Below, piece after piece: positions 1 to 64,000 of a DNA stretch of 64,000 nt. Source of the DNA: Malonomonas rubra DSM 5091 (GTDB lineage Bacteria; Desulfobacterota; Desulfuromonadia; Desulfuromonadales; Geopsychrobacteraceae); the NCBI RefSeq assembly GCF_900142125.1, contig NZ_FQZT01000001.1, forward strand, positions 496,001 to 560,000, written 5' to 3'. The translations under genes and the position numbers were made by a program. Position 1 is the stretch's first letter. Every line of letters begins with the position of its first letter. Below the pieces are notes generated by a model. It was not told where the DNA came from. It searched no databases and worked only from the letters and a program-made list of their open reading frames with translations.

Positions 1-1488
1 ATCATACTCACGCTCAGTTTTATAAACTTCCCCGCCAACAGTCCATTCCGTATCGAGGAAATATGGATCAGTCACACCTAAAGAAAAAGTATTAGAGCTC
101 CCACTTAAGGCGGCTGAAAGCCTCAATTTCAAGCCCAGGCCAAGAAAGTTATCCTGGGTGATGGAACCCTGAGCAATGAAGCTATCAACTGAAGAATATC
201 CAGCACCGATCGAGAAAGTTCCGGTCGGTTTTTCTTTGACATCGACATTCAGAACCGCTTGATTTTCAGCGCTGCCGGGGGCCTTGGTCACGTTGACCTC
301 ATCGAAATAACCGAGGTTACGGACGCGGCGGTTTGCCTCCTTGATTTTGCTGGCGCTGTAGGTCTCTCCTTCGACGATCGGCACCTCACGCCGTACCACC
401 TTGTCCCGGGTGCGGGTGTTGCCGCGCACATTGACTCGCTCGATGTAGATCTTCTCTCCCTGCTCGATATCGAACATCAGATCGATGGTCAGAGACTGCT
501 TGTCCTTGTTGCTCAGCGGCGCAACGTTGACGTTGGCGTACCCTTCCTCAGCGTAGATATCTGTCAAAAGCTCGATGCTGCGATGCAGTTCGGAACGATT
601 GAAAACATCGCCATTCCCCAGGCTGATATTCTCCAACAACTCCTCTTCCGATTTCAGCAAATCCCCCTTGACGCCTAGAGTACCAACTTTGTACTGATCT
701 CCCTCGTCGACTTCAATCTCAATCAAGAAATAGCGATCTTTATCGATCAGCGACACCTTCGGCTGACGAACCTTGATGTCCATATAGCCTTTATCTTTAT
801 AAGCCGCCTTGATCCGCTCGACATCCAATTCCAACGCATCCGGATTGTAAGCACCACGATCGGTCAACCAGGAAAGCCACCAGCGTTCCCGGTTTTCCAT
901 AACATCTTTAAGATCATCGGCTTCGATAACTGTGTTACCGCTGAAACGAATTTCATCAATCAGAACTTTGTCGCCCTCGACAATATTGAAAACCAGGACC
1001 GCCTCGTTCCGTTCGTCGGTTTCCAGTTCCGCCTTAATATTTGCCGCATGATAGCCATCTTCAGCATAAGCGTTTTTTAGCGCGACAATACTTTCTCGCA
1101 CCTTGGCCTGGCTGTACATTGCCGGAACAGGCTGAACCACTCGCGAACGCAGCGTTTCTTCGGTAATCTCGTCTCGACCATCGAACCGGATGGTGCGCAC
1201 CAATGGCAGCTCACTGACAACGAAAGTAAGGACCTTCGCCCCTTGCACTTCGGTTAAGCGTGCAGAGATGTCCTCAAACCGTCCGAGAGAGAAGAGGTTA
1301 GCCATTGCAGCATCGATATCTTCCATTGAAACCTGATCGCCTGGCCGAATCGGTGTTGCCGCCAGAATGGTCGACGTTTCGATCCGGAGATTTCCCTCGA
1401 TTTCAACGGCAGAGACCTTGAAATCCTCCGCTGCGGCGATTGTTGACAACAGCACCAGGCAGAAAGTTATCAGTAGTTTTTTGAACAT
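1..1488 (-). CDS. bamA: Outer membrane assembly factor BamA (3' part beyond left edge)
   Basis: BamA is the Omp85 protein that folds beta-barrel proteins into the outer membrane. The frame is open to the left edge, so only the first 496 residues are visible. They show a signal peptide (about 1-20, ending IAAAED), five POTRA repeats (about 21-420) and the first barrel strands, including NFLGLG, typical of this family's barrel start. The ATG at 1488 is preferred over an in-frame ATG at 1494: the GAGGG motif lies 7-8 bases before 1488 but touches 1494. It is last of the lysS-lolC-lolD-bamA run and has its own promoter in the gap after lolD. Identity is firm; the barrel cannot be judged. Confidence 0.95.
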   Translation of the reverse strand, partial: MFKKLLITFCLVLLSTIAAAEDFKVSAVEIEGNLRIETSTILAATPIRPGDQVSMEDIDAAMANLFSLGRFEDISARLTEVQGAKVLTFVVSELPLVRTIRFDGRDEITEETLRSRVVQPVPAMYSQAKVRESIVALKNAYAEDGYHAANIKAELETDERNEAVLVFNIVEGDKVLIDEIRFSGNTVIEADDLKDVMENRERWWLSWLTDRGAYNPDALELDVERIKAAYKDKGYMDIKVRQPKVSLIDKDRYFLIEIEVDEGDQYKVGTLGVKGDLLKSEEELLENISLGNGDVFNRSELHRSIELLTDIYAEEGYANVNVAPLSNKDKQSLTIDLMFDIEQGEKIYIERVNVRGNTRTRDKVVRREVPIVEGETYSASKIKEANRRVRNLGYFDEVNVTKAPGSAENQAVLNVDVKEKPTGTFSIGAGYSSVDSFIAQGSITQDNFLGLGLKLRLSAALSGSSNTFSLGVTDPYFLDTEWTVGGEVYKTEREYD

Positions 1489-1522
1489 CAACATCCCTCA
1501 GTTATGAGAAAACCAAATGGCG

Positions 1523-1551
1523 ATTATAAAAAAACGTCATTATGAGTTCAA
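1523..1551 (-). promoter_or_regulatory. Sigma-70 promoter of bamA
   Basis: On the minus strand a TTGAAC box (1546-1551) and a perfect TATAAT box (1523-1528) are 17 bases apart, putting the transcript start near 1516, about 28 bases before the bamA ATG. It lies between lolD and bamA, so bamA can be made independently of the upstream genes. Confidence 0.6.
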
Positions 1552-1593
1552 CCGGAATTCCCGAGTCGGCCGGTTCGTAAATCCATTGTGAAA

Positions 1594-2286
1594 TCAGTTA
1601 AGCTGATCATCGACCAAACGGCCATCTTCCATACGCAATATGCGATCGAGGCTGGCGGCAAGCTCCCGGTTGTGGGTGACAATGAGCATCGTTAACCCGC
1701 GAGTTCGATGCATGCGGTTGAGAAGTTGCAAAATTTCATCGGATGTTCCACTGTCGAGATTGCCAGTCGGCTCATCGGCCAACAAAATTTGTGGCTGTCG
1801 TACCAGGGCACGAGCGATGGCAACGCGTTGCTGTTCGCCACCGGAAAGCGCCCCCGGCTTGTGGTTCAAGCGCTGCTCAAGTCCTACTTCACCCAACAAC
1901 TCTGTCGCTTTCTCTGCGGCCTCCGTCCGACCAACACCACCAATCAGAAGGGGCATCATTACATTTTCCAGCGCAGTAAATTCCGGCAACAGCTGATGAA
2001 ACTGAAAAACAAAGCCGACAGTACGATTACGAAATTCGTCCAGCGCAACCCCACGCAACGCGAAGATATCTTCGCCGGAAAAACGAACTTCACCGTCACT
2101 CGGCCGATCCAGCCCCCCGAGGATATGCATCAAAGTAGTCTTCCCGGCTCCTGAGGTTCCAACAACGGCGACCCGCTCACCGGCGGAAATCTGCGCGTCA
2201 ACCTGGCGCAGCACATGAATTTCCCCACCAGGGGTAGAAAAACGCTTCTGCAGATTACAGATTTCGATCAACGCCGGGCTACTCAT
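1594..2286 (-). CDS. lolD: Lipoprotein-releasing ABC transporter ATPase LolD
   Basis: ATPase of the inner-membrane LolCDE complex, which extracts outer-membrane lipoproteins and hands them to LolA. In 230 residues all ABC motifs are visible: Walker A GTSGAGKT (43-50), Q-loop near 95, signature LSGGEQQ (147-153), Walker B ILLADE (167-172) and the switch His in IVTHN (about 205). Length and the GLDRPSDGEV segment after Walker A fit the LolD/MacB-ATPase group. It overlaps the end of the permease gene upstream by 8 bases, which implies translational coupling. FtsE and MacB belong to the same superfamily, but the permease next door and bamA behind it favour LolD. Confidence 0.93.
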   Translation of the reverse strand: MSSPALIEICNLQKRFSTPGGEIHVLRQVDAQISAGERVAVVGTSGAGKTTLMHILGGLDRPSDGEVRFSGEDIFALRGVALDEFRNRTVGFVFQFHQLLPEFTALENVMMPLLIGGVGRTEAAEKATELLGEVGLEQRLNHKPGALSGGEQQRVAIARALVRQPQILLADEPTGNLDSGTSDEILQLLNRMHRTRGLTMLIVTHNRELAASLDRILRMEDGRLVDDQLN

Positions 2287-3529
2287 AGCGCAACGCCTCA
2301 GCCGGATCGAGGCGTGATGCCCGCCACGCCGGATAAATCGTTGCCAGCAGCGAGATAGACATTGCCATCACCATCACGGCAACCACATCGGTCAGCACGA
2401 TGTCCGAAGGAAAGTGCTCCATACCGTAAACCCTTTGGTCGAAAATACGGATCTGGAATGTGCGTTCGAGAAACTTGATGATCGCATCAGCGTAATGCGC
2501 CAGAAAGACGCCGAGTGCCGTACCCAGCCCGGTGCCGACAGTACCGATGATAAAACCTTCCAGCACGAAAATTTTCATGATGCTACGCGCGTTCGCCCCC
2601 ATCGCCCGCAAAATAGCGATGTCACGACTTTTCTCCATCACCACCATGATCAGCGTCGTCGCGATATTGAATGCCGCTACCAGCACGATGATGCCGAGAA
2701 CGATGAAAAGGCCCAGTTTCTCCAGCTTCAATGCAGAGAGAAAAGAGCCGTACAAACTTTGCCAGGGGCGAACCAGGTAGGGAAACGTGTAAGCCTCGGC
2801 AAGCTCTGCGGCAACCTGTGGTGCCTGATCAAAGCGCTCGACTTCCAATTCAACACCACTGACTTCACCGACCGAGTCGAAAAACTTCTGCGCGACCGGC
2901 AGCGGAATATAGGCATAAAAACTGTCGACCAGGCTACTCTGCTTTTCGAAGATTCCCGCCACACGGAAGGGTTTCATTTTCGGCACCATGCCGAACGGGG
3001 TGATACTGAACATCGGCGGGATGACATTGATCGAATCACCAACCGAAACACCGATACTGGTCGCGGTATCGATGCCGATGATGATCCCCGGTCGATCAAG
3101 CTCTTCATCGAAAAAGCTCTCGACCAGAGGACGCCCGTCAGCTGTCAGCAGATCCTGAGCGAAGACTTTATGCCGCGCACCAACCCCTTTGATACTGACC
3201 GCAGCAACGTTTCCCTGCGACAGCAGCATCGCTTCTTTCGAAACGAACGGCGTTGCCGACACCACATGCTCAACCTGCTCGGCCGCAGCGACAATTTCGT
3301 CCGGGTTGGACAGCCCTTCACCGTAACGTTGCACCAGAACATGAGGAACATTGCCGAGAATTTGCTGACGGACACCATCGGTAAAACCGGTCATGACCGC
3401 CAGCACTAAGATCAATGCAGCAACGCCGAGAGTGACCCCGGCGATGGAGATAAATGAGATGACCGAGATAAAGGTCTGCTTCCGCTTTGCCCGCAGGTAG
3501 CGGAGGCTGATAAACCACTCGTACGCCAT
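2279..3529 (-). CDS. lolC: Lipoprotein-releasing ABC transporter permease LolC/LolE
   Basis: Inner-membrane permease of the lipoprotein export machine. The 416 residues show one N-terminal membrane helix (about 22-48), a large periplasmic MacB-like domain (about 50-240) and three C-terminal helices (about 270-295, 320-345, 380-400) carrying the FtsX-type fold; the segment KSRDIAILRAMGA is diagnostic of this family. Only one permease gene is present, so the complex is probably a homodimer, as in many bacteria outside the gammaproteobacteria; LolC versus LolE cannot be told apart. It starts 22 bases after lysS ends and overlaps lolD. Confidence 0.9.
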   Translation of the reverse strand: MAYEWFISLRYLRAKRKQTFISVISFISIAGVTLGVAALILVLAVMTGFTDGVRQQILGNVPHVLVQRYGEGLSNPDEIVAAAEQVEHVVSATPFVSKEAMLLSQGNVAAVSIKGVGARHKVFAQDLLTADGRPLVESFFDEELDRPGIIIGIDTATSIGVSVGDSINVIPPMFSITPFGMVPKMKPFRVAGIFEKQSSLVDSFYAYIPLPVAQKFFDSVGEVSGVELEVERFDQAPQVAAELAEAYTFPYLVRPWQSLYGSFLSALKLEKLGLFIVLGIIVLVAAFNIATTLIMVVMEKSRDIAILRAMGANARSIMKIFVLEGFIIGTVGTGLGTALGVFLAHYADAIIKFLERTFQIRIFDQRVYGMEHFPSDIVLTDVVAVMVMAMSISLLATIYPAWRASRLDPAEALRYE

Positions 3530-3551
3530 TAAGTATCCGTTTCGGCCGGCG

Positions 3552-5036
3552 TTAACCGGCTTCCGGTCGTAGTTGCGGAAACAGGATGACGTCGCGGATC
3601 GACGCCGAGTTAGTCAGTAGCATCACCAGCCGGTCGATGCCGATTCCCTCGCCTGCTGTCGGCGGCAGACCGTACTCAAGGGCACGGATGTAATCTTCAT
3701 CCATCTCGTGTGCCTCTTCATCGCCGGCAGCTTTTTCCGCAAGCTGCTGGACAAAACGTTCTTTCTGATCGATCGGGTCATTCAGCTCGGAGAAGGCGTT
3801 GGCCAGTTCACGACCGACAACAAACAGCTCAAAGCGATCGACAACCTCGGGGCGCTCGTCATTTTTACGCGACAGCGGCGAAACCTCGGTCGGATATTCG
3901 GTAATGAAGGTCGGCTGCCAGAGGTTCGGCTCAACCACTTCATCAAAGATCTCCGTCAGCAGCTTGCCGTGACCGATCTGACCTTCGATTTCGATGCCGA
4001 CCGATTTGGCGAAGTTAAGGGCCTGTTGATGATCTTCGAGAACGGTCATCTCAACCTTGCCGTACTTAACGATCGATTCCTTCAGAGTCAGGCGATCCCA
4101 TGGTGGCGTCAGGTCGACCTCTTTATCACCGTAAGGAATCACCAACCCACCGCAAACCTTATCGGCGACATGACAGATCAGCTCTTCAGTGAAATCCATC
4201 AGATCGTGATAGGTGGCGTAAGCACGGTAGAACTCCATCATGGTGAATTCCGGGTTGTGCTGAATCGAGATCCCCTCGTTACGGAAGTTTCTGTTGATCT
4301 CAAAGACCCGGTCGAAACCGCCAACCACCAGGCGCTTGAGATAAAGCTCCGGAGCAATACGCAGGAACAGGTCCATTTTCAGGGTATTGTGATGCGTCAC
4401 AAAAGGCTTGGCAGTTGCGCCACCGGCCACCGGATGCATCATCGGCGTTTCCACTTCAAGATAGTCGTTATCGATCATGAAACTACGGATCAGGCTGACA
4501 ATCTCGCTTCGCTTGCGGAAGGTTTCCCGTACATCGAGATTGGTGATCAGGTCGAGGTAACGCTGACGATAACGGGTCTCAACATCGGTCAGACCGTGCC
4601 ACTTCTCCGGCAGCGGCAGCAGAGACTTTGTCAACAGGCGGATCTCACTGGCACGTAGCGACAGTTCATCAGTTTTGGTCCGAAAGGGAGTCCCGCAAAC
4701 ACCGATGATATCACCGATATCAAACTTCTTGAATTGCTCGAACGCCTCCTCACCAACCTGGTTTTTCGCCACGTAAACCTGCAATCGACCACCGACATCC
4801 TGCAATTGCAGGAACGCAGCTTTGCCGAAATCACGACGTGCCATCACCCGGCCACCAATACGATATTCCTGCTCGCACTCTTCCAGCTTTTCTTTGTCGT
4901 CTGCTGCGTGCATATCGACAATCTGTGCGGTGGTGTGAGTTACTTTAAAATCGTTGGCGAAAGGATTGAGGCTGGACTCACGAAATGTATCAATTTTTGC
5001 CCGGCGTTGTTGCAATAATTCGTTCAGTTCTTCCAT
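3552..5036 (-). CDS. lysS: Lysyl-tRNA synthetase, class II
   Basis: Charges tRNA-Lys with lysine in the cytoplasm. The 494-residue product has the N-terminal OB-fold anticodon-binding domain (about 60-150) and the class II core with motif 2 ([20 protein letters not shown]) and motif 3 ([11 protein letters not shown] near the C-terminus). The ATG at 5036 (MEELNELL) is chosen because a TGAGGA ribosome site precedes it; the open frame extends 14 codons further, but those residues look like untranslated leader. It heads the lysS-lolC-lolD run, an arrangement common in Desulfuromonadales. Nothing is missing from the core. Confidence 0.96.
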
Positions 5037-5074
5037 ATTTACAATCCTCAAAAAGGTCAAATTTTTTGCTGCGC

Positions 5075-5104
5075 ACAATACCCCTTGGCGGCTTGTTTCG
5101 TCAA
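5075..5104 (-). promoter_or_regulatory. Candidate promoter of lysS
   Basis: Minus strand TTGACG (5099-5104) and TATTGT (5075-5080) are separated by 18 bases, about 40 bases upstream of the lysS ATG. No terminator is visible between the thioesterase stop (5178) and this site, so read-through from upstream is also possible. Confidence 0.4.
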
Positions 5105-5177
5105 GGAGAAAGCCCGGTTTTTACGGAACAGACATACTGGCAGGACAATGATTTGCGAAACAGTCAGGTCGGCAAAC

Positions 5178-5588
5178 TTAAGCCGCCATAGATTCGGTGA
5201 TTTTCTGTTTGAATTCTTCAGGAATCCGACAAGGTTTGCGTTTAGCGTAATCGAAGCAGACGATTGGTGTCTCTCCTTCGGCCGTTACTGCTCCACAACG
5301 CTCAATCCGGTATTCCAGCAGAAAGCTGGAACGCTTCAGATCTTTGCAGCGCACAGCGACCTGAAGCTCATCATGCAAGAACATCTCATTGCGGTAGTAG
5401 ACATGAGCCTCCGGCATGATGATACCGCAGCCTCCGAGGTCGAGTTCACTGTAGGGGCCGAGGCTGGCGAAAAAAGCGATGCGCGCATCCTGGAAAATGT
5501 TCAGCACCGCCGAATTGGCAACATGGCCACCATAGTTAATATCGGCAACACCGACACGATAGGGAAAGACAAAAGGAAACTGTTCCAT
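5178..5588 (-). CDS. Acyl-CoA thioesterase, 4HBT / hotdog fold (YbgC/FadM type)
   Basis: A 136-residue single-domain hotdog protein. The N-terminal PYRVGVADINYGGHVANSA matches the 4-hydroxybenzoyl-CoA thioesterase pattern in which the Asp and the NYGGH segment line the active site; members cleave acyl-CoA or acyl-ACP thioesters. The substrate cannot be read from the sequence. The ATG at 5588 is chosen because it follows the response-regulator stop by 8 bases; a longer frame from 5645 would overlap that gene by 49 bases and lacks family similarity. It is the last gene of the long minus-strand run. Confidence 0.8.
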   Translation of the reverse strand: MEQFPFVFPYRVGVADINYGGHVANSAVLNIFQDARIAFFASLGPYSELDLGGCGIIMPEAHVYYRNEMFLHDELQVAVRCKDLKRSSFLLEYRIERCGAVTAEGETPIVCFDYAKRKPCRIPEEFKQKITESMAA

Positions 5589-5596
5589 TTTACCGC

Positions 5597-6223
5597 TCAG
5601 TTCTTCCTGTTTTTCAAAACATGCTCTTCTTTGCAGGTATCGCAAATACCATGGCTGAAACGGGCATCGGTATTACTTTCGATATACTCTTCCAGCCGCT
5701 GCCAGCTATCCTGATCGTTGCGGATACTCTTACAGTACTGGCAGATCGGGATAATTCCTTCCAAAGTTTTGATCCGCTCCAAGGCAGCTTCCAGTTTCAG
5801 CTTCTGCACCTGCAGCAGATCGCGCTGAGCCTTGACCAAGTCTGCCTTCTTCTTCATCTCCAGATGGTTCGCCACCCGCATGCTAAGCAGAACCAGATTG
5901 ACCGGCTTGGTCAAATAATCGATTCCACCGGCTTCCAATCCCTGAATTTCATTCTTAAGATCATCCGCCGCGGTCAGAAAAATAACCGGAAGATCGCTGA
6001 ACTGGGGGTCACTTTTGATTTCCCAGCAGGCTTCATAGCCATCCTTATTTGGCATCATCACATCCATCAGGATCAGGTCTGGTTCTTCTTCGCGACATTT
6101 GCGTACAGCTTCATTACCGTCCTGGGCTATGATAACGTCATAATCCGTTTTCAGCGTTTCTGTAACCATCTGCAGAGTAGTGTACTCATCATCAACAATC
6201 AGAAGACGACTTCTTTTGTCCAC
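5597..6223 (-). CDS. Response regulator with coiled coil and CXXC...CXXC tail
   Basis: A 208-residue receiver protein. Residues 1-120 form a REC domain with acidic pocket D11/D12, phospho-acceptor D54 (LILMDVMMP) and K106. A coiled coil (about 121-155) joins it to a short tail with C161-X2-C164 and C194-X2-C197 around GIIPICQYCKSIR and FSHGICDTC. This tail recurs at the end of many Desulfuromonadales response regulators and PAS proteins; it probably binds a metal or is redox-active, but its role is not established. No histidine kinase is adjacent, so it is an orphan. It lies between mutM (80-base gap) and the thioesterase (8-base gap). Confidence 0.85.
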   Translation of the reverse strand: MDKRSRLLIVDDEYTTLQMVTETLKTDYDVIIAQDGNEAVRKCREEEPDLILMDVMMPNKDGYEACWEIKSDPQFSDLPVIFLTAADDLKNEIQGLEAGGIDYLTKPVNLVLLSMRVANHLEMKKKADLVKAQRDLLQVQKLKLEAALERIKTLEGIIPICQYCKSIRNDQDSWQRLEEYIESNTDARFSHGICDTCKEEHVLKNRKN

Positions 6224-6302
6224 TTCGTCTCTCCATTAATCAAACAATGTCAGGGCGTTAGCGAAACGACGAATAGTTATTAAGTATAGCCTAAGAAATT
6301 GT

Positions 6303-7115
6303 TTATTTCTGGCAATTGCGACAAAAACACGTCGACCGCTGCCCCAGCTTGACGCTGCTGATCGGCTGGCCGCATTGTGGGCATGGCTCCCCGTCCCGAC
6401 CGTAAACCTGTAATTGCTGAGCGAAATAGCCAGGCTTGCCATCCGCCTGCTTGAAGTCCGCAATAGTGGTTCCACCAGCGGCGATTGCCTCTGTCAGGAT
6501 CTCCTTGATTGCAGCAGACAGTTTTTGATAGCGCGCACGGCTGACTTTACCGGCTGCTGTCTGGGGTCGGATACCGGCCCGAAACAAAGATTCACTAGCA
6601 TAGATATTTCCAACCCCAACCACCAGTTTCTGATCCATGATAAAAGGCTTGATTGCTGTTTTGCGCTGCCTCGATGCCTGCCACAAATATTCGCCATCGA
6701 ACCCAGCGGAAAGCGGCTCGGGCCCCAGCTTTACCAGAAGTGGATGCGCTTTCGGCTCATTACACCAGAGCAGTGCTCCGAACTTGCGCGGATCGTTGAA
6801 CCGCAGACAGCTACCGTTGGTGAAAATCAGGTCGACATGATCATGCTTGTTTTCGGTGCTGTCGGCAGCGATCACACGCAGGCTGCCCGACATACCAAGG
6901 TGAAGAATCAGCGCCCCGGCATTGCAATGCAGCAAAAGATACTTGGCGCGGCGTTCAACTTTTCGGATGGTTTGCCCAGGCAGAGACACGCATAAACTGC
7001 GGTCGAGTGGCCAGCGCAGTTTGTCGGTGCGCAACACCAACTCGGCAATCTGACAATCGGTGATCAGCGGGGCAATACCACGACAGGTGGTTTCTACTTC
7101 TGGAAGTTCAGGCAT
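6303..7115 (-). CDS. mutM: Formamidopyrimidine-DNA glycosylase MutM
   Basis: Removes oxidised purines such as 8-oxoguanine and nicks the DNA (beta,delta-lyase). The 270-residue product begins PELPEVET, where Pro2 is the nucleophile and Glu3 the acid, and ends in the H2TH/zinc-finger part: C245-X2-C248 and C265-X2-C268, with the GQRST loop between them carrying the conserved Arg. All catalytic and zinc residues are present. It starts 6 bases after the small upstream gene stops, so it is probably co-transcribed with the peptide transporter genes. Confidence 0.96.
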   Translation of the reverse strand: MPELPEVETTCRGIAPLITDCQIAELVLRTDKLRWPLDRSLCVSLPGQTIRKVERRAKYLLLHCNAGALILHLGMSGSLRVIAADSTENKHDHVDLIFTNGSCLRFNDPRKFGALLWCNEPKAHPLLVKLGPEPLSAGFDGEYLWQASRQRKTAIKPFIMDQKLVVGVGNIYASESLFRAGIRPQTAAGKVSRARYQKLSAAIKEILTEAIAAGGTTIADFKQADGKPGYFAQQLQVYGRDGEPCPQCGQPISSVKLGQRSTCFCRNCQK

Positions 7116-7121
7116 AACAGA

Positions 7122-7529
7122 TCAGTAGCGGATTTTTTCAGTAACCCGATCGAAATGCTCGAAATCGATCTGATCGGGCGGACCCGAATAATCCTCGGCT
7201 CCCAGTTTCTGCGCAGAGTGGTAGCGCCAACCACCCTCCGTATCGACCAGCAGTGCCAGTTCGTAAAAAAACTGGCTGTAACCGTCGACAGAAAGTTCTA
7301 TCACCAACAGATGTTCCTGCTGTCTATCATCCAGTTCGCGACAGCTCAGCACCTGCCAGTTCTTCACCTGAATCGCGCTCAGATTTGCTTTGGCGAAGCG
7401 AACATATTCGCCCCGACTGGAAAACTGCTGAATGAAAGGGGATTCTTGGTGGTAAGTCGCGTATACGGTAGCAAAATCACCATCAGCCAAAGCAGCGAAA
7501 CGTCTCTCCAGCAACACGTCCGCCGTCAT
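7122..7529 (-). CDS. Small NTF2-like protein, function unknown
   Basis: A 135-residue soluble protein with no signal peptide. The N-terminal pattern RRFAALADGDFATVYATYH and the alternating strands after it resemble NTF2/SnoaL-fold proteins such as the YchJ group, but the Cys-rich SEC-C ends of YchJ are absent and I do not recognise a specific family. Its start overlaps the oppC stop by 4 bases (ATGA) and mutM follows after 6 bases, so it is translationally tied to both. No catalytic motif was seen. Confidence 0.7.
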   Translation of the reverse strand: MTADVLLERRFAALADGDFATVYATYHQESPFIQQFSSRGEYVRFAKANLSAIQVKNWQVLSCRELDDRQQEHLLVIELSVDGYSQFFYELALLVDTEGGWRYHSAQKLGAEDYSGPPDQIDFEHFDRVTEKIRY

Positions 7530-8383
7530 TCTTTCAACCTCGGATCGAGCGCGTCACGGATGCCCTCACCAAGCAGATTGTACCCGAGCACGGTGATCAG
7601 AATCGCCAGCCCAGGAAAAACCGACAGCCACCAGGCGCTCCCCAAAGTCTGCTTGCCAACGATCAACATGTTGCCCCAGGACGGTGTCGGCGGCTGCACG
7701 CCAATACCGAGGAACGACAATGCGCTCTCGGTCAGAATAGCCCCAGCGACACCAAGGGTGGCCGAGACCAGCACCGGAGACATGGCATTCGGCAGAATAT
7801 GGCGGAAAATTAGACGGAAATCGGAAGCACCTAAAGCCTGCGCGGCGAGGACGAAATCGCGTTGGCGCAAGCTGAGGAACTCGGCACGGATCAGACGCGC
7901 CACCCCCATCCAGCTGGTCAAGCCGATAACGATCATGATGTTCCAGATTGAGGGATCGAGAAATGCGATGACCGCCAGAATTAGGAAAAAGGTCGGGAAG
8001 CAGAGCATGATATCAACAAAGCGCATAATCAGCGAATCGATCCAGCCACCATAATAGCCAGCCAGCGAACCGAAGAAGATACCGATCAGGCAGGAAATAC
8101 CGACAGCGACGAAACCGACCAGCAGGGAGATACGTGCGCCGTACAACATCCGCACCAGCACATCCCGCCCCAGATCGTCTGTACCAAGGGGATGCGCCCA
8201 GCTCGGTGGCAACAAGCTCTGGCTGACATCGATGGCAGACGGATCGCTACTGACCAGTGATGCAATTGCGGCGAGAAGAAACATCAGCAGGACAATCACG
8301 CCACCAGCCAAGGCCATCCTGTTATGCCGCAGGCGCTGCCAGACGACATCACGTATGAATGCGCTTCTACGACTTAGCATCAA
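7526..8383 (-). CDS. oppC: Oligopeptide ABC transporter permease, OppC/DppC type
   Basis: Inner-membrane subunit of a peptide (or nickel-type) importer. The 285 residues show an N-terminal cytoplasmic stretch, a first membrane helix (about 23-45) and the five-helix permease core; the cytoplasmic loop AAQALGASDFRLIFRHILPN is the EAA motif that docks to the ATPase. It pairs with OppB at 9032-10024 and the binding protein at 10037-11668. No OppD/OppF ATPase genes occur in the run, so ATPases must be encoded elsewhere. It overlaps neighbours on both sides by 4 bases. Confidence 0.9.
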   Translation of the reverse strand: MMLSRRSAFIRDVVWQRLRHNRMALAGGVIVLLMFLLAAIASLVSSDPSAIDVSQSLLPPSWAHPLGTDDLGRDVLVRMLYGARISLLVGFVAVGISCLIGIFFGSLAGYYGGWIDSLIMRFVDIMLCFPTFFLILAVIAFLDPSIWNIMIVIGLTSWMGVARLIRAEFLSLRQRDFVLAAQALGASDFRLIFRHILPNAMSPVLVSATLGVAGAILTESALSFLGIGVQPPTPSWGNMLIVGKQTLGSAWWLSVFPGLAILITVLGYNLLGEGIRDALDPRLKE

Positions 8384-9000
8384 TCGAACTTCACCCGTTC
8401 CACATCGATGGCACTGAGCACACCTTTTTGTTTCAGAATTTCCAGCAACCGGTCGAGACGCGGATCTTCTCCCGGCAGGTCGCTGAAATCGACCATGTTT
8501 GGATCATGCGTCGCCTGCTGCCGTACCGGCTCTGAGGGCGGAGGCTGCGGTGGCTCGACCGGCAGATTATTTTCCAGCGCACTGCGGATTTCATCCTCCG
8601 AGGCCAGCACAGGCAGAATGCGGCAACCGGTAGCAAACTGCAGATCGGAAATCAATTTCTGGTTGGTCGGGTCGGTCATGGCAATGCGCAGTGTTTTTTC
8701 ATGCCCACTCTGTCGCAGCTCAATCGGCGCCACCAGCAGATGCTTAAGCTTGTCTGCAGGCAAAACACTGATAACACTGAGAGGAATTTCCAAATCCTGC
8801 AGCGAGACACGGGAAAACTTGGACTGCGACTCGAGAAACTCCATAATCGTTTCTTCCGGCAGATAGCCGAGCTTGACTATGGCGCTGCCGATACGTCCAC
8901 CCAGGTTGCGCTGCATCGACAGCGCTGATTCCAGCTGGAACTGATCGATCATACCGGCTTCAAGCAACATCTCGCCCAACCGGTTGGTTTTTAATTTCAT
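8380..9000 (-). CDS. MshEN-domain protein inside the peptide transporter operon
   Basis: A 206-residue soluble protein whose residues 5-60 carry two consecutive RLGxxL...G...L..AL..Q-like half-repeats (RLGEMLLEAGMIDQFQLESA, then GSAIVKLGYLPEETIMEFL). This is the N-terminal domain of GspE/PilB/MshE ATPases, which in MshE binds c-di-GMP. Residues 60-145 continue the GspE N-terminal fold, followed by a Pro-rich linker and a helical tail (about 175-206). The ATPase part is absent. A strong GGGGGAG ribosome site precedes the ATG. Its place between oppB (31 bases) and oppC (4-base overlap) is unexpected; it may be a c-di-GMP-responsive regulator of the transporter, which is inference. Confidence 0.8.
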   Translation of the reverse strand: MKLKTNRLGEMLLEAGMIDQFQLESALSMQRNLGGRIGSAIVKLGYLPEETIMEFLESQSKFSRVSLQDLEIPLSVISVLPADKLKHLLVAPIELRQSGHEKTLRIAMTDPTNQKLISDLQFATGCRILPVLASEDEIRSALENNLPVEPPQPPPSEPVRQQATHDPNMVDFSDLPGEDPRLDRLLEILKQKGVLSAIDVERVKFD

Positions 9001-9031
9001 AACTCCCCCTTTAAATCATACGTTAACAAAT

Positions 9032-10024
9032 TCAGCCCTCCTGCTGTCCACTCTGTCGAATACGTGGATCAGCCAGCGCATAAGAAATATCCGCCAACAG
9101 GTTGCCGAGTAAAGTCAGCACTGCACCCATCACCAGAATCCCCATAATCAGCGGATAATCGCGCATCATCACACCGTCATAAAACAGCTTGCCCATACCG
9201 GGGATAGCAAAGATAGTTTCGAAGATCACGCTGCCACCGATCAACCCCGGCACCGAAAGTCCGAGGATGGTAATCACCGGCAACAAAGCGTTGCGCAGCG
9301 CATGCTTGTAGATGACCACCCGCTCGGACAAACCTTTGGCCCGTGCCGTGAGGATATAATCCTGTCGTACCACTTCCAGCATATTGGAGCGCATGTAACG
9401 GGAAAACCCGGCCAAGCCACCGATCGCGGAGATGAACACAGGCAGGATCAGATGCGAGATGCGGTCAAGAATCTGCCCTCCCCAGTTCAAATATTCGTAA
9501 CCGAGCGATTTCAGGCCGGAGATCGGCAACACTCCCAGGCGCACACCGAACCAATCCATCATCAACAATGCCAGCCAGAAAGATGGCATGGCAAAACCGG
9601 TAAAAACCAGCACCGTGGTCGTACGATCAAAACCGGAGTTCCTCTTGACCGCGGAAACAATCCCGAGAGGCACCGATATCGCCAGGATCAACACAATCGA
9701 CAGCACATTCAGCAGGATGGTCACCGGCAGCCGTTCCAGCACCTTGTCGAGTACCGGTCGCCGGTCGGTAGCGAAGGACTCACCGAAATCGAGTTGCACC
9801 AACCGCGACAACCATCTGCCGTACTGCACATAGAGCGGCTGATCCAGCCCGTACTGCACCCGCAACCGGTCCTGCAGTTCAGCGCTGGCCTGCGGGTTCA
9901 TCTGCGTCTGGATGTCGGTCGGCTCTCCCGGCGCCAGATGGATGACGACAAAAGAAATCAGAGTAATCCCGATCAGCAAAGGAATCAGCAGCAGCAGACG
10001 TTTGGCAAGATATTGCAGCATCAA
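9032..10024 (-). CDS. oppB: Oligopeptide ABC transporter permease, OppB/DppB type
   Basis: Inner-membrane permease of the peptide importer, 330 residues. The start [18 protein letters not shown] is the usual OppB first helix, the loop [24 protein letters not shown] (read in two parts) is the EAA docking motif, and the ending [11 protein letters not shown] is the typical OppB C-terminus. Six membrane helices are predicted by eye. It starts 12 bases after the binding-protein gene ends and is separated from its partner OppC by the MshEN gene. Confidence 0.92.
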
Positions 10025-10036
10025 ACTATCCCGGTA

Positions 10037-11668
10037 TCAGCGTGTATATTTCTGTTCAGATTTCGGCACAAACCACTGGTTGAAATTATACCTGATTCCA
10101 GCAGGTGCTGCTTCAACACCACGAAAGCGCTTGGAAACAGCGGGCAATGCTTCTGAAATATAAAGGAAAGTGTACGGCTGCTCTTCGGCCAGAACTTCCT
10201 GAAATTTATCATAAAAAGCTTTGCGCTGCTGCAGATCAAACACTCGCCGGCCCTTTTCCAGCGCCAGGTCGACCTCGGCGTTTTTAAAACCGATGAAGTT
10301 CAACTGCTGCGGCCCAGTCTTACTCGAGTGCCAGACGTTGTAGGAATCGGGTTCCGGCCCGCCGGTCCAGCCAAGAATGGTGGCGTCGAAGTTACCGGGG
10401 TTGATGAACTCCTTGAGAAAGGTCGCCCACTCGATAATCCGCAGCTTCACATCGACCCCGATCTCCTTAAAGCGACGCTGGATGATTTCACCGGTCTTCG
10501 AACGCAGGTCGTTGCCCTGATTGGTGACGATAGCGAAAGAGAACTTCTGCCCGTCTTTATCAAGAATGCCATCGCCGTCGCTGTCTTCCCAGCCGGCCTC
10601 AGCCAACAGCGCACGCGCCTTATCCGGGTTGTAATCGTAACGCGGCACATCCGGATTATAAACCCAGGTATCCGGTTTGTAGGGGCCAGTCGCAGCGACT
10701 CCGTAACCGAGCAGCACCCCGTCGATAATCTCCTGCTTATTGATCGCAAAGGAGAGCGCCTGCCTCACCCGCTTGTCCTGAAACAGTGGCCGCCGCAGAT
10801 TGTAGCCGAGATAGGTGTAACCGAAGGCAAGATACCGGTACTTGTTGTACAGACGGCGGAACGCCGGGGTATCGGTCTGACGATCATACTGCAATGGAGA
10901 AAGCCCCATGAAGTCGAGACTGCCGGTCTGTAGCTCGAGGAACTGCGTTGCCTGATCGGGAATGATGCGGTAAACCACCCGTTTGATGTAAGGCTGGCCC
11001 TCGAAATAATCAGGGTTAGATTCGAGAACAATTTTTTCCCCGGCCTGCCACTCCACCAGGGTGTAAGGTCCTGTGCCGACCGGGTTGCGCGCTAGTGGAC
11101 TCTTGGTGACATCCTGCCCTTCGAGCAGATGTTTCGGGTGGATCGGCATGCCCCAACTGATCAGCGCCGGCGCATACGGCTTGTCGTAATAGGCGATAAA
11201 AGTGTAAGGATCGGGCGCTTCAACGCGGGTCACCTGGCGGAAGGATTCGGCATAGGCGGTCGGCGTCTTCGGATCGACATAAAGCTCGTAGTTGAACTTG
11301 ACATCAGCCGAGGTGAAAGGCTCACCGTCGTGCCATTTCACATTTTTGCGCAATTTGAAAACAATACTCAGATTGTCTGGGGAAATCTCCCAAGACTCTG
11401 CCAACTCTCCTTCAATGACCAGATCTTTGTTGTAACGGACCAGACCGTTGTACAACATGCTATTGATCGAACTGGAGGCCGAGTCGGAGGCGAGAACCGG
11501 CAGCAGCACGCTGGCATCACCGATCGACGCTTCAATGAATGTGTCACCATATTCCGGCGTCAGCGACTCTTCGACACCGGGCAGGCTAGCCTGTTCATTG
11601 TTGTTGCAGCCAGCCAGCAACAAAACAGCAAAGAGTAAAACGTACCTCAGCAAACAAAATCTTTTCAT
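10037..11668 (-). CDS. oppA: Peptide-binding lipoprotein, SBP family 5 (OppA/DppA type)
   Basis: Captures peptides outside the inner membrane and delivers them to OppBC. The 543-residue product has a lipoprotein signal peptide with lipobox LLAGC (Cys21), then the two-lobed SBP_bac_5 fold; WEISPDNLSIVFKLRKNVKW is the hallmark segment after the first strand pair. A DSDGDGILDKDG loop (about residue 365), common in this family, resembles a calcium-binding turn. The ligand cannot be deduced; nickel- and heme-binding members exist. It lies 11 bases after the LolB-like gene, so all are probably co-transcribed. Confidence 0.9.
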   Translation of the reverse strand: MKRFCLLRYVLLFAVLLLAGCNNNEQASLPGVEESLTPEYGDTFIEASIGDASVLLPVLASDSASSSINSMLYNGLVRYNKDLVIEGELAESWEISPDNLSIVFKLRKNVKWHDGEPFTSADVKFNYELYVDPKTPTAYAESFRQVTRVEAPDPYTFIAYYDKPYAPALISWGMPIHPKHLLEGQDVTKSPLARNPVGTGPYTLVEWQAGEKIVLESNPDYFEGQPYIKRVVYRIIPDQATQFLELQTGSLDFMGLSPLQYDRQTDTPAFRRLYNKYRYLAFGYTYLGYNLRRPLFQDKRVRQALSFAINKQEIIDGVLLGYGVAATGPYKPDTWVYNPDVPRYDYNPDKARALLAEAGWEDSDGDGILDKDGQKFSFAIVTNQGNDLRSKTGEIIQRRFKEIGVDVKLRIIEWATFLKEFINPGNFDATILGWTGGPEPDSYNVWHSSKTGPQQLNFIGFKNAEVDLALEKGRRVFDLQQRKAFYDKFQEVLAEEQPYTFLYISEALPAVSKRFRGVEAAPAGIRYNFNQWFVPKSEQKYTR

Positions 11669-11679
11669 CAGTGTAAACC

Positions 11680-12441
11680 TCAGGGCAAAGGTTCCACCGG
11701 AATACCGTCCGGCGGCTGCAAATGGAACTTGTCGGCAGGGATTTCAAGGTTTAATTTTAAATCAGAAAACTTCACCGTCGCACGACTCTGCTGTTCCGGC
11801 AACTCCACACGGATCGTTCGGGGAAACTGTTTCTCTTCATCCAGACGCTGATAATCAACCTGCAAAAAAAGATTATTGCCGCTGTAATAGCGGCAACCGA
11901 TCACACGCAACTCGGCGTCGAACAAAACTTCCTGCCGCATGTCGCTGTTTTCCAGCAACAGCAACAGGCCATTATTTTCACCAGGCTTGACCTCTTGCCG
12001 CTGATACTGAATCATCGGCGGAGAGTACAGCAGAATTTTCACCAATTCACGAGGCTGCAGTGGAATCCGGGTAAAACGGGCCAGATTATCCGGGCTGGCC
12101 TCCCCCCGATAAAAGCGCCCGGGCACCTTGGTATTCACAAACACCGACAACTGTTCACCATCTGATGTCAACTGCAGGATCAACTGCCCGAAACCGGTGA
12201 GAATATCTGTCCGCAACCGCTCCGGCCTCTCCAGCAAAAGAAACTGCTGGCTGGAAAAGAATTTGCCTGCCGTGGTTAATGCAACGCTTGCTGCCGCATC
12301 AAGAGAATTGACCTGTCCAGTCGTTTGCTCGATCCGTTGCAGCAATTCGTCGCTACTCGGAAGATCGGTCCAGATCTGCTGTGGCGGTTTCGCACAGGCT
12401 GATATCAGCAGCAGCAGGAATAGCGCAAACAGGTGTCTCAC
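11680..12441 (-). CDS. LolB-like / DUF4292 outer-membrane lipoprotein
   Basis: A 253-residue lipoprotein: signal peptide with lipobox LISAC (Cys16), followed by an antiparallel beta-rich domain. The run of strands starting AAASVALTTAGKFFSSQQF and continuing RPERLRTDILTGFG resembles LolA/LolB-fold proteins such as DUF4292, which bind lipid or lipoprotein acyl chains. It may help insert lipoproteins into the outer membrane, but sequence alone cannot separate LolB from DUF4292. The start overlaps the TPR lipoprotein stop by 4 bases, so the two are translationally coupled. Confidence 0.75.
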   Translation of the reverse strand: MRHLFALFLLLLISACAKPPQQIWTDLPSSDELLQRIEQTTGQVNSLDAAASVALTTAGKFFSSQQFLLLERPERLRTDILTGFGQLILQLTSDGEQLSVFVNTKVPGRFYRGEASPDNLARFTRIPLQPRELVKILLYSPPMIQYQRQEVKPGENNGLLLLLENSDMRQEVLFDAELRVIGCRYYSGNNLFLQVDYQRLDEEKQFPRTIRVELPEQQSRATVKFSDLKLNLEIPADKFHLQPPDGIPVEPLP

Positions 12442-14168
12442 TTATCCATCTCCAGTGGGAGTGCTTCCAGCTTTTCCTCAACCCCCACCGCCAGAGGGTC
12501 AAGCTCCAGAGATTTCCTGTACGCAGCCGCTGCGTCCTCCCAAAGCATCAGAGCCCGGTAAAGATCGCCGAGGTGTTCCAGAATCACAGGGTCCTCCGGC
12601 AACAGGCTGGTCGCTTCTTCAAGCTGCTGCCTGCTCTCCTGATAACGCCCCATCTTGAAATAAATCCAACCCAGGGTATCGACAATATAGCCTGTTTTTT
12701 TACTGGTGAGCGCCTGTTTTGCCTGAGACAGAGCAAGCTCCAGCCGGGTTCCTTTTTCTGCGTGGTGATAAGCAATAAAATTGAGGGCCTCGGCATGCCC
12801 AGGATCGATAGCCAGGATCTGCTCCATCTGCTGCAAGGCCATCTTCCGATTGCCTTTCTTTTCCTGGACGACTGCAGACTGATAAAGCAGATCGATATTA
12901 TCCGGGAACTGTTTCAGCCCGCGGGAAACGGCATCAGCGGCGTTGTCCAGCTGCTCGTGATCGGCATAATAAGAGGTGAGATAAAAATAGATTTCCGGCC
13001 GCTGAATATTCTGCGCCAGCAGCTGCTCCAAGCCGCCGATCGCTTTATCCAGCTCACCTGACTGGCGGTAAAGATATGCCAGCTGAATCACCGCCTCGGC
13101 AAAAACCGGTGAAGAGTCATCGATGGGGGCCATCACTTCGATCGCCTGCTGGTATTTCTGCTGACCGAGAAGAGCCAGCCCTAAATAATACCTGTTACGC
13201 CCATCACCTTCGCCCGTTTCCAGCAGCTGGCGAAAATCCGCTTCTGCCACCGCCCAATTCTCCATATCCAGCTGCAGCAGACCGATGCGGCCGGTCACCT
13301 GTAGATTTCCCGGCATCAGTTGCCGCACCGACTGGAGCTGCTCCAACGCCTCCGCTTTGCGGTTCTGCCGCAGGTAAAGCATCGCCAACTGCTGGCGGAT
13401 CATCACAAGGCGCGGGTTTTCCTTGATCGCCTGCCGGTAAAGACTAAACGCTTCGGCAAACAATTTCTGGCGTTCCAGCAGTTGACCAAATTCAAGCACT
13501 GCCTGCTGGTAATCGGGATAACGCTCTACGAGTTGCTGAAACGCGGCACTCGCTTTATCGGTCTCTTTAATTTCCAGATAGAAGCGTGCAAGCGACAACC
13601 GGGCGAGTTTAGCTTCCGGCTGTTCAGCGATCATTTTCTCCAGCAGCTCGATCGCTTTTAGATTCTGCCCCAGGCGACCGTAAGCCATTGCCAATCGCAT
13701 GCGCAGCATTTCATTGTCCGGATCAACCTGCAATGCCTGCCGGTAATGCTCAACCGCTGCCTCGTTGTCCCCCTGATAGCCAAGCAGATCGCCGAGCAGC
13801 TCATGCCCTTCCACGTTATCCGGCTGCTGCTCCAGGATCTGCCGCAGCAAAACAATAGATTCATCAGTCTGATCTTTGTGCAGCAGTGCTTTTGCCAGAT
13901 TCATCCGCAGGTAGGGTGTCTGCTCATCGAAGGTCACAGCACGCTGTAGTGCCGCGATGGCCTCTTCCCAGCGATTCTCGGCCGCCAGCATGCGAAATTC
14001 AACGTAAGCGTAAAAAGCCTTAGCTTCCGGGTCGGCCAATTCGGAACGATAGCCGTCGAAACCAGCTGGCTGCGGCTGCGGCGCTTTCTGTAATGCACAA
14101 GCTGGCAGCATACCGACAAACAGCAGAAGAAAAAAACGACTGTAAATCAAGGAGATAATATTGGTCAT
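12438..14168 (-). CDS. TPR-repeat lipoprotein
   Basis: A 576-residue exported scaffold protein. The signal peptide ends in lipobox LPAC (Cys24), and the rest is almost entirely tandem 34-residue TPR units (for example LLRQILEQQPDNVEGHELLG and AVEHYRQALQVDPDNEMLRM), about 14-15 in all. TPR proteins of this kind hold envelope complexes together; no partner can be named. The start at 14168 is preferred because it gives a normal lipoprotein signal; the open frame extends 37 codons upstream with unlikely residues. No strong ribosome site is visible at either start, so the exact start is uncertain. It heads the minus-strand run toward oppA. Confidence 0.82.
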   Translation of the reverse strand: MTNIISLIYSRFFLLLFVGMLPACALQKAPQPQPAGFDGYRSELADPEAKAFYAYVEFRMLAAENRWEEAIAALQRAVTFDEQTPYLRMNLAKALLHKDQTDESIVLLRQILEQQPDNVEGHELLGDLLGYQGDNEAAVEHYRQALQVDPDNEMLRMRLAMAYGRLGQNLKAIELLEKMIAEQPEAKLARLSLARFYLEIKETDKASAAFQQLVERYPDYQQAVLEFGQLLERQKLFAEAFSLYRQAIKENPRLVMIRQQLAMLYLRQNRKAEALEQLQSVRQLMPGNLQVTGRIGLLQLDMENWAVAEADFRQLLETGEGDGRNRYYLGLALLGQQKYQQAIEVMAPIDDSSPVFAEAVIQLAYLYRQSGELDKAIGGLEQLLAQNIQRPEIYFYLTSYYADHEQLDNAADAVSRGLKQFPDNIDLLYQSAVVQEKKGNRKMALQQMEQILAIDPGHAEALNFIAYHHAEKGTRLELALSQAKQALTSKKTGYIVDTLGWIYFKMGRYQESRQQLEEATSLLPEDPVILEHLGDLYRALMLWEDAAAAYRKSLELDPLAVGVEEKLEALPLEMDK

Positions 14169-14380
14169 GGAAACGATAGGGTCCAATTCGCAGCGACAGT
14201 CCGAAGGGAGGAACCGGTTTCCCGGATCTTTACTATTCGATATTCTTGATAAGTAACACAACCGGTGAAAAATCGTCAAACCCTTTCCCGCACTGTTTAT
14301 TTACTTTACAGGCGCGAAATCTCTGATAAATTTCAAAATAACGACGGCAAAAAACATCAACTCAAGACGTTTTTTCCGCG

Positions 14381-14428
14381 CTGCCCTGCCGGTTGACAGA
14401 TGACGTACAAAACGGGATAACAGGGCAG
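14381..14428. repeat. Inverted repeat enclosing the promoter of the symporter-phosphatase operon
   Basis: CTGCCCTG (14381-14388) and its exact complement CAGGGCAG (14421-14428) flank the -35 and -10 boxes, with 32 bases between the arms. The right arm overlaps the last base of the -10 box. This could be a pair of operator half-sites or chance. Confidence 0.45.
14393..14421 (+). promoter_or_regulatory. Sigma-70 promoter of the symporter-phosphatase operon
   Basis: A perfect TTGACA (14393-14398) and GATAAC (14416-14421) are 17 bases apart, with a start expected near 14428, some 35 bases before the first ATG. It lies in the 294-base divergent gap facing the TPR lipoprotein gene. Confidence 0.6.
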
Positions 14429-14462
14429 TGTTACCAATGAGACCGAGCTGCTGAGGGAGACT

Positions 14463-14702
14463 ATGAAAGACCGTCAAGGCGATTCCACAAAAGAAGCCTG
14501 GATTCTCTGTCTGATCCTCGGCGTTATCTTGATCAATTTTCCCTTCATCCACATTTTCAACAACCAGAAAATGATCTTTGGCATCCCGCCGCTGGTGCTC
14601 TATTTCTATATCGGCTGGCCGGCATCGATCGGTGTCACCTGGTTGTTTGTACGACAGATGAACCGGGAAAGCCGCTACCGCGATGACGAGACGATGGAGT
14701 AA
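14463..14702 (+). CDS. Small two-helix membrane protein preceding the symporter-phosphatase
   Basis: A 79-residue protein with two hydrophobic segments (about 12-32 and 42-63) and charged ends. A GAGGGAG ribosome site lies just before the ATG. It ends 9 bases before the symporter-phosphatase gene, so the two are probably co-translated. Sodium/solute symporter genes are often preceded by such a small membrane protein, and Pseudomonas cbrA, a symporter-kinase fusion, also follows a small reading frame (cbrX). I infer an accessory or assembly subunit; no named family was recognised with certainty. Confidence 0.75.
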   Translation: MKDRQGDSTKEAWILCLILGVILINFPFIHIFNNQKMIFGIPPLVLYFYIGWPASIGVTWLFVRQMNRESRYRDDETME

Positions 14703-14711
14703 TCAGCCACG

Positions 14712-17700
14712 ATGATATCCGGACAAGTCGTCCTGCTCATATCCCTGCTCTATATCGCCCTGCTGTTTGTCGTCGCTTTTTATGCCGACCGGCAACGCAA
14801 ACGCGGGAAAAGCGTCCTGTCCAACCCGCACGTTTATTCACTGGCACTGGCGATCTATTGCACCAGCTGGACCTTCTACGGCAGCGTCGGCCGAGCTGCC
14901 ACCAGCGGACTTGAGTTTCTGCCAATCTACCTCGGCCCGACCCTGATGGCTTTTACTTGGTGGTTCGTGCTGCGCAAGATGGTCCGCATCAGTAAAGAAC
15001 AGAACATCGTCAGTATCGCCGACTTTATCTCCAGCCGCTATGACCGCTCAGCCCTGCTCGGTGCCATCGTCACTCTGTTCTCCATGTTCGGCATCATGCC
15101 TTACATTGCTTTGCAGTTAAAAGCAGTGGCGAGCACACTGGATATCCTGTCCAACCCGCTTGCATTACCACCAAAAGGCTTGGGAGCACTGGTCTCACAA
15201 CTGCCCCCGGAGGTCGATACAGCGTTCATTGTCACCCTGGTGCTCGGCCTGTTCGGCATGCTGTTCGGCGCCCGCCATCTCGATTCATCTGAGCGGCACG
15301 AAGGCCTGGTTGCAGCGGTCGCGCTGGAATCGTTGATTAAACTGATCGCATTTCTCGCTATCGGCATCTTCGTCACCTACGGCCTCTTCGACGGTTTCCT
15401 TGATATCTTTCACCGCTTCTTCGCCCAGTTTCCGGAGCGGCACGACCTGTTCCAGCTCGGCACAGAACGAACGCCCTACACCAAATGGTTTTCACTGATT
15501 TTTCTATCAATGATGGCGATCATGTTCCTGCCAAGGCAGTTCCACATCATGGTGACCGAGATCGCTGACGAATCGCAGATCAAAAAAGCGATGTGGGGCT
15601 TCCCTGCCTACATGTTTCTGCTCAACCTGTTCGTCATCCCGATCGCCCTTGGCGGGCTCATTCTCAACGGTGGCGACACATCGCAGGCTGATTTCTTCGT
15701 GCTCACCCTGCCCCTGTCCACCGGCCACCCCTGGCTGGCGCTGCTGGTTTTTCTCGGCGGGTTGTCCGCTTCGGCCGGCATGGTGATGGTTTCTTCAGTC
15801 ACCATTTCAACGATGATCCATAACCATCTGGTCATGCCTCTCATCCTGCGGCTGAATATCCATCTGCAAGACTTTTCCGGCATCCTGATCAACCTGAAAC
15901 GACTCGGCATCATCGGCGTTGTCTTTCTCGGCTACTTCTATTTCAAGATCATCGGCGACTCATACGCGCTGGTAAATATGGGGCTGATCTCTTTCATGGC
16001 AGCAACCCAATTCGCCCCGGCCGTCATCGGCGGCCTCTACTGGAAACGAGCCAACCGCCGAGCCGCGACCACCGGCCTGATCCTCGGATTCGCGCTCTGG
16101 TTTTACACGCTACTGATCCCCTCCTTTGTACGTTCCGGCTGGCTCGACATCAGCATCCTCCACGATGGTCTTTACGGTATCGAGCTGCTGAAGCCACTGG
16201 AGCTGTTCGGCCTGCGCGGCTTCGACATGTTCAGCCACTCTCTCTTCTGGAGCTTGCTGTTCAATATTTCTGCCTATCTGACCATCTCGTTCTTTAGCCG
16301 CCCGAGCGATAGCGAGGCGCTACAGGCAGAGAAATTCGTCGATGTCTTACGGGCTGACAAAGCTGTTTCCGGCAAACTGAAACGGATCAGTAAAGCACCG
16401 ACGATCATGGAATTCGTCGACCTGATGTCGAAATTTATCGGTGAAAAACAGGCGAACACAGCCATTACCGGGTTTCTTGAAAACCGGGAAATCAATGCAC
16501 GCGGCGGGCTGGCTGACCATGAGATTCCGAACCTGAAAGCTTTTACCGAGCGCACTCTGGCCGGTTATGTCGGTGCAGCACCGGCGCGCATCATTCTGGA
16601 GAACTACCTGTCGACCCGAGGCAGCCGGATGGAAGATGTCTTCGACATTTTCGGCTCGGTCACCATCAGCCACGCTGCCAGCCGCGAGCAGCTGAGCGTT
16701 CTCTACGATGCGGCGCAGATCGTCGCCAGCGGCGCCGACCTGCAGAAAACACTGGATGAAATCCTCAGTCTGCTGTCAGCCCAGTTCAAATTCGATCTCT
16801 GCGTTATCCGTTTTCTCGAAGAAGAAAGCATGACCCTGGTAGTAAAAAGTCAGCAAGGGATGTCATCCGTCCATTTCGGCCAGTCGGAACGCAACCTGAA
16901 CATGGACACCTACATCGGTCAGGCGTTCCTCTCCAACGTCACCGCTGTTGTCAACGATACCGACTTCCTCGACAAACCGGCTTCAGCAGAGATCATCCTG
17001 CGCGAAGGAATCACCTGCTTCGCCCACACACCGATCATCCTCGAGGGTGAGCCCGTCGGGGTTCTGTCGGCCTTTTCCCGTTCAGTCAAAGGCATTTTCA
17101 CCAACGAGTTCGTTGCGCTATTTGAAAACCTCGCGGGACAGATCGCCCTGGCTTGGCGTAATGACGAGCAGCTGCAGGGCTTGCTCGAAGTCCACGAGCA
17201 GGAACGGGAGATGCAAATTGCCAAAAACATTCAAAGCAGCTTACTGCCTGCCGAATTGCCGGAAATGGAAGAAATCAGCGTCGCAGGCCTTTGTGTCCCG
17301 GCCCACCAGATTGGCGGCGATTATTTCGACTACCTACCGCGCGACGGCAGCTGCTTCGACCTGATTATTGCCGATGTCTCCGGGCACAATATCGGCTCTG
17401 CCCTGATCATGGCCGAGACGAGAACATTCATCCACGCCCGTGCGGACAGCCTGAGGCAACCCTCTGATATGCTGCACTCGCTCAATCGTTTCTTCTTCGA
17501 CAACATGGACTGCTCAGATCTATTCGTGACCATGTTCTATGTCCAGTACTGCCCGGATAAGCGCACCCTGAGCTACAGCAGCGCTGGCCACAACCATCCA
17601 CTGCTCTGGCGAGAAAAAGAGCAGAAAGTCGATCCGCTCGACGCTGAAGGATTGATCTTCGGTATCAAACCGGATGTCGCTTTCGAGCAAAACAGTACAC

Positions 17701-17930
17701 CCTTGGGGAAAGGCGATATCCTGCTCCTTTACACCGACGGTATCATTGAGGCAGAAGACAGTAGTGGTGAGTTTTTCGGCATGGAGCGGCTCGGCAAACT
17801 GTTGCAGGAAGCTGGCAATCTGACATCGCAAGAGATTATTGAACGGATCATGAACCAAGTGCGCATTTTTACCGGATTGCGTCATTTTAAAGACGATATC
17901 ACCTTGGTGGTGATGAAGGTGCTAAAATGA
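14712..17930 (+). CDS. Symporter-STAC-GAF-PP2C fusion: membrane sensor phosphatase
   Basis: A 1072-residue fusion. Residues 1-530 are a sodium/solute symporter (SLC5/PutP) domain with about 13 membrane helices. Residues 540-635 match the linker of CbrA-type symporter-kinases (STAC); ERTLAGYVGAAPARIIL is its typical core. A GAF domain (about 655-815), a short coiled coil (about 818-845) and a SpoIIE/RsbU PP2C phosphatase (about 845-1072) follow. The metal-binding acidic residues are intact: D870 in GGDYFD, D888 in ADVSGH, D1009 in LLYTDG and D1061/D1062. CbrA carries a histidine kinase where this protein has PP2C. STAS and RsbW genes follow directly, so the likely substrate is the phosphorylated STAS protein. 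Whether it also transports a solute is unknown. Confidence 0.93.
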   Translation: MISGQVVLLISLLYIALLFVVAFYADRQRKRGKSVLSNPHVYSLALAIYCTSWTFYGSVGRAATSGLEFLPIYLGPTLMAFTWWFVLRKMVRISKEQNIVSIADFISSRYDRSALLGAIVTLFSMFGIMPYIALQLKAVASTLDILSNPLALPPKGLGALVSQLPPEVDTAFIVTLVLGLFGMLFGARHLDSSERHEGLVAAVALESLIKLIAFLAIGIFVTYGLFDGFLDIFHRFFAQFPERHDLFQLGTERTPYTKWFSLIFLSMMAIMFLPRQFHIMVTEIADESQIKKAMWGFPAYMFLLNLFVIPIALGGLILNGGDTSQADFFVLTLPLSTGHPWLALLVFLGGLSASAGMVMVSSVTISTMIHNHLVMPLILRLNIHLQDFSGILINLKRLGIIGVVFLGYFYFKIIGDSYALVNMGLISFMAATQFAPAVIGGLYWKRANRRAATTGLILGFALWFYTLLIPSFVRSGWLDISILHDGLYGIELLKPLELFGLRGFDMFSHSLFWSLLFNISAYLTISFFSRPSDSEALQAEKFVDVLRADKAVSGKLKRISKAPTIMEFVDLMSKFIGEKQANTAITGFLENREINARGGLADHEIPNLKAFTERTLAGYVGAAPARIILENYLSTRGSRMEDVFDIFGSVTISHAASREQLSVLYDAAQIVASGADLQKTLDEILSLLSAQFKFDLCVIRFLEEESMTLVVKSQQGMSSVHFGQSERNLNMDTYIGQAFLSNVTAVVNDTDFLDKPASAEIILREGITCFAHTPIILEGEPVGVLSAFSRSVKGIFTNEFVALFENLAGQIALAWRNDEQLQGLLEVHEQEREMQIAKNIQSSLLPAELPEMEEISVAGLCVPAHQIGGDYFDYLPRDGSCFDLIIADVSGHNIGSALIMAETRTFIHARADSLRQPSDMLHSLNRFFFDNMDCSDLFVTMFYVQYCPDKRTLSYSSAGHNHPLLWREKEQKVDPLDAEGLIFGIKPDVAFEQNSTPLGKGDILLLYTDGIIEAEDSSGEFFGMERLGKLLQEAGNLTSQEIIERIMNQVRIFTGLRHFKDDITLVVMKVLK

Positions 17931-17976
17931 GGTATAATTCAGAAAACAACGATGCCAATGAGCCAAGGAGAAGTTC

Positions 17977-18312
17977 ATGCAATTAAATATTGTCGAGCAA
18001 GGTGAAGTCGTAAAAATTGAAATCCAGGAAGAGCGCATGGATGCCCACAACAGTGGCGACCTGAAAGAGAAGATGCTGCAGCTGTTCGATGACGGAAAAT
18101 GCAACCTGATCATCGACCTCTCCGATGTCCGCTTTGTCGATTCGTCCGGTCTCGGCGCCCTGGTTTCCGGATTTAAAAATGCCAGCGCCCGGGAAGGCAG
18201 CCTGAAACTCTGCTGTCTGCAACCACAGGTGCGTTCAATGTTTGAGCTGACCCGTCCGCATCGAGTCTTCGAGATTTTCACGACAGTGGAAGAAGCTATG
18301 GAAAGCTACTAA
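17977..18312 (+). CDS. STAS-domain anti-anti-sigma factor (RsbV/SpoIIAA type)
   Basis: A 111-residue single-domain STAS protein. The switch segment VRFVDSSGLGAL (about 51-62) contains the serine that the partner kinase phosphorylates and the PP2C phosphatase restores. When unphosphorylated, such proteins bind the kinase and release its sigma factor. The gene starts 46 bases after the symporter-phosphatase and is followed by the kinase, which gives the classic phosphatase / antagonist / kinase set. AGGAG lies before the ATG. Family is certain; the target is not. Confidence 0.93.
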   Translation: MQLNIVEQGEVVKIEIQEERMDAHNSGDLKEKMLQLFDDGKCNLIIDLSDVRFVDSSGLGALVSGFKNASAREGSLKLCCLQPQVRSMFELTRPHRVFEIFTTVEEAMESY

Positions 18313-18348
18313 GAACGCGCTCGCATTGACGGCGAATGGATAGTGACT

Positions 18349-18771
18349 ATGTCTAGCCAGATTGATATCGATATCACGGTACCGAACCAAACCCGATACC
18401 TGGGGATGATCGGTAAAATAGGTGAGAGCCTGGCCTACACCCTGGGCAACTACCAAGGGGACCGTGAGGAGCTTGCCTATCACCTCAATCTGGTTCTGAC
18501 AGAGGCGATGGCCAACGCGATCTGCCACGCTAACGCCTGCGATCCGACCAAAGAGGTAAAGGTTTCAATCTCCGCCAGCGATAAAAGTTTGATCATCCGG
18601 GTATTCGATCACGGTCAGGGCTTTGACATCCAGCAGCTGTCTAAAGAGAAGGTCAAAGACACAGATGAAGGCGGTCGAGGTGTCCAGATTATCTTCAAAC
18701 TGATGGATCAGGTTCAGTACCTGAAAAAAGGTTCAGGTCACGTGCTGGAGATGATCAAACATCTGCATTAA
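18349..18771 (+). CDS. Anti-sigma factor serine kinase (RsbW/SpoIIAB type)
   Basis: A 140-residue GHKL ATPase. The N-box LTEAMANAICHA (about 46-57) binds magnesium, VFDHGQGFD is the G1 box and GGRGVQIIF the G2 box. RsbW-type proteins phosphorylate the STAS antagonist and hold a sigma factor, or in some systems another effector, inactive. The ATG at 18349 is preferred because GGA lies 8 bases before it; a GTG at 18343 would add two residues. It is the last gene of the operon and ends at a strong terminator. No sigma factor or other output gene is adjacent. Confidence 0.92.
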   Translation: MSSQIDIDITVPNQTRYLGMIGKIGESLAYTLGNYQGDREELAYHLNLVLTEAMANAICHANACDPTKEVKVSISASDKSLIIRVFDHGQGFDIQQLSKEKVKDTDEGGRGVQIIFKLMDQVQYLKKGSGHVLEMIKHLH

Positions 18772-18810
18772 AACAACAACGGGGAGCCGAATAGCTCCCC
18801 GTTGTTGTTT
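18772..18810. terminator. Bidirectional terminator between rsbW-like and HAD genes
   Basis: A perfect 16-bp hairpin: AACAACAACGGGGAGC (18772-18787), a 6-base loop and its complement ending at 18809. Both convergent genes end at its edges, and the stop codon of the HAD gene overlaps its right foot. Confidence 0.85.
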
Positions 18811-19432
18811 AACCTTTCGGCAGATAGTCCAAAAGCTGCAGGTGGCTATTGACAGCAACCTCGCCACCAGCCAAACCTCCATAACCGACAAACCTGACGT
18901 TGGCTCCAGCCGCGGCCATCTGATCCAGCTCCGAATCCCCAATAAACAGACAGTTTTCCGGTGCAAAGCCAAGCCGTTGTGATGCCAGCAATAACATATC
19001 TGGAGCCGGCTTCGGCTTTGCCACATCCTTGCTGGTAACAACGGCGGAAAAGTAAGCTTCCAATCCGAAATGACTGAGAATCGGCTCGACGCTGGTGCCT
19101 CGATTGGTCGCGACCGCCAGGGGATACTCGGCAGCAAGCTGCTCTAGCACCTCAGGCAGGTGCGGCTCCGGTTTCATAAAAGGTATAAAATCGCGAAAGT
19201 CGAGCGTTGCCGCGTAATCGAGAGCGGGCTTCACATCCTCTTTTTTCAGCAGTACGGCAAACACATCAACTGAACATGCAGTATGACAGAGGTGGGCACG
19301 CTCCTTCTGCTCGTGGCTGACCAGCGGATAAGCAAATTTTTCCAACACCTGGTTGTAATAGGCCAGGTTGGCATCGCGGCTTTCGAACAGAACGCCATCA
19401 CAATCGAAAATAATTCCATCAATCCGACTCAT
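18809..19432 (-). CDS. HAD-family hydrolase, phosphoglycolate-phosphatase-like
   Basis: A 207-residue HAD phosphatase. Motif I FDCDGVL gives nucleophile D10 and acid D12; motif II is ATNRG (about 109-113), motif III K near KPKPAPD (about 138) and motif IV GDSELD (about 165). A helical cap (about 16-85) places it in subfamily IA with phosphoglycolate phosphatase and beta-phosphoglucomutase. The substrate is not evident. The start overlaps the lgt stop by 14 bases, so they are coupled. Confidence 0.85.
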   Translation of the reverse strand: MSRIDGIIFDCDGVLFESRDANLAYYNQVLEKFAYPLVSHEQKERAHLCHTACSVDVFAVLLKKEDVKPALDYAATLDFRDFIPFMKPEPHLPEVLEQLAAEYPLAVATNRGTSVEPILSHFGLEAYFSAVVTSKDVAKPKPAPDMLLLASQRLGFAPENCLFIGDSELDQMAAAGANVRFVGYGGLAGGEVAVNSHLQLLDYLPKG

Positions 19433-20207
19433 GTTGTGCCCTTTTTAAGCAGTAAACAATCCCGGCACTACCGATGAGCAGCATCGGTAACGACAACAGT
19501 TGCCCCATAGTTGCGCCTCCCCAGAGAAAACCAAGGTGAGCATCCGGCTGACGCACGAATTCAGCCAGAAAACGGAAAAGGCCGTACAGTGCCAGAAAAC
19601 TGAAACCGGCAACACCGGGACGCGCTTTCAGTCGATGCAGCAGATAAATAACGACCAGTAATACCAGCCCTTCCAGTGCTGCTTCGTACAACTGGCTCGG
19701 GTGCCTCGGTTGAGGTCCGGCAGCAGGGAAGATCACCCCCCAGGGCAGATCGGTTTCGCGCCCCCAGAGTTCTGCGTTGATAAAGTTGCCGATTCGACCA
19801 AAACCGAGCCCGATCGGGACCGCTGCGACCACCAGATCGGCAATCATCAGCAGAGAATACCGCTTCTTCCAGCAGTAGTAGAACAAAACCGCAAGCACAC
19901 CGAGCAAACCACCATGGAAACTCATGCCGCCTTCCCAGACATAAAATATCTCCAGCGGATGCTGCAGGTAGTAGCTCGAATTATAAAAAAGGGTATAGCC
20001 GATGCGACCGCCGGCAACGACGCCAATAACCCCGTAAAACAGCAAGTCGGAAACCTGCTCTTTACCGAGCGGATACTCGCGCAACCTGGCGACATGGTTC
20101 ATCATGAGATAGCCACCAACAAAACCGAGCAGATACATCATGCCGTACCAGCGGACCGCCAATGGTCCAATACTGAAAATTACCGGATCGATTTGTGGAA
20201 AGGTCAT
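19419..20207 (-). CDS. lgt: Prolipoprotein diacylglyceryl transferase
   Basis: Transfers diacylglycerol from phosphatidylglycerol to the lipobox cysteine of prolipoproteins, the first step of lipoprotein maturation, in the inner membrane. The 262-residue product has about seven membrane helices. The family signature GRIGNFINAELWGRETDLPW is at about residue 136, and the N-terminal IGPLAVRWYG segment is typical. It overlaps the pseudouridine synthase gene by 4 bases upstream and the HAD gene by 14 bases downstream. It serves the several lipoproteins in this window. Confidence 0.95.
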   Translation of the reverse strand: MTFPQIDPVIFSIGPLAVRWYGMMYLLGFVGGYLMMNHVARLREYPLGKEQVSDLLFYGVIGVVAGGRIGYTLFYNSSYYLQHPLEIFYVWEGGMSFHGGLLGVLAVLFYYCWKKRYSLLMIADLVVAAVPIGLGFGRIGNFINAELWGRETDLPWGVIFPAAGPQPRHPSQLYEAALEGLVLLVVIYLLHRLKARPGVAGFSFLALYGLFRFLAEFVRQPDAHLGFLWGGATMGQLLSLPMLLIGSAGIVYCLKRAQHESD

Positions 20208-21127
20208 GATCTGTTCTTCAATCCCGCAATAACCTGCGCCATGTCTGCCGGCAGCGGCGCCTGCAGATCGAGTGTTTCACCGCTGACCGGATGCTCAAAC
20301 ACCAGCCGTGCAGCATGCAGCAGCGGTCGGTCAAATCCCATCCCGGACAGACTCTTCGGCCCGCCATAGCGCTCGTCCCCTAGCAAGGGATGCCCCTGCT
20401 CCGACATGTGGGCACGAATCTGATGAGAACGTCCGGTAAGCAACTCGATATCGAGCAGGCTCGCATCGGTCCAGCTGTTCTCAACCCTATACCGGGTAAT
20501 CGCTTCTTTGCCGCCTTTGGAGACAGACATCACTTTGTTAGCTTGTCGTGTCCGCGCCAGAAATGATCGGATCTCCCCTTCATTTTTCTCTGGGGTCCCA
20601 GCAACCAGAGCAAGATAGCGCTTCTCTACCCGGTGTTCCACAAAAATTTCCGTCATTTTTTTGTGCGCACGCTGGTGAATAGAAAAAGCAATCAGGCCGC
20701 TGGTACCACGATCGAGCCGCTGGATCATCCCCAGTTCCGGCTTGACATGCTGCCGAAATGGGTCTTTCAACAGCCACTGGGCAGCTTCGTACAAGGTTCC
20801 TTTATAACGAGCATGGGTCGGCTGGGTGTCGATATGGGCTGGTTTGTTCAACACCAGCAGAAACTTGTCACGATAAACGATATCATCATCGGCAATTCTG
20901 TAGGGAGTCGGCGGAAGATGATCAACATAAGCCTCGATCCGATCCCCCGGCCTGACAGTATTCGAACAACTGCGGACACGACGCCCGTTCACATGAACGC
21001 CACCCAGATCTATGATTTTCTTGGCGAAGCTGCGCGATATATCAGCAGTTGTATCTGCTAGAAATTGATCCAACCTTTTATCGGCATTTTCAGCCGTTGC
21101 TTCGAGTCGATGAATAGTCCATTTCAT
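20204..21127 (-). CDS. Pseudouridine synthase, RluA/RluD family
   Basis: Converts specific uridines of rRNA (or tRNA) to pseudouridine. The 307 residues contain an S4 RNA-binding domain (about 16-65) and the RluA catalytic domain (about 85-300). QRLDRGTSGL carries the catalytic Asp139 and GRSHQIRAH the RNA-contacting part. The position modified cannot be assigned; RluC and RluD look alike at this level. It is the first gene of the RluD-lgt-HAD run and starts next to an AT-rich region upstream of the 6S promoter on the other strand. Confidence 0.9.
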   Translation of the reverse strand: MKWTIHRLEATAENADKRLDQFLADTTADISRSFAKKIIDLGGVHVNGRRVRSCSNTVRPGDRIEAYVDHLPPTPYRIADDDIVYRDKFLLVLNKPAHIDTQPTHARYKGTLYEAAQWLLKDPFRQHVKPELGMIQRLDRGTSGLIAFSIHQRAHKKMTEIFVEHRVEKRYLALVAGTPEKNEGEIRSFLARTRQANKVMSVSKGGKEAITRYRVENSWTDASLLDIELLTGRSHQIRAHMSEQGHPLLGDERYGGPKSLSGMGFDRPLLHAARLVFEHPVSGETLDLQAPLPADMAQVIAGLKNRS

Positions 21128-21193
21128 GAGAGAAAAAAGCCGTAACTATTTGTTTTTTAGAATATATCTATTTATAGCACTTTAGCTTTTTGC

Positions 21194-21221
21194 TTGACAA
21201 GAAAGCTGAAATTGCTATGAT
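21194..21221 (+). promoter_or_regulatory. Promoter of the 6S RNA
   Basis: TTGACA (21194-21199) and TATGAT (21216-21221) are 16 bases apart; a start near 21228 is expected. An AT-rich stretch (21150-21190) precedes the -35 box, like an UP element. There is no reading frame behind it, only the RNA genes. Confidence 0.65.
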
Positions 21222-21244
21222 CAATTTACGTTTAAGCGATCTTT

Positions 21245-21419
21245 GATTTCTGGGATGCACGGGCCGGTTGCGGTGCCTTGACCAACGTTCAGTTTTGACC
21301 TGTCAGATCGTGGAACGATGGTGAGCATGCCTGCCCATGAGCAGGACGCCTGAAGTCGCTCCCGACGACCAGATTGGTAATCAGGTCATTTGTCCCGAGC
21401 CATACCGGCATCCCGGATA
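21245..21419 (+). ncRNA. ssrS: 6S RNA
   Basis: 6S RNA mimics an open promoter and traps housekeeping RNA polymerase in stationary phase. The core at 21319-21354 follows the conserved order TGGTGAGCATGC, then a CCTGC-CCATGA-GCAGG hairpin, then ACGCCTGAAG, which mirrors the E. coli segment with the same GGTGAGCATGC and GCCTNAA blocks. The ends close in a long stem: TCTGGGATGC (21249-21258) pairs with GCATCCCGGA (21408-21417). TGACCTG near 21296 pairs with CAGGTCA near 21381. Length (about 175) and the upstream promoter fit. The mature ends are approximate. Confidence 0.82.
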
Positions 21420-21423
21420 GTTT

Positions 21424-21570
21424 TTGACAATTGGCATCGACCTTGTCTTTGCGGTTGAGTAAAACTGGCAACCGAAACGTCGATCTCGCAGCAGCTGATA
21501 GCAGTTGCCCCGGATCTTCTGAGTAGGACGCTGCAGTTCCCGCATCGCAGGTGTCGAAGCCAATTGTCGA
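21424..21570 (+). ncRNA. Structured RNA of unknown function downstream of 6S
   Basis: Directly after 6S a second folded unit is closed by a 15-base stem with one mismatch: GACAATTGGCATCGA (21426-21440) against TCGAAGCCAATTGTC (21554-21568). Inside are CGGTTG/CAACCG (21452-21457 with 21469-21474) and GCAGCTG-ATAG-CAGTTGC (21491-21508). It ends 8 bases before the terminator and has no good reading frame. It could be a separate small RNA, a diverged second 6S, or a processed 3' domain of the 6S transcript. I do not recognise a family. Confidence 0.45.
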
Positions 21571-21577
21571 AGCCAAT
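21552..21577 (+). repeat. Perfect 13-base tandem duplication at the 3' arm of the second RNA
   Basis: TGTCGAAGCCAAT occurs twice in a row (21552-21564 and 21565-21577). Either copy can pair with ATTGGCATCGA at 21430-21440, though the first gives the longer stem. Confidence 0.7.
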
Positions 21578-21611
21578 AAAAAAGCCCCGGATTTTTCGTC
21601 CGGGGCTTTTT
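21578..21611. terminator. Bidirectional terminator between the RNA genes and ihfB
   Basis: Hairpin GCCCCGGA (21584-21591) / TCCGGGGC (21599-21606) with A6 on the left and T5 on the right, so it can end both the plus-strand RNA unit and the minus-strand sppA-ihfB unit. Confidence 0.88.
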
Positions 21612-21626
21612 CCGTACTAAATCTGA

Positions 21627-21905
21627 TTATTCATCAACCCGTTCACGGAGTTCTTTGCCGGTTTTAAAGAACGGTGTCTTGCGCGAAGGAATCTTCACCA
21701 GTTCACCACTCTTTGGATTTCTCGCTTCACGTGCTTCACGTTCACGCACAGAAAAAGAACCAAAACCACGAATTTCAACCCGGTCACCGTCGGCAAGAGC
21801 ATTACCGATTCCCCCGAAAATCAGGTTGATAATCGACTCAGCATCTTTCTTGTTAAGCAAGTCGTGCTCGTCGGAAAGCCTCTCAATCAATTCACTCTTT
21901 GTCAT
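21627..21905 (-). CDS. ihfB: Integration host factor beta / HU-family DNA-binding protein
   Basis: A 92-residue HU/IHF protein that bends DNA. The beta-arm segment RNPKSGE with the Pro that intercalates, and the FKTGKELRERV ending, are diagnostic; the start MTKSELIERL is typical of IhfB. The ATG at 21905 with GGAAGGTGG before it is chosen over an 8-residue extension. HU cannot be formally excluded, but position after rpsA-sppA matches ihfB in related genomes. IHF would assist sigma-54 promoters such as the one proposed at 37496. Confidence 0.9.
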   Translation of the reverse strand: MTKSELIERLSDEHDLLNKKDAESIINLIFGGIGNALADGDRVEIRGFGSFSVREREAREARNPKSGELVKIPSRKTPFFKTGKELRERVDE

Positions 21906-21940
21906 CTTCCACCTTCCAAACTTTCTCAATCAGCTCTCTG

Positions 21941-22831
21941 TTAATAGCTGTTCCATAAATACTGCGGACCGATCGCCATTCTTTCTTTCAGACTAATCCC
22001 CAAATAGCGGCTGGCCGCCCCCTGCATCAACCTGTCAATAAAATCCAAACGCTCCGGCTCGGGATAAACCAGATCGGGATCGGCTCCCAACCCGGCCACC
22101 TTGGCCGCATATTTGACGGCATCATTAAAGGTACCCAGTTCGTCAATCAAACCAATCTGTTTTGCCTGCCGACCGGTGAACAACCGACCATCGACATAAG
22201 GGCGCAAACGATCTACCGGCAAATTGCGTCCCTCGCTGATAGCATCGACAAACTGTGCATGCACATCATCGATCATCTCCTGCAGCAGTTCACGATCCGC
22301 CGCAGAAAACTCGCGATAGGAAGAACCGATATCTTTGAAGCGGCCGCTTTTGACAACTTCATTTTTAACCCCGACCTTGTCCATCAACTCCCGATAGTCA
22401 GGGAAAGACATGATTACACCGATACTTCCGGTGATACTGCCAGGGTTGGCAAACAGGCGTTCGCCGGCAATCGCCAGGTAGTACCCCCCTGACGCCGCCA
22501 CGGCCCCCATCGAGACAATCAGGGGCTTTTCCTTGGCCAGCTGCTTCAGCTCAGCGTAAATTTCCTGCGAGGGAGCAACCCCGCCACCAGGCGAATCGAT
22601 CCGCAAGACAACGGCTTTCACACTGCTGTTGTCGCGAAACTCATCAATCTGTGCGGTCATTTGCCGGGCATCGAAAATAGCGCCGCGAACTTCCAGCACG
22701 CCGATTTTTTCACCGACCGGAACAACGCTGCGTCCACCGCTCAACATTCCGGCAGTAAATACAACCAGCAGAAAGAACAGAAAGATCGCGCTGATTGTCA
22801 TCGATGCCAATAAAAAGGGGCGTTTTTTCAT
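21941..22831 (-). CDS. sppA: Signal peptide peptidase SppA (short form)
   Basis: A membrane-anchored serine protease that degrades leftover signal peptides. The 296-residue product has one N-terminal helix (about 10-32) and an S49 protease domain: MGAVAASGGYYLA carries the catalytic serine and KSGRFKDIGSSYR the general-base lysine. It is the short, single-domain type. The ATG at 22831 is used; the frame also opens at a GTG at 22861, but that lies inside the rpsA terminator hairpin. ihfB follows after about 35 bases. Confidence 0.93.
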   Translation of the reverse strand: MKKRPFLLASMTISAIFLFFLLVVFTAGMLSGGRSVVPVGEKIGVLEVRGAIFDARQMTAQIDEFRDNSSVKAVVLRIDSPGGGVAPSQEIYAELKQLAKEKPLIVSMGAVAASGGYYLAIAGERLFANPGSITGSIGVIMSFPDYRELMDKVGVKNEVVKSGRFKDIGSSYREFSAADRELLQEMIDDVHAQFVDAISEGRNLPVDRLRPYVDGRLFTGRQAKQIGLIDELGTFNDAVKYAAKVAGLGADPDLVYPEPERLDFIDRLMQGAASRYLGISLKERMAIGPQYLWNSY

Positions 22832-22842
22832 CAGCTTTACAC

Positions 22843-22874
22843 AAAAAAAGGGCTCCGGCACACACCGGAGCCCC
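22843..22874 (-). terminator. Terminator of rpsA
   Basis: On the minus strand GGGCTCCGG-6-base loop-CCGGAGCCC (plus coordinates 22850-22873) is followed by seven T. It separates rpsA from sppA, although some read-through to sppA is likely because no clear sppA promoter was found. Confidence 0.88.
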
Positions 22875-22892
22875 GTTTTCTCGCATTATGGA

Positions 22893-24617
22893 TTAATCGT
22901 CGGACTTGCGGCCCATAGCGCCCTGGAGCAGGTCGCCGAGATTCGAGGTTGCACTCTTCTGCGCCCCCATGAACTCGTTGACTTCAGCTTTTTCCTTCTG
23001 CTCGTCGATATTCTTGATCGAAAGAGCAATCTTGCGATCAACGGTATCAACCTGCAGAACGGCAGCTTCCAGAGTATCACCGACAGCAGCAAATTCTTTC
23101 GGTGCGTCGATTTTCTCTTTGCTCAGTTCGGACACGTGGACCAAACCTTCGATACCCTCTTCCAGTTCAAGGAAGATGCCGAAATCAGTCACCGAAGTCA
23201 CAACACCGCTGACGATGGTACCCGGAGCATAGCGGGTCGGAACGGTTTCCCACGGATCGGAAGCGAGCTGCTTCAGGCCGAGGGAGAAACGCTCGTTCTC
23301 ACGGTCGATATTGAGAACAACAGCCTTGACCAGGTCACCTTTCTTATAGGCTTCCGACGGATGCTTGATCCGCTTGGTCCAGGACAGGTCGGAGATGTGA
23401 ACAAGACCGTCGATGCCCTCGTCAACACCAACGAAGATACCGAAGTCAGTGATGTTCTTGACTTGACCTTCGATGATGGTACCGATCGGGAACTTCTCAC
23501 CGATAACATCCCAGGGGTTCGGCTCAACCTGCTTGAGGCCGAGGGAGATGCGGCGGTTTTCGGTGTCGAGAGCCAGAACAACAGACTCGACTTCGTCACC
23601 GATATTGAGCACTTTATTCGGGTGTTTAACACGCTTGGTCCAGCTCATTTCAGAGACGTGGATCAGGCCTTCGACGCCCTCTTCCAACTCAATGAATGCG
23701 CCGTAATCGGTCAGGCTGACAACCTTACCAGTGACCTTGCCCTCGACCGGGTACTTGGCCTGAACATCGAGCCATGGATCAGGAGCGATCTGCTTGAGAC
23801 CAAGAGAAACACGCTCTTTTTCTTTGTCGAACTTGAGAACCTTGACGTTGATCTTGTCACCGACTGCCAGAATATCGGACGGGTGCTTGACCCGGCCCCA
23901 GGACATATCAGTGATGTGCAGCAGACCGTCGATACCGCCGAGGTCGATAAATGCACCGTAATCGGTCAGGTTCTTGACTACGCCCTCGACTACCTGGTTT
24001 TCTTCCAGAGTCTTGAGGGTCTCGCCACGCTGCGACTCACGCTCGGTTTCGAGCAGGACACGGCGGGAGAGAACAATATTTCCGCGACGCTTGTTCAGCT
24101 TGATGATCTTGAACTCAAAAGACTCACCGATCACCTTGTCCAGGTTACGGACAGGGCGCAGGTCAACTTGAGAACCGGGCAGGAATGCATTAACGCCGAT
24201 ATCAACCGACAGACCGCCTTTAATGCGGCTGATGATTTTACCTTCGACAACAGCTCCTTCTTCCAGAGAATTCCAGATCTTCTGACGATCGGCTTTCTCC
24301 TTCGAGAGAACGATCAGACCACTGTCGCTCTCGCCACCACCAAACAGGACGTCGTAAACATCACCAACTTTTACATTGATCTCGCCGTTTTCATCAGCAA
24401 ACTCGCGGATCGGGATAACCCCTTCCGACTTGTAGCCAACATCGACAACAACCGAATCAGGATTCACCTGAACGATCGTGCCTTCGACAACATCATTGCG
24501 CTTCAATTCGAAGCCGCCCTGCTCATAATCCTTGAGCAGTTCCTCGAAGCTCATTTCTTCGCCTTCGAGTCCTTCCATTACTTCCATTTCGTCTTGCAGT
24601 TCTTTGTCTTCTACCAT
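22893..24617 (-). CDS. rpsA: 30S ribosomal protein S1
   Basis: S1 helps the 30S subunit bind and unfold mRNA. The 574-residue protein holds six S1 (OB-fold) repeats of about 75-87 residues; the last four are regular (for example GKVVSLTDYGAFIELEEGVE, then GLIHVSEMSWTKR) and the first two are diverged, as usual. Length is that of full S1. It follows ispH with a 150-base gap and leads into sppA-ihfB, the order seen in Geobacter relatives. The C-terminal tail beyond repeat six (about 545-574) is low-complexity. Confidence 0.97.
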   Translation of the reverse strand: MVEDKELQDEMEVMEGLEGEEMSFEELLKDYEQGGFELKRNDVVEGTIVQVNPDSVVVDVGYKSEGVIPIREFADENGEINVKVGDVYDVLFGGGESDSGLIVLSKEKADRQKIWNSLEEGAVVEGKIISRIKGGLSVDIGVNAFLPGSQVDLRPVRNLDKVIGESFEFKIIKLNKRRGNIVLSRRVLLETERESQRGETLKTLEENQVVEGVVKNLTDYGAFIDLGGIDGLLHITDMSWGRVKHPSDILAVGDKINVKVLKFDKEKERVSLGLKQIAPDPWLDVQAKYPVEGKVTGKVVSLTDYGAFIELEEGVEGLIHVSEMSWTKRVKHPNKVLNIGDEVESVVLALDTENRRISLGLKQVEPNPWDVIGEKFPIGTIIEGQVKNITDFGIFVGVDEGIDGLVHISDLSWTKRIKHPSEAYKKGDLVKAVVLNIDRENERFSLGLKQLASDPWETVPTRYAPGTIVSGVVTSVTDFGIFLELEEGIEGLVHVSELSKEKIDAPKEFAAVGDTLEAAVLQVDTVDRKIALSIKNIDEQKEKAEVNEFMGAQKSATSNLGDLLQGAMGRKSDD

Positions 24618-24767
24618 TGGGTTGAAACCCCCTTACGAATTTCCCGACGCCTCTCGACGGCGGACTCTTTACGAGACTGCGGAAGATAACACAGCCTCAA
24701 ACAAAAACAAAGTAATATTTTTCAAGCAGTTATTCTTTTTAATCCGACTTTTTTCGTCAGTTGAAAG

Positions 24768-25616
24768 CTAACCTGCAGCAGCAATTTTTTTCAGTCTCTG
24801 AACAACTTCGTCGATGATCCAGCCGGGTGTCGAAGCACCAGCAGTCAGGCCAACTTTTTCCTTGTTGACAAACCAGCTTTGCTCCAGTTGTGCCGCCGTT
24901 TCTATATGATGCGTACAGGGCTGCTGCTCCTTGCAGAGCCGCGCAAGGCGGGACGTATTGGCACTGTTGAAGCCACCGACAACCAGCATCAGGTCGACTT
25001 CAGCGGCAATCTGGCGCGCTTCACGCTGGCGCAAAGTGGTCGCATCGCAGATAGTGTTGTAAACGCGCAGCTCCTTCGCCTTAATCAGACAGGCATCAAC
25101 AATTTCCTTCAGGTTTTCGAACGGCTGCGTGGTCTGGGCAACGATGCCGATCTTACGGTTTTCCGGCAATGTCTTGACATCATCGGCACAGGTGACAACC
25201 ACCGCCTCACCTTTCGCGTAGGAAAAAATCCCCTGCACTTCCGGGTGATCCGCCTCGCCGACCAGCACCACCAGGTAACCATCGGCACTCAGCTTTTCCG
25301 CGTAATCCTGCGCTTTTTTCACAAATGGGCAGGTCGCATCGATCACCTGAAGATGCTTATCCTCGATCTCCTGCATTTCTTCCGCAGTTATCCCATGCGA
25401 GCGTACGACCACTGCGCCGCCCGGGATTTCGGCCACCTGTTTGCAGACCCGCACCCCCTGCTGCTCCAGCTGCTCGACCACCTGCGGCGAGTGAATCAGC
25501 GGACCAAGAGAGTGAATCTGTTCATGCTGCGAGGAAGCGTCAAAGGCCATCTGCGTCGCTCGCTTAACGCCGAAACAGAAACCGGCACTTTTCGCCAGGA
25601 TAATCTCCATGTTCAA
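24768..25616 (-). CDS. ispH: 4-hydroxy-3-methylbut-2-enyl diphosphate reductase IspH
   Basis: Last step of the MEP isoprenoid pathway, giving IPP and DMAPP; an iron-sulfur enzyme. The 282 residues have the three cluster cysteines in GFCFGVKRA (Cys14), DATCPFV (about Cys96) and TICDATTLRQ (about Cys190), plus the His residues of SLGPLIHSPQ and VGEADHPEVQG. The start overlaps the cmk stop by 4 bases. In some bacteria IspH and S1 are one polypeptide; here they are separate genes. Confidence 0.96.
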   Translation of the reverse strand: MNMEIILAKSAGFCFGVKRATQMAFDASSQHEQIHSLGPLIHSPQVVEQLEQQGVRVCKQVAEIPGGAVVVRSHGITAEEMQEIEDKHLQVIDATCPFVKKAQDYAEKLSADGYLVVLVGEADHPEVQGIFSYAKGEAVVVTCADDVKTLPENRKIGIVAQTTQPFENLKEIVDACLIKAKELRVYNTICDATTLRQREARQIAAEVDLMLVVGGFNSANTSRLARLCKEQQPCTHHIETAAQLEQSWFVNKEKVGLTAGASTPGWIIDEVVQRLKKIAAAG

Positions 25617-26296
25617 CTCTCCCGTTTTTCCCGCGCAGAAATTTCCTGCAGCATAAAATCGAGAACTTCGTCGATGCCCATGCGGGTCGAATCAATATCA
25701 ATGGCATCATCCGCCCGTTTCAGAGGAGCGTGCTCTCGGGCGCTGTCAGCGGCATCGCGTTGTTCCACTTCGGCTATAGTCTGCTGCAGATCGACCTCCA
25801 CGCCTTTCGCTTTCAGCTCCTCGTAACGGCGGCGGCCCCGCTCCTCAGCCGTTGCAGAAAGAAAAAACTTCACATCGGCGTTTGGAAACACCACGGTGCC
25901 AATATCACGCCCTTCCAACACAACGCCACCCACTTCGCCCATCTGGCGCTGCAGTCGCACCATGGCATCACGCACCACCGGTTGTGCAGCAACCTTGGAG
26001 GTCAACAAGCTGACCTCCGGAGTTCGGATCTGCTGCGAGACATCTTCTCCATTGACGATCACTCGTTCCTGCTCCGTGTCACGAACAAACTCAATAGTCA
26101 TTCCATCACACAGTCTCTGCAAGGCATGTTCGTCGGCAACATCGACCTGCTGTCGATTGGCCAGCAAGGCCACGGAACGGTACATCGCCCCGGTATCGAT
26201 ATTGACATAGCCGGTGTGTTTCGCCAATGCTTTACTCAGCGTACTTTTTCCCGCCCCGGACGGGCCATCAATCGCAACAATCAGCTTGGTACCCAA
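25613..26296 (-). CDS. cmk: Cytidylate kinase
   Basis: Phosphorylates CMP and dCMP. The protein begins GTKLIVAIDGPSGAGKSTLS with the P-loop GPSGAGKST, and has the NIDTGAMYR substrate site and the EGRDIGTVVFPNA segment. Two TTG starts are possible; 26296 (227 residues) is preferred because an AGGGGA ribosome site lies 7 bases before it, while the TTG at 26317 has none. A non-ATG start on an essential gene suggests modest expression. ispH is coupled behind it. An inverted repeat (26322-26354) lies in its leader. Confidence 0.92.
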   Translation of the reverse strand: MGTKLIVAIDGPSGAGKSTLSKALAKHTGYVNIDTGAMYRSVALLANRQQVDVADEHALQRLCDGMTIEFVRDTEQERVIVNGEDVSQQIRTPEVSLLTSKVAAQPVVRDAMVRLQRQMGEVGGVVLEGRDIGTVVFPNADVKFFLSATAEERGRRRYEELKAKGVEVDLQQTIAEVEQRDAADSAREHAPLKRADDAIDIDSTRMGIDEVLDFMLQEISAREKRES

Positions 26297-26321
26297 TTTC
26301 AATTCCCCTATACACAAGTAA

Positions 26322-26354
26322 AACCGGCATAAGCTTTTGCAGCCGATGCCGGTT
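26322..26354. repeat. Inverted repeat in the cmk leader
   Basis: AACCGGCAT (26322-26330) and ATGCCGGTT (26346-26354) form a 9-bp hairpin with a 15-base loop just upstream of the cmk start. T-rich bases follow on both strands, weakly, so it may be a leaky terminator or attenuator. Confidence 0.5.
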
Positions 26355-26648
26355 GTTTTTGAAGGAAAAATACTATAGCAGATTTCTGTACGCTAAAATC
26401 AAGCTCGAATGCTGCTGGGCAATCCTCAGCTTAGCAGCCTCAGTCCACAAGCAAACGCCAGAGAAAACCTGAGAGCCCCTCAAAACTCCCTTCACAGCGA
26501 AATACCGTTCGATTATTTCGAACGCTTCTCCAAAAAAGATCGATTGGATTTACTTTTTCAATTCCCGTATAAACAGCCTCCGATAGCATTTAGTTTCTTT
26601 TCTGACCCCTTACAGTCATTCTGAAATATCTATTAAAAGGAGTATGCG
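26355..26648. other. Divergent intergenic region between cmk and the symporter unit
   Basis: About 290 bases with no believable reading frame. On the minus side TATAGT (near 26375) could be the -10 of cmk but its -35 partner is 19 bases off and weak. On the plus side TTGGAT (26544-26549) and TATAAA (26568-26573) are 18 bases apart and could serve the symporter. GTTCG/CGAAC near 26508-26525 forms a small hairpin. No sigma-54 or known riboswitch pattern was seen. Confidence 0.4.
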
Positions 26649-26825
26649 ATGTTTGGACTTGAAGGTATCGGCGTACCGGCCGGTCTCGCCTTGACCCTGA
26701 TCAGTGCTGGACTCTGCATCTGGTATGGGCTGAAAAACTGGAACGTCGGTCACCTCACTGAACAGGAGGACCGCCAGAAGCAAGCCTGGATTCAAGAAGA
26801 ACACAAAGTCGAAGAGACCCTGTAA
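26649..26825 (+). CDS. Symporter small accessory protein
   Basis: A 58-residue protein with one membrane helix (about 10-30, GVPAGLALTLISAGLCIWYG) and a charged, Glu/Gln-rich cytoplasmic tail ending KVEETL. AAGGAG lies 7 bases before the ATG. It ends 15 bases before the symporter gene and is surely co-translated with it. Small one-helix proteins of this type accompany SSF symporters in Geobacter and relatives. It is too short for most gene finders. Confidence 0.82.
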   Translation: MFGLEGIGVPAGLALTLISAGLCIWYGLKNWNVGHLTEQEDRQKQAWIQEEHKVEETL

Positions 26826-26840
26826 TTTAAGGAGTAGATT

Positions 26841-28454
26841 GTGAGTATTCCGTTGCTGACCAGCGTGGTGCTGGTGTACCTGTCGATCGTCGCTTTTTTA
26901 ACGGTCAAGGCCTATCGCGGCACCAACAGCGCTGCCGATTACATGCTTGCGGGCCGTGAAATTCATCCCTTTGTCATGGCGATGTCGTACGGTGCAACCT
27001 TTATCAGCACTTCGGCGATCATCGGTTTCGGCGGCGCTGCGGCCGTATTCGGCATGAGTGTCTTGTGGTTGACATTTCTGACAATCATCGTCGGCATCTT
27101 TATCGCTTTTGTATTCTTCGGCCGCCGTACCCGCCTGATGGGTCTCAACCTCAATGCTCACACTTTTCCCGAGCTGCTCGGCCGGCGCTTCAATTCACGC
27201 GGCATACAAGGGATGACGGCTCTCCTGATCTTCGCAGCAATGCCTCTTTACGCCAGTGTCGTTTTGATGGGTGGCGGTAAATTCATTTCGCAAATTATGG
27301 CAATCGACTACGACGTTGCCCTCTTCTTTTTGACCCTGATTGTTGCATTATACGTCATCATGGGCGGCCTTAAGGCCGTGATGTACACCGATGCATTCCA
27401 GGCGAGCATCATGTTCAGTGGCCTGATGATCTTGCTCGGATTCACTTATTACAAGCTCGGCGGCATCACGACAGCCCACCAGCGTTTGACCGACATGCAG
27501 GAGATCGCGGTCAAGATCTTCGGCGCTAAAGGTCACACCGGCTGGACCGCCTTCCCGGAACTCGGCTCCGAATACTGGCTGATCGTCGTCACCACGATCA
27601 TCCTCGGTGTCGGTATCGGCGTTCTGGCCCAGCCGCAGCTGATCGTACGCTTCATGACGGTCAAAAGTTCCCGCGAGCTTAACCGTGCCGTTTTGATCGG
27701 TGGGATCTTTATCCTCGTTGCGGTTGGCGTCCCCTTCATTGTCGGCCCCTTAAGCAACGTGTTCTTCTACTATGAAAACCCTGCAACAGCCGGTAAGATT
27801 TCCCTGCTGGCAGCCGACAAGAACGTCGCTCAAATCATCCCCATGTATATCAGCACCTCCATGCCACAGTGGTTTACCGCACTGTTCATGATCACTATGT
27901 TATCGGCAGCAATGAGTACTTTAAGTTCCCAGTTTCACGCCATGGGCACCGCCCTTGGCCGCGACATCTATGAAAAAGCTCTCGGTCGCAGCGGCAACTC
28001 GGTACTGCTGACCCGGATCGGCATCCTTTTCGCCATCATGCTCAGCTACTTTCTCGCCTGGGGGCTGCCGCACTTCTTTGAAGGAGGAACGGCAATCATT
28101 GCCCGCGGCACAGCAATTTTCTTCGGCATCTGCGCTGCCGCCTTCCTGCCGATGTACTTCGGGGCGATCTATTTTAGAGGAATGACCAAACTTTCCGCCT
28201 ATGCCGGACTGGTCTCCGGCACATTGGTCAGCTTTTTCTGGTTATTCTTCGTGCACCTGAAGGAGTCGAAACCGCTACAACTCTGCAACGCCCTGTTCGG
28301 TGTCGATTCTCTCGCCATGGGCAGCAAATGGGCACTGGTTGATCCGCTGGTAATCGCGCTTCCTGCTTCGATCCTGGCAACGATCCTGTTTAATCTCTGG
28401 GGCCGACGTTTACCTGAACAACATGTGCAACGCTGCTTCGACAAGATTCGCTAA
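26841..28454 (+). CDS. Sodium:solute symporter family protein (SSF/SLC5)
   Basis: An inner-membrane transporter of 537 residues with about 13 membrane helices. The start IPLLTSVVLVYLSIVAFLTV, the ADYMLAGREIHPFVMAMSYG segment in helix 2 and the conserved LSAAMSTLSSQFHAMG near residue 360 place it in the SSF family, nearest by eye to monocarboxylate (acetate, pyruvate or lactate) permeases. Those are plausible substrates for an anaerobic acetate or lactate oxidiser, but this is inference. It starts at GTG after GGAG. The unit sits on the opposite strand between cmk and aroA. Confidence 0.9.
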   Translation: MSIPLLTSVVLVYLSIVAFLTVKAYRGTNSAADYMLAGREIHPFVMAMSYGATFISTSAIIGFGGAAAVFGMSVLWLTFLTIIVGIFIAFVFFGRRTRLMGLNLNAHTFPELLGRRFNSRGIQGMTALLIFAAMPLYASVVLMGGGKFISQIMAIDYDVALFFLTLIVALYVIMGGLKAVMYTDAFQASIMFSGLMILLGFTYYKLGGITTAHQRLTDMQEIAVKIFGAKGHTGWTAFPELGSEYWLIVVTTIILGVGIGVLAQPQLIVRFMTVKSSRELNRAVLIGGIFILVAVGVPFIVGPLSNVFFYYENPATAGKISLLAADKNVAQIIPMYISTSMPQWFTALFMITMLSAAMSTLSSQFHAMGTALGRDIYEKALGRSGNSVLLTRIGILFAIMLSYFLAWGLPHFFEGGTAIIARGTAIFFGICAAAFLPMYFGAIYFRGMTKLSAYAGLVSGTLVSFFWLFFVHLKESKPLQLCNALFGVDSLAMGSKWALVDPLVIALPASILATILFNLWGRRLPEQHVQRCFDKIR

Positions 28455-28477
28455 GACTTCTTCCATCCAGATAGACA

Positions 28478-28518
28478 AAAAAATAAACGCCGCCGGAACA
28501 TTTCGTTCCGGCGGCGTT
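28478..28518. terminator. Bidirectional terminator between symporter and aroA
   Basis: Perfect 14-bp hairpin AACGCCGCCGGAAC (28486-28499) / GTTCCGGCGGCGTT (28505-28518). The A-rich left flank gives the minus-strand transcript a long T run, so it ends the pheA-tyrA-aroA unit strongly and also serves the symporter unit. Confidence 0.88.
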
Positions 28519-28559
28519 CTCAGTATCACAAACAGCCGCTTCTCTTTGCACTGGCTAAA

Positions 28560-29858
28560 TCAAGAGCGTATATTCTCAAGCAATTCCCAAAAATTCGGAA
28601 ACGAGGTTGAGGTACAGCCGGTGTCTTCAATCGTCACCTCACCAGATGCACGAAGTGCGGCAACCGCCATACTCATGGCGATGCGGTGATCGCCGAAAGA
28701 GTTGACCGTACCACCGCTGAGCGATTTACCGCCGGTCACGCGCATGCCATCTTCCAAAGGTTCAATCTGCGCACCTATTTTACCCAAGGTATCGCACATC
28801 GCGGCGATGCGGTCAGTCTCCTTCACTCGCAGTTCTTTGGCATCACGGATGGTGGTAACACCTTCAGCAAAAGCAGCGGCCACGCTAACCACCGGGAATT
28901 CGTCGATGGCGCGCGGAACCAGCTCGCCGCCGATCTCAATCCCTTTCAGCTGACTCGACTTCACCAACAGGTCGGCAACAGGCTCACCGGAGAGTTCGCG
29001 CTGGTTGAGCAATTCGATGGAACCGCCCATCTGCTGCAGGATATCGATAATTCCGCTGCGGGTCGGATTAACGCCGACATTTTTCAGCAACAGCTCGGAA
29101 TCGGGAACAATCAGGCCGGCAACAAGGAAAAAAGCAGCAGAGGAGATATCGCCCGGCACAAAGACCTCGCGCCCTTCCAGCACCACCGGGCCGGTCACCC
29201 GGGCGCCTCCGTCGAAGGATTCGACCTCGGCGCCGAAATAGCACAGCATCCGCTCGCTGTGATCGCGCGACAGGTGTGGCTCGTAGACCGTGGTTGTGCC
29301 TTCAATCTGCATCCCGGCCAGCAACAGGGCCGACTTGACCTGGGCACTGGAGACTGGGGAATGATACTCGGCCGGCTTGAGGCCGCCGCCGTCAATGGTC
29401 AAGGGCGCTTTCTTGTTTCCATCGCGGCCAAGAATCTTCGCCCCCATCTCCCTCAGCGGATCGATCACCCGTCCCATCGGCCGCTTGCGCAGGTACTGGT
29501 CGCCGGTCATCACTGAATAAAAAGGTTGCGCGGCCAAGATACCGCTCATCAGGCGCATGGTGGTGCCGGAGTTACCGCAATCAAGAACATCGTCCGGCTC
29601 GAGCAAACCGTCGATGCCGCGGCCCTGGATAATCAACTCATCCTCGCCGCGCTCTTCGACTTCAACGCCCATCGCCTGAAAAATCTTCAGCGTCGACATG
29701 CAGTCTTCACCACGTAGCAGACCGACGACCCGGCTTTCCCCCTTGGCCAGCGAAGCGAACATAATCGAGCGGTGGGAAATCGATTTGTCGCCAGGCACGA
29801 CGATTTCACCTTTGACGGACGTGACGGGGGCGATGGTTCTGGTTTCGTATTTATGCAT
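28560..29858 (-). CDS. aroA: 3-phosphoshikimate 1-carboxyvinyltransferase (EPSP synthase)
   Basis: Sixth step of the shikimate pathway: shikimate-3-phosphate plus PEP gives EPSP. The 432-residue product has the substrate-binding GDKSISHRSIMFASLAKGES, the GNSGTTMRLMSGIL segment and the KETDR loop with the catalytic-site residues near 350. The LMSGILA version rather than the enterobacterial LAAALC marks it as a class II-type enzyme. It is third in the pheA-tyrA-aroA unit, 21 bases after tyrA, and ends before a strong terminator. Confidence 0.97.
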   Translation of the reverse strand: MHKYETRTIAPVTSVKGEIVVPGDKSISHRSIMFASLAKGESRVVGLLRGEDCMSTLKIFQAMGVEVEERGEDELIIQGRGIDGLLEPDDVLDCGNSGTTMRLMSGILAAQPFYSVMTGDQYLRKRPMGRVIDPLREMGAKILGRDGNKKAPLTIDGGGLKPAEYHSPVSSAQVKSALLLAGMQIEGTTTVYEPHLSRDHSERMLCYFGAEVESFDGGARVTGPVVLEGREVFVPGDISSAAFFLVAGLIVPDSELLLKNVGVNPTRSGIIDILQQMGGSIELLNQRELSGEPVADLLVKSSQLKGIEIGGELVPRAIDEFPVVSVAAAFAEGVTTIRDAKELRVKETDRIAAMCDTLGKIGAQIEPLEDGMRVTGGKSLSGGTVNSFGDHRIAMSMAVAALRASGEVTIEDTGCTSTSFPNFWELLENIRS

Positions 29859-29879
29859 CAGAATCTCATTTCATTTTTA

Positions 29880-30746
29880 TTAAAGAATGGCATCCCGCAG
29901 CTGCTTCGAACGAAGGAAAAATTCGAACAACTTCTCGCCACTGCCTTCAGCAATATCAGTCTTCAGCTCGGCGAAAAATTTCTCGAACTGCTCCATCATC
30001 TCAAGCAGTCCATCACGGTTGGTTTCTGCAATATCGCGCCACATGGTCGGATCGGAGGAAGCAATGCGGGTAAAATCGCGGAAACCGCCGGCGGAATATT
30101 CAAGGATATTTTCTTCATAGTGATCGTAAGAACCGACCGCGTTGACCAGCGAGTAAGCAACCATGTGCGGCAGATGGCTGATCGCAGCCAGCACCCGGTC
30201 ATGCTTCTCCAGCGACATTTTGACCACCTCACTCCCGGCGATCTGCCACATCTTTTCTACCAGCGCCAAGGCATCTGCATTGGTGTTTTCCGTCGGTGTG
30301 AGGATGCAACGTTTACCGCGATAGAGAGTCGGGAATGCTGCTTCAGCGCCACTCTTTTCCGTACCGGCAATCGGATGGCCCGGCACGAAATAGACGTTGT
30401 CCGGCATCAGTGGATCGATCGCTGCGGAAACCGCCCCTTTCACGCTGCCACCATCGGTGATGATCGCGCCCGGCTTACAGGCGGGCAGCAGTTCTTCCGT
30501 CACCGTCGCCAGCGTCTTCACCGGCGTTGCCAGGAAGATCACATCAGCATCCTTTACAGCGTCCAGCGGATCACGGCTGTAGCGGTCGACCACTCCAAGC
30601 TCAAGCGCTTTTTCCAGGTTTGGTTTGCCACGGCCGCAACCGACAACTTCGCCAACCGCGCCCGCCTCTTTCAGAGCCAGAGAAAGGGAGCCGCCAATCA
30701 GACCAACACCGATAATCGCCAGGCGTGGAATCAGTACATCAGCCAT
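29880..30746 (-). CDS. tyrA: Prephenate dehydrogenase
   Basis: Oxidises prephenate to 4-hydroxyphenylpyruvate on the tyrosine branch. The 288 residues begin with a Rossmann site IGVGLIGGSLSLALK (about 11-25); VPGHPIAGTEKSGAEAA holds the conserved His and Gly of the active site, and the C-terminal helical domain is complete. There is no chorismate mutase or ACT domain, so it is the stand-alone type. Its start overlaps the end of pheA by 8 bases. Confidence 0.95.
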   Translation of the reverse strand: MADVLIPRLAIIGVGLIGGSLSLALKEAGAVGEVVGCGRGKPNLEKALELGVVDRYSRDPLDAVKDADVIFLATPVKTLATVTEELLPACKPGAIITDGGSVKGAVSAAIDPLMPDNVYFVPGHPIAGTEKSGAEAAFPTLYRGKRCILTPTENTNADALALVEKMWQIAGSEVVKMSLEKHDRVLAAISHLPHMVAYSLVNAVGSYDHYEENILEYSAGGFRDFTRIASSDPTMWRDIAETNRDGLLEMMEQFEKFFAELKTDIAEGSGEKLFEFFLRSKQLRDAIL

Positions 30747-31845
30747 TATTGCCCTCCCCTTTCACTTTATCCTGCCGGGCGATCGGGTAGGATCCGAGAA
30801 CCTTGAGGAAATGACAATAGTCACGTAGTTCTTCAACCGCTTCCGAAATCGGCTGATCATCAATATGACCGATCAGGTCGAGGAAGAAGATATATTCCCA
30901 AGCCTTATGCTTCATCGGTCGGCTTTCGATCTTCGACAAGTTGATCTGCCGCTTGCTGAACGGCTCCAGCATGCGGTAGAGAATCCCCGGCTCGTCCTTG
31001 ATACTGAACATGATCGAGGTTTTGTCGTTGCCACTCTTCTCAGGAGTCTTTGTGCCGATGATAAGAAAACGAGTGAAATTATTCGGGTTATCCTCGATCT
31101 TTGCCTTGACCACCTTCAAACCGTACTGAACAACAGCAGCCTCACTGGCGATGGCCGCTGCAGACTCATCTTCTGCGGCCATCTGGGCAGCTGCGGCAGT
31201 GCTGGCGACGTCAACCAGCGGCACGTCGGGCAGGTTCTGCTCAAACCAGTGACGGCACTGGGCCAGCGCCTGCGGGTGGGAGACCACCTTGCTGATCTGC
31301 TCGATGTTGCCGGTTTTTGAGAGCAGATTATGGGAGATTTCCAGCATGATCTCAGCGATCACCTGCAGGTCGGAGCCGCTGAACATATCGAGGGTGTGAT
31401 TGACTACCCCTTCCGTCGAGTTTTCCACCGGCACAACGCCATAGTGGGCACGACCTCGTTCCACCTCTTCGAATACAGCAGGGATGCTTTTCAGCGGTAC
31501 CAGTTGCGCCGAGAGGCCGAACTGTTGCATCGCCGCCATATGGGTAAAGGTCGATTGCGGACCAAGAAACGCCACTTGCATTGGCAGTTCCATGTTCAGC
31601 GAAGCGGAAATAATCTCGCGGAAGACCTTGACCACGGCATCGTTGGGAAAAGGCCCGGCGTTCTGCGCGGTCAGGCGCTCGTAGATTGCTTTCTCGCGGC
31701 TCGGTACGTAGAAGGTTCCATCGGAACTCTCCTTTGCCTTACCAACGCCAATGACAATTTCCGCGCGCTTATTCAGCAAATCAAGGATCTGATTATCGAT
31801 ACCATCGATCTGTTCGCGTAATTTGTTCAACTCTTCTTTTGCCAT
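30739..31845 (-). CDS. pheA: Bifunctional chorismate mutase / prephenate dehydratase
   Basis: Makes phenylpyruvate from chorismate. In 368 residues there are a chorismate mutase domain (about 1-85; REQIDGIDNQILDLLNKRAE), a prephenate dehydratase domain (about 95-275; FLGPQSTFTHMAA and the STAAAAQMA stretch) and a C-terminal ACT domain with IESRP, which binds phenylalanine for feedback inhibition. The ATG at 31845 (MAKEELNKL) is used; an upstream TTG would add six odd residues. It heads the pheA-tyrA-aroA unit. Confidence 0.96.
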   Translation of the reverse strand: MAKEELNKLREQIDGIDNQILDLLNKRAEIVIGVGKAKESSDGTFYVPSREKAIYERLTAQNAGPFPNDAVVKVFREIISASLNMELPMQVAFLGPQSTFTHMAAMQQFGLSAQLVPLKSIPAVFEEVERGRAHYGVVPVENSTEGVVNHTLDMFSGSDLQVIAEIMLEISHNLLSKTGNIEQISKVVSHPQALAQCRHWFEQNLPDVPLVDVASTAAAAQMAAEDESAAAIASEAAVVQYGLKVVKAKIEDNPNNFTRFLIIGTKTPEKSGNDKTSIMFSIKDEPGILYRMLEPFSKRQINLSKIESRPMKHKAWEYIFFLDLIGHIDDQPISEAVEELRDYCHFLKVLGSYPIARQDKVKGEGNNG

Positions 31846-31882
31846 AGTATTATCTCTAATCAAAGGGATTGATGAATGCAGG

Positions 31883-31911
31883 AATGTAGCCTAAAGACAA
31901 TGCAAAATCAA
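31883..31911 (-). promoter_or_regulatory. Promoter of pheA-tyrA-aroA
   Basis: Minus strand TTGATT (31906-31911) and TACATT (31883-31888) are 17 bases apart, some 38 bases before the pheA ATG and downstream of the ADP-ribosylglycohydrolase stop. Confidence 0.45.
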
Positions 31912-31948
31912 CGCATTCGGCGTTATTTAAAAGCGACAAAACTTTGGT

Positions 31949-32905
31949 TCAGCGTACTGAAATAGCTGCCAGCCTTTCAGCAACAGCGATCAATTCATCG
32001 CGACCATTTCCGCCATTTTCCAATTGATCGAACCAGCTCCGCGGAATCCACTCATCACCGTGCAAGGCGCCGACCAGAGCACCGGTCATAGCACCGATGG
32101 TGTCAGTATCTCCCCCCAGGTTGACCGCCTGCACGATCGCCGCCTGCGGGTTGTCGATGTAACGCAGCGCGGCCCACAATGCCGCTGGCCAGGAGTCGGC
32201 ACTGCGCACTCCGCAACCAAACGTGCTCACTACCTCATCCGCCGATGCATCCCGCTCCAGCAGACCGGACAGCTGCTGTAAACTGCTATTCAGAATCGAT
32301 TCAGGAACATACCAGAGCAGCTGCCCTATAATCTGTCGCCAATCGGGAACCTGCCCTGCCGTCAGCAACAGGCCAATGGCTCGCGCCTGCAGCAGCGCGG
32401 CATCGATCGCCTCGGCGTGGGTGTGGGTCATCCAGATCGCCGCTTTCACTTTTTCGTACAGCAGCAGGTAATCGCCGTGGCCATAGAGCAGACCGACCGG
32501 GGCGATACGCATAGCTCCACCATTGCCGAAAGAGCCATCGGCGAACAGCAGAGTTCCGGAGGTGCGCCAGTCAGCTCCCTGCTGCAAAGCCTCCAGTATT
32601 TTTATGGCACTGCGGCCGTAACCACGCTCCGGTGTAAAAGCTTCGGCATAAGCGGCAGCGCACTCGGCGCCGTCCACCCCACGATAGCGTAAAATCGAGC
32701 GCGCCAGCGCCAGGGTCATTTCCGTGTCGTCGGTGTAACAACCGAAACCGATGCTGCGCTCTGCCGGTTGAAAGTCACGCAACAGATCTGGATAGTGCTG
32801 CAGGATCTGCTCTCGCGTCTGCATTTCTACAGCAGAGCCAAGCACATCACCGCAGGTGCAACCGAGCAGAGAACCGACAAATCTCGATTTTCGTGTTGCT
32901 TGCAT
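31949..32905 (-). CDS. ADP-ribosylglycohydrolase family protein
   Basis: A 318-residue member of the DraG/ARH family, which removes ADP-ribose from proteins or small molecules with two magnesium ions. The metal-binding motifs are both visible: YTDDTEMTLA (about 57-66) and GGDTDTIGAMTGALVGALHG (about 262-281). The ATG at 32905 (MQATRKSRF) is chosen; the frame extends upstream without similarity, though the nearest AAGGAGG is 13 bases away, which is rather far. DraG reactivates nitrogenase reductase, but no nif or draT gene is here, so the substrate is open. It is divergent from the aminotransferase. Confidence 0.87.
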   Translation of the reverse strand: MQATRKSRFVGSLLGCTCGDVLGSAVEMQTREQILQHYPDLLRDFQPAERSIGFGCYTDDTEMTLALARSILRYRGVDGAECAAAYAEAFTPERGYGRSAIKILEALQQGADWRTSGTLLFADGSFGNGGAMRIAPVGLLYGHGDYLLLYEKVKAAIWMTHTHAEAIDAALLQARAIGLLLTAGQVPDWRQIIGQLLWYVPESILNSSLQQLSGLLERDASADEVVSTFGCGVRSADSWPAALWAALRYIDNPQAAIVQAVNLGGDTDTIGAMTGALVGALHGDEWIPRSWFDQLENGGNGRDELIAVAERLAAISVR

Positions 32906-33002
32906 AATGTGAAACGAACCTCCTTGACCCCAATGTAAACGGGCAGCTAAACTGCGCACTCTCAAATTGGATCACCCCGCATGTTTTGAAAGGATAGATT
33001 GA

Positions 33003-34184
33003 ATGACCATCGCTGCAAAAGTCAATGAATGTATCGAGCGCGCTTCCTGGATTCGCAAAATGTTCGAAGAGGGCGCGGCTCTGCGTGAGCAGTACGGCGC
33101 CGACCAGGTTTTTGATTTCACCCTCGGCAACCCGACCATCGAACCGCCGAAGGAGTTGCACGCCGAACTGAAGCGAATCGCGGAAAACCCGGAACCGGGC
33201 ATGCACCGCTACATGAATAATGCCGGCTACGACGACACCCGTGCCGCCGTTGCCGAAGTGATCGCTGAGCAGTGCGACCAACCGGTCGGTGCCGAGCATA
33301 TCGTGATGACCTGTGGCGCTGGCGCGGCGATGAACGTCGTGCTGAAGACCTTGCTCAACCCGGGTGATGAAGTCATCATCCTCACCCCATTTTTCGTCGA
33401 GTACAAATTCTACATCGACAACCATCAGGGAATCCCGGTCACCGTCGCCTGCAAAGATGATTTCCAGCCGGATATCGAAGCGATTGGCGCTGCCATTACC
33501 GCGCGCACCAAAGCGATTATTGTCAACTCGCCGAACAATCCGACCGGCGTCATCTACCCGGAAGCGACTCTCAAGAATCTGGGTGAGATGCTTAAACAGA
33601 AAGAGCAGGAGTTCGGCAACGCCATCACCGTCATCTCCGACGAACCTTACGCCAAGATCAGCTACGGTGAAGAAGTGCCCTGCATCTTCAACTGCATCGA
33701 CAACGCTGTCATCGTCACTTCGCACTCGAAAGACCTGGCGCTGCCGGGCGAGCGGATCGGCTATCTCGCCGCCAGCCCGGCAATGGACGACATCAACCTG
33801 TTCATGCAGGGCGCAATCTTCTGCAACCGGGTGCTCGGCTTCGTCAACGCCCCGGCAATGATGCAACGGCTGGTCACTAACCTGCAGCGCAGCAGCGTCG
33901 ACAGTGAAATCTACCGCCGCAAACGGGACATGCTCTACGACAAGCTGACTGAGCTCGGCTTCGAGATGATCAAGCCGGGAGGTGGCTTCTACCTGTTCCC
34001 GAAATCACCGATGAGCGACGAAATGGAATTCATCAGGCTGGCGCAGAAATACCGCATTCTGCTGGTTCCCGGCTCCGGCTTCGGCGCACCCGGATTTTTC
34101 CGCATCGCTTACTGTGTGGATGACGACATGATTGAACGCAGTCTGCCGCTGTGGGAGCAACTGGCGAAAGAGGCGGGACTGTAA
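33003..34184 (+). CDS. Pyridoxal-phosphate aminotransferase, class I (aspartate-type fold)
   Basis: A 393-residue fold-type I aminotransferase. The PLP lysine is K243 in SHSKDLALPGERIGY; NSPNNPTG (175-182) and DEPY (213-216) bind the cofactor and FRIAYC near the end supplies the carboxylate-binding Arg. The CGAGAAMNVVLK segment is the phosphate site. It may supply amino transfer for aspartate or aromatic amino acids, given pheA and tyrA nearby, but specificity cannot be read. AAAGGA precedes the ATG. Monocistronic with a clear terminator. Confidence 0.9.
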   Translation: MTIAAKVNECIERASWIRKMFEEGAALREQYGADQVFDFTLGNPTIEPPKELHAELKRIAENPEPGMHRYMNNAGYDDTRAAVAEVIAEQCDQPVGAEHIVMTCGAGAAMNVVLKTLLNPGDEVIILTPFFVEYKFYIDNHQGIPVTVACKDDFQPDIEAIGAAITARTKAIIVNSPNNPTGVIYPEATLKNLGEMLKQKEQEFGNAITVISDEPYAKISYGEEVPCIFNCIDNAVIVTSHSKDLALPGERIGYLAASPAMDDINLFMQGAIFCNRVLGFVNAPAMMQRLVTNLQRSSVDSEIYRRKRDMLYDKLTELGFEMIKPGGGFYLFPKSPMSDEMEFIRLAQKYRILLVPGSGFGAPGFFRIAYCVDDDMIERSLPLWEQLAKEAGL

Positions 34185-34198
34185 AAACATTCCTTACC

Positions 34199-34231
34199 AA
34201 GAAAGCCACCTCAATCCGGGGTGGCTTTCTT
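34199..34231. terminator. Bidirectional terminator between aminotransferase and TPR gene
   Basis: AAGAAAGCCACC (34199-34210), an intervening loop and GGTGGCTTTCTT (34220-34231) form a 12-bp hairpin with A/T feet in both directions. Confidence 0.85.
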
Positions 34232-34245
34232 AACAACTTGCTTTC

Positions 34246-35610
34246 CTACAGCATTTGCAGAGTTTTTTTCACATCATCCTTAAAAGGAAACTTTGTTTCG
34301 AGAATTTGTACCGCTTCCAAGTGCATCTTCGCCATTGGATTCTTTTCTTTAGCCAGAATCATTCCTAAACTATAACGCGCCCAGGCATCGGCGGGACTCA
34401 TTTTAACCACTGTGGAAAGAACCTTCTTGGCCTCTTTCAAAGCACCATTATAAAACAGGGCGCAGCCATAGGTTCCTTGAATAATAGGATTGTCCGGTTT
34501 TGCCTGGTATGCCTTTTCTGCTAGCTGCAGCGCCTCCTCGGGATTTTTGTTCATCCGTATCAAAAGCATCGCCAAGTTATTATTGGCGATAATACTATCC
34601 GGCTCGAAGCTGGCAGCCTCTCGATAGTAATTTTCCGCCTGTTGCAGATCATTCTGGTTTTCAGCAATTGTGCCCATCGCTATCAAAAGGGGCAGCTGCT
34701 TCTCCTTTTCCAAAACCGCCCTGATACTCTCCTGGGCTTCATCGTAAAGCCCCAGTCGCAACTGCACATCCCCGAGAGCAACTTTAATAGCATTAATATT
34801 CTCTTTTGCAGAGGAAAGCGCAGCTTTATACCAATAACGTGCGCCTATTTGATCTTTTATTTTCAAGCTCAGCTGTGCCAGCTGTAATTCAGGCAGCGGC
34901 TCTAGCGGATCAAGTGCATAAACTTTTCTGTAGTGCTCTAATGCATCCAAAATGCGATCCTGCTTATACAGAAAAACAGCATAGTTTTTTACCGGCACGA
35001 TATTCTTAGGTGCTAACCTGACAGCCTTTTGGAAATAAGTATCGGCTGAAACCGTATCCCCTGAAAAATCGAGATATCTTGCATAATTCAAATGCGTTAC
35101 AAACAACTCAGGCCTTAATTTAACGGCTTTTCCATAAGCGTCTTTTGCAGCGTCTAGGTTCCCGCTTTGCATCGCCTTTTCACCCTGCTCAAGATAAAAA
35201 AATGGATTTTGGGAATATTTCTCTTCAAAAGCTGACAGCTTTTTTTGTGCTTCAGAACCTTTACCTTGGGCAAATAAGCTGTAAATCGTTTCCAGATCGA
35301 CCATAAATTCTGACGGTGCCAGGTTCGGTTCCTGTTCAGCAGAACGCCTCCAAACATTTTTCGCTTCTTCTACCCGTCCTTGATGAAAAAGAATAGAGCC
35401 GAGCTGGTGATTCAGGAAAAGATTTTTTTTCGATTCTGTTATCCGGTAGGCCATTTCAATTTCGTACTTCTTGAGCGTTTCCAACCCTGCCCCTGCAACA
35501 TTTTTCGGAATTTCCATTCTCGGCTGGGGGGTAAAGTAAAGATCTACAGGAAGGGCATGAGCGATTGAAATGAACAGAAACCAGAAAACGGCAACAATCA
35601 AATAACGCAT
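34246..35610 (-). CDS. Exported TPR-repeat protein
   Basis: A 454-residue protein with a signal peptide (about 1-19, ending AHA) and about ten TPR units from residue 65 on (for example LDAAKDAYGKAVKLRPELFV and ALEHYRKVYALDPLEPLPEL). GAGGAG precedes the ATG. It is probably periplasmic. It lies behind the PEP-CTERM gene, separated by a terminator, and could be a partner of the surface-protein system since exosortase loci commonly contain TPR proteins; no exosortase gene is in the window. Codon use is more AT-rich than the flanking housekeeping genes. Confidence 0.82.
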   Translation of the reverse strand: MRYLIVAVFWFLFISIAHALPVDLYFTPQPRMEIPKNVAGAGLETLKKYEIEMAYRITESKKNLFLNHQLGSILFHQGRVEEAKNVWRRSAEQEPNLAPSEFMVDLETIYSLFAQGKGSEAQKKLSAFEEKYSQNPFFYLEQGEKAMQSGNLDAAKDAYGKAVKLRPELFVTHLNYARYLDFSGDTVSADTYFQKAVRLAPKNIVPVKNYAVFLYKQDRILDALEHYRKVYALDPLEPLPELQLAQLSLKIKDQIGARYWYKAALSSAKENINAIKVALGDVQLRLGLYDEAQESIRAVLEKEKQLPLLIAMGTIAENQNDLQQAENYYREAASFEPDSIIANNNLAMLLIRMNKNPEEALQLAEKAYQAKPDNPIIQGTYGCALFYNGALKEAKKVLSTVVKMSPADAWARYSLGMILAKEKNPMAKMHLEAVQILETKFPFKDDVKKTLQML

Positions 35611-35666
35611 AAAAATCTCCTCAAGCTTCGGGGATTTGCTACTTAAGCTAAAAAAAGATTATAGAC

Positions 35667-35698
35667 AAAAAAAGCAGGGGCAGCACCCCTGCTTTTTT
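35667..35698 (-). terminator. Terminator of the PEP-CTERM gene
   Basis: AAAAAGCAGGGG / CCCCTGCTTTTT hairpin with a 5-base loop (35669-35697), A/T tracts on both sides, placed just after the PEP-CTERM stop. A TATAAT (35659-35664, minus strand) follows and could be the -10 of the TPR gene. Confidence 0.85.
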
Positions 35699-35715
35699 CA
35701 AAGAAAACTGTTCGT

Positions 35716-37401
35716 TTATTTTTTCTTTCTCCGGTATCTGGTGCCAGCTAAAGCTAACATACCTATCCCGAACAGAATATACGTGCTCGGCTCAGGAACG
35801 GGCTGATTCCCATCTATTGAGGTAAAAGACAAATCATACAGAATCGGACTTAAACCATCGGCTCCATCACGGGTAAAGATCGCCTTAACTTCAAGATAAC
35901 GACCTAACAACCCGATCAGGTCACCACTCAAACTGTAAGTGGTGTAAGCCATAGTATCAAGATCCGCCATTGAATCAGCAGCACGTGCTTGAATTGTTAA
36001 CCCTGAACCATCAGGAATCAACTCAGTCCAAAAAATCTGATCCCACTCCAACCCGAACTGCCCGCCATCTTGAACATAACGCCAAGTACCGGTTGGGTTG
36101 GTTGTGCCAGTGACAACGGTTCCGGTCATATCGCTATAGTTATACGGATTCGCTCCGGCACCAAGTTCAATAGTCAGATCAACTTGGTTGGTATTCGGAT
36201 CGATCCGCATCACGCTGTTGCCATTATAGTTGGTTACCCAAACCTTACCATTACTGTCGACCGACACACCTGTCGGATAGGCACCTACACTTATCGTGGC
36301 AGCCCAGGTTCCGTCGTTATTCAATCTGGTCACGGTATTACTACCACTGTTTGCGACCCAGACATCATCATCTGAAGTTACAGCAACCCCTCTGGACAAG
36401 GAACCGAAAGTACTATAGGTTCCGATCAGAGTTCCATCGCTGGAAATCTTTGAAATAGAATTGTAATTGTAGTGGCTGTTCCAGATATTGCCCTCGCTAT
36501 CTATACCCAATCCGTAAGAAGGGTATTGGGCATAAACATTAGTTTTTATTCCGGTCGCCGGATCATATCTAGCGATATAGGGAGTGCTCCATCCTGAAGA
36601 CCACAGAACGCCATTGCCATCGACCAGTCCACCATAACCACCAGGGCTCAAGTTGATGCTGGTCTGGTCACCTGCAACAGCATCGTTGACATCTAACTTG
36701 GCCCCTGTATCTCCATCAATAAGGTTGTGAATTTTGTTACCATAGCCTCCGGCCCAAAGGTTATTGTCCGCGTCAATCGCCATGGTCCTCACATTTGTAC
36801 CATCGGTTCTAACATATTGAGAAATAGCACTGTCTGTTGCCGTGGTCGTTCCACCATAGCTATCAACCCCACCGGTATTTGTCCAGTCGAGCCGGTCGAA
36901 GGTTGAACCGTTCCATTCTCCAGTCGATGAGGATGTGGAATCTACCGGGTTGGCGGAAATTTTGACGACCGATCCCTGATATCCGACCCCAGCGACATAG
37001 CCTGCCTCATTCCTGTTTCCGACCCAGACATCGCCATTCTGATCAACGGTTGTTCTAGAGGGATTGCCTTGCATGCCATTTGGCCGCGAAAGGTACTCAC
37101 CATAGACCGCTCCGTTACCAGCAGCACTATCCGCCAAGGTTACAACCCCGTCAGCCTCTTCGTGATCGGTATTGATTCGGACGATTCCATCCCGACCGGA
37201 AAGCGCAACCCAGATATGATTGAATGGAGTCACGATGTTTGGATCAAGCTGTAGCTGATCGTCTGATCCAGGAGGACCGCTATTGGTGCTACTATAAAGC
37301 CCCAGATCCCAATCAGCGTCATCGGTGAAGGTGAAGGTTGCAGCAGAGAGACTAAATGGCACTGCAACAACGAGAAGAATTCCCAAAAACAACAATTTCA
37401 C
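35716..37401 (-). CDS. PEP-CTERM sorting-domain protein with seven-bladed beta-propeller
   Basis: An exported 561-residue protein. A signal peptide (about 1-20, ending SLSA) is followed by seven repeats of the pattern DxxGxVWVxNxxxNxVxRI (such as DSNGKVWVTNYNGNSVMRID and DSEGNIWNSHYNYNSISKIS), forming a Vgb/NHL-like propeller, then a beta-sandwich part (about 400-530). The end is VPEPST, a hydrophobic helix and RYRRKKK: the PEP-CTERM signal that exosortase cuts. The GTG at 37401 is chosen because GGAGG lies 5 bases before it and it gives a normal signal peptide; an ATG at 37455 adds 18 residues without a ribosome site. A sigma-54-like promoter lies upstream. Confidence 0.92.
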   Translation of the reverse strand: MKLLFLGILLVVAVPFSLSAATFTFTDDADWDLGLYSSTNSGPPGSDDQLQLDPNIVTPFNHIWVALSGRDGIVRINTDHEEADGVVTLADSAAGNGAVYGEYLSRPNGMQGNPSRTTVDQNGDVWVGNRNEAGYVAGVGYQGSVVKISANPVDSTSSSTGEWNGSTFDRLDWTNTGGVDSYGGTTTATDSAISQYVRTDGTNVRTMAIDADNNLWAGGYGNKIHNLIDGDTGAKLDVNDAVAGDQTSINLSPGGYGGLVDGNGVLWSSGWSTPYIARYDPATGIKTNVYAQYPSYGLGIDSEGNIWNSHYNYNSISKISSDGTLIGTYSTFGSLSRGVAVTSDDDVWVANSGSNTVTRLNNDGTWAATISVGAYPTGVSVDSNGKVWVTNYNGNSVMRIDPNTNQVDLTIELGAGANPYNYSDMTGTVVTGTTNPTGTWRYVQDGGQFGLEWDQIFWTELIPDGSGLTIQARAADSMADLDTMAYTTYSLSGDLIGLLGRYLEVKAIFTRDGADGLSPILYDLSFTSIDGNQPVPEPSTYILFGIGMLALAGTRYRRKKK

Positions 37402-37495
37402 GGCGGCCTCCTTCAAAAACTTGAAAAGCTTACTTATCAGCAAAATACTTTTCATTTCTGGAACGAGTCGGGAGTGCTACTTTCTTTTCGAACGA

Positions 37496-37511
37496 TGCAA
37501 AAACCAAACCA
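37496..37511 (-). promoter_or_regulatory. Sigma-54-type promoter of the PEP-CTERM gene
   Basis: Minus strand TGGTTTGGTTTTTGCA keeps the invariant GG and GC at the required spacing plus the flanking T, G and TTGCA of the sigma-54 consensus (9 of 12 conserved positions). A start near 37484 would give an 83-base leader. PEP-CTERM systems use the sigma-54 activator PrsR, which fits. Confidence 0.5.
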
Positions 37512-37644
37512 GATCAACCACGCCTCTATTTTCAATTAGTTACTCTAAAACAAACAGTTAATGCTCTGTTTGTTAAAAATATCGACAGCTTCTGCGAGTA
37601 ATGCTAATAGTGATTTTTTTGGCGTTCCTAGGATCTGAGTAGCC

Positions 37645-38553
37645 CTACATCAGGGTATTCCACGTCGCATCTTTGAATTTATCCGCCAGGTAATCGACCA
37701 ACGCCCGAACCTTGCCTGAAAGGTGTTGGCGTGTCGGGTAAACGGCGTAAATACCACGCTCTTCGACCTGCCATTCCGGTAGAATTTCAACCAATCGCCC
37801 CTGCATAAGGTCCTCTTGGACAATAAAGCTTGGCTGCACAGTAATTCCGAGCCCTTGTAAAGCAATGGCCCGGCAGGTATCGCCGTTATTCACCCGTAAC
37901 CGGGGATTGATTCTTATCCCTTCACTGGTTCCGCTCGACGAAAACTTCCAGACATCACCCGTCGGCAGATAGCTGTAGCCAATCAGCTCATGCCTGGACA
38001 GCTCATTCAACGTTTGTGGTGTGCCATACTTTTCCAGGTACTCTGGAGCCGCGCAGGTCACCATTCGGGAACTGGCCAGCTTGCGCGATACCAAGGATGA
38101 ATCCTCCTGCTGCGGAACAATACGAATCGCCAGATCGTAGCCTTCGCCTACCAGGTCAACCCGCCTGTCGAGCAAATTGATATCGAGCTCAAGTAACGGG
38201 TGACGTTTGAGAAATGCTCCCCAATGCTGCGCCAAGTGCAGGGTTCCGAATGTCAGCGGCGCACTGACCTTCAATATCCCGATAACGGTCTCGCGATCTT
38301 TGCCGACAGCATTTTCCGCCACTTCAACTTCTTCAAGAATATGTTTGCAGCGCTGGTAATAGGCTTGTCCAACATCGGTCAAAGAAAGCCGTCGGGTCGT
38401 CCGGTTGAGCAAACGCCCCCCCAAACGAGCTTCCAGTTCCTGAATAACTCGCGAGACAACTGATTTTGAAATCCGCATTTTTTCAGCAGCAGCGACAAAA
38501 CTTCCGGCATCGACAACCGCCATAAAGGTTTCCATTTCTCGAAAGCGATCCAT
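37645..38553 (-). CDS. LysR-family transcriptional regulator
   Basis: A 302-residue regulator with a winged HTH at residues 5-64 (FVAAAEKMRISKSVVSRVIQ, then LEARLGGRLLNRTTRRLSLT) and an effector-binding domain (about 90-295) of the DmlR/AaeR-like group. It is divergent from the YceI / dioxygenase pair with a 154-base gap that contains a palindrome, so it probably controls those genes and itself. The effector is unknown. Confidence 0.92.
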   Translation of the reverse strand: MDRFREMETFMAVVDAGSFVAAAEKMRISKSVVSRVIQELEARLGGRLLNRTTRRLSLTDVGQAYYQRCKHILEEVEVAENAVGKDRETVIGILKVSAPLTFGTLHLAQHWGAFLKRHPLLELDINLLDRRVDLVGEGYDLAIRIVPQQEDSSLVSRKLASSRMVTCAAPEYLEKYGTPQTLNELSRHELIGYSYLPTGDVWKFSSSGTSEGIRINPRLRVNNGDTCRAIALQGLGITVQPSFIVQEDLMQGRLVEILPEWQVEERGIYAVYPTRQHLSGKVRALVDYLADKFKDATWNTLM

Positions 38554-38596
38554 CCATTATCCCTAAAAAAAGAACAGTGAGTTTCTTTCCAGCAAG

Positions 38597-38615
38597 TTTA
38601 TCTAAACTAGATGAA
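38597..38615. promoter_or_regulatory. Palindromic operator candidate for the LysR regulator
   Basis: TTTATCTA-AAC-TAGATGAA (38597-38615) is an 8-bp dyad with one mismatch in the divergent gap, 44 bases from the regulator start and about 90 bases from yceI. It fits the T-N11-A rule of LysR sites. Confidence 0.5.
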
Positions 38616-38707
38616 ACAGTAAAGTAGACTCATAAGCAAGATTTGGGAAGTCGTTCACTCCTTCCCGAATCGACCATAAAACTCACCTTTGTAGAAAGGG
38701 CAGAATC

Positions 38708-39304
38708 ATGAAATCACTTTCTCTTCCCATTATCGCAAGTTTGCTGTTCAGCACCTCGAGCATTGCCGCAACAACCAGCTGGTCGATCGACCCCGCACAC
38801 TCATCAGTGGGCTTTAAAGTCAAACACATGATGATTTCGGATGTGCGCGGCAGCTTCCGTGATTTACAGGGAACTGTCTCCATCGATGAAAGCAAAATGG
38901 AAAATTCAAAAGTTGAAGTAACGATCGCTGCGGCCAGCATCGATACCGGCATCAAAAAGAGGGATGATCATCTCCGCAGTGCGGATTTTTTTGATGTCGC
39001 AAACTATCCGAACCTGACCTTTACTTCGAAACGGGTAACCGATGTCACGAAAGAGGGATTCAAGCTGGTTGGTGATCTGACCATCCATGGCGTAACCAAA
39101 GAGGTGACGTTGGCAGTAACCGGTCCAACAGCAGAAGCAAAAGACCCTTGGGGCAACATGAGAAAAGCCGCCAAAGCGATCACCACAATCAACCGCAAAG
39201 ATTTTGGCCTGACCTGGAATGCGGCACTTGAAACCGGCGGAGTACTGGTCGGGGAAGACGTACAGATTGAGCTTGACGTTCAATTTATCAAGCAAGCCAG
39301 CTGA
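38708..39304 (+). CDS. YceI-family periplasmic lipid-binding protein
   Basis: A 198-residue secreted protein with a signal peptide (1-20, ending SIAA) and the YceI lipocalin-like barrel: WSIDPAHSSVGFKVKHMMIS, VRGSFRDLQGTV and TIHGVTKEVTL are family hallmarks. Members bind isoprenoid or fatty-acyl ligands, and some respond to base or osmotic stress. AGAAAGGG precedes the ATG. The dioxygenase follows after 27 bases, so the two form a small operon under the LysR regulator. Confidence 0.93.
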   Translation: MKSLSLPIIASLLFSTSSIAATTSWSIDPAHSSVGFKVKHMMISDVRGSFRDLQGTVSIDESKMENSKVEVTIAAASIDTGIKKRDDHLRSADFFDVANYPNLTFTSKRVTDVTKEGFKLVGDLTIHGVTKEVTLAVTGPTAEAKDPWGNMRKAAKAITTINRKDFGLTWNAALETGGVLVGEDVQIELDVQFIKQAS

Positions 39305-39331
39305 TCTGTCGATAACGCAAAGGAACCCACA

Positions 39332-40138
39332 ATGAAGAACCACGTACCTGCATCAATGCCGGCTGTTTTCATCGGCCACGGCAACCCGATGCTGACCATC
39401 GGTGACAATCGCTATGTCCGCGGCTGGGCGGAAATTGGTCAAAACCTCCCTCTGCCGAAAGCAATTCTGACCATTTCCGCCCACTGGTATATTCCGGAAA
39501 TGCGGGTCACAGCGATGAAGACGCCGAGAACAATACACGATTTTTACGGTTTCCCGGACGAGCTGTTTCAAGTCGAATATCCTGCCACTGGCAACCCGGA
39601 ACTGGCCGAACATGTCGCGGACCTGCTACTGCCTGACAAGTTCGAAGCGGACCACCAGTGGGGTCTTGATCATGGAACCTGGGCGGTACTCCGCCACCTC
39701 TACCCGCACGCCCAGGTTCCCGTCATACAGCTGAGCCTCGACTTGCGGAAAAGCCCGGAGGAGCATTTTCGAATCGGCCAGAAACTAACGTCTCTACGTA
39801 AAGAAGGGGTATTGATTGTCGGCAGTGGAAATATCGTTCACAACCTGCAGAACTTCGACTGGCGGAATCAGGAGAAAGAGCCTCAGAGCTGGGCCGTTGA
39901 CTTTGAAGCATGGAACAAAAGCAGGTTGCTCAGCGACAATACTGAAGAACTGGCGAACTATCTTGGCCGGGGAGAAATGGCACAGCTGTCAGCCCCAACC
40001 CCGGACCACTATCTCCCGCTGCTGTATCTGGCCGCACTGAAAGCGCCAGAAGACGCGGTGAGTTTTCCGGTTGAGGGCTTCGACGGTGGAACCATGTCGA
40101 TGTTGTCAGTACTGCTGTCAGCAGAGTCCGAAACCTGA
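39332..40138 (+). CDS. DODA-type extradiol ring dioxygenase (LigB/YgiD family)
   Basis: A 268-residue class III extradiol dioxygenase. The metal ligands are visible as His16 in FIGHGNP, the His of SAHWYIP (about 51) and the His near GNIVHNL (about 170); LDHGTWAVL near 113 is the acid-base histidine. E. coli YgiD converts DOPA, but the physiological role of most members is unclear. An oxygen-using enzyme is noteworthy in a presumed anaerobe and suggests stress response or a different activity. It shares an operon with yceI. Confidence 0.88.
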   Translation: MKNHVPASMPAVFIGHGNPMLTIGDNRYVRGWAEIGQNLPLPKAILTISAHWYIPEMRVTAMKTPRTIHDFYGFPDELFQVEYPATGNPELAEHVADLLLPDKFEADHQWGLDHGTWAVLRHLYPHAQVPVIQLSLDLRKSPEEHFRIGQKLTSLRKEGVLIVGSGNIVHNLQNFDWRNQEKEPQSWAVDFEAWNKSRLLSDNTEELANYLGRGEMAQLSAPTPDHYLPLLYLAALKAPEDAVSFPVEGFDGGTMSMLSVLLSAESET

Positions 40139-40178
40139 AAAAAGCTTTCGGGCGGCAGGCCCTGTTGCATATCTAAAC

Positions 40179-40221
40179 AACAAACAACGCTTCGAATCAC
40201 TAATTCGGGGCGTTGTTTGTT
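40179..40221. terminator. Bidirectional terminator overlapping the murB 3' end
   Basis: AACAAACAACGC (40179-40190) and GCGTTGTTTGTT (40210-40221) with extended inner pairing. The last codons of murB and its stop lie inside the right arm and loop. It serves both the dioxygenase and murB. Confidence 0.85.
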
Positions 40222-41204
40222 GCGCTGGGATTTTCCTGCTCAGCTTTCAGGTGCGCCGGCATCAACTTTCCTTTTGGGCTGACGTAGCGTACTTCGCACT
40301 TCAATTCAAACCCGATCCGTTGATAAACGGTCTTCCTCACCTCAGCGATCAACCGCAGGACATCGGCCGAACAGGCTCCCCCCAGGTTGACGATAAAATT
40401 GGCGTGCTGCGGAGAAACTTGCGCTTTGCCGATCTGGACTCCTTTAAGTCCGGCTTCTTCGATGATCTTCCCTGGCGGACCAACGCTGGCATGCATTTCA
40501 GCGGTACTTAGAAAAACCGAGCCACAGTTCGGCATTTTACGGGGAAATTTCTGCCGACGGGTGCGCAGGTCGTCGAGCATATTCTGGCGCACCTCAGCAA
40601 CATCGGCCTGAGGGCATTCAAGTTCAGCTTCAACAACAACGCAGCCGCTGCCCTGCAAAGCGCTGTGGCGATAGGAAAACGCACAGTCCTCCCGGCTCAA
40701 CTGGCGAATGCTGCCATCAGCCTCAACGACGGTAACCCGAACAACATTCTCGCCAATTCCTTTACGCTGGCTGCCACCGTTCATCATCACCAGCCCGCCA
40801 ACCGTGCCGGGGATGCCGATAGTGTGTTCAAGTCCGGTCAGACCAGCCCGCATCGACAATCGAGCGAGCTGCGGCACCCAGGCACCAGCCCCGGCGACAA
40901 TGCGCTGCCCATCGATAACGATAGTCCCCATCGCCGCCCCGATTTTCAGCACAATGCCGCGCACCCCGGCATCATCGAACAACAGGTTGGTTCCCTGCCC
41001 GATCACCACCAATGGAATTTCTTCAGTGTTTGCCAGAGCCAAGACAGCCGCAACTTGCTCAACAGTCTCCGGTTCTACCAGCAGATCGGCGGGGCCACCG
41101 ATTTTCCAGCTGTTGTGCTTTGCCAACGGCTCATCAAACTGCAGACGACCGTAGCGCTCCGAAGCATCAGGAGAAGAAAAATATCGCTCCACAAAGGATG
41201 ACAT
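40200..41204 (-). CDS. murB: UDP-N-acetylenolpyruvoylglucosamine reductase MurB
   Basis: Second committed step of peptidoglycan synthesis; reduces the enolpyruvyl group with FAD and NADPH. The 334 residues show the FAD domain (HNSWKIGGPADLLVEP; VIGQGTNLLFDDAGVRG; GLEHTIGIPGTVGGLVMMN) and the catalytic-serine segment MPNCGSVFLS with AQVSPQHANFIVN, then a short C-terminal extension of about 25 residues rich in Asn/Lys. The last codons form part of the terminator hairpin. It is third in recJ-yqaE-murB, 10 bases after the small membrane protein. Confidence 0.95.
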   Translation of the reverse strand: MSSFVERYFSSPDASERYGRLQFDEPLAKHNSWKIGGPADLLVEPETVEQVAAVLALANTEEIPLVVIGQGTNLLFDDAGVRGIVLKIGAAMGTIVIDGQRIVAGAGAWVPQLARLSMRAGLTGLEHTIGIPGTVGGLVMMNGGSQRKGIGENVVRVTVVEADGSIRQLSREDCAFSYRHSALQGSGCVVVEAELECPQADVAEVRQNMLDDLRTRRQKFPRKMPNCGSVFLSTAEMHASVGPPGKIIEEAGLKGVQIGKAQVSPQHANFIVNLGGACSADVLRLIAEVRKTVYQRIGFELKCEVRYVSPKGKLMPAHLKAEQENPSATNNAPN

Positions 41205-41214
41205 CAGCTAAAAC

Positions 41215-41382
41215 TTAACCCTTTTTCTGTGAAGCAACCAACCAGATCGCATGAACCATTCCGGGCAGGCCGCCCAGCAGAGTCAGCAGAATGTTGATGA
41301 AGAAGTGTTTACTCAAACCGACCTGTAAAAATGCACCAACCGGCGGTAAAAAGATTGCGAAGATAAGATTGATAAAGCTCAT
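41215..41382 (-). CDS. YqaE/Pmp3-family small membrane protein
   Basis: A 55-residue protein almost entirely hydrophobic with two helices (about 4-22 and 28-48). FINLIFAIFLPPVGAFLQVG and INILLTLLGGLPGMVHAIWL are the family hallmarks. Members affect membrane potential and salt or cold tolerance in yeast and plants; the bacterial role is not settled. AAGGAG lies 8 bases before the ATG. It sits between recJ and murB in the same direction with short gaps, so is probably co-transcribed. Confidence 0.9.
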   Translation of the reverse strand: MSFINLIFAIFLPPVGAFLQVGLSKHFFINILLTLLGGLPGMVHAIWLVASQKKG

Positions 41383-41415
41383 TGTTATGTCTCCTTCAAT
41401 TGATTTTTTAAAAGT

Positions 41416-43131
41416 TTAACCGGCAGGTCTGAAATCAACCACCTGTAATTGGACAGAATTTTGTCCGCGCCAACTATTGATACTGGGCCGAAACAACAGA
41501 TCGACCTGACCGGCAAGCTGATCGTACTTCTCTGCCATACCGAAGGCAATACAGCCGATACGGCAGCCCTCCTGCTCTACATCGAACTTCAGGTGTTTCT
41601 CGCCGAGCACGCGCGGCGACAGCACCCGGCAGCTGCGACAAACGAATGCAGGCTGCGGGTTCCCCGCACCACAGGGTGACAAACCATCCAGCTCGACCAC
41701 CTGCTGTTGCGTCAGCTCCGCCAGGGAGCATTCACCATCGTGCGCTAAACTCGGCACCAGGTCCTCGGTAGAAAGCTCCGCTTGCGCTACCTGCTCAAAC
41801 TGCTGGCGAAACGCGTCCAGGTTCTCTTCGACCAGCGACAGACCCGCAGCCATCGCGTGACCACCAAAACCACTGAGCGGCTCTGCGCTTTTCTGTAACC
41901 CCTGATAAATATTGAAGCCCTTAATCGAACGGCAGGAGCCTTTGCCCTGCCCGTTCTCGATGGCGATCAGCGCCGTCGGCCGGTGATAACGTTCGACCAG
42001 CCGACTGGCGACGATGCCAATCACCCCGGAGTGCCAGCGGTCATCCGCCAGCACAATACTGTGCATGTGCTCCGGCAGCTTTCCCAGGGCGGTGATCGCC
42101 TGCTCCAGAGTCCGCTGTTCGATCTGTTGCCGTTCACTATTGAAGCAATCAAGCAATTCAGCCAAGCCCTGCAGGTCAGGCTCATCACCAAGCAGTAACT
42201 TGACACCGAGGGCGGCATCTTCTAATCGCCCGGCAGCATTCAACCTTGGCGCGAGTCGAAAGCCGACCACACCGCAGCTGACCTGCTTGACCTCGGCAAC
42301 CTTTTTCAGCGCCGCGATCCCCGGCCGCACTCCCTGCTCGAGCAGTTGCAGTCCGGCCCGTACCAGAATTCGGTTGACGCCACCGAGCGGGACAATATCA
42401 GCGATGGTACCGAGAGCGACAAGATCGAGTCCATTGCGCAGATCAGGTTCGGGCCGATCATTGAAATAACCGTTCTCCCGCAAGCGGCGGCGCAGTCCGA
42501 CCAGCAGAAAGAAAGCGACGCCAACCCCGGCCAGCTCTTTCCAGGGAAACTTGTTATTCGCCAGGTGCGGATTAATCAGAGCGAGGCAAATCGGCAGTTC
42601 TTCCGGCGGCTGGTGGTGATCAGTGATGATCAGATCAAGCCCCAGCTCGGACACCAGGTCAGCTTCGGCGTGGGCGGATACACCACAATCGACGGAGATA
42701 ATCAGCTCACAGCCATTTTCGGCTGACTTGCGAATAGCATCAGCGGAGAGACCGTAGCCGTCTTTCATTCGGAGTGGGATGTGATATTCGACCCGACCGC
42801 CAAGTTTACGCAAGGTCTCCACCAGCAAACTGCAACCGGTGATACCGTCGACATCGTAATCGCCGTGAACGGCAATTTTTTCACCGCGCAGCAGCGCCTG
42901 TTCAATACGACCGCAGGCAATCACCATATCGGGCAACAAATCAGGATCAGGCAAGGCGGCAAGGCGCGCGCGCAGAAAGATCTCTCCCTGCTCCGCCGTC
43001 TCTACGCCGCGCAGCAGAAGCGCCCGCGCCGTCAGCGGCAGCACACCGAGTTGCTGCGCCAGGTGCAGAACCTGAGCGTTGCCCGGGGCATCAGTTCGCA
43101 GAAGCCATTTTTTTTCACTGACCGGTTTCAT
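41416..43131 (-). CDS. recJ: Single-stranded-DNA exonuclease RecJ
   Basis: 5'-3' exonuclease in recombination and mismatch repair. The 571-residue product has the DHH phosphoesterase domain (VHGDYDVDGITG at about 85; SVDCGVS; LIITDHHQPPEELP), DHHA1 (about 345-450; GGHAMAAGLS) and a C-terminal OB fold (about 460-571). All metal-binding acids and the DHH triad are present. It is followed by the Pmp3-like gene after 33 bases. Confidence 0.96.
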   Translation of the reverse strand: MKPVSEKKWLLRTDAPGNAQVLHLAQQLGVLPLTARALLLRGVETAEQGEIFLRARLAALPDPDLLPDMVIACGRIEQALLRGEKIAVHGDYDVDGITGCSLLVETLRKLGGRVEYHIPLRMKDGYGLSADAIRKSAENGCELIISVDCGVSAHAEADLVSELGLDLIITDHHQPPEELPICLALINPHLANNKFPWKELAGVGVAFFLLVGLRRRLRENGYFNDRPEPDLRNGLDLVALGTIADIVPLGGVNRILVRAGLQLLEQGVRPGIAALKKVAEVKQVSCGVVGFRLAPRLNAAGRLEDAALGVKLLLGDEPDLQGLAELLDCFNSERQQIEQRTLEQAITALGKLPEHMHSIVLADDRWHSGVIGIVASRLVERYHRPTALIAIENGQGKGSCRSIKGFNIYQGLQKSAEPLSGFGGHAMAAGLSLVEENLDAFRQQFEQVAQAELSTEDLVPSLAHDGECSLAELTQQQVVELDGLSPCGAGNPQPAFVCRSCRVLSPRVLGEKHLKFDVEQEGCRIGCIAFGMAEKYDQLAGQVDLLFRPSINSWRGQNSVQLQVVDFRPAG

Positions 43132-43194
43132 CTTATCCTTGCGGGAAGTTCGTCCGACCGAATGCTAGCAGATGGGAATAATGGAGAACAGAAC

Positions 43195-43224
43195 AAAAAA
43201 CGGGCCGGAGTTATCTCCGGCCCG
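43195..43224 (-). terminator. Terminator of the secDF / TPR run
   Basis: CGGGCCGGAG-4-base loop-CTCCGGCCCG (43201-43224), followed on the minus strand by six T. Confidence 0.9.
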
Positions 43225-43233
43225 TAAACTTGC

Positions 43234-43824
43234 TTATTGGGGCTGTGGAATCGGGCTGGGCATCGGCAGCGATTCATGCTTTTTGAGAAACTCCAATTCC
43301 GCCCTCACCTGGGCAGCTCCCGGGCCAGCGGGATTGATGGAGATGAACTTCTCCCAGACCTTGATAGCACTTGGAAAGTCCTGCAGGTCATAGCGATAGA
43401 CGATCCCCAGGTTATACAGGCTCTGCTGATGATTCGGATTGAGCTTGTTGGCGGCCTCGAAGTTCTTGATCGCCTTGTCGAACCAGCCAAGGCGACGATA
43501 CATGACACCCTGGTCGGTCAGCACGTTCGGATCATCACCCTGCAGCTCCAACGCTTTCGCGTAAGCTTCGATAGCTTTCATCGGCTGATCAGCGTCGAAG
43601 AAGCTGTGTCCCAACTGTACCCAGGCATTTCGATTAGACGGTTCCTTGGCGACAATCCCTTCCAGCATAGTGATCTGCTGCTGGTGATTGACCGCCGGAG
43701 CCGAAGCCGGGGCACCAGTCGAAACATTCTGGGCTTTACGGTCCTGCATGTTGGTGATAATCACGGCAATCAGGCCGCCGACAATCAAAGAGATAACAAC
43801 CAGTAGGATCGTCTCTTTTTTCAT
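43234..43824 (-). CDS. Membrane-anchored TPR protein
   Basis: A 196-residue protein with one N-terminal helix (about 4-25, ETILLVVISLIVGGLIAVII) and about three TPR units (GHSFFDADQPMKAIEAYAKA, then LGWFDKAIKNFEAANKLNP). The helix and the soluble TPR part recall NrfG/CcmH-type cytochrome assembly factors, but the similarity is generic. The ATG at 43824 is chosen because GGAGG lies 7 bases before it. It follows secF after 24 bases and ends at a terminator; perhaps it is linked to export. Confidence 0.8.
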   Translation of the reverse strand: MKKETILLVVISLIVGGLIAVIITNMQDRKAQNVSTGAPASAPAVNHQQQITMLEGIVAKEPSNRNAWVQLGHSFFDADQPMKAIEAYAKALELQGDDPNVLTDQGVMYRRLGWFDKAIKNFEAANKLNPNHQQSLYNLGIVYRYDLQDFPSAIKVWEKFISINPAGPGAAQVRAELEFLKKHESLPMPSPIPQPQ

Positions 43825-43848
43825 CCACACACCTCCACTCGCTGTGGT

Positions 43849-44763
43849 TTACTCCTCGGTCGCCGCCGCTTTCTTGCGCTGTTCCCAGAGGATCAGTACC
43901 GGACTGGCGACGAATATCGATGAATAAGTACCGATCAACACACCTACCAGCATAGCAAAAGCGAAGTTGTGAATAACACCCCCACCGAGAATAAACAGTG
44001 TCAGGACAACCAACAGAGTAGTTCCGGATGTCAGCAGTGTCCGTGACAGGGTCTCGTTGATGCTGCGGTTAACAATGAAGGTGAAGCTCTCCTTGTGGTG
44101 TTTGCCGAGATTCTCGCGGATACGGTCATAAACGATGATGGTATCGTTCAGCGAGTAACCGATAATCGCCAGAAACGCCGCGATGATCGGCAGGTCGATC
44201 TCTTTGCCGAAAACGCTGAATGCCCCGAGGGTGATCAACACATCGTGACAAAGAGCGATAATAGCGCCGACGGCAAAACGGAACTCGAAACGCCAGGAGA
44301 TATAAACCAGAATACCGAGCATGGCGTAGAAGATTGCCTTCAACCCCTTGCCGCGCAGATCTTTACCGACCTGCGGGCCAACCATCTCCACCCGGCGGAT
44401 GTCGACACTGCCCTCGTTATAGGTTGCCTCCAGCGCAGACTGAATCTGCGCCGACAAACCTTGTAATTCAGCCGAGGTATTCTCAACCCGGATCAGGAAC
44501 TCATTCTGGTTATCACCGAACGACTGCACCACCAGACTGCCCAGATCGATCCCGGAGAGAGCACTCTTTATCGCTGCCGGATCTGTGTCTTCGGTAAACT
44601 GCACCTGCACCAGGGTACCACCAGCGAAGTCGATACCGTAATCGGGACCGCCTTTGATGGTCAGAGAGGCGAGTCCGATCAGGATCAGAACCGCAGAGAC
44701 AATCAGCGCCAGTTTACGCTTGCCAACAAAATCGATATTTGTATCAGGCTTGATCAGCTGCAT
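43849..44763 (-). CDS. secF: Protein translocase subunit SecF
   Basis: With SecD, uses the proton gradient to pull proteins out of the Sec channel. The 304 residues show six membrane helices (about 15-33, then five from 130 to 290), a periplasmic loop (about 35-125) with DYGIDFAGGTLVQVQF and the SLNDTIIVYDRIREN motif of helices 4-5. Complete. 15 bases separate it from secD. Confidence 0.96.
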   Translation of the reverse strand: MQLIKPDTNIDFVGKRKLALIVSAVLILIGLASLTIKGGPDYGIDFAGGTLVQVQFTEDTDPAAIKSALSGIDLGSLVVQSFGDNQNEFLIRVENTSAELQGLSAQIQSALEATYNEGSVDIRRVEMVGPQVGKDLRGKGLKAIFYAMLGILVYISWRFEFRFAVGAIIALCHDVLITLGAFSVFGKEIDLPIIAAFLAIIGYSLNDTIIVYDRIRENLGKHHKESFTFIVNRSINETLSRTLLTSGTTLLVVLTLFILGGGVIHNFAFAMLVGVLIGTYSSIFVASPVLILWEQRKKAAATEE

Positions 44764-44778
44764 GCCGCAAAAGCCTCC

Positions 44779-46377
44779 TTAAATACTCAGCCGCTTGACG
44801 TTGCGGCCTTGCAGGAAAAAGTCGAAAATGACGCGCGACACGAAGATCGCGGTGAACAGCGATGCGATGATACCGATCGACAGGGTCACGGCAAAACCAC
44901 GCACAGGACCGGTCCCAAACTGGAACAGAACCAGGGCTGCCAGTAAGGTTGTCAGGTTGGCATCGATGATGGTCAAAAATGCTTTTCCGTAACCTGCCTC
45001 CAGTGCCAGCTTCGGGGCTTTGCCGAGCCGCAACTCTTCACGGACACGCTCGAAGATCAGCACGTTGGCATCAACCGCCATACCGACGGTGAGAACGATA
45101 CCGGCCAGACCGGGCAGGGTCAGGGTTGCGCCGAACATCGACAGCATCGCCGAAATGAACACCAGGTTCAGCACCAGCGCAGTAATGGCAACAACACCGG
45201 AGAGTTGATAGTAGACCGCGATGGCAACGATGACCAGCAGGCCACCGATCAGGATCGACTTGATCCCTTTATCGATGGAATCCTGACCGAGGGACGGGCC
45301 GACGGTCCGGTTTTCCAGGATCTTGACCGGTGCTGGCAGAGAGCCAGCACGCAGCACGATCGCCAGGTCGGTCGCTTCCTGCGAAGAGAAAGCACCGGAG
45401 ATCTGGGCGCTACCACCAGCGATCCGCTCACGAATGACCGGGGCAGAATAAACCGTGTCGTCCAACACGATCGCCATCCGATTGCCAACGTTGGCAGCGG
45501 TAATCTGATCGAAGCGCTTGGCCCCAACAGCGTTGAAGTCGATGGCAACATAAGGCTCGTTGAAACGGGTATCGATGCGAACGTTGGCGTCCGAAAGCAG
45601 GTCACCGGTCAACACCGTCTTGTCATAAACCACCAGCGGGGTCTCAGTGACAGCACCGGTGGCACGGTTGGTGTTGCGCTCGTAGAGCAGCTGCGTGCCA
45701 TCGGTCAGCTTGCCGGCGATGGCATCCTGCACGTTGACATCTTCCGCGACAATTTTAAACTCAAGACGTGCAGTCTTGCCGAGCAGGGAGATCGCCCGGT
45801 CCGGATCTTTAACACCCGGCAGCTGGATCAGGATGCGGTTGCCACTCTGTCGCTGCAGGGTCGGCTCACTGACACCGAACTGATCGACCCGGTTACGCAT
45901 GGTTTCGAGCGCCTGGCGCACGGCGTAATCCTTGACGTTGGCGATCTCGTTATCACCCAGGCGGTAGTGTTTTTCGATGTAGCCACCGACACCGGTGATC
46001 GTTTCCGCTTCCAGCGAAGGATAGCTCTCGGCCATCAGGTTATCGACCTTGACACCCTCCTCTTCATCGTAAATCAACACGACCATACGGTCGCCCTGAC
46101 GACGCTCGATCCGCTTGAAGATGATGTCCTTCTCGCGCAACTGGGTTTCGGTCTGATCGATGACGGTATCGATCCGGCTCTCGACCGCCTTGTCGACATC
46201 AACTCCCAGCACCAGATGCATCCCGCCCTGCAAATCGAGGCCGAGATGGATCGGGTCAAAGGTGTCGAGCCACCACTGCGGAAGGCTATCCCGCATCAAG
46301 GTCGGAGCCATGGCGAAGAGTGACAGGAGCAGGCAGAAGACTACCAGGCCACCCCTGAGTTTTAGACTATTAGACAT
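44779..46377 (-). CDS. secD: Protein translocase subunit SecD
   Basis: 532 residues: one N-terminal helix, the P1 periplasmic domain (about 40-330; HLGLDLQGGMHLVLGVDVDK, and NRVDQFGVSEPTLQRQ) and five C-terminal helices with GMAVDANVLIFERVREELR. The SecD and SecF genes are separate, not fused. It follows yajC after an 81-base gap. Confidence 0.96.
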   Translation of the reverse strand: MSNSLKLRGGLVVFCLLLSLFAMAPTLMRDSLPQWWLDTFDPIHLGLDLQGGMHLVLGVDVDKAVESRIDTVIDQTETQLREKDIIFKRIERRQGDRMVVLIYDEEEGVKVDNLMAESYPSLEAETITGVGGYIEKHYRLGDNEIANVKDYAVRQALETMRNRVDQFGVSEPTLQRQSGNRILIQLPGVKDPDRAISLLGKTARLEFKIVAEDVNVQDAIAGKLTDGTQLLYERNTNRATGAVTETPLVVYDKTVLTGDLLSDANVRIDTRFNEPYVAIDFNAVGAKRFDQITAANVGNRMAIVLDDTVYSAPVIRERIAGGSAQISGAFSSQEATDLAIVLRAGSLPAPVKILENRTVGPSLGQDSIDKGIKSILIGGLLVIVAIAVYYQLSGVVAITALVLNLVFISAMLSMFGATLTLPGLAGIVLTVGMAVDANVLIFERVREELRLGKAPKLALEAGYGKAFLTIIDANLTTLLAALVLFQFGTGPVRGFAVTLSIGIIASLFTAIFVSRVIFDFFLQGRNVKRLSI

Positions 46378-46458
46378 CTGAGTCGTTTCTCCCTTTAGAC
46401 ATCAATTGTCGGCTTTGGTCAAAAGACCATTCTGTGTATCGTCCGATCGGGCAAAAGG

Positions 46459-46764
46459 CTACTGCTTGACCTCGGTGACGGACGAACGGTTCATCTTGAT
46501 TTTTACACCGGTGGCAACTTCGATGGTCACGGTGGTCTCTTCAACCGAAGCAACCTTGCCGTGAATACCACCAGCAGTAACGATGGTGTCACCTTGCTTC
46601 AAATTACCGATCAACTCCTTGTGTTGCTTGGCCCGCTTCTGCTGCGGACGGATCAACAGGAAGTAGAAAATCGCGAACATCGCGACCAGCATGATCAGGC
46701 CTTCGTAACCTTGCTGACCACCTTGAGCTGCTCCACCTGCCATTGCGTAAGCTTCAGATACCAT
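46459..46764 (-). CDS. yajC: Preprotein translocase subunit YajC
   Basis: A 101-residue membrane protein associated with SecDF. One helix (about 24-42, IMLVAMFAIFYFLLIRPQQK includes its end), the QQKRAKQHKE segment and a C-terminal KOW-like fold (LKQGDTIVTAGGIHGKV) are characteristic. It is found in the usual queA-tgt-yajC-secD-secF order. Confidence 0.95.
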   Translation of the reverse strand: MVSEAYAMAGGAAQGGQQGYEGLIMLVAMFAIFYFLLIRPQQKRAKQHKELIGNLKQGDTIVTAGGIHGKVASVEETTVTIEVATGVKIKMNRSSVTEVKQ

Positions 46765-46827
46765 AATTCGGGTTCCTCCCTTTGCTTGTTCAGTGCCAAA
46801 AAAGACAGTGATTGTTTAAAAAAACGT

Positions 46828-49003
<2,176 letters not shown>

Positions 49004-49206
49004 TCTAATGATCCGAACGTTAAAAACCAGCGACCTAGAAAATCATAATCAAAAACCGATGTCAATCGCTTTCGGTCGCAGCTCCGCTGGCTTGGACGAT
49101 GCGTTAAAAATGATGTTTTTTGCGATATAAATAACGTATTATCAACACTTATAATGTTGCTTATAGCTCCCTTCCAGTTGTTTGATTTTGGATTGTCACT
49201 GCCTTT

Positions 49207-51243
49207 ATGAATTCGCTTAAAATCAAAATCCTCGGGATCACGATCCTGATCACTATTGCTGCCGTAACCGTCGCAACCTGGCATAATGTGCAGACCCAGA
49301 GTTTGATGGTCAAACAGATGGTAGGCCAGAACAGCCGCATTCTGGCGCGCACTATCCATAACAGCCTGACCAGCGCCATGCTCTCCGGACGGAACCAGGA
49401 TGTCATTGTGGCGTTACAGAAAATAGCCACAGAGCCAACCGTCCATGAGCCGCGAATTTTCGACCAGAGCGGGCGCATCCTTTTCTCCGCCAACGAAACC
49501 GAGATAGGCCGCACTGTTCCTGTCATCGACCTGATAACTTTCCGCAACAATCCCAGCGATTTCGGGCTGGCAGAAACCGATGGAACTCACTTCGTCACCA
49601 CCCTGCCGATTCGCAACACTGCCGAATGCAGGCAGTGCCATCCAGCCGAGAAGGAGCTGCTCGGAATTTTCAGCGCCCACCTCGGCCTCGAATCCCTGCT
49701 GTCGTTACAGCAACAGGGGAAGCAAGCCAGCTTTTTCACGTCTGTCTCTTTGCTGCTGGTCATGATCATCTGCTTGGTCGGATTCGTTCTCTATTATGTC
49801 GACACTCCTATCCGCAAACTGACTGCCGCCATGACCCACTTGGAACAGGGTAACTTTGACGCTGCCTCAACCAGCATCCACAGTTCGCGCGAAATGGCAC
49901 TTCTCTCCAACAAATTCAACCGGATGGTTGAGGGGTTGAAGCATCTGCTGAATACTACAGTCTTGTCTGAACGAGAACGCGCTGCCGATCAGGAAAAATT
50001 ACGGCATAAAGACAAAATCGACAGCATGCATATGACACTGGAAGAGCGCCTCAACGAGATAGAAAACCTGAACAGTACACTTGAAGAGCGGGTCCACGAA
50101 GTCGAGGACGCCAACTTCCGCATCTCAGACCTGGCAGCCAACCTCGAAGACCGCAACACAACCCTGGCCAAAGCGGTCAACCGGCTGTCAACTCTGTACG
50201 AAATGGGACTGGTCATTAATTCGACCATGGAACTAAAAAACCTGTTTCACCTGCTACTGGAAAAGGCACTGGAATCACTGCACGCAGACGTTGGCTACAT
50301 CCTGCTTTACGACAAAGTCAACAACACTCTGCGCATCGGAGATGTCATCGGCGTTCCGATCGGCTTCTTCGACCCGGAAATGAGTATCAAGCTGATCCAG
50401 GGAGGTGTCTCTCACTGGGTGATCGAAAATCGCGAACCGCTGCTGATCAAACGGATCGAGGACGCACGCGAGTTCTCCCGTATGAGTAAGCTCGGCTTCG
50501 CTCGCGACACTGTCATCTGTGCGCCGCTGTTTACCCAGGATGAGGTCATCGGCACCATCACCATCGCCAACCGGAGGGATGAATCTCTTTTCTATGAAGA
50601 GGATCTTGAAATTCTCTCGACGATTGCTGCACAGGCGAGCGTCGCAATCAAAAACGCCCGCCTTTACGAAGAGCAGCAGAGTACTTATTTAAGCACGGTT
50701 CAGGCCTTGGTTTCTGCCATCGAAGCGAGCGATCCTTACACCCGCGGCCATTCAGAACGGGTCACCCGCTACTCGGTTGCCCTCGCCCATAAGCTCAACC
50801 TGAACGAAAGCGCCTTCCGCGACCTGGAACAGGCCGCAATTCTGCACGATATCGGCAAGATCGGCATCGATGATTCCTTGCTGCACAAAGTCGAAACCCT
50901 GTCACTGGATGATGTCGACCGTCTCCGTCAGCACCCCCTGATCGGCATGCGGATCCTTGAACCAATCCATTTCATGGCGCGGGTGCGGGAAGTTATCGGT
51001 CAGCATCACGAACGCTTCGATGGCAGCGGTTACCCACTCGGTATCACTGGCCAGCACCTCCTGCTGGAATCGCGCATTCTGGCGGTTGCGGACAGCTTCG
51101 ACGCCATGACATCAGATCGCCCTTACCGCAACGCCATGCCGACCAGTGTTGCAATCAGCGAGATTGAAGCCAACAGCGGGACTCAGTTTGATCCGGAAGT
51201 GGCAAAAGCTTTCGTGGAACTGGTCAAAACAAACCAGCTGTAA
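49207..51243 (+). CDS. Heme-c sensor HD-GYP cyclic-di-GMP phosphodiesterase
   Basis: A 678-residue membrane receptor. Helix 1 (about 7-25), a periplasmic sensor (26-172) with a single heme c attachment site CRQCH (141-145), helix 2 (about 173-197), HAMP (198-250), coiled coil (255-325), GAF (about 330-475) and HD-GYP (about 485-678). The catalytic residues are present: GHSERVTR, AILHDIGKIGI and HHERFDGSGYPLG, so c-di-GMP hydrolysis is expected. The heme could sense redox state, oxygen or nitric oxide, as periplasmic heme-c sensors of Geobacter do. A GGDEF enzyme follows after 12 bases. Confidence 0.93.
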   Translation: MNSLKIKILGITILITIAAVTVATWHNVQTQSLMVKQMVGQNSRILARTIHNSLTSAMLSGRNQDVIVALQKIATEPTVHEPRIFDQSGRILFSANETEIGRTVPVIDLITFRNNPSDFGLAETDGTHFVTTLPIRNTAECRQCHPAEKELLGIFSAHLGLESLLSLQQQGKQASFFTSVSLLLVMIICLVGFVLYYVDTPIRKLTAAMTHLEQGNFDAASTSIHSSREMALLSNKFNRMVEGLKHLLNTTVLSERERAADQEKLRHKDKIDSMHMTLEERLNEIENLNSTLEERVHEVEDANFRISDLAANLEDRNTTLAKAVNRLSTLYEMGLVINSTMELKNLFHLLLEKALESLHADVGYILLYDKVNNTLRIGDVIGVPIGFFDPEMSIKLIQGGVSHWVIENREPLLIKRIEDAREFSRMSKLGFARDTVICAPLFTQDEVIGTITIANRRDESLFYEEDLEILSTIAAQASVAIKNARLYEEQQSTYLSTVQALVSAIEASDPYTRGHSERVTRYSVALAHKLNLNESAFRDLEQAAILHDIGKIGIDDSLLHKVETLSLDDVDRLRQHPLIGMRILEPIHFMARVREVIGQHHERFDGSGYPLGITGQHLLLESRILAVADSFDAMTSDRPYRNAMPTSVAISEIEANSGTQFDPEVAKAFVELVKTNQL

Positions 51244-51255
51244 TGGAGAGATATC

Positions 51256-53415
51256 GTGTTTGAAAAAATCCGCTACGCGAATCTTTCTTTATTGAAGAAG
51301 GTGCTGCTGCCCTACATCCTGCTCCTGTTGACACTGGCGATGGCAATATCTTTCGGTTCCAGCATGCTGTTGCATGGCGGCCTGATCGACATCAGCAAAC
51401 AACGACTGCAACATATTCAGCAGCAGGCCTACGCAGATTTTAAAAACATTGAGCACCTGCTCGTTTTCAACAGCGAAGCGCAGATCGAACCTCCGCAAGA
51501 GGCCTCCACAATCATCGAAAAAGCTCTGGCGCCATACGATCAACATTTTCACGTCAGCCTGATCCGTTTTGATGATCCCGACCTGCCACAAAGCCAACGC
51601 ATTCTGCTGGAGAAAAGCCTGCACAACCACTCCACCTATATCAGCGTTCTGCCGGCCCCCGGTCAAGGTTTGATGCTGGCAGCGGCCAGGCGGTTAACGG
51701 AAAACTTTTTTCTCTTTCTTCAACACCCATTAGACTCACAACATCTCGACTTACTGGCCGAGCGGTATGAGGGGAACTTTATGCTGCTTGATCGCCAAGG
51801 GCGGTTACTGGCAAAAAGCAGTGGTACAGAGATCGAGTTACCGGCACTCTCGGAACCGATTCTGAACAAAATCCTTTCCGGCACGTCCCACGCAGCGTTC
51901 AGCGAATATCCGCAGGCAACCTTGATCAACTACACGGCACTCCCGCTCGGTCACGACAGTGTCTTCCTGCTGGCAACCAGTCAATCGCTTTCGGCCATCG
52001 ACCTGTTGATCAGCAAGCACCGTATCTATTTATTGGCAATCATCGGCCTCAGTTTATTGGTCTGCATCACCCTGTTCCGCTCTCTGTTGATCCGCCTTTT
52101 CAGCCCGTTGCAGGCACTTGTCACAACCCATGAAAAAGTCAGTCAAGGTGACGACGACTACCGGGTGCCGATTGAAAAGCATAACCATTCACAGTTGACC
52201 ATGCTCTGCCACGCCTGCAACCACCTGCTCGACCGTATCAGTGGACAAAAACAGCAGATTACCGATCTGAACGAGCAGCTTAAACAACATGAGGAACTCA
52301 AAGAACACAACCGTCACCTGCGGAAAAGTAACCTTGAGCTGGAGAGCCGCTCTGTCAGCCTGAAAGAGCAGAACCAGCAGTTTTCCGGCTTGTTCAAGAT
52401 TGCCCAATCGCTGGTCTCATCTCTTGATCAACAGTTGCTCTACGAACGCATTATCCAGGCGTTGAAAGACACGCTCGATTGCTCCCTCTGCGTGCTCTAT
52501 ATTTTCAAACCGGCAGACGACAAGCTGACGGCAGTCAAAATACAGGGGCTGTACGGCATCGACCTGAAATCGATTCGTGCCGAACTGGGAGAGGGGCATG
52601 CAGGCCGCGCCGCCCTACAGCAGCAAACCTGTTATATAGCTGACATCGACAAGGAAGCGAACAAGCCGCTGTACGGCAATGAGGTTATCAGCTCCGGCTC
52701 ACTGCTTTCGGTGCCACTGACAGTGCAGAATCGCCTGATCGGCGTCCTGAATCTGCACCAGAATGAAGTCAACGGGTTCAGCAGCACCTCACAACAGATT
52801 GCCCAGGCGATTGCCAGTCAGGCCGCGATCGCCATCGAAAACGCCCGTCTGTACGAAAAAACCAAAACTCTCTCAGCAACAGACGAGTTGACCGGCTTGG
52901 CCAACCGACGCCAGTTCCAGGAATTCCTCTTACGAGAACTGGCCCAGTCACGCCGCCAGCACAACCCCTTCAGCATCCTGATGATCGACATCGATCATTT
53001 CAAACGCTACAACGATTTTCATGGTCACCTGAAGGGCGACATCGTGCTGAAAAAGGTTGCCACGCTGCTGATGCAGAACACCCGCGGCGTCGACCTGGTC
53101 GCACGTTTCGGTGGTGAAGAATTTGTCCTGCTACTACCGAAAAGCGATAAAGAAAGCAGCCTTTCGGTCGCCGAGAAGCTGCGTGTCTGCATTGAAAAAG
53201 AGTTCTTCCCCGGGGCCGACCAGAGCCAACCAGGCCAGCGCCTGACAATTTCTATCGGCATTTCTCACTTCCCCGGTGACAGCAGTGACATCTACGATTT
53301 GATGAACCTCGCTGACACGGCGCTCTACGCAGCCAAAAAACTGGGGCGCAACACCTGCGTCGGCTGGTCACCGGAGCTACAGCAGCAACAGAGCCAGAGC
53401 ACAAAAAAAGGCTGA
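51256..53415 (+). CDS. Membrane GAF-GGDEF diguanylate cyclase
   Basis: A 719-residue receptor: helix 1 (about 15-37), periplasmic domain (38-255) of unrecognised type without CXXCH, helix 2 (about 257-278), HAMP (about 280-335), coiled coil (335-385), GAF (about 385-535) and GGDEF (about 545-705). The active site GGEEF is intact and the inhibitory site RGVD lies five residues upstream, so feedback inhibition by c-di-GMP is expected. GTG start after GGAGAG, 12 bases behind the phosphodiesterase. The pair encodes synthesis and breakdown under separate periplasmic inputs. Confidence 0.93.
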   Translation: MFEKIRYANLSLLKKVLLPYILLLLTLAMAISFGSSMLLHGGLIDISKQRLQHIQQQAYADFKNIEHLLVFNSEAQIEPPQEASTIIEKALAPYDQHFHVSLIRFDDPDLPQSQRILLEKSLHNHSTYISVLPAPGQGLMLAAARRLTENFFLFLQHPLDSQHLDLLAERYEGNFMLLDRQGRLLAKSSGTEIELPALSEPILNKILSGTSHAAFSEYPQATLINYTALPLGHDSVFLLATSQSLSAIDLLISKHRIYLLAIIGLSLLVCITLFRSLLIRLFSPLQALVTTHEKVSQGDDDYRVPIEKHNHSQLTMLCHACNHLLDRISGQKQQITDLNEQLKQHEELKEHNRHLRKSNLELESRSVSLKEQNQQFSGLFKIAQSLVSSLDQQLLYERIIQALKDTLDCSLCVLYIFKPADDKLTAVKIQGLYGIDLKSIRAELGEGHAGRAALQQQTCYIADIDKEANKPLYGNEVISSGSLLSVPLTVQNRLIGVLNLHQNEVNGFSSTSQQIAQAIASQAAIAIENARLYEKTKTLSATDELTGLANRRQFQEFLLRELAQSRRQHNPFSILMIDIDHFKRYNDFHGHLKGDIVLKKVATLLMQNTRGVDLVARFGGEEFVLLLPKSDKESSLSVAEKLRVCIEKEFFPGADQSQPGQRLTISIGISHFPGDSSDIYDLMNLADTALYAAKKLGRNTCVGWSPELQQQQSQSTKKG

Positions 53416-53436
53416 ATCCCACGGGATCCAGCCTTT
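53404..53436. terminator. Bidirectional terminator after the GGDEF gene
   Basis: AAAGGCTGAATCCC / GGGATCCAGCCTTT hairpin with one mismatch (53407-53436). The stop codon of the GGDEF gene lies in the left arm. Confidence 0.8.
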
Positions 53437-53459
53437 CGTCAGCATTTCTGCAGAAAAAA

Positions 53460-54239
53460 CTATTTCACTTTCGAGATGGTCCGCTCAGCAACAATCACCA
53501 GTTCGCCCCGCTCGAGTCCGAGAGTCAGCACCTTGACAACTTCATCGGCATAATTGTCCGACTTGTATCTCTGGCGGAAACGGATCTCTGCCCGGTTGCC
53601 TTGCTCCGACAGCACCTTGATATTCGATACCGTCACCTCGATCGACTTCGGTTTCAGCAGGCGGTTACGACGTTGTTCGGCCCATTCTTCCCGCGTCCCT
53701 TTTTCTGGAGCAAACTCCTGGCCGTAACAGGAAAGATAACCTTCGACATCCTGCGCCGACCAGGCCCCCCGCCACTTATTGAGTAACGGCAGATAGACTG
53801 CTTCGGCCGTTTCAATCAGGCAACGGGCACTGAAGCTGAAATCGTGACGATCAAACATGTAGGCCTTGCCGTCGGCAAAGCTGACACCCCAGACCTGGTC
53901 CGGCTGCTGCTCCTCGCGGCTGAGGGACCAGTAGACTTCGGCAGCCATATCAGCAAAAGCAGAATTATCGAGATACTGTCCAGCACCGACGTTGTTGACC
54001 AGCGATACCAACTCGTCACGAAAGGGCAGACGCCAGCCCCGTGAATCGGCCAGTTCCAGCTGGTTGCAGTAGCGGACTGCTTCCAGCCAGGGCATCTTCT
54101 CCGAACTCTGCTGCTGCCAGATCAGGCCACTTTCACGGTCCAGAACCGTGCCATCATTGCGGATGTTAAAACTGGCTGCGCTGCTGTTGCCTGTGGCAAA
54201 CAACAAAGCCAGGACAACCAATAACATCGGGCTACGCAT
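53460..54239 (-). CDS. Exported DUF1566 protein with Csd6-like C-terminal domain
   Basis: A 259-residue protein with a signal peptide (about 1-21, ending SSA), an Lcl/DUF1566 domain (about 24-145; GTVLDRESGLIWQQQ, WRLPFRDEL, YWSLSREE) and an NTF2-like domain (about 150-259; WRGAWSAQDVEGYLSCYG, PKSIEVTVSNI, RFRQRYKSDNY). DUF1566 is common in extracytoplasmic proteins of unknown role. The C-terminal domain recurs in the two upstream gene products. GGAGGAG precedes the ATG. It is third in the operon, 23 bases after the transpeptidase. Confidence 0.85.
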   Translation of the reverse strand: MRSPMLLVVLALLFATGNSSAASFNIRNDGTVLDRESGLIWQQQSSEKMPWLEAVRYCNQLELADSRGWRLPFRDELVSLVNNVGAGQYLDNSAFADMAAEVYWSLSREEQQPDQVWGVSFADGKAYMFDRHDFSFSARCLIETAEAVYLPLLNKWRGAWSAQDVEGYLSCYGQEFAPEKGTREEWAEQRRNRLLKPKSIEVTVSNIKVLSEQGNRAEIRFRQRYKSDNYADEVVKVLTLGLERGELVIVAERTISKVK

Positions 54240-54262
54240 ATCACACTCCTCCTCGTTGGACC

Positions 54263-55615
54263 CTACTGGCGACCTTCGTAAAGTACCTTCCAGCGCCCCT
54301 GGTCCTTAATCATATACAATCGCTTTCGCATTTCACCGTTGTAATTATTGGAGCGATAGCCTTGCCGAAAGTTGGCCACTACCATCGGTTTGGCATCAGC
54401 CACTTTCGGATAGCCGAGCAGAGAAATATCGCTCAAATCAATTTTCTGAAAGGTTTTCCCGGCAAAAACCTGTCTTTTATAGCGTTGCCAACTATCGATG
54501 TCATGATGACCAGTCCAGAAGGAATCGGAATACATGGACAGGTAGTTCTCGATATCCGTCTCCTCCCAGCTCTGCCGCCAACGCTCAAGGGTCGCCTGGA
54601 TTTCGATATTGAGATCAAGCCACTCGCGGCTGTCACACCACTGCACCTCTTCGCTGATAATCACTGGCGTCCGGCCGATTTCGACATATTGCTCGATGCG
54701 GGTGAACTCTTCGTTGGTCAACACCACACAGCCTTCACTGTCGAGGGGCGGCCGGCTGTAAAGGGATTTGTCGGTGCCGTGCAACCAGATGCCGTTGCCG
54801 GTCTTGCGCAGGCGTCGGTCAAACTCGTTCGGATAATTGACCGGAAAAGCTCCGCTCCCATAAAGCGGCGGCAACTTTTCATCCGGCAGGTAGCTGGTGA
54901 CAAAATAGACCCCGTTCGGTGTTCGCAGGTCGCCTTCGTGATACTTGTCACCACTCTTTTTCCCCAGCACAATGTAGAAATCATCCACCAGTTCCGGCGG
55001 CAGCCCGGGACCTATGTTGCGATAGATATAAAGACGGTTCCGGCTTTTATCGACAACCAGCGCATATTCGGTCTGATTGCTTAAGGTCAAAAGAGCCGAT
55101 GGAACCTCAACCCCCTGGACAAGGGAAAGATAGCCTTTCAAGCGGGCACGAGCTTCACGGCGCAATTGTTCAATACGTGCTTCCTTATCGCTGCCGATGT
55201 CCTGTAACAGCGAACTTGCGCCGATCGACCCAACCTGATCGAAGCGGGCCAGCAGCAGGTCACCCAGAACCAGGTGAGCAAGCTGAAACTTCGGAGCATT
55301 TTCGGTCAACTGTTGTAACTCGCTGATCGCCGTTTCCAGCCGACCGGTCTGGAAATACAGCAGCGCTTTCAACAATCTGGCCTCAAAATCATCCTGGTTG
55401 CGCTGCAAGCGACTCTCGAGGCGCTGCAGCAGAGCTCCTTGCTGTGCATCTAGTGAATCGATCCAGCGTTGCTGCTCATCGACGACGCTGACGACAGGAA
55501 GCTCAACAGACTCATCCGGCGGCAGGGACTTGTCCGACCAAAGCGCACCAACCTTCACCCCGGTAAAACCGAGTAAGATAAGAATCAGAAGCGTGATGGA
55601 AAACCGCTTGATCAT
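54263..55615 (-). CDS. L,D-transpeptidase (YkuD/YafK type) with Csd6-like C-terminal domain
   Basis: A 450-residue envelope enzyme. N-terminal helix (about 5-25), TPR-like helices (about 50-165), then the YkuD domain (about 182-322) with His279 in WLHGTDKS and catalytic Cys296 in SEGCVVL, and an NTF2-like domain (about 340-450). YkuD enzymes form 3-3 cross-links or attach or trim peptides on murein; H. pylori Csd6, a related carboxypeptidase, also carries an NTF2-like C-terminus. Which activity applies is open. Its start overlaps the pseudokinase stop (TAATG). Confidence 0.9.
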   Translation of the reverse strand: MIKRFSITLLILILLGFTGVKVGALWSDKSLPPDESVELPVVSVVDEQQRWIDSLDAQQGALLQRLESRLQRNQDDFEARLLKALLYFQTGRLETAISELQQLTENAPKFQLAHLVLGDLLLARFDQVGSIGASSLLQDIGSDKEARIEQLRREARARLKGYLSLVQGVEVPSALLTLSNQTEYALVVDKSRNRLYIYRNIGPGLPPELVDDFYIVLGKKSGDKYHEGDLRTPNGVYFVTSYLPDEKLPPLYGSGAFPVNYPNEFDRRLRKTGNGIWLHGTDKSLYSRPPLDSEGCVVLTNEEFTRIEQYVEIGRTPVIISEEVQWCDSREWLDLNIEIQATLERWRQSWEETDIENYLSMYSDSFWTGHHDIDSWQRYKRQVFAGKTFQKIDLSDISLLGYPKVADAKPMVVANFRQGYRSNNYNGEMRKRLYMIKDQGRWKVLYEGRQ

Positions 55616-57732
55616 TAACGCGCTCTCCCCAGAGATCGTTCACGGACAATCAACCAGCTGTCTTCAGTCTGTACCAGGTCAAAACGCTTACGTGTCCGAT
55701 CCTGATAACGATCGCTGCGATACTCCTGGGTCACTTCAATCTGCTGTTGATCGCCGCTCTCACGGAGCAGAGAAAAATCGCTCAGGGTCACTTCAATCGT
55801 CTTCGGTCGAGTCAGGCGCGTCTGCCGTTGCAGCTCCCACTCCTCCAGGCCGATACCGGAAGAGGGTAAAAATTGGTCGGAGTAAAAAGCCAGATAGGAG
55901 GAAACATCCTGATTCGACCAGGCCAGCGCCCAACGCTGAAGAAACTCCTCAGCAGACTCTCGCGATACGGCCACAACCTCTTCTGCGGCAACATCAATCG
56001 ATTCGACAACAACGGTTTCAGCCTGTTCAACTACCGGTTCCGGTTCTTCTTCTGGAACCTCGGTAACAGCAGAAGATTGTTCATCAACCACCGGTGCCGG
56101 TGGCACAACCTCGGGCTTAACAGCTGCGACAATTTGAGATTCTTCTGCCGGCTCTCCCTTTTCCGTCGTTGTTGCAGTTGCATTGAATGTCATCAGCTGA
56201 TCACCACCGAACAGCTGCAGGCTGACGACCTGCTCGCCTTTTTCCAACTGCAGTGCACGACCATAGGAATCGCGTGCCATTTCGGAATAAACCGTTCCCA
56301 GGTTGCGGTAAACAGTGGCATACGCCTGGTCCGTCGCCATCGCCCGCTCCAACAATTCGCGAGCCTGCTCCAGGTTTCCACTCGAAGCAGCGATCGCAGC
56401 CAGATTGTTATAAGGCTGCGGAGCCATGGGATAGTCCTGCGCGAGAGCGACAAAGGTCTGCTCTGCAGTGGTGGTATCGCCAACGGCAAGCTGTAGGCTA
56501 CCCTGCTGTAAACCATCCAGCAACGCCTGTTGCTCGGCACCATCTACTTGTGCCTGTTTATTCTGCGGAGAGAAGAGCAGCAGATAGATCGCAACTCCAA
56601 CTGCAATACCAAGAGCAACGAGCAGGACAAATCGGCTGAGACCGCCAGTTTTCTGCGTCTGATATGAATTCATATTTTGCGACTTCCGATAACTTTGTTG
56701 GCCGATAGCTGACATCCGTGCGCTGCTGGCCCGTTTATTGTCAGGCGTCAAATCTGCGCTTTGCTGCAATGCCTCGGCCCTTTGCTGCAGGCGCTGTTCT
56801 ATCCGGGCGGCCATATCCGACTGTTCGGAGACCGCTTCAATCACTGTCTGCTCGATCTCCTCCTGCGGCGCCAGCAAATCTTTGTCCTCTGCTGGTTGCT
56901 CGACCGATTCATTCTCGGTCGCAGGCTGCGGGCAAGAAAGAAGATCGATTTCCGGCAGTTGCAGCAATTGATCAATTTCAGCGATCAGTCGATCGGCATT
57001 CCAGCGATCTCCGGGAACCGGCAGCAGCAGGTTATCAAGTAACGGCTGCAGCAAGGCCAACTCTGTCGGCAACGGCTCTGCCTGCTGCTGCAGGTGCAAC
57101 ATGGCAGTCGCAAAGGGCTCGTCACCAACAAACGGCTCACTGCCTGTCAGCAGCCGACAAAGCAGGATTCCCAGGCTATAAAGATCCGCCGCAGGGCTCA
57201 ACGGCTCACCGCGCACCAACTCCGGGCTGCTGTAGCGGGGATCTATCCCCGAGTTGAAATCAAGCTGCAGCAGGCTGGCAAGGGCAAACTGGTCTAAATA
57301 AACACCTTGCTGATCAAGAAGGATGGTTGCCGGTGAGAGCGCACCATGCCAGAGACCCGATTCGTGCGCCGGGCTGAGCGAATTGGCGGTCGCCCGCACC
57401 AGCTCCAGAGACTCGCGAAGCGAAAAACCTTTTTCCAGCCACTCGTTTACAGAGGTGCCTTTTGCCAGCGGATAAACACAGTAACTGTATTCATCATTGC
57501 TGTCAGCTGCCAGCAGGCTGCAGATACCGGGAAATGACTGACCACAGAGACGCTGCGCCTGGGCAATAAAAGCTTGGCGCGACTTTTTATCAACCAGCTG
57601 CTCAACATCGAGCAGCAACAGCTTGGCCGTCTCGACAACCGGGCCGGTCACCTGATAGGTGGTGAAAAGCTGATTTTCTTCGAGCGGCTTGACAATCCGG
57701 TAGTCGCCAACAGTATGGCCGCTAGTCAGCAT
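55615..57732 (-). CDS. Membrane-spanning pseudokinase with TPR and Csd6-like C-terminal domain
   Basis: A 705-residue protein. Residues 10-265 have the Ser/Thr kinase fold but lack catalytic residues: the glycine loop is absent, the HRDLKPxN loop reads HGALSPATIL (129-138) and DFG reads DQF-A (147-150), while SSPE (168-171) and the DLYSLGILL helix remain. A disordered, Gln/Glu-rich linker (270-385), a membrane helix (about 387-406), TPR units (about 425-510), an acidic Pro/Val linker and the NTF2-like domain (about 600-705) follow. The kinase fold is cytoplasmic and the rest periplasmic. It heads the operon. It is most likely a regulatory scaffold, which is inference. Confidence 0.85.
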   Translation of the reverse strand: MLTSGHTVGDYRIVKPLEENQLFTTYQVTGPVVETAKLLLLDVEQLVDKKSRQAFIAQAQRLCGQSFPGICSLLAADSNDEYSYCVYPLAKGTSVNEWLEKGFSLRESLELVRATANSLSPAHESGLWHGALSPATILLDQQGVYLDQFALASLLQLDFNSGIDPRYSSPELVRGEPLSPAADLYSLGILLCRLLTGSEPFVGDEPFATAMLHLQQQAEPLPTELALLQPLLDNLLLPVPGDRWNADRLIAEIDQLLQLPEIDLLSCPQPATENESVEQPAEDKDLLAPQEEIEQTVIEAVSEQSDMAARIEQRLQQRAEALQQSADLTPDNKRASSARMSAIGQQSYRKSQNMNSYQTQKTGGLSRFVLLVALGIAVGVAIYLLLFSPQNKQAQVDGAEQQALLDGLQQGSLQLAVGDTTTAEQTFVALAQDYPMAPQPYNNLAAIAASSGNLEQARELLERAMATDQAYATVYRNLGTVYSEMARDSYGRALQLEKGEQVVSLQLFGGDQLMTFNATATTTEKGEPAEESQIVAAVKPEVVPPAPVVDEQSSAVTEVPEEEPEPVVEQAETVVVESIDVAAEEVVAVSRESAEEFLQRWALAWSNQDVSSYLAFYSDQFLPSSGIGLEEWELQRQTRLTRPKTIEVTLSDFSLLRESGDQQQIEVTQEYRSDRYQDRTRKRFDLVQTEDSWLIVRERSLGRAR

Positions 57733-57801
57733 AGGGGTTCCTCCGCTTTTCGTACACGAATAAAATTAACTGATAATATTACGATTATTCGTTAAAAAAC
57801 A

Positions 57802-58839
57802 CTAGGGGAAAAGCGGCACGATTCCCAGTCCAAGCTGCTCCGTAAAACCACAGATCAGGTTCATATTCTGAATAGCCTGCCCGGCAGCACCTTTCACCAA
57901 GTTATCGATGGCCGAAACCACGACCACCCGCCCGGTACGCTGATCACTGACCAAGCCGACATCACAGAAGTTAGTCCCGCGAACATAAGCGACATTTGGT
58001 AGCTCACCACCTGGCGTGACCCGCACGAAATGCTCGTCGGCGTAAGTCTGCCGGTAGAGGTTGATCAAGTCCTCGCTCGTTTGATCTTTACGCAGTGTCG
58101 CGTACATGGTGGAGAGGATGCCGCGGTTGATCGGCAGCAGATGCGGGGTGAAGTTCACAGCGACATCACATCCAGCCAAGGTCGAAAGAGTCTGCTCGAT
58201 CTCGGGAGTGTGCCGATGGGCAGCAACACCGTAGGCCTTAAACCCTTCATTGACCTCACAGTAAAGACTGCCCTGCTTGGCAGAACGCCCGGCGCCACTC
58301 GTGCCCGACTTACTGTCGATGATCAAGGTTGCCGGGTCGATCAGATCGTTTTTCAGCAAAGGCGCCAGGCCAAGAGCGACACTGGTCGGATAACAGCCAG
58401 GATTCGCCACGAGTCGCGCACCTGCCAGCTCGGAACGGAAAAGCTCCGGCAGGCCATAAACAGCCTCAGCGAGCAACTCCGGGCTACTGTGTTCCTGGTA
58501 CCACTGCTCGTAAACTGCCTGATCCTTCAGCCGGTAATCGGCCGACAGGTCCACAACTTTGCAACCCGCCTCGAGAAATCCGGGAATAACTTCCATCGCC
58601 GACTTATGCGGCAACGCGGTGAACACCAGATCGGACTTGGCTGCAATTGCAGCAATATCGACCGGCTCGCAGATCAGATCGCAGAACCCGGCCAGAGAAG
58701 GGAACACTTGGCTGATCAGCAAACCCTCGTGCTGCCGGGAGGTAACAGAGGATATTTCAATTTCAGGATGACCGACCAGCAGCCGGATCAACTCAACGCC
58801 GGTGTAACCACTGGCACCAACTACAGCAACCCTCAACAT
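57802..58839 (-). CDS. argC: N-acetyl-gamma-glutamyl-phosphate reductase
   Basis: Third step of arginine synthesis. The 345-residue product has the NADP-binding start [18 protein letters not shown], the catalytic Cys in [18 protein letters not shown] and the [12 protein letters not shown] His segment. It is the long, type I form. The gene is flanked by the pseudokinase gene (69 bases) downstream and rpsI's terminator upstream; no other arg gene is in the window. Confidence 0.96.
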
Positions 58840-58926
58840 AGCTGCCTCCTGTCTATGTCAAAAAGGGATTTACAGAAAAAGTGATAGGCATAATAACGCC
58901 AGCAAAGAACATTGTCGACAACAGAT

Positions 58927-58962
58927 AAAAAAAGAGGGAAACCGGTAACGGCTTCCCTCTTT
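58927..58962 (-). terminator. Terminator of rplM-rpsI
   Basis: AAAGAGGGAAACCG / CGGCTTCCCTCTTT hairpin (58931-58962, one mismatch) followed on the minus strand by a T run. Confidence 0.85.
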
Positions 58963-58999
58963 GATCGAACAATGCGACTGTCGAAACAGTCCGTCGCGT

Positions 59000-59392
59000 T
59001 TAACGTTTGGAGAACTGGAAGCTCCGGCGTGCACCGCGGCGACCGTATTTTTTACGTTCCTTGACGCGGCTGTCGCGGGTAATGAAACCAGCTTTTTTCA
59101 AGGTACCGCGCAGCTCAGGGTCGATCTCGAGCAGGGCACGAGTAATGCCGTGCTTGATCGCACCAGCCTGACCGGAAGCACCACCGCCACAAACGTTGAC
59201 GTAAATGTCGTACTTGCCCACGTTGTCGGTCAGCTCGAGCGGTTGGCGAACCACCATCTTCGAGGTTGCGCGACCGAAGTACTCATCGATGCTGCGCTTG
59301 TTGACAACAATCTCACCATTACCCGGCTTCATCCAGACGCGGGCAATCGAGGTTTTCTTTTTACCAGTTGCGTAAAACTTCTGCTCAGCCAT
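59000..59392 (-). CDS. rpsI: 50S-adjacent 30S ribosomal protein S9
   Basis: S9 of the small subunit, whose C-terminal tail reaches the P site. 130 residues; [20 protein letters not shown] and the basic end [14 protein letters not shown] are conserved. Located 11 bases after rplM, the universal pair. Confidence 0.98.
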
Positions 59393-59403
59393 CTAGCTAT
59401 CTC

Positions 59404-59832
59404 CTAAATCTTCAGTTCTTTAGGCTGCTGGGCGGCATGAGGATGTTCGCCACCGGCGTAGACCTTGAGTTTCTTAAACATCTTGCGACCCAGGGGATTC
59501 TTGGGCAGCATTCCCTTGACTGCGGACTGCAGAACCATTTCAGGCTTCTTGGCCAGCAGCTTCTCAGCGTTGATCTCACGGATACCGCCTGGGTAGCCAG
59601 TGTGATGGTAGTATTTCTTGTCAGCCAGCTTGTTGCCGGTCAGTTTGACTTTGTCGGCATTCAGCACAACAACGAAATCACCAGTGTCAACACTCGGGGA
59701 GTAAATCGGCTTATGCTTGCCACGCAGAACACGGGCAATCTCAGTTGCAGCACGACCGAGAACTACGTCCTCCAGGTCGACTACATACCATTCTCTGTTA
59801 ATATCTTGCTCTTTAGCGATTTGAGTGCTCAT
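59404..59832 (-). CDS. rplM: 50S ribosomal protein L13
   Basis: L13 is an early assembly protein of the large subunit. 142 residues; [20 protein letters not shown] and [20 protein letters not shown] are the conserved blocks. GGAGAGG precedes the ATG. It is first in rplM-rpsI with its own promoter in the gap after truA. Confidence 0.98.
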
Positions 59833-59888
59833 CGCGTTCCTCTCCAGATTTTACGTACTTTAGGGGTTGTGGGGCTCACAAAGCGGTA

Positions 59889-59917
59889 AACCTATCCGAA
59901 AGACCTGCTGCTGTCAA
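59889..59917 (-). promoter_or_regulatory. Promoter of rplM-rpsI
   Basis: Minus strand TTGACA (59912-59917) and TAGGTT (59889-59894) are 17 bases apart; a start near 59882 gives a 50-base leader, too short for a large L13 leader structure, and none was seen. Confidence 0.55.
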
Positions 59918-59967
59918 GGGAATTCTGCAGCCTGAATCGCAGAAAATTTCAACACTATTTCAAGCGC

Positions 59968-60702
59968 TTAATACCACACCTCAAGCAGACACAATCCCTG
60001 TGCCGGAGCCGTCAGGGCAGGCTTGATTTGTCGGTCGTTTTTCAACAACTTAGCCACGTCTTCCGGCGGCCGCTTACCGCGCCCGACCTCGACCAGGGTA
60101 CCGACCATCATGCGCACCATGTTCTTCAAAAAACCGGAACCGCTGATATCGATATGCAACAGCCTGCCCTCTTCGATCATCTCAACAGCAAAAACTTCCC
60201 GCTGCGTTGTCTCTGCAGCACAACCACTGGTGCGAAAGGCGGCGAAATCATGGACACCGACAAACGTCTGCGCCGCCAACGTCATCAACTGAAGATCGAG
60301 AGATTGCCGAACCTGCCAACTGGTCCGGCGTTGCAACGGCGAACGTACATCATCGCGCAACAAAGTGTAACGATAACGTTTACCCTTGGCCGAATAGCGG
60401 GCATGAAAATCATCGGCGGCAAACTCTGCCTGGCGAACAGCGATCGCTATGGGCAGGAACCGGTTCAGCCCATCCCGCCAGGCTGACAGCGGCAAGTCTC
60501 GCTGCGTATCGAGATGACAGACCATACCCAGAGCATGTACTCCGGCATCGGTGCGACCGGATGAGTGCACGCGAACAGGACTACCGAGCAGTTGCTGCAA
60601 AGCCGATTCGACCTGCTGCTGCACAGAAACTCCATTCGGTTGCACCTGCCAGCCGACATAGTCGGTGCCATCATATTCTATCGTCAGCTTGATTCTTGCC
60701 AT
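59968..60702 (-). CDS. truA: tRNA pseudouridine(38-40) synthase TruA
   Basis: Modifies U38-U40 in the anticodon arm. 244 residues; MARIKLTIEYDGTDYVGWQV starts the family fold and SSGRTDAGVHALGMVCH contains the catalytic Asp (about 52). The ATG at 60702, 2 bases after the EcfT stop, is chosen; the frame extends 20 codons upstream without similarity. The ecfT-truA-rplM-rpsI order also occurs in Firmicutes. Confidence 0.95.
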   Translation of the reverse strand: MARIKLTIEYDGTDYVGWQVQPNGVSVQQQVESALQQLLGSPVRVHSSGRTDAGVHALGMVCHLDTQRDLPLSAWRDGLNRFLPIAIAVRQAEFAADDFHARYSAKGKRYRYTLLRDDVRSPLQRRTSWQVRQSLDLQLMTLAAQTFVGVHDFAAFRTSGCAAETTQREVFAVEMIEEGRLLHIDISGSGFLKNMVRMMVGTLVEVGRGKRPPEDVAKLLKNDRQIKPALTAPAQGLCLLEVWY

Positions 60703-60703
60703 A

Positions 60704-61465
60704 TTACAGCGTCCAAAGCACAATAAGAAAAATGGCCCCTGCGGCGAACAGCAACCAGTCAAAACGGGTCAGTCGACGATCATGAACCGAGACACCCGGC
60801 TGATTGTTTTCAGTCGCAGTCATCTCGACAGCCAATTGATCGGCCCGGTCGACAAGGCGCAACAACAGCGGCGCAACCAGCCCTGCCCGCGCTTTTATCC
60901 CCGCCAAACCTTTTTCCGCTGGCGCCTCGGGCTGCAAAACGGCAACTTCTTCACGGATCAACGGAAAAAATTGCAGGACCAGAACCAGCATACCACCAGC
61001 TTCACGCACCGGCACGCGCAAACGTTGCAGCGGAGACAGTAAAGAGGTCAACGCCCAGGCCAATCGTTCCGGCCGGGTAGTCCACGCCAGCAGCATGGAA
61101 AATAATACCGCCAGTAACAGTTGACCGTCGATCAGTAAACCTCGCAGCAAACCATCCAGAGACAACCAACTGGTGCCGAACAGGGTACGACCGGGGGTAA
61201 AGAAAAGATGCATCAGCAGCGTGAACAGCAACAACCAGCGCAGCATAGCGACCACACGCAAACCATTCCGCCACCCCCGAGAGCAGCCGCGTGCCGCCAG
61301 TAACCAGAGCAGCAGCAGCGGCAACAGGCGCCAGCCGGAACTGGCTGAAAACAGGCTGACTACCACAACCAACAACAGCAGCAGCTTCAAGCGCGCATCG
61401 AACCGATGCAGCCAGCTGTCGCCGTCGCAGTAAACACCGGGATATGTTTTTTCCGCTGTTGGCAT
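60704..61465 (-). CDS. Energy-coupling factor transporter transmembrane protein EcfT
   Basis: A 253-residue membrane protein with about five helices. LHRFDARLKLLLLLVVVVS at the start and the cytoplasmic helices with ARAGLVAPLLLRLVDRADQL match the EcfT/CbiQ family that links the S-component to the ATPases in vitamin or metal import. No EcfA ATPase or S-component is adjacent. Family is clear; substrate is not. Confidence 0.85.
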   Translation of the reverse strand: MPTAEKTYPGVYCDGDSWLHRFDARLKLLLLLVVVVSLFSASSGWRLLPLLLLWLLAARGCSRGWRNGLRVVAMLRWLLLFTLLMHLFFTPGRTLFGTSWLSLDGLLRGLLIDGQLLLAVLFSMLLAWTTRPERLAWALTSLLSPLQRLRVPVREAGGMLVLVLQFFPLIREEVAVLQPEAPAEKGLAGIKARAGLVAPLLLRLVDRADQLAVEMTATENNQPGVSVHDRRLTRFDWLLFAAGAIFLIVLWTL

Positions 61466-61489
61466 AAGGCACGTTTCAGCAAAACAAAA

Positions 61490-61512
61490 CAGGGGGCGGT
61501 AACCGCCCCCTG
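61490..61512. terminator. Terminator between leuB and ecfT
   Basis: CAGGGGGCGG-TAA-CCGCCCCCTG hairpin, followed on the minus strand by TTTTGTTTTG; ends leuB. Confidence 0.85.
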
Positions 61513-61559
61513 CCTCAGGTAAAAATCGAACGAATTTTCCGCTCGGCCTATTTGACTAT

Positions 61560-62690
<1,131 letters not shown>

Positions 62691-62810
62691 TCAGTTTGCT
62701 CACAACCGATTTTGTTGCGCCGGAACCGCCCCCGACTCAGGCGAACAAGACTATAGGAAGGGGCTGTTTTTTTGTCAAATTTTTTGTTTCGCCGGTATCG
62801 TCGACAATGA

Positions 62811-62838
62811 AAAAAGCCGGACTCAAAAGAGCCCGGCC
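62811..62838 (-). terminator. Terminator of the multiheme cytochrome gene
   Basis: GCCGGACTC (62817-62825) / GAGCCCGGC (62830-62838) hairpin, one mismatch, followed on the minus strand by six T. Confidence 0.85.
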
Positions 62839-62867
62839 GAATTAAATTTTATCTTTGCAAAATCGAA

Positions 62868-64000
62868 TCAGAAGACAACCCTGGTCTGCGCGGCTGCCAT
62901 CTCGACACTTTCAACCGGAGGATACTCCTCACCGGTCCGCTCAGCAGCTTCGTCCAGCGTTGCCTGGGTGAATGAGCGGTACATCAGCCGTGTGCTCACC
63001 TGATACTCACCTTTCGCAGGAAGAGCGATCTGGTAAGTCTCGCTATCCATCCCCTTGGCTGGAATGCGGCGATCATACCCGATCCCCTGAGCCCGCCAGC
63101 TTTTACCGGTCAAGTTGCCATCAGCATCGCGGAACTGAACGCGGAAGAAAACGGCATCAGGATCGACATGGTTTTTCTCATCAACAAGGCCGGAGCTGTA
63201 AACAACTTTGCCAGTCGCATCGGTCACGATGACTTCCAGCCACATGATGCGAATATAGGTTGTTCCGGTCGGGATTTTGTGCCCGGCTCCAACATTGTGA
63301 ACCTCGACCGTCAGGGCGAGGTTACCGTCGCCGGCAACGGTCTCGGCCAACTTCATTTCCGCCGCAGACTTCAGGTACTCACGCGCCATCTCGGCTTGCT
63401 TCTTGTTGCCCATCGCGTCCTGCACATAGGAACTGGCACCAACAAAACCATGGTACGGCATGTTGTCGCGCCACTTGCCGAGCAATGCTGCCCGCCCCGG
63501 AGTCTCCTGCACTCCCGGAGTCGGCGTCATGTGGCAATCCTGACAGGTGATATTCTGCTCGCCATACCAGTTGGTTTTCCAATCCTGCCAGGTATCGATA
63601 ATGTGGGTCCCGTTGGCCGGGTGGATGACCATGTGGCAGGATCCGCAAAAGTCAGCCTTGGTGTGATTTTCGTTGAACTTGACGCCGTGATAGAGCGAAC
63701 GACCATCGCCGCGTGGACCCTTTTTCTCGTTGCCCGGCTCAGAAACGTGTCCCATGTTATACATCTGGTCGAGCCCGGTGACGGTGTGACAGAAATCGCA
63801 GGAGATGCCGCGCTTGGCGGTCTCGTCAAACATGCTGCCGTCAGCAGGAGGCAGCTGTCCGGTACGGGCGGCGATCGGCGCATGGCAGGCACCACAGAGC
63901 AAATCGGTTGCGCCATCGGTTTCATGATGCGCCATCATGAAATCCTGCTGATACCACTTTTCTGTCCAGGCGTGTGCGTGCATCGACTCTTTCCAGTCAT
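62868..64000 (-). CDS. Multiheme c-type cytochrome (5' end beyond right edge)
   Basis: The frame is open to the right edge, so the N-terminus and any signal peptide are missing; 377 residues are visible. Four CXXCH heme sites are present: CGACH, CDFCH, CGSCH and CQDCH, all within the first 150 visible residues, with further His residues for axial ligands. The C-terminal half (about 200-377) has no hemes and looks like a beta-sandwich (LTVEVHNVGAGHKIPTGTTY). Such cytochromes move electrons across the periplasm to outer-membrane or extracellular acceptors. More hemes may lie beyond the edge. No specific family is claimed. Ends at a good terminator. Confidence 0.9.
   Translation of the reverse strand, partial: DWKESMHAHAWTEKWYQQDFMMAHHETDGATDLLCGACHAPIAARTGQLPPADGSMFDETAKRGISCDFCHTVTGLDQMYNMGHVSEPGNEKKGPRGDGRSLYHGVKFNENHTKADFCGSCHMVIHPANGTHIIDTWQDWKTNWYGEQNITCQDCHMTPTPGVQETPGRAALLGKWRDNMPYHGFVGASSYVQDAMGNKKQAEMAREYLKSAAEMKLAETVAGDGNLALTVEVHNVGAGHKIPTGTTYIRIMWLEVIVTDATGKVVYSSGLVDEKNHVDPDAVFFRVQFRDADGNLTGKSWRAQGIGYDRRIPAKGMDSETYQIALPAKGEYQVSTRLMYRSFTQATLDEAAERTGEEYPPVESVEMAAAQTRVVF

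Follow-up and report, generated by a model that had tools for sequence, protein, structure and literature searches.

Three adjacent genes of Malonomonas rubra, here called K, L, and D, encode a transmembrane pseudokinase, a cell-wall enzyme and a DUF1566 protein that all end in the same NTF2-like domain (PF24125). We consider it reasonably likely that this domain is a peptidoglycan-binding module by which the trimming enzyme, the DUF1566 protein and a TPR scaffold that spans the membrane are all brought to one wall, and the trio is probably a single device that is anchored to the cell wall and acts on it. In the window, i.e., the whole stretch of 64,000 nucleotides that was analyzed, the three open reading frames lie head to tail on the minus strand, directly 3′ of argC (57802..58839, minus strand): K (55615..57732, 705 aa; Pfam Pkinase, TPR and Cds6_C), L (54263..55615, 450 aa) and D (53460..54239, 259 aa), coordinates that are exact for all three frames. 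K and L overlap by one base, the start of L lying over the stop of K, and 23 bases separate L from D. A sigma-70-like promoter candidate is found 5′ of argC (58890..58918, minus strand, 10 of 12 matches), a terminator-like hairpin of 14 pairs with a T tail lies directly 3′ of D (53406..53437, minus strand), and no hairpin as strong as the latter occurs between the genes of the trio, all these being consensus matches only. Judging from this layout, argC, K, L and D form a probable transcription unit with argC as its first gene, in agreement with the coupling proposed when the sequence alone was read. Convergent to the trio are two genes encoding an HD-GYP protein, whose periplasmic sensor part carries a CxxCH haem-type motif, and a GGDEF protein (49207-51243 and 51256-53415); the HD-GYP gene also lies 3′ of D at two other loci (L040, L047), and both genes are absent from the argC-queA interval of one congener (G003).

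Homology among the three products is confined to their last ~105 residues. In blastp comparisons D and K aligned at 40% over 109 aa (E 5e-23), K and L at 28% (E 1e-10) and D and L at 27% (E 1e-9), and the Smith-Waterman scores of the three pairs (216, 128, and 113) compare with best values of 54-59 among 1000 shuffles. All three tails exceeded the 27-bit cut-off of the Pfam family PF24125 (Cds6_C, "Cds6 C-terminal NTF2-like domain"), with 61.7 bits for D, 109.7 for L and 57.9 for K. The domains occupy aa 596-698 of K (55639..55947), aa 339-447 of L (54275..54601) and aa 153-252 of D (53484..53783), all on the minus strand, and are of the accessory (Arg257) type in K and D and of the enzyme (Lys257) type in L. 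The best PDB match of the AlphaFold model of the D domain (pLDDT 92) was Bd1075 (7o21; TM 0.80, rmsd 1.8 Å), and the same structure was the best match of the model of the periplasmic part of K (rmsd 1.8 Å over ~111 residues); Csd6 and Pgp2 were among the next matches of both models, and CaMKII hubs also occurred among the structural matches. Structural matching was done for D and K, the fold of the L domain being assigned by sequence. The sequence-only reading, which had described a tail common to the three products, called it NTF2-like and compared it with Csd6, is borne out on these points. Its motifs need some correction, as KxIxxxLSD is exact in K only (KSIEVTVSN in D, KIDLSD in L) and YRS..Y appears as YKS..Y in D, and the N-terminal parts, said to differ entirely, have TPR repeats in common in K and L. 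The whole genome (3.96 Mb) encodes four PF24125 domains, three of them within the trio. The fourth carrier (contig 22 of G000, L034 6857-8656) is a second pseudokinase, degraded even further than K, that has one membrane helix and an NTF2 tail and sits between aconitase and HhH-GPD DNA glycosylase genes, an order that is repeated in relatives (L182 and L183).

L is the sole YkuD protein of the genome. Its N-terminus is a membrane anchor, followed by a TPR region (aa ~57-124, 55244..55447, minus strand; Pfam) and by the YkuD catalytic domain (aa 184-320, 54656..55066, minus strand), and the protein aligns across its enzyme and NTF2 domains with Bd1075 (E 5e-40), Csd6 (E 7e-30) and Pgp2 (E 6e-26). 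The catalytic His and Cys are present (HG, SEGCVV) and the residue at Cys+2 is Val. At this position Arg is typical of transpeptidases, while Csd6, Pgp2 and YafK have Ala and Bd1075 has Val (PMC8938487). None of the L proteins has Arg at Cys+2 (V, A, I, T or S; motif readable in 119 out of 120). Because L aligns with Bd1075, Csd6 and Pgp2 and the transpeptidase Arg is absent, it is better read as a predicted L,D-carboxypeptidase, and the name L,D-transpeptidase given to it earlier was rejected, as its Val at Cys+2 departs from the S/T-x-G-C-x-R motif. L shares with Bd1075, Pgp2 and Csd6 the alignment over enzyme and NTF2 domains, the catalytic pair, the non-Arg Cys+2 and the residues of the pocket, but differs in its added N-terminal TPR region and in the TPR-NTF2 partner gene alongside; bd1075 has been described as monocistronic (PMC8938487). 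At another locus (L114 8254-11239) an L enzyme with a degenerate NTF2 domain has a K-type one appended to it, which by its sequence is a domain transfer within the K-L pair.

The case for peptidoglycan as the ligand starts from Pgp2, whose NTF2 pocket binds peptidoglycan fragments by NMR, where changing Y233, F242, K257, K307 or E324 impairs shape and trimming and where K307A reduces binding to the sacculus (PMC8038945). In Bd1075 it is the NTF2 domain that targets the enzyme to the convex face, which is disturbed when the pocket tyrosine Y274 is changed (PMC8938487). An alignment of 281 domains, taken from K, L and D, from other carriers and from relatives in the Beta- and Gammaproteobacteria, was set against the Pgp2 and Bd1075 reference positions, and in every group W225, Y233, Y237, F/Y242, K/R257, Y296, K307 and E324 were either near-invariant or replaced conservatively. 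When the 114 columns are ranked by residue class, each of the five positions tested in Pgp2 is among the top 14; as pocket residues were originally chosen for their conservation, this ranking is to be read as persistence of the pocket rather than as an independent test of binding. The pocket is thus present in K, L and D, and peptidoglycan, already suggested as their common target, gains support at the level of sequence. Position 257 separates the enzyme from its companions, being Lys in 36 out of 36 L proteins of the family and Arg in all K (33), D (15) and other carriers (22) of the family, as well as in all 77 K proteins of the Beta- and Gammaproteobacteria; almost every domain outside the accessory group has Lys. 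Given this difference, the ligand of the accessory domains may differ from that of the enzyme domains. K-type and L-type domains form separate branches (support 0.98-0.99), and since these span classes of Proteobacteria the split is old; with respect to PF24125 at large, K and D stand apart in an accessory sub-branch marked by its Arg at the position of Pgp2 K257.

K is predicted to have a cytoplasmic kinase part and TPR and NTF2 domains outside, with one helix between. From the N-terminus it comprises the pseudokinase domain (aa ~1-265, 56938..57732), the cytoplasmic juxtamembrane motif DMAARIEQRL (aa ~306-315, 56788..56817), a single membrane helix recognized by hydropathy (aa ~366-387, 56572..56637) and a predicted periplasmic TPR region (aa ~405-500, 56233..56520; Pfam and model), all on the minus strand. 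The kinase has neither Gly loop nor beta-3 Lys (AKLL), HRD is changed to HGA, the Asn to Thr and DFG to QFA, positions that were read against a PknB sequence used as a ruler only. An active Hanks-type Ser/Thr kinase was therefore rejected for K, with beta-3 Lys, HRD Asp and DFG Asp all missing, and the loss of beta-3 Lys and HRD Asp in 23 out of 23 aligned kinase-bearing K proteins of the family extends the earlier description of a dead kinase beyond M. rubra. The kinase is nearer intact in G056 and G499, which represent two other families of the order, and every fully readable copy is catalytically incomplete. G056 encodes two adjacent kinase-NTF2 proteins with complementary defects (L035 7709-11407 and 11593-13704), one having HRD and DFG without beta-3 Lys and the other having the Lys and the Gly loop with HRD changed to HQS; each protein of this outgroup genome is thus missing half of the catalytic set. 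At least seven relatives without a kinase domain keep the membrane helix, TPR and NTF2 (e.g., L038, L045, L053, L171, L173), and the motif D[MLIV]AxRIExxL, found 40-65 residues N-terminal of the helix in 21 of the 32 K proteins, is retained by most of the kinase-less ones. The kinase decays across K proteins, the NTF2 domain does not, and because of the spread of kinase states among relatives we infer that a kinase was fused onto a TPR-NTF2 protein, then decayed and was then lost in several relatives.

The best NCBIfam match of the K kinase region, far below its cut-off, was the model of PASTA-domain Ser/Thr kinases. PASTA kinases (PknB/Stk1) resemble K in the N-terminal kinase fold, the one membrane helix and the wall-facing C-terminal part, but K has TPR and NTF2 in that part, no Pfam match to PASTA repeats, and has lost its kinase motifs. 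Another likeness is that to the NlpI-type TPR adaptor of E. coli, which pairs with wall hydrolases (PMC7049810): both are TPR proteins paired with such an enzyme, but NlpI is an outer-membrane lipoprotein, whereas K is a predicted inner-membrane protein that carries a putative wall-binding domain of its own.

D combines a signal-peptide-like N-terminus with a Lcl_C (DUF1566) domain (aa 30-140, 53820..54152, minus strand) that scored 81.1 bits in Pfam vs. a cut-off of 34.9, so that its assignment as a DUF1566 protein stands. Because Arg-type domains group together (support 0.98-0.99), its NTF2 domain is by phylogeny of the K type and not of the L type, and a recent copying of this domain from L was rejected on its Arg257. 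Inside the accessory clade supports are low and D falls in more than one clade, so that the tree is compatible with one as well as with several origins of the DUF1566-NTF2 architecture.

Genomic conservation assigns different ages to the parts of the locus. In every genome of the family with a readable site rpsI-argC is followed by K and then by L, and the K and L frames overlap in 31 out of 31 loci of the family, G012, whose contigs break inside K and L, not being judged. The TPR-NTF2 part of K, used as query against 84,980 named species, returned 80 loci, mostly in Beta- and Gammaproteobacteria, and a TPR-NTF2 gene lay immediately 5′ of a TPR-YkuD-NTF2 gene in 77 of the 78 that were testable (the exception being L134); being keyed on K, the scan shows that K rarely occurs without L and not the converse, and L without K is common outside these loci. 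At these loci the K protein consists of TPR and NTF2 and has no kinase, and its N-terminus often resembles a signal peptide; genes that frequently lie nearby, named from sequence, are cysS, an lpxH-like gene and one for a peptidyl-prolyl isomerase. D lies 3′ of L in 9 of the 10 genomes of the genus and in G056, and in other genera the DUF1566-NTF2 gene is located elsewhere or absent. Conservation of the trio, a point on which the sequence-only reading had made itself dependent, is thus found among congeners and in G056, and the trio as an ancient unit was rejected, D being third only there. On this comparative evidence the widely conserved core is the pair of TPR-NTF2 and YkuD-NTF2 proteins, D is an addition at the level of the genus, and K has its kinase part from a lineage-specific addition that is decaying and has been lost more than once.

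The congener G003 (99% complete) has no YkuD domain at all; its argC-queA interval retains frameshifted scraps of K only, L and D being deleted, and its second pseudokinase-NTF2 gene, which is not linked to the trio, has several frameshifts and stops and is thus a pseudogene. G021 retains in this interval only ~97 N-terminal residues of K and ~38 C-terminal residues of L. Shared loss is accordingly seen in two genomes, and that of K, L and D in G003 may be one deletion.

PF24125 is also found C-terminal on TolC, OprF-like barrels, FadL (L222), LptA and BamD-LptA (L197, L198), NHL propellers, Sel1 and TPR proteins. TolC-NTF2, of which two distinct types are seen, probably has two origins, because its domain is of the Arg type in this family and of the Lys type in another. 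One TolC-NTF2 protein (G489, L224 2330-4615) has ~170 additional C-terminal residues that look SPOR-like by eye, with no Pfam match. OmpA/OprF proteins usually carry a C-terminal peptidoglycan-binding domain. On the OprF-like barrels (L205 3158-4258, L209 3408-4538, L210 3669-4769) PF24125 takes the place of that wall-binding domain, but its fold is unrelated and no such barrel occurs in the trio locus; by analogy, this position is the best, albeit indirect, evidence for PF24125 as a wall anchor.

L, anchored in the membrane and acting in the periplasm, would then be an L,D-carboxypeptidase for the trimming of tetrapeptide stems, kept on the wall by its NTF2 domain. K, its conserved partner, would be a TPR scaffold that carries the same module, is held in the inner membrane by one helix and positions or gates L on the wall, its TPR region probably contacting L or regulators of L. 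Against a requirement for K, a periplasmic L alone, as in Bd1075 and Csd6, works without it. The helix would tie the K-L pair to the inner membrane while the cytoplasmic remnant, a dead kinase together with a conserved juxtamembrane helix, binds something inside, and K could carry information between wall and cytoplasm through binding and not through phosphorylation. D would be a secreted DUF1566 protein held on the same wall by its NTF2 module and recruited within the genus. We put forward only tentatively, and with more doubt than belief, a wider proposal in which K would be the Gram-negative equivalent of a PASTA kinase: its NTF2 domain would sense peptidoglycan outside, the fossil kinase and the juxtamembrane helix would pass this on in the cytoplasm via binding partners, and K would control the L,D-carboxypeptidase. 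PF24125 would then more generally be a wall-binding module in broad use, like SPOR, LysM and OmpA_C but so far unrecognized.

NTF2-like folds often oligomerize, and the CaMKII hubs among the structural matches, together with the translational coupling of K and L and their joint loss, would suit an assembly device in which the NTF2 domains pair K, L, D and other carriers in a hub-like manner and wall binding is unneeded. We regard this as unlikely, since Bd1075 is monomeric and Csd6 dimerizes via N-terminal helices (PMC8938487, PMC8038945), the ligand pocket is among the most conserved positions and the domain is present on unlinked and unrelated envelope proteins; that the three products bind each other, as had also been suggested, finds no specific support, and translational coupling and shared loss fit joint action. 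In a different explanation, also unlikely and slightly the less plausible to us, the module binds another envelope glycan or peptide, such as a surface polysaccharide, a lipoprotein or a DUF1566 ligand, and the trio is an adhesion or envelope-polysaccharide system. The consistent Arg vs. Lys difference at pocket position 257 of the accessory domains would agree with it, pseudaminic acid was at one time suggested as the ligand of the Csd6 NTF2 domain (cited in PMC8038945) and the C-terminal domain (DUF1566) of Legionella Lcl binds sulphated glycans (PMC11162425); Arg nonetheless preserves the charge, the remaining mapped pocket residues are all kept, and the periplasmic wall is favored by the lasting partnership with a YkuD enzyme and by the fusions to LptA, TolC and OprF-type barrels.

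Domain copying, known from L114, could finally have given D (and K) the L domain by recombination within the operon, as a passive tail with no shared function. This we hold to be very improbable, as the split between K-type and L-type domains is old (support 0.98-0.99), the pocket is constrained in both types and the NTF2 domain persists while the kinase decays. A wall-binding module common to the three proteins, with K and D inferred to bind through it as L would, is hence the reading that we retain.

The domain family itself is already known, and the NTF2 domains of shape-setting L,D-carboxypeptidases have so far been studied only within those single enzymes. The design of the trio is undescribed in the literature searched, in which (open-licence papers) neither a TPR-NTF2 partner of enzymes of the Csd6, Pgp2 and Bd1075 type nor such a wall-binding pseudokinase was found. 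The same module, its pocket intact, now appears on a pseudokinase, a TPR partner, a DUF1566 protein and outer-membrane proteins, and the TPR-NTF2 partner becomes a testable candidate for the placement of Bd1075-, Pgp2- and Csd6-type enzymes on the wall. The lineage offers a graded record from membrane kinase to pseudokinase to loss, in which the half that putatively binds the wall has been retained, and, if all carriers bind peptidoglycan, one assay would provide a function for many unannotated envelope proteins.
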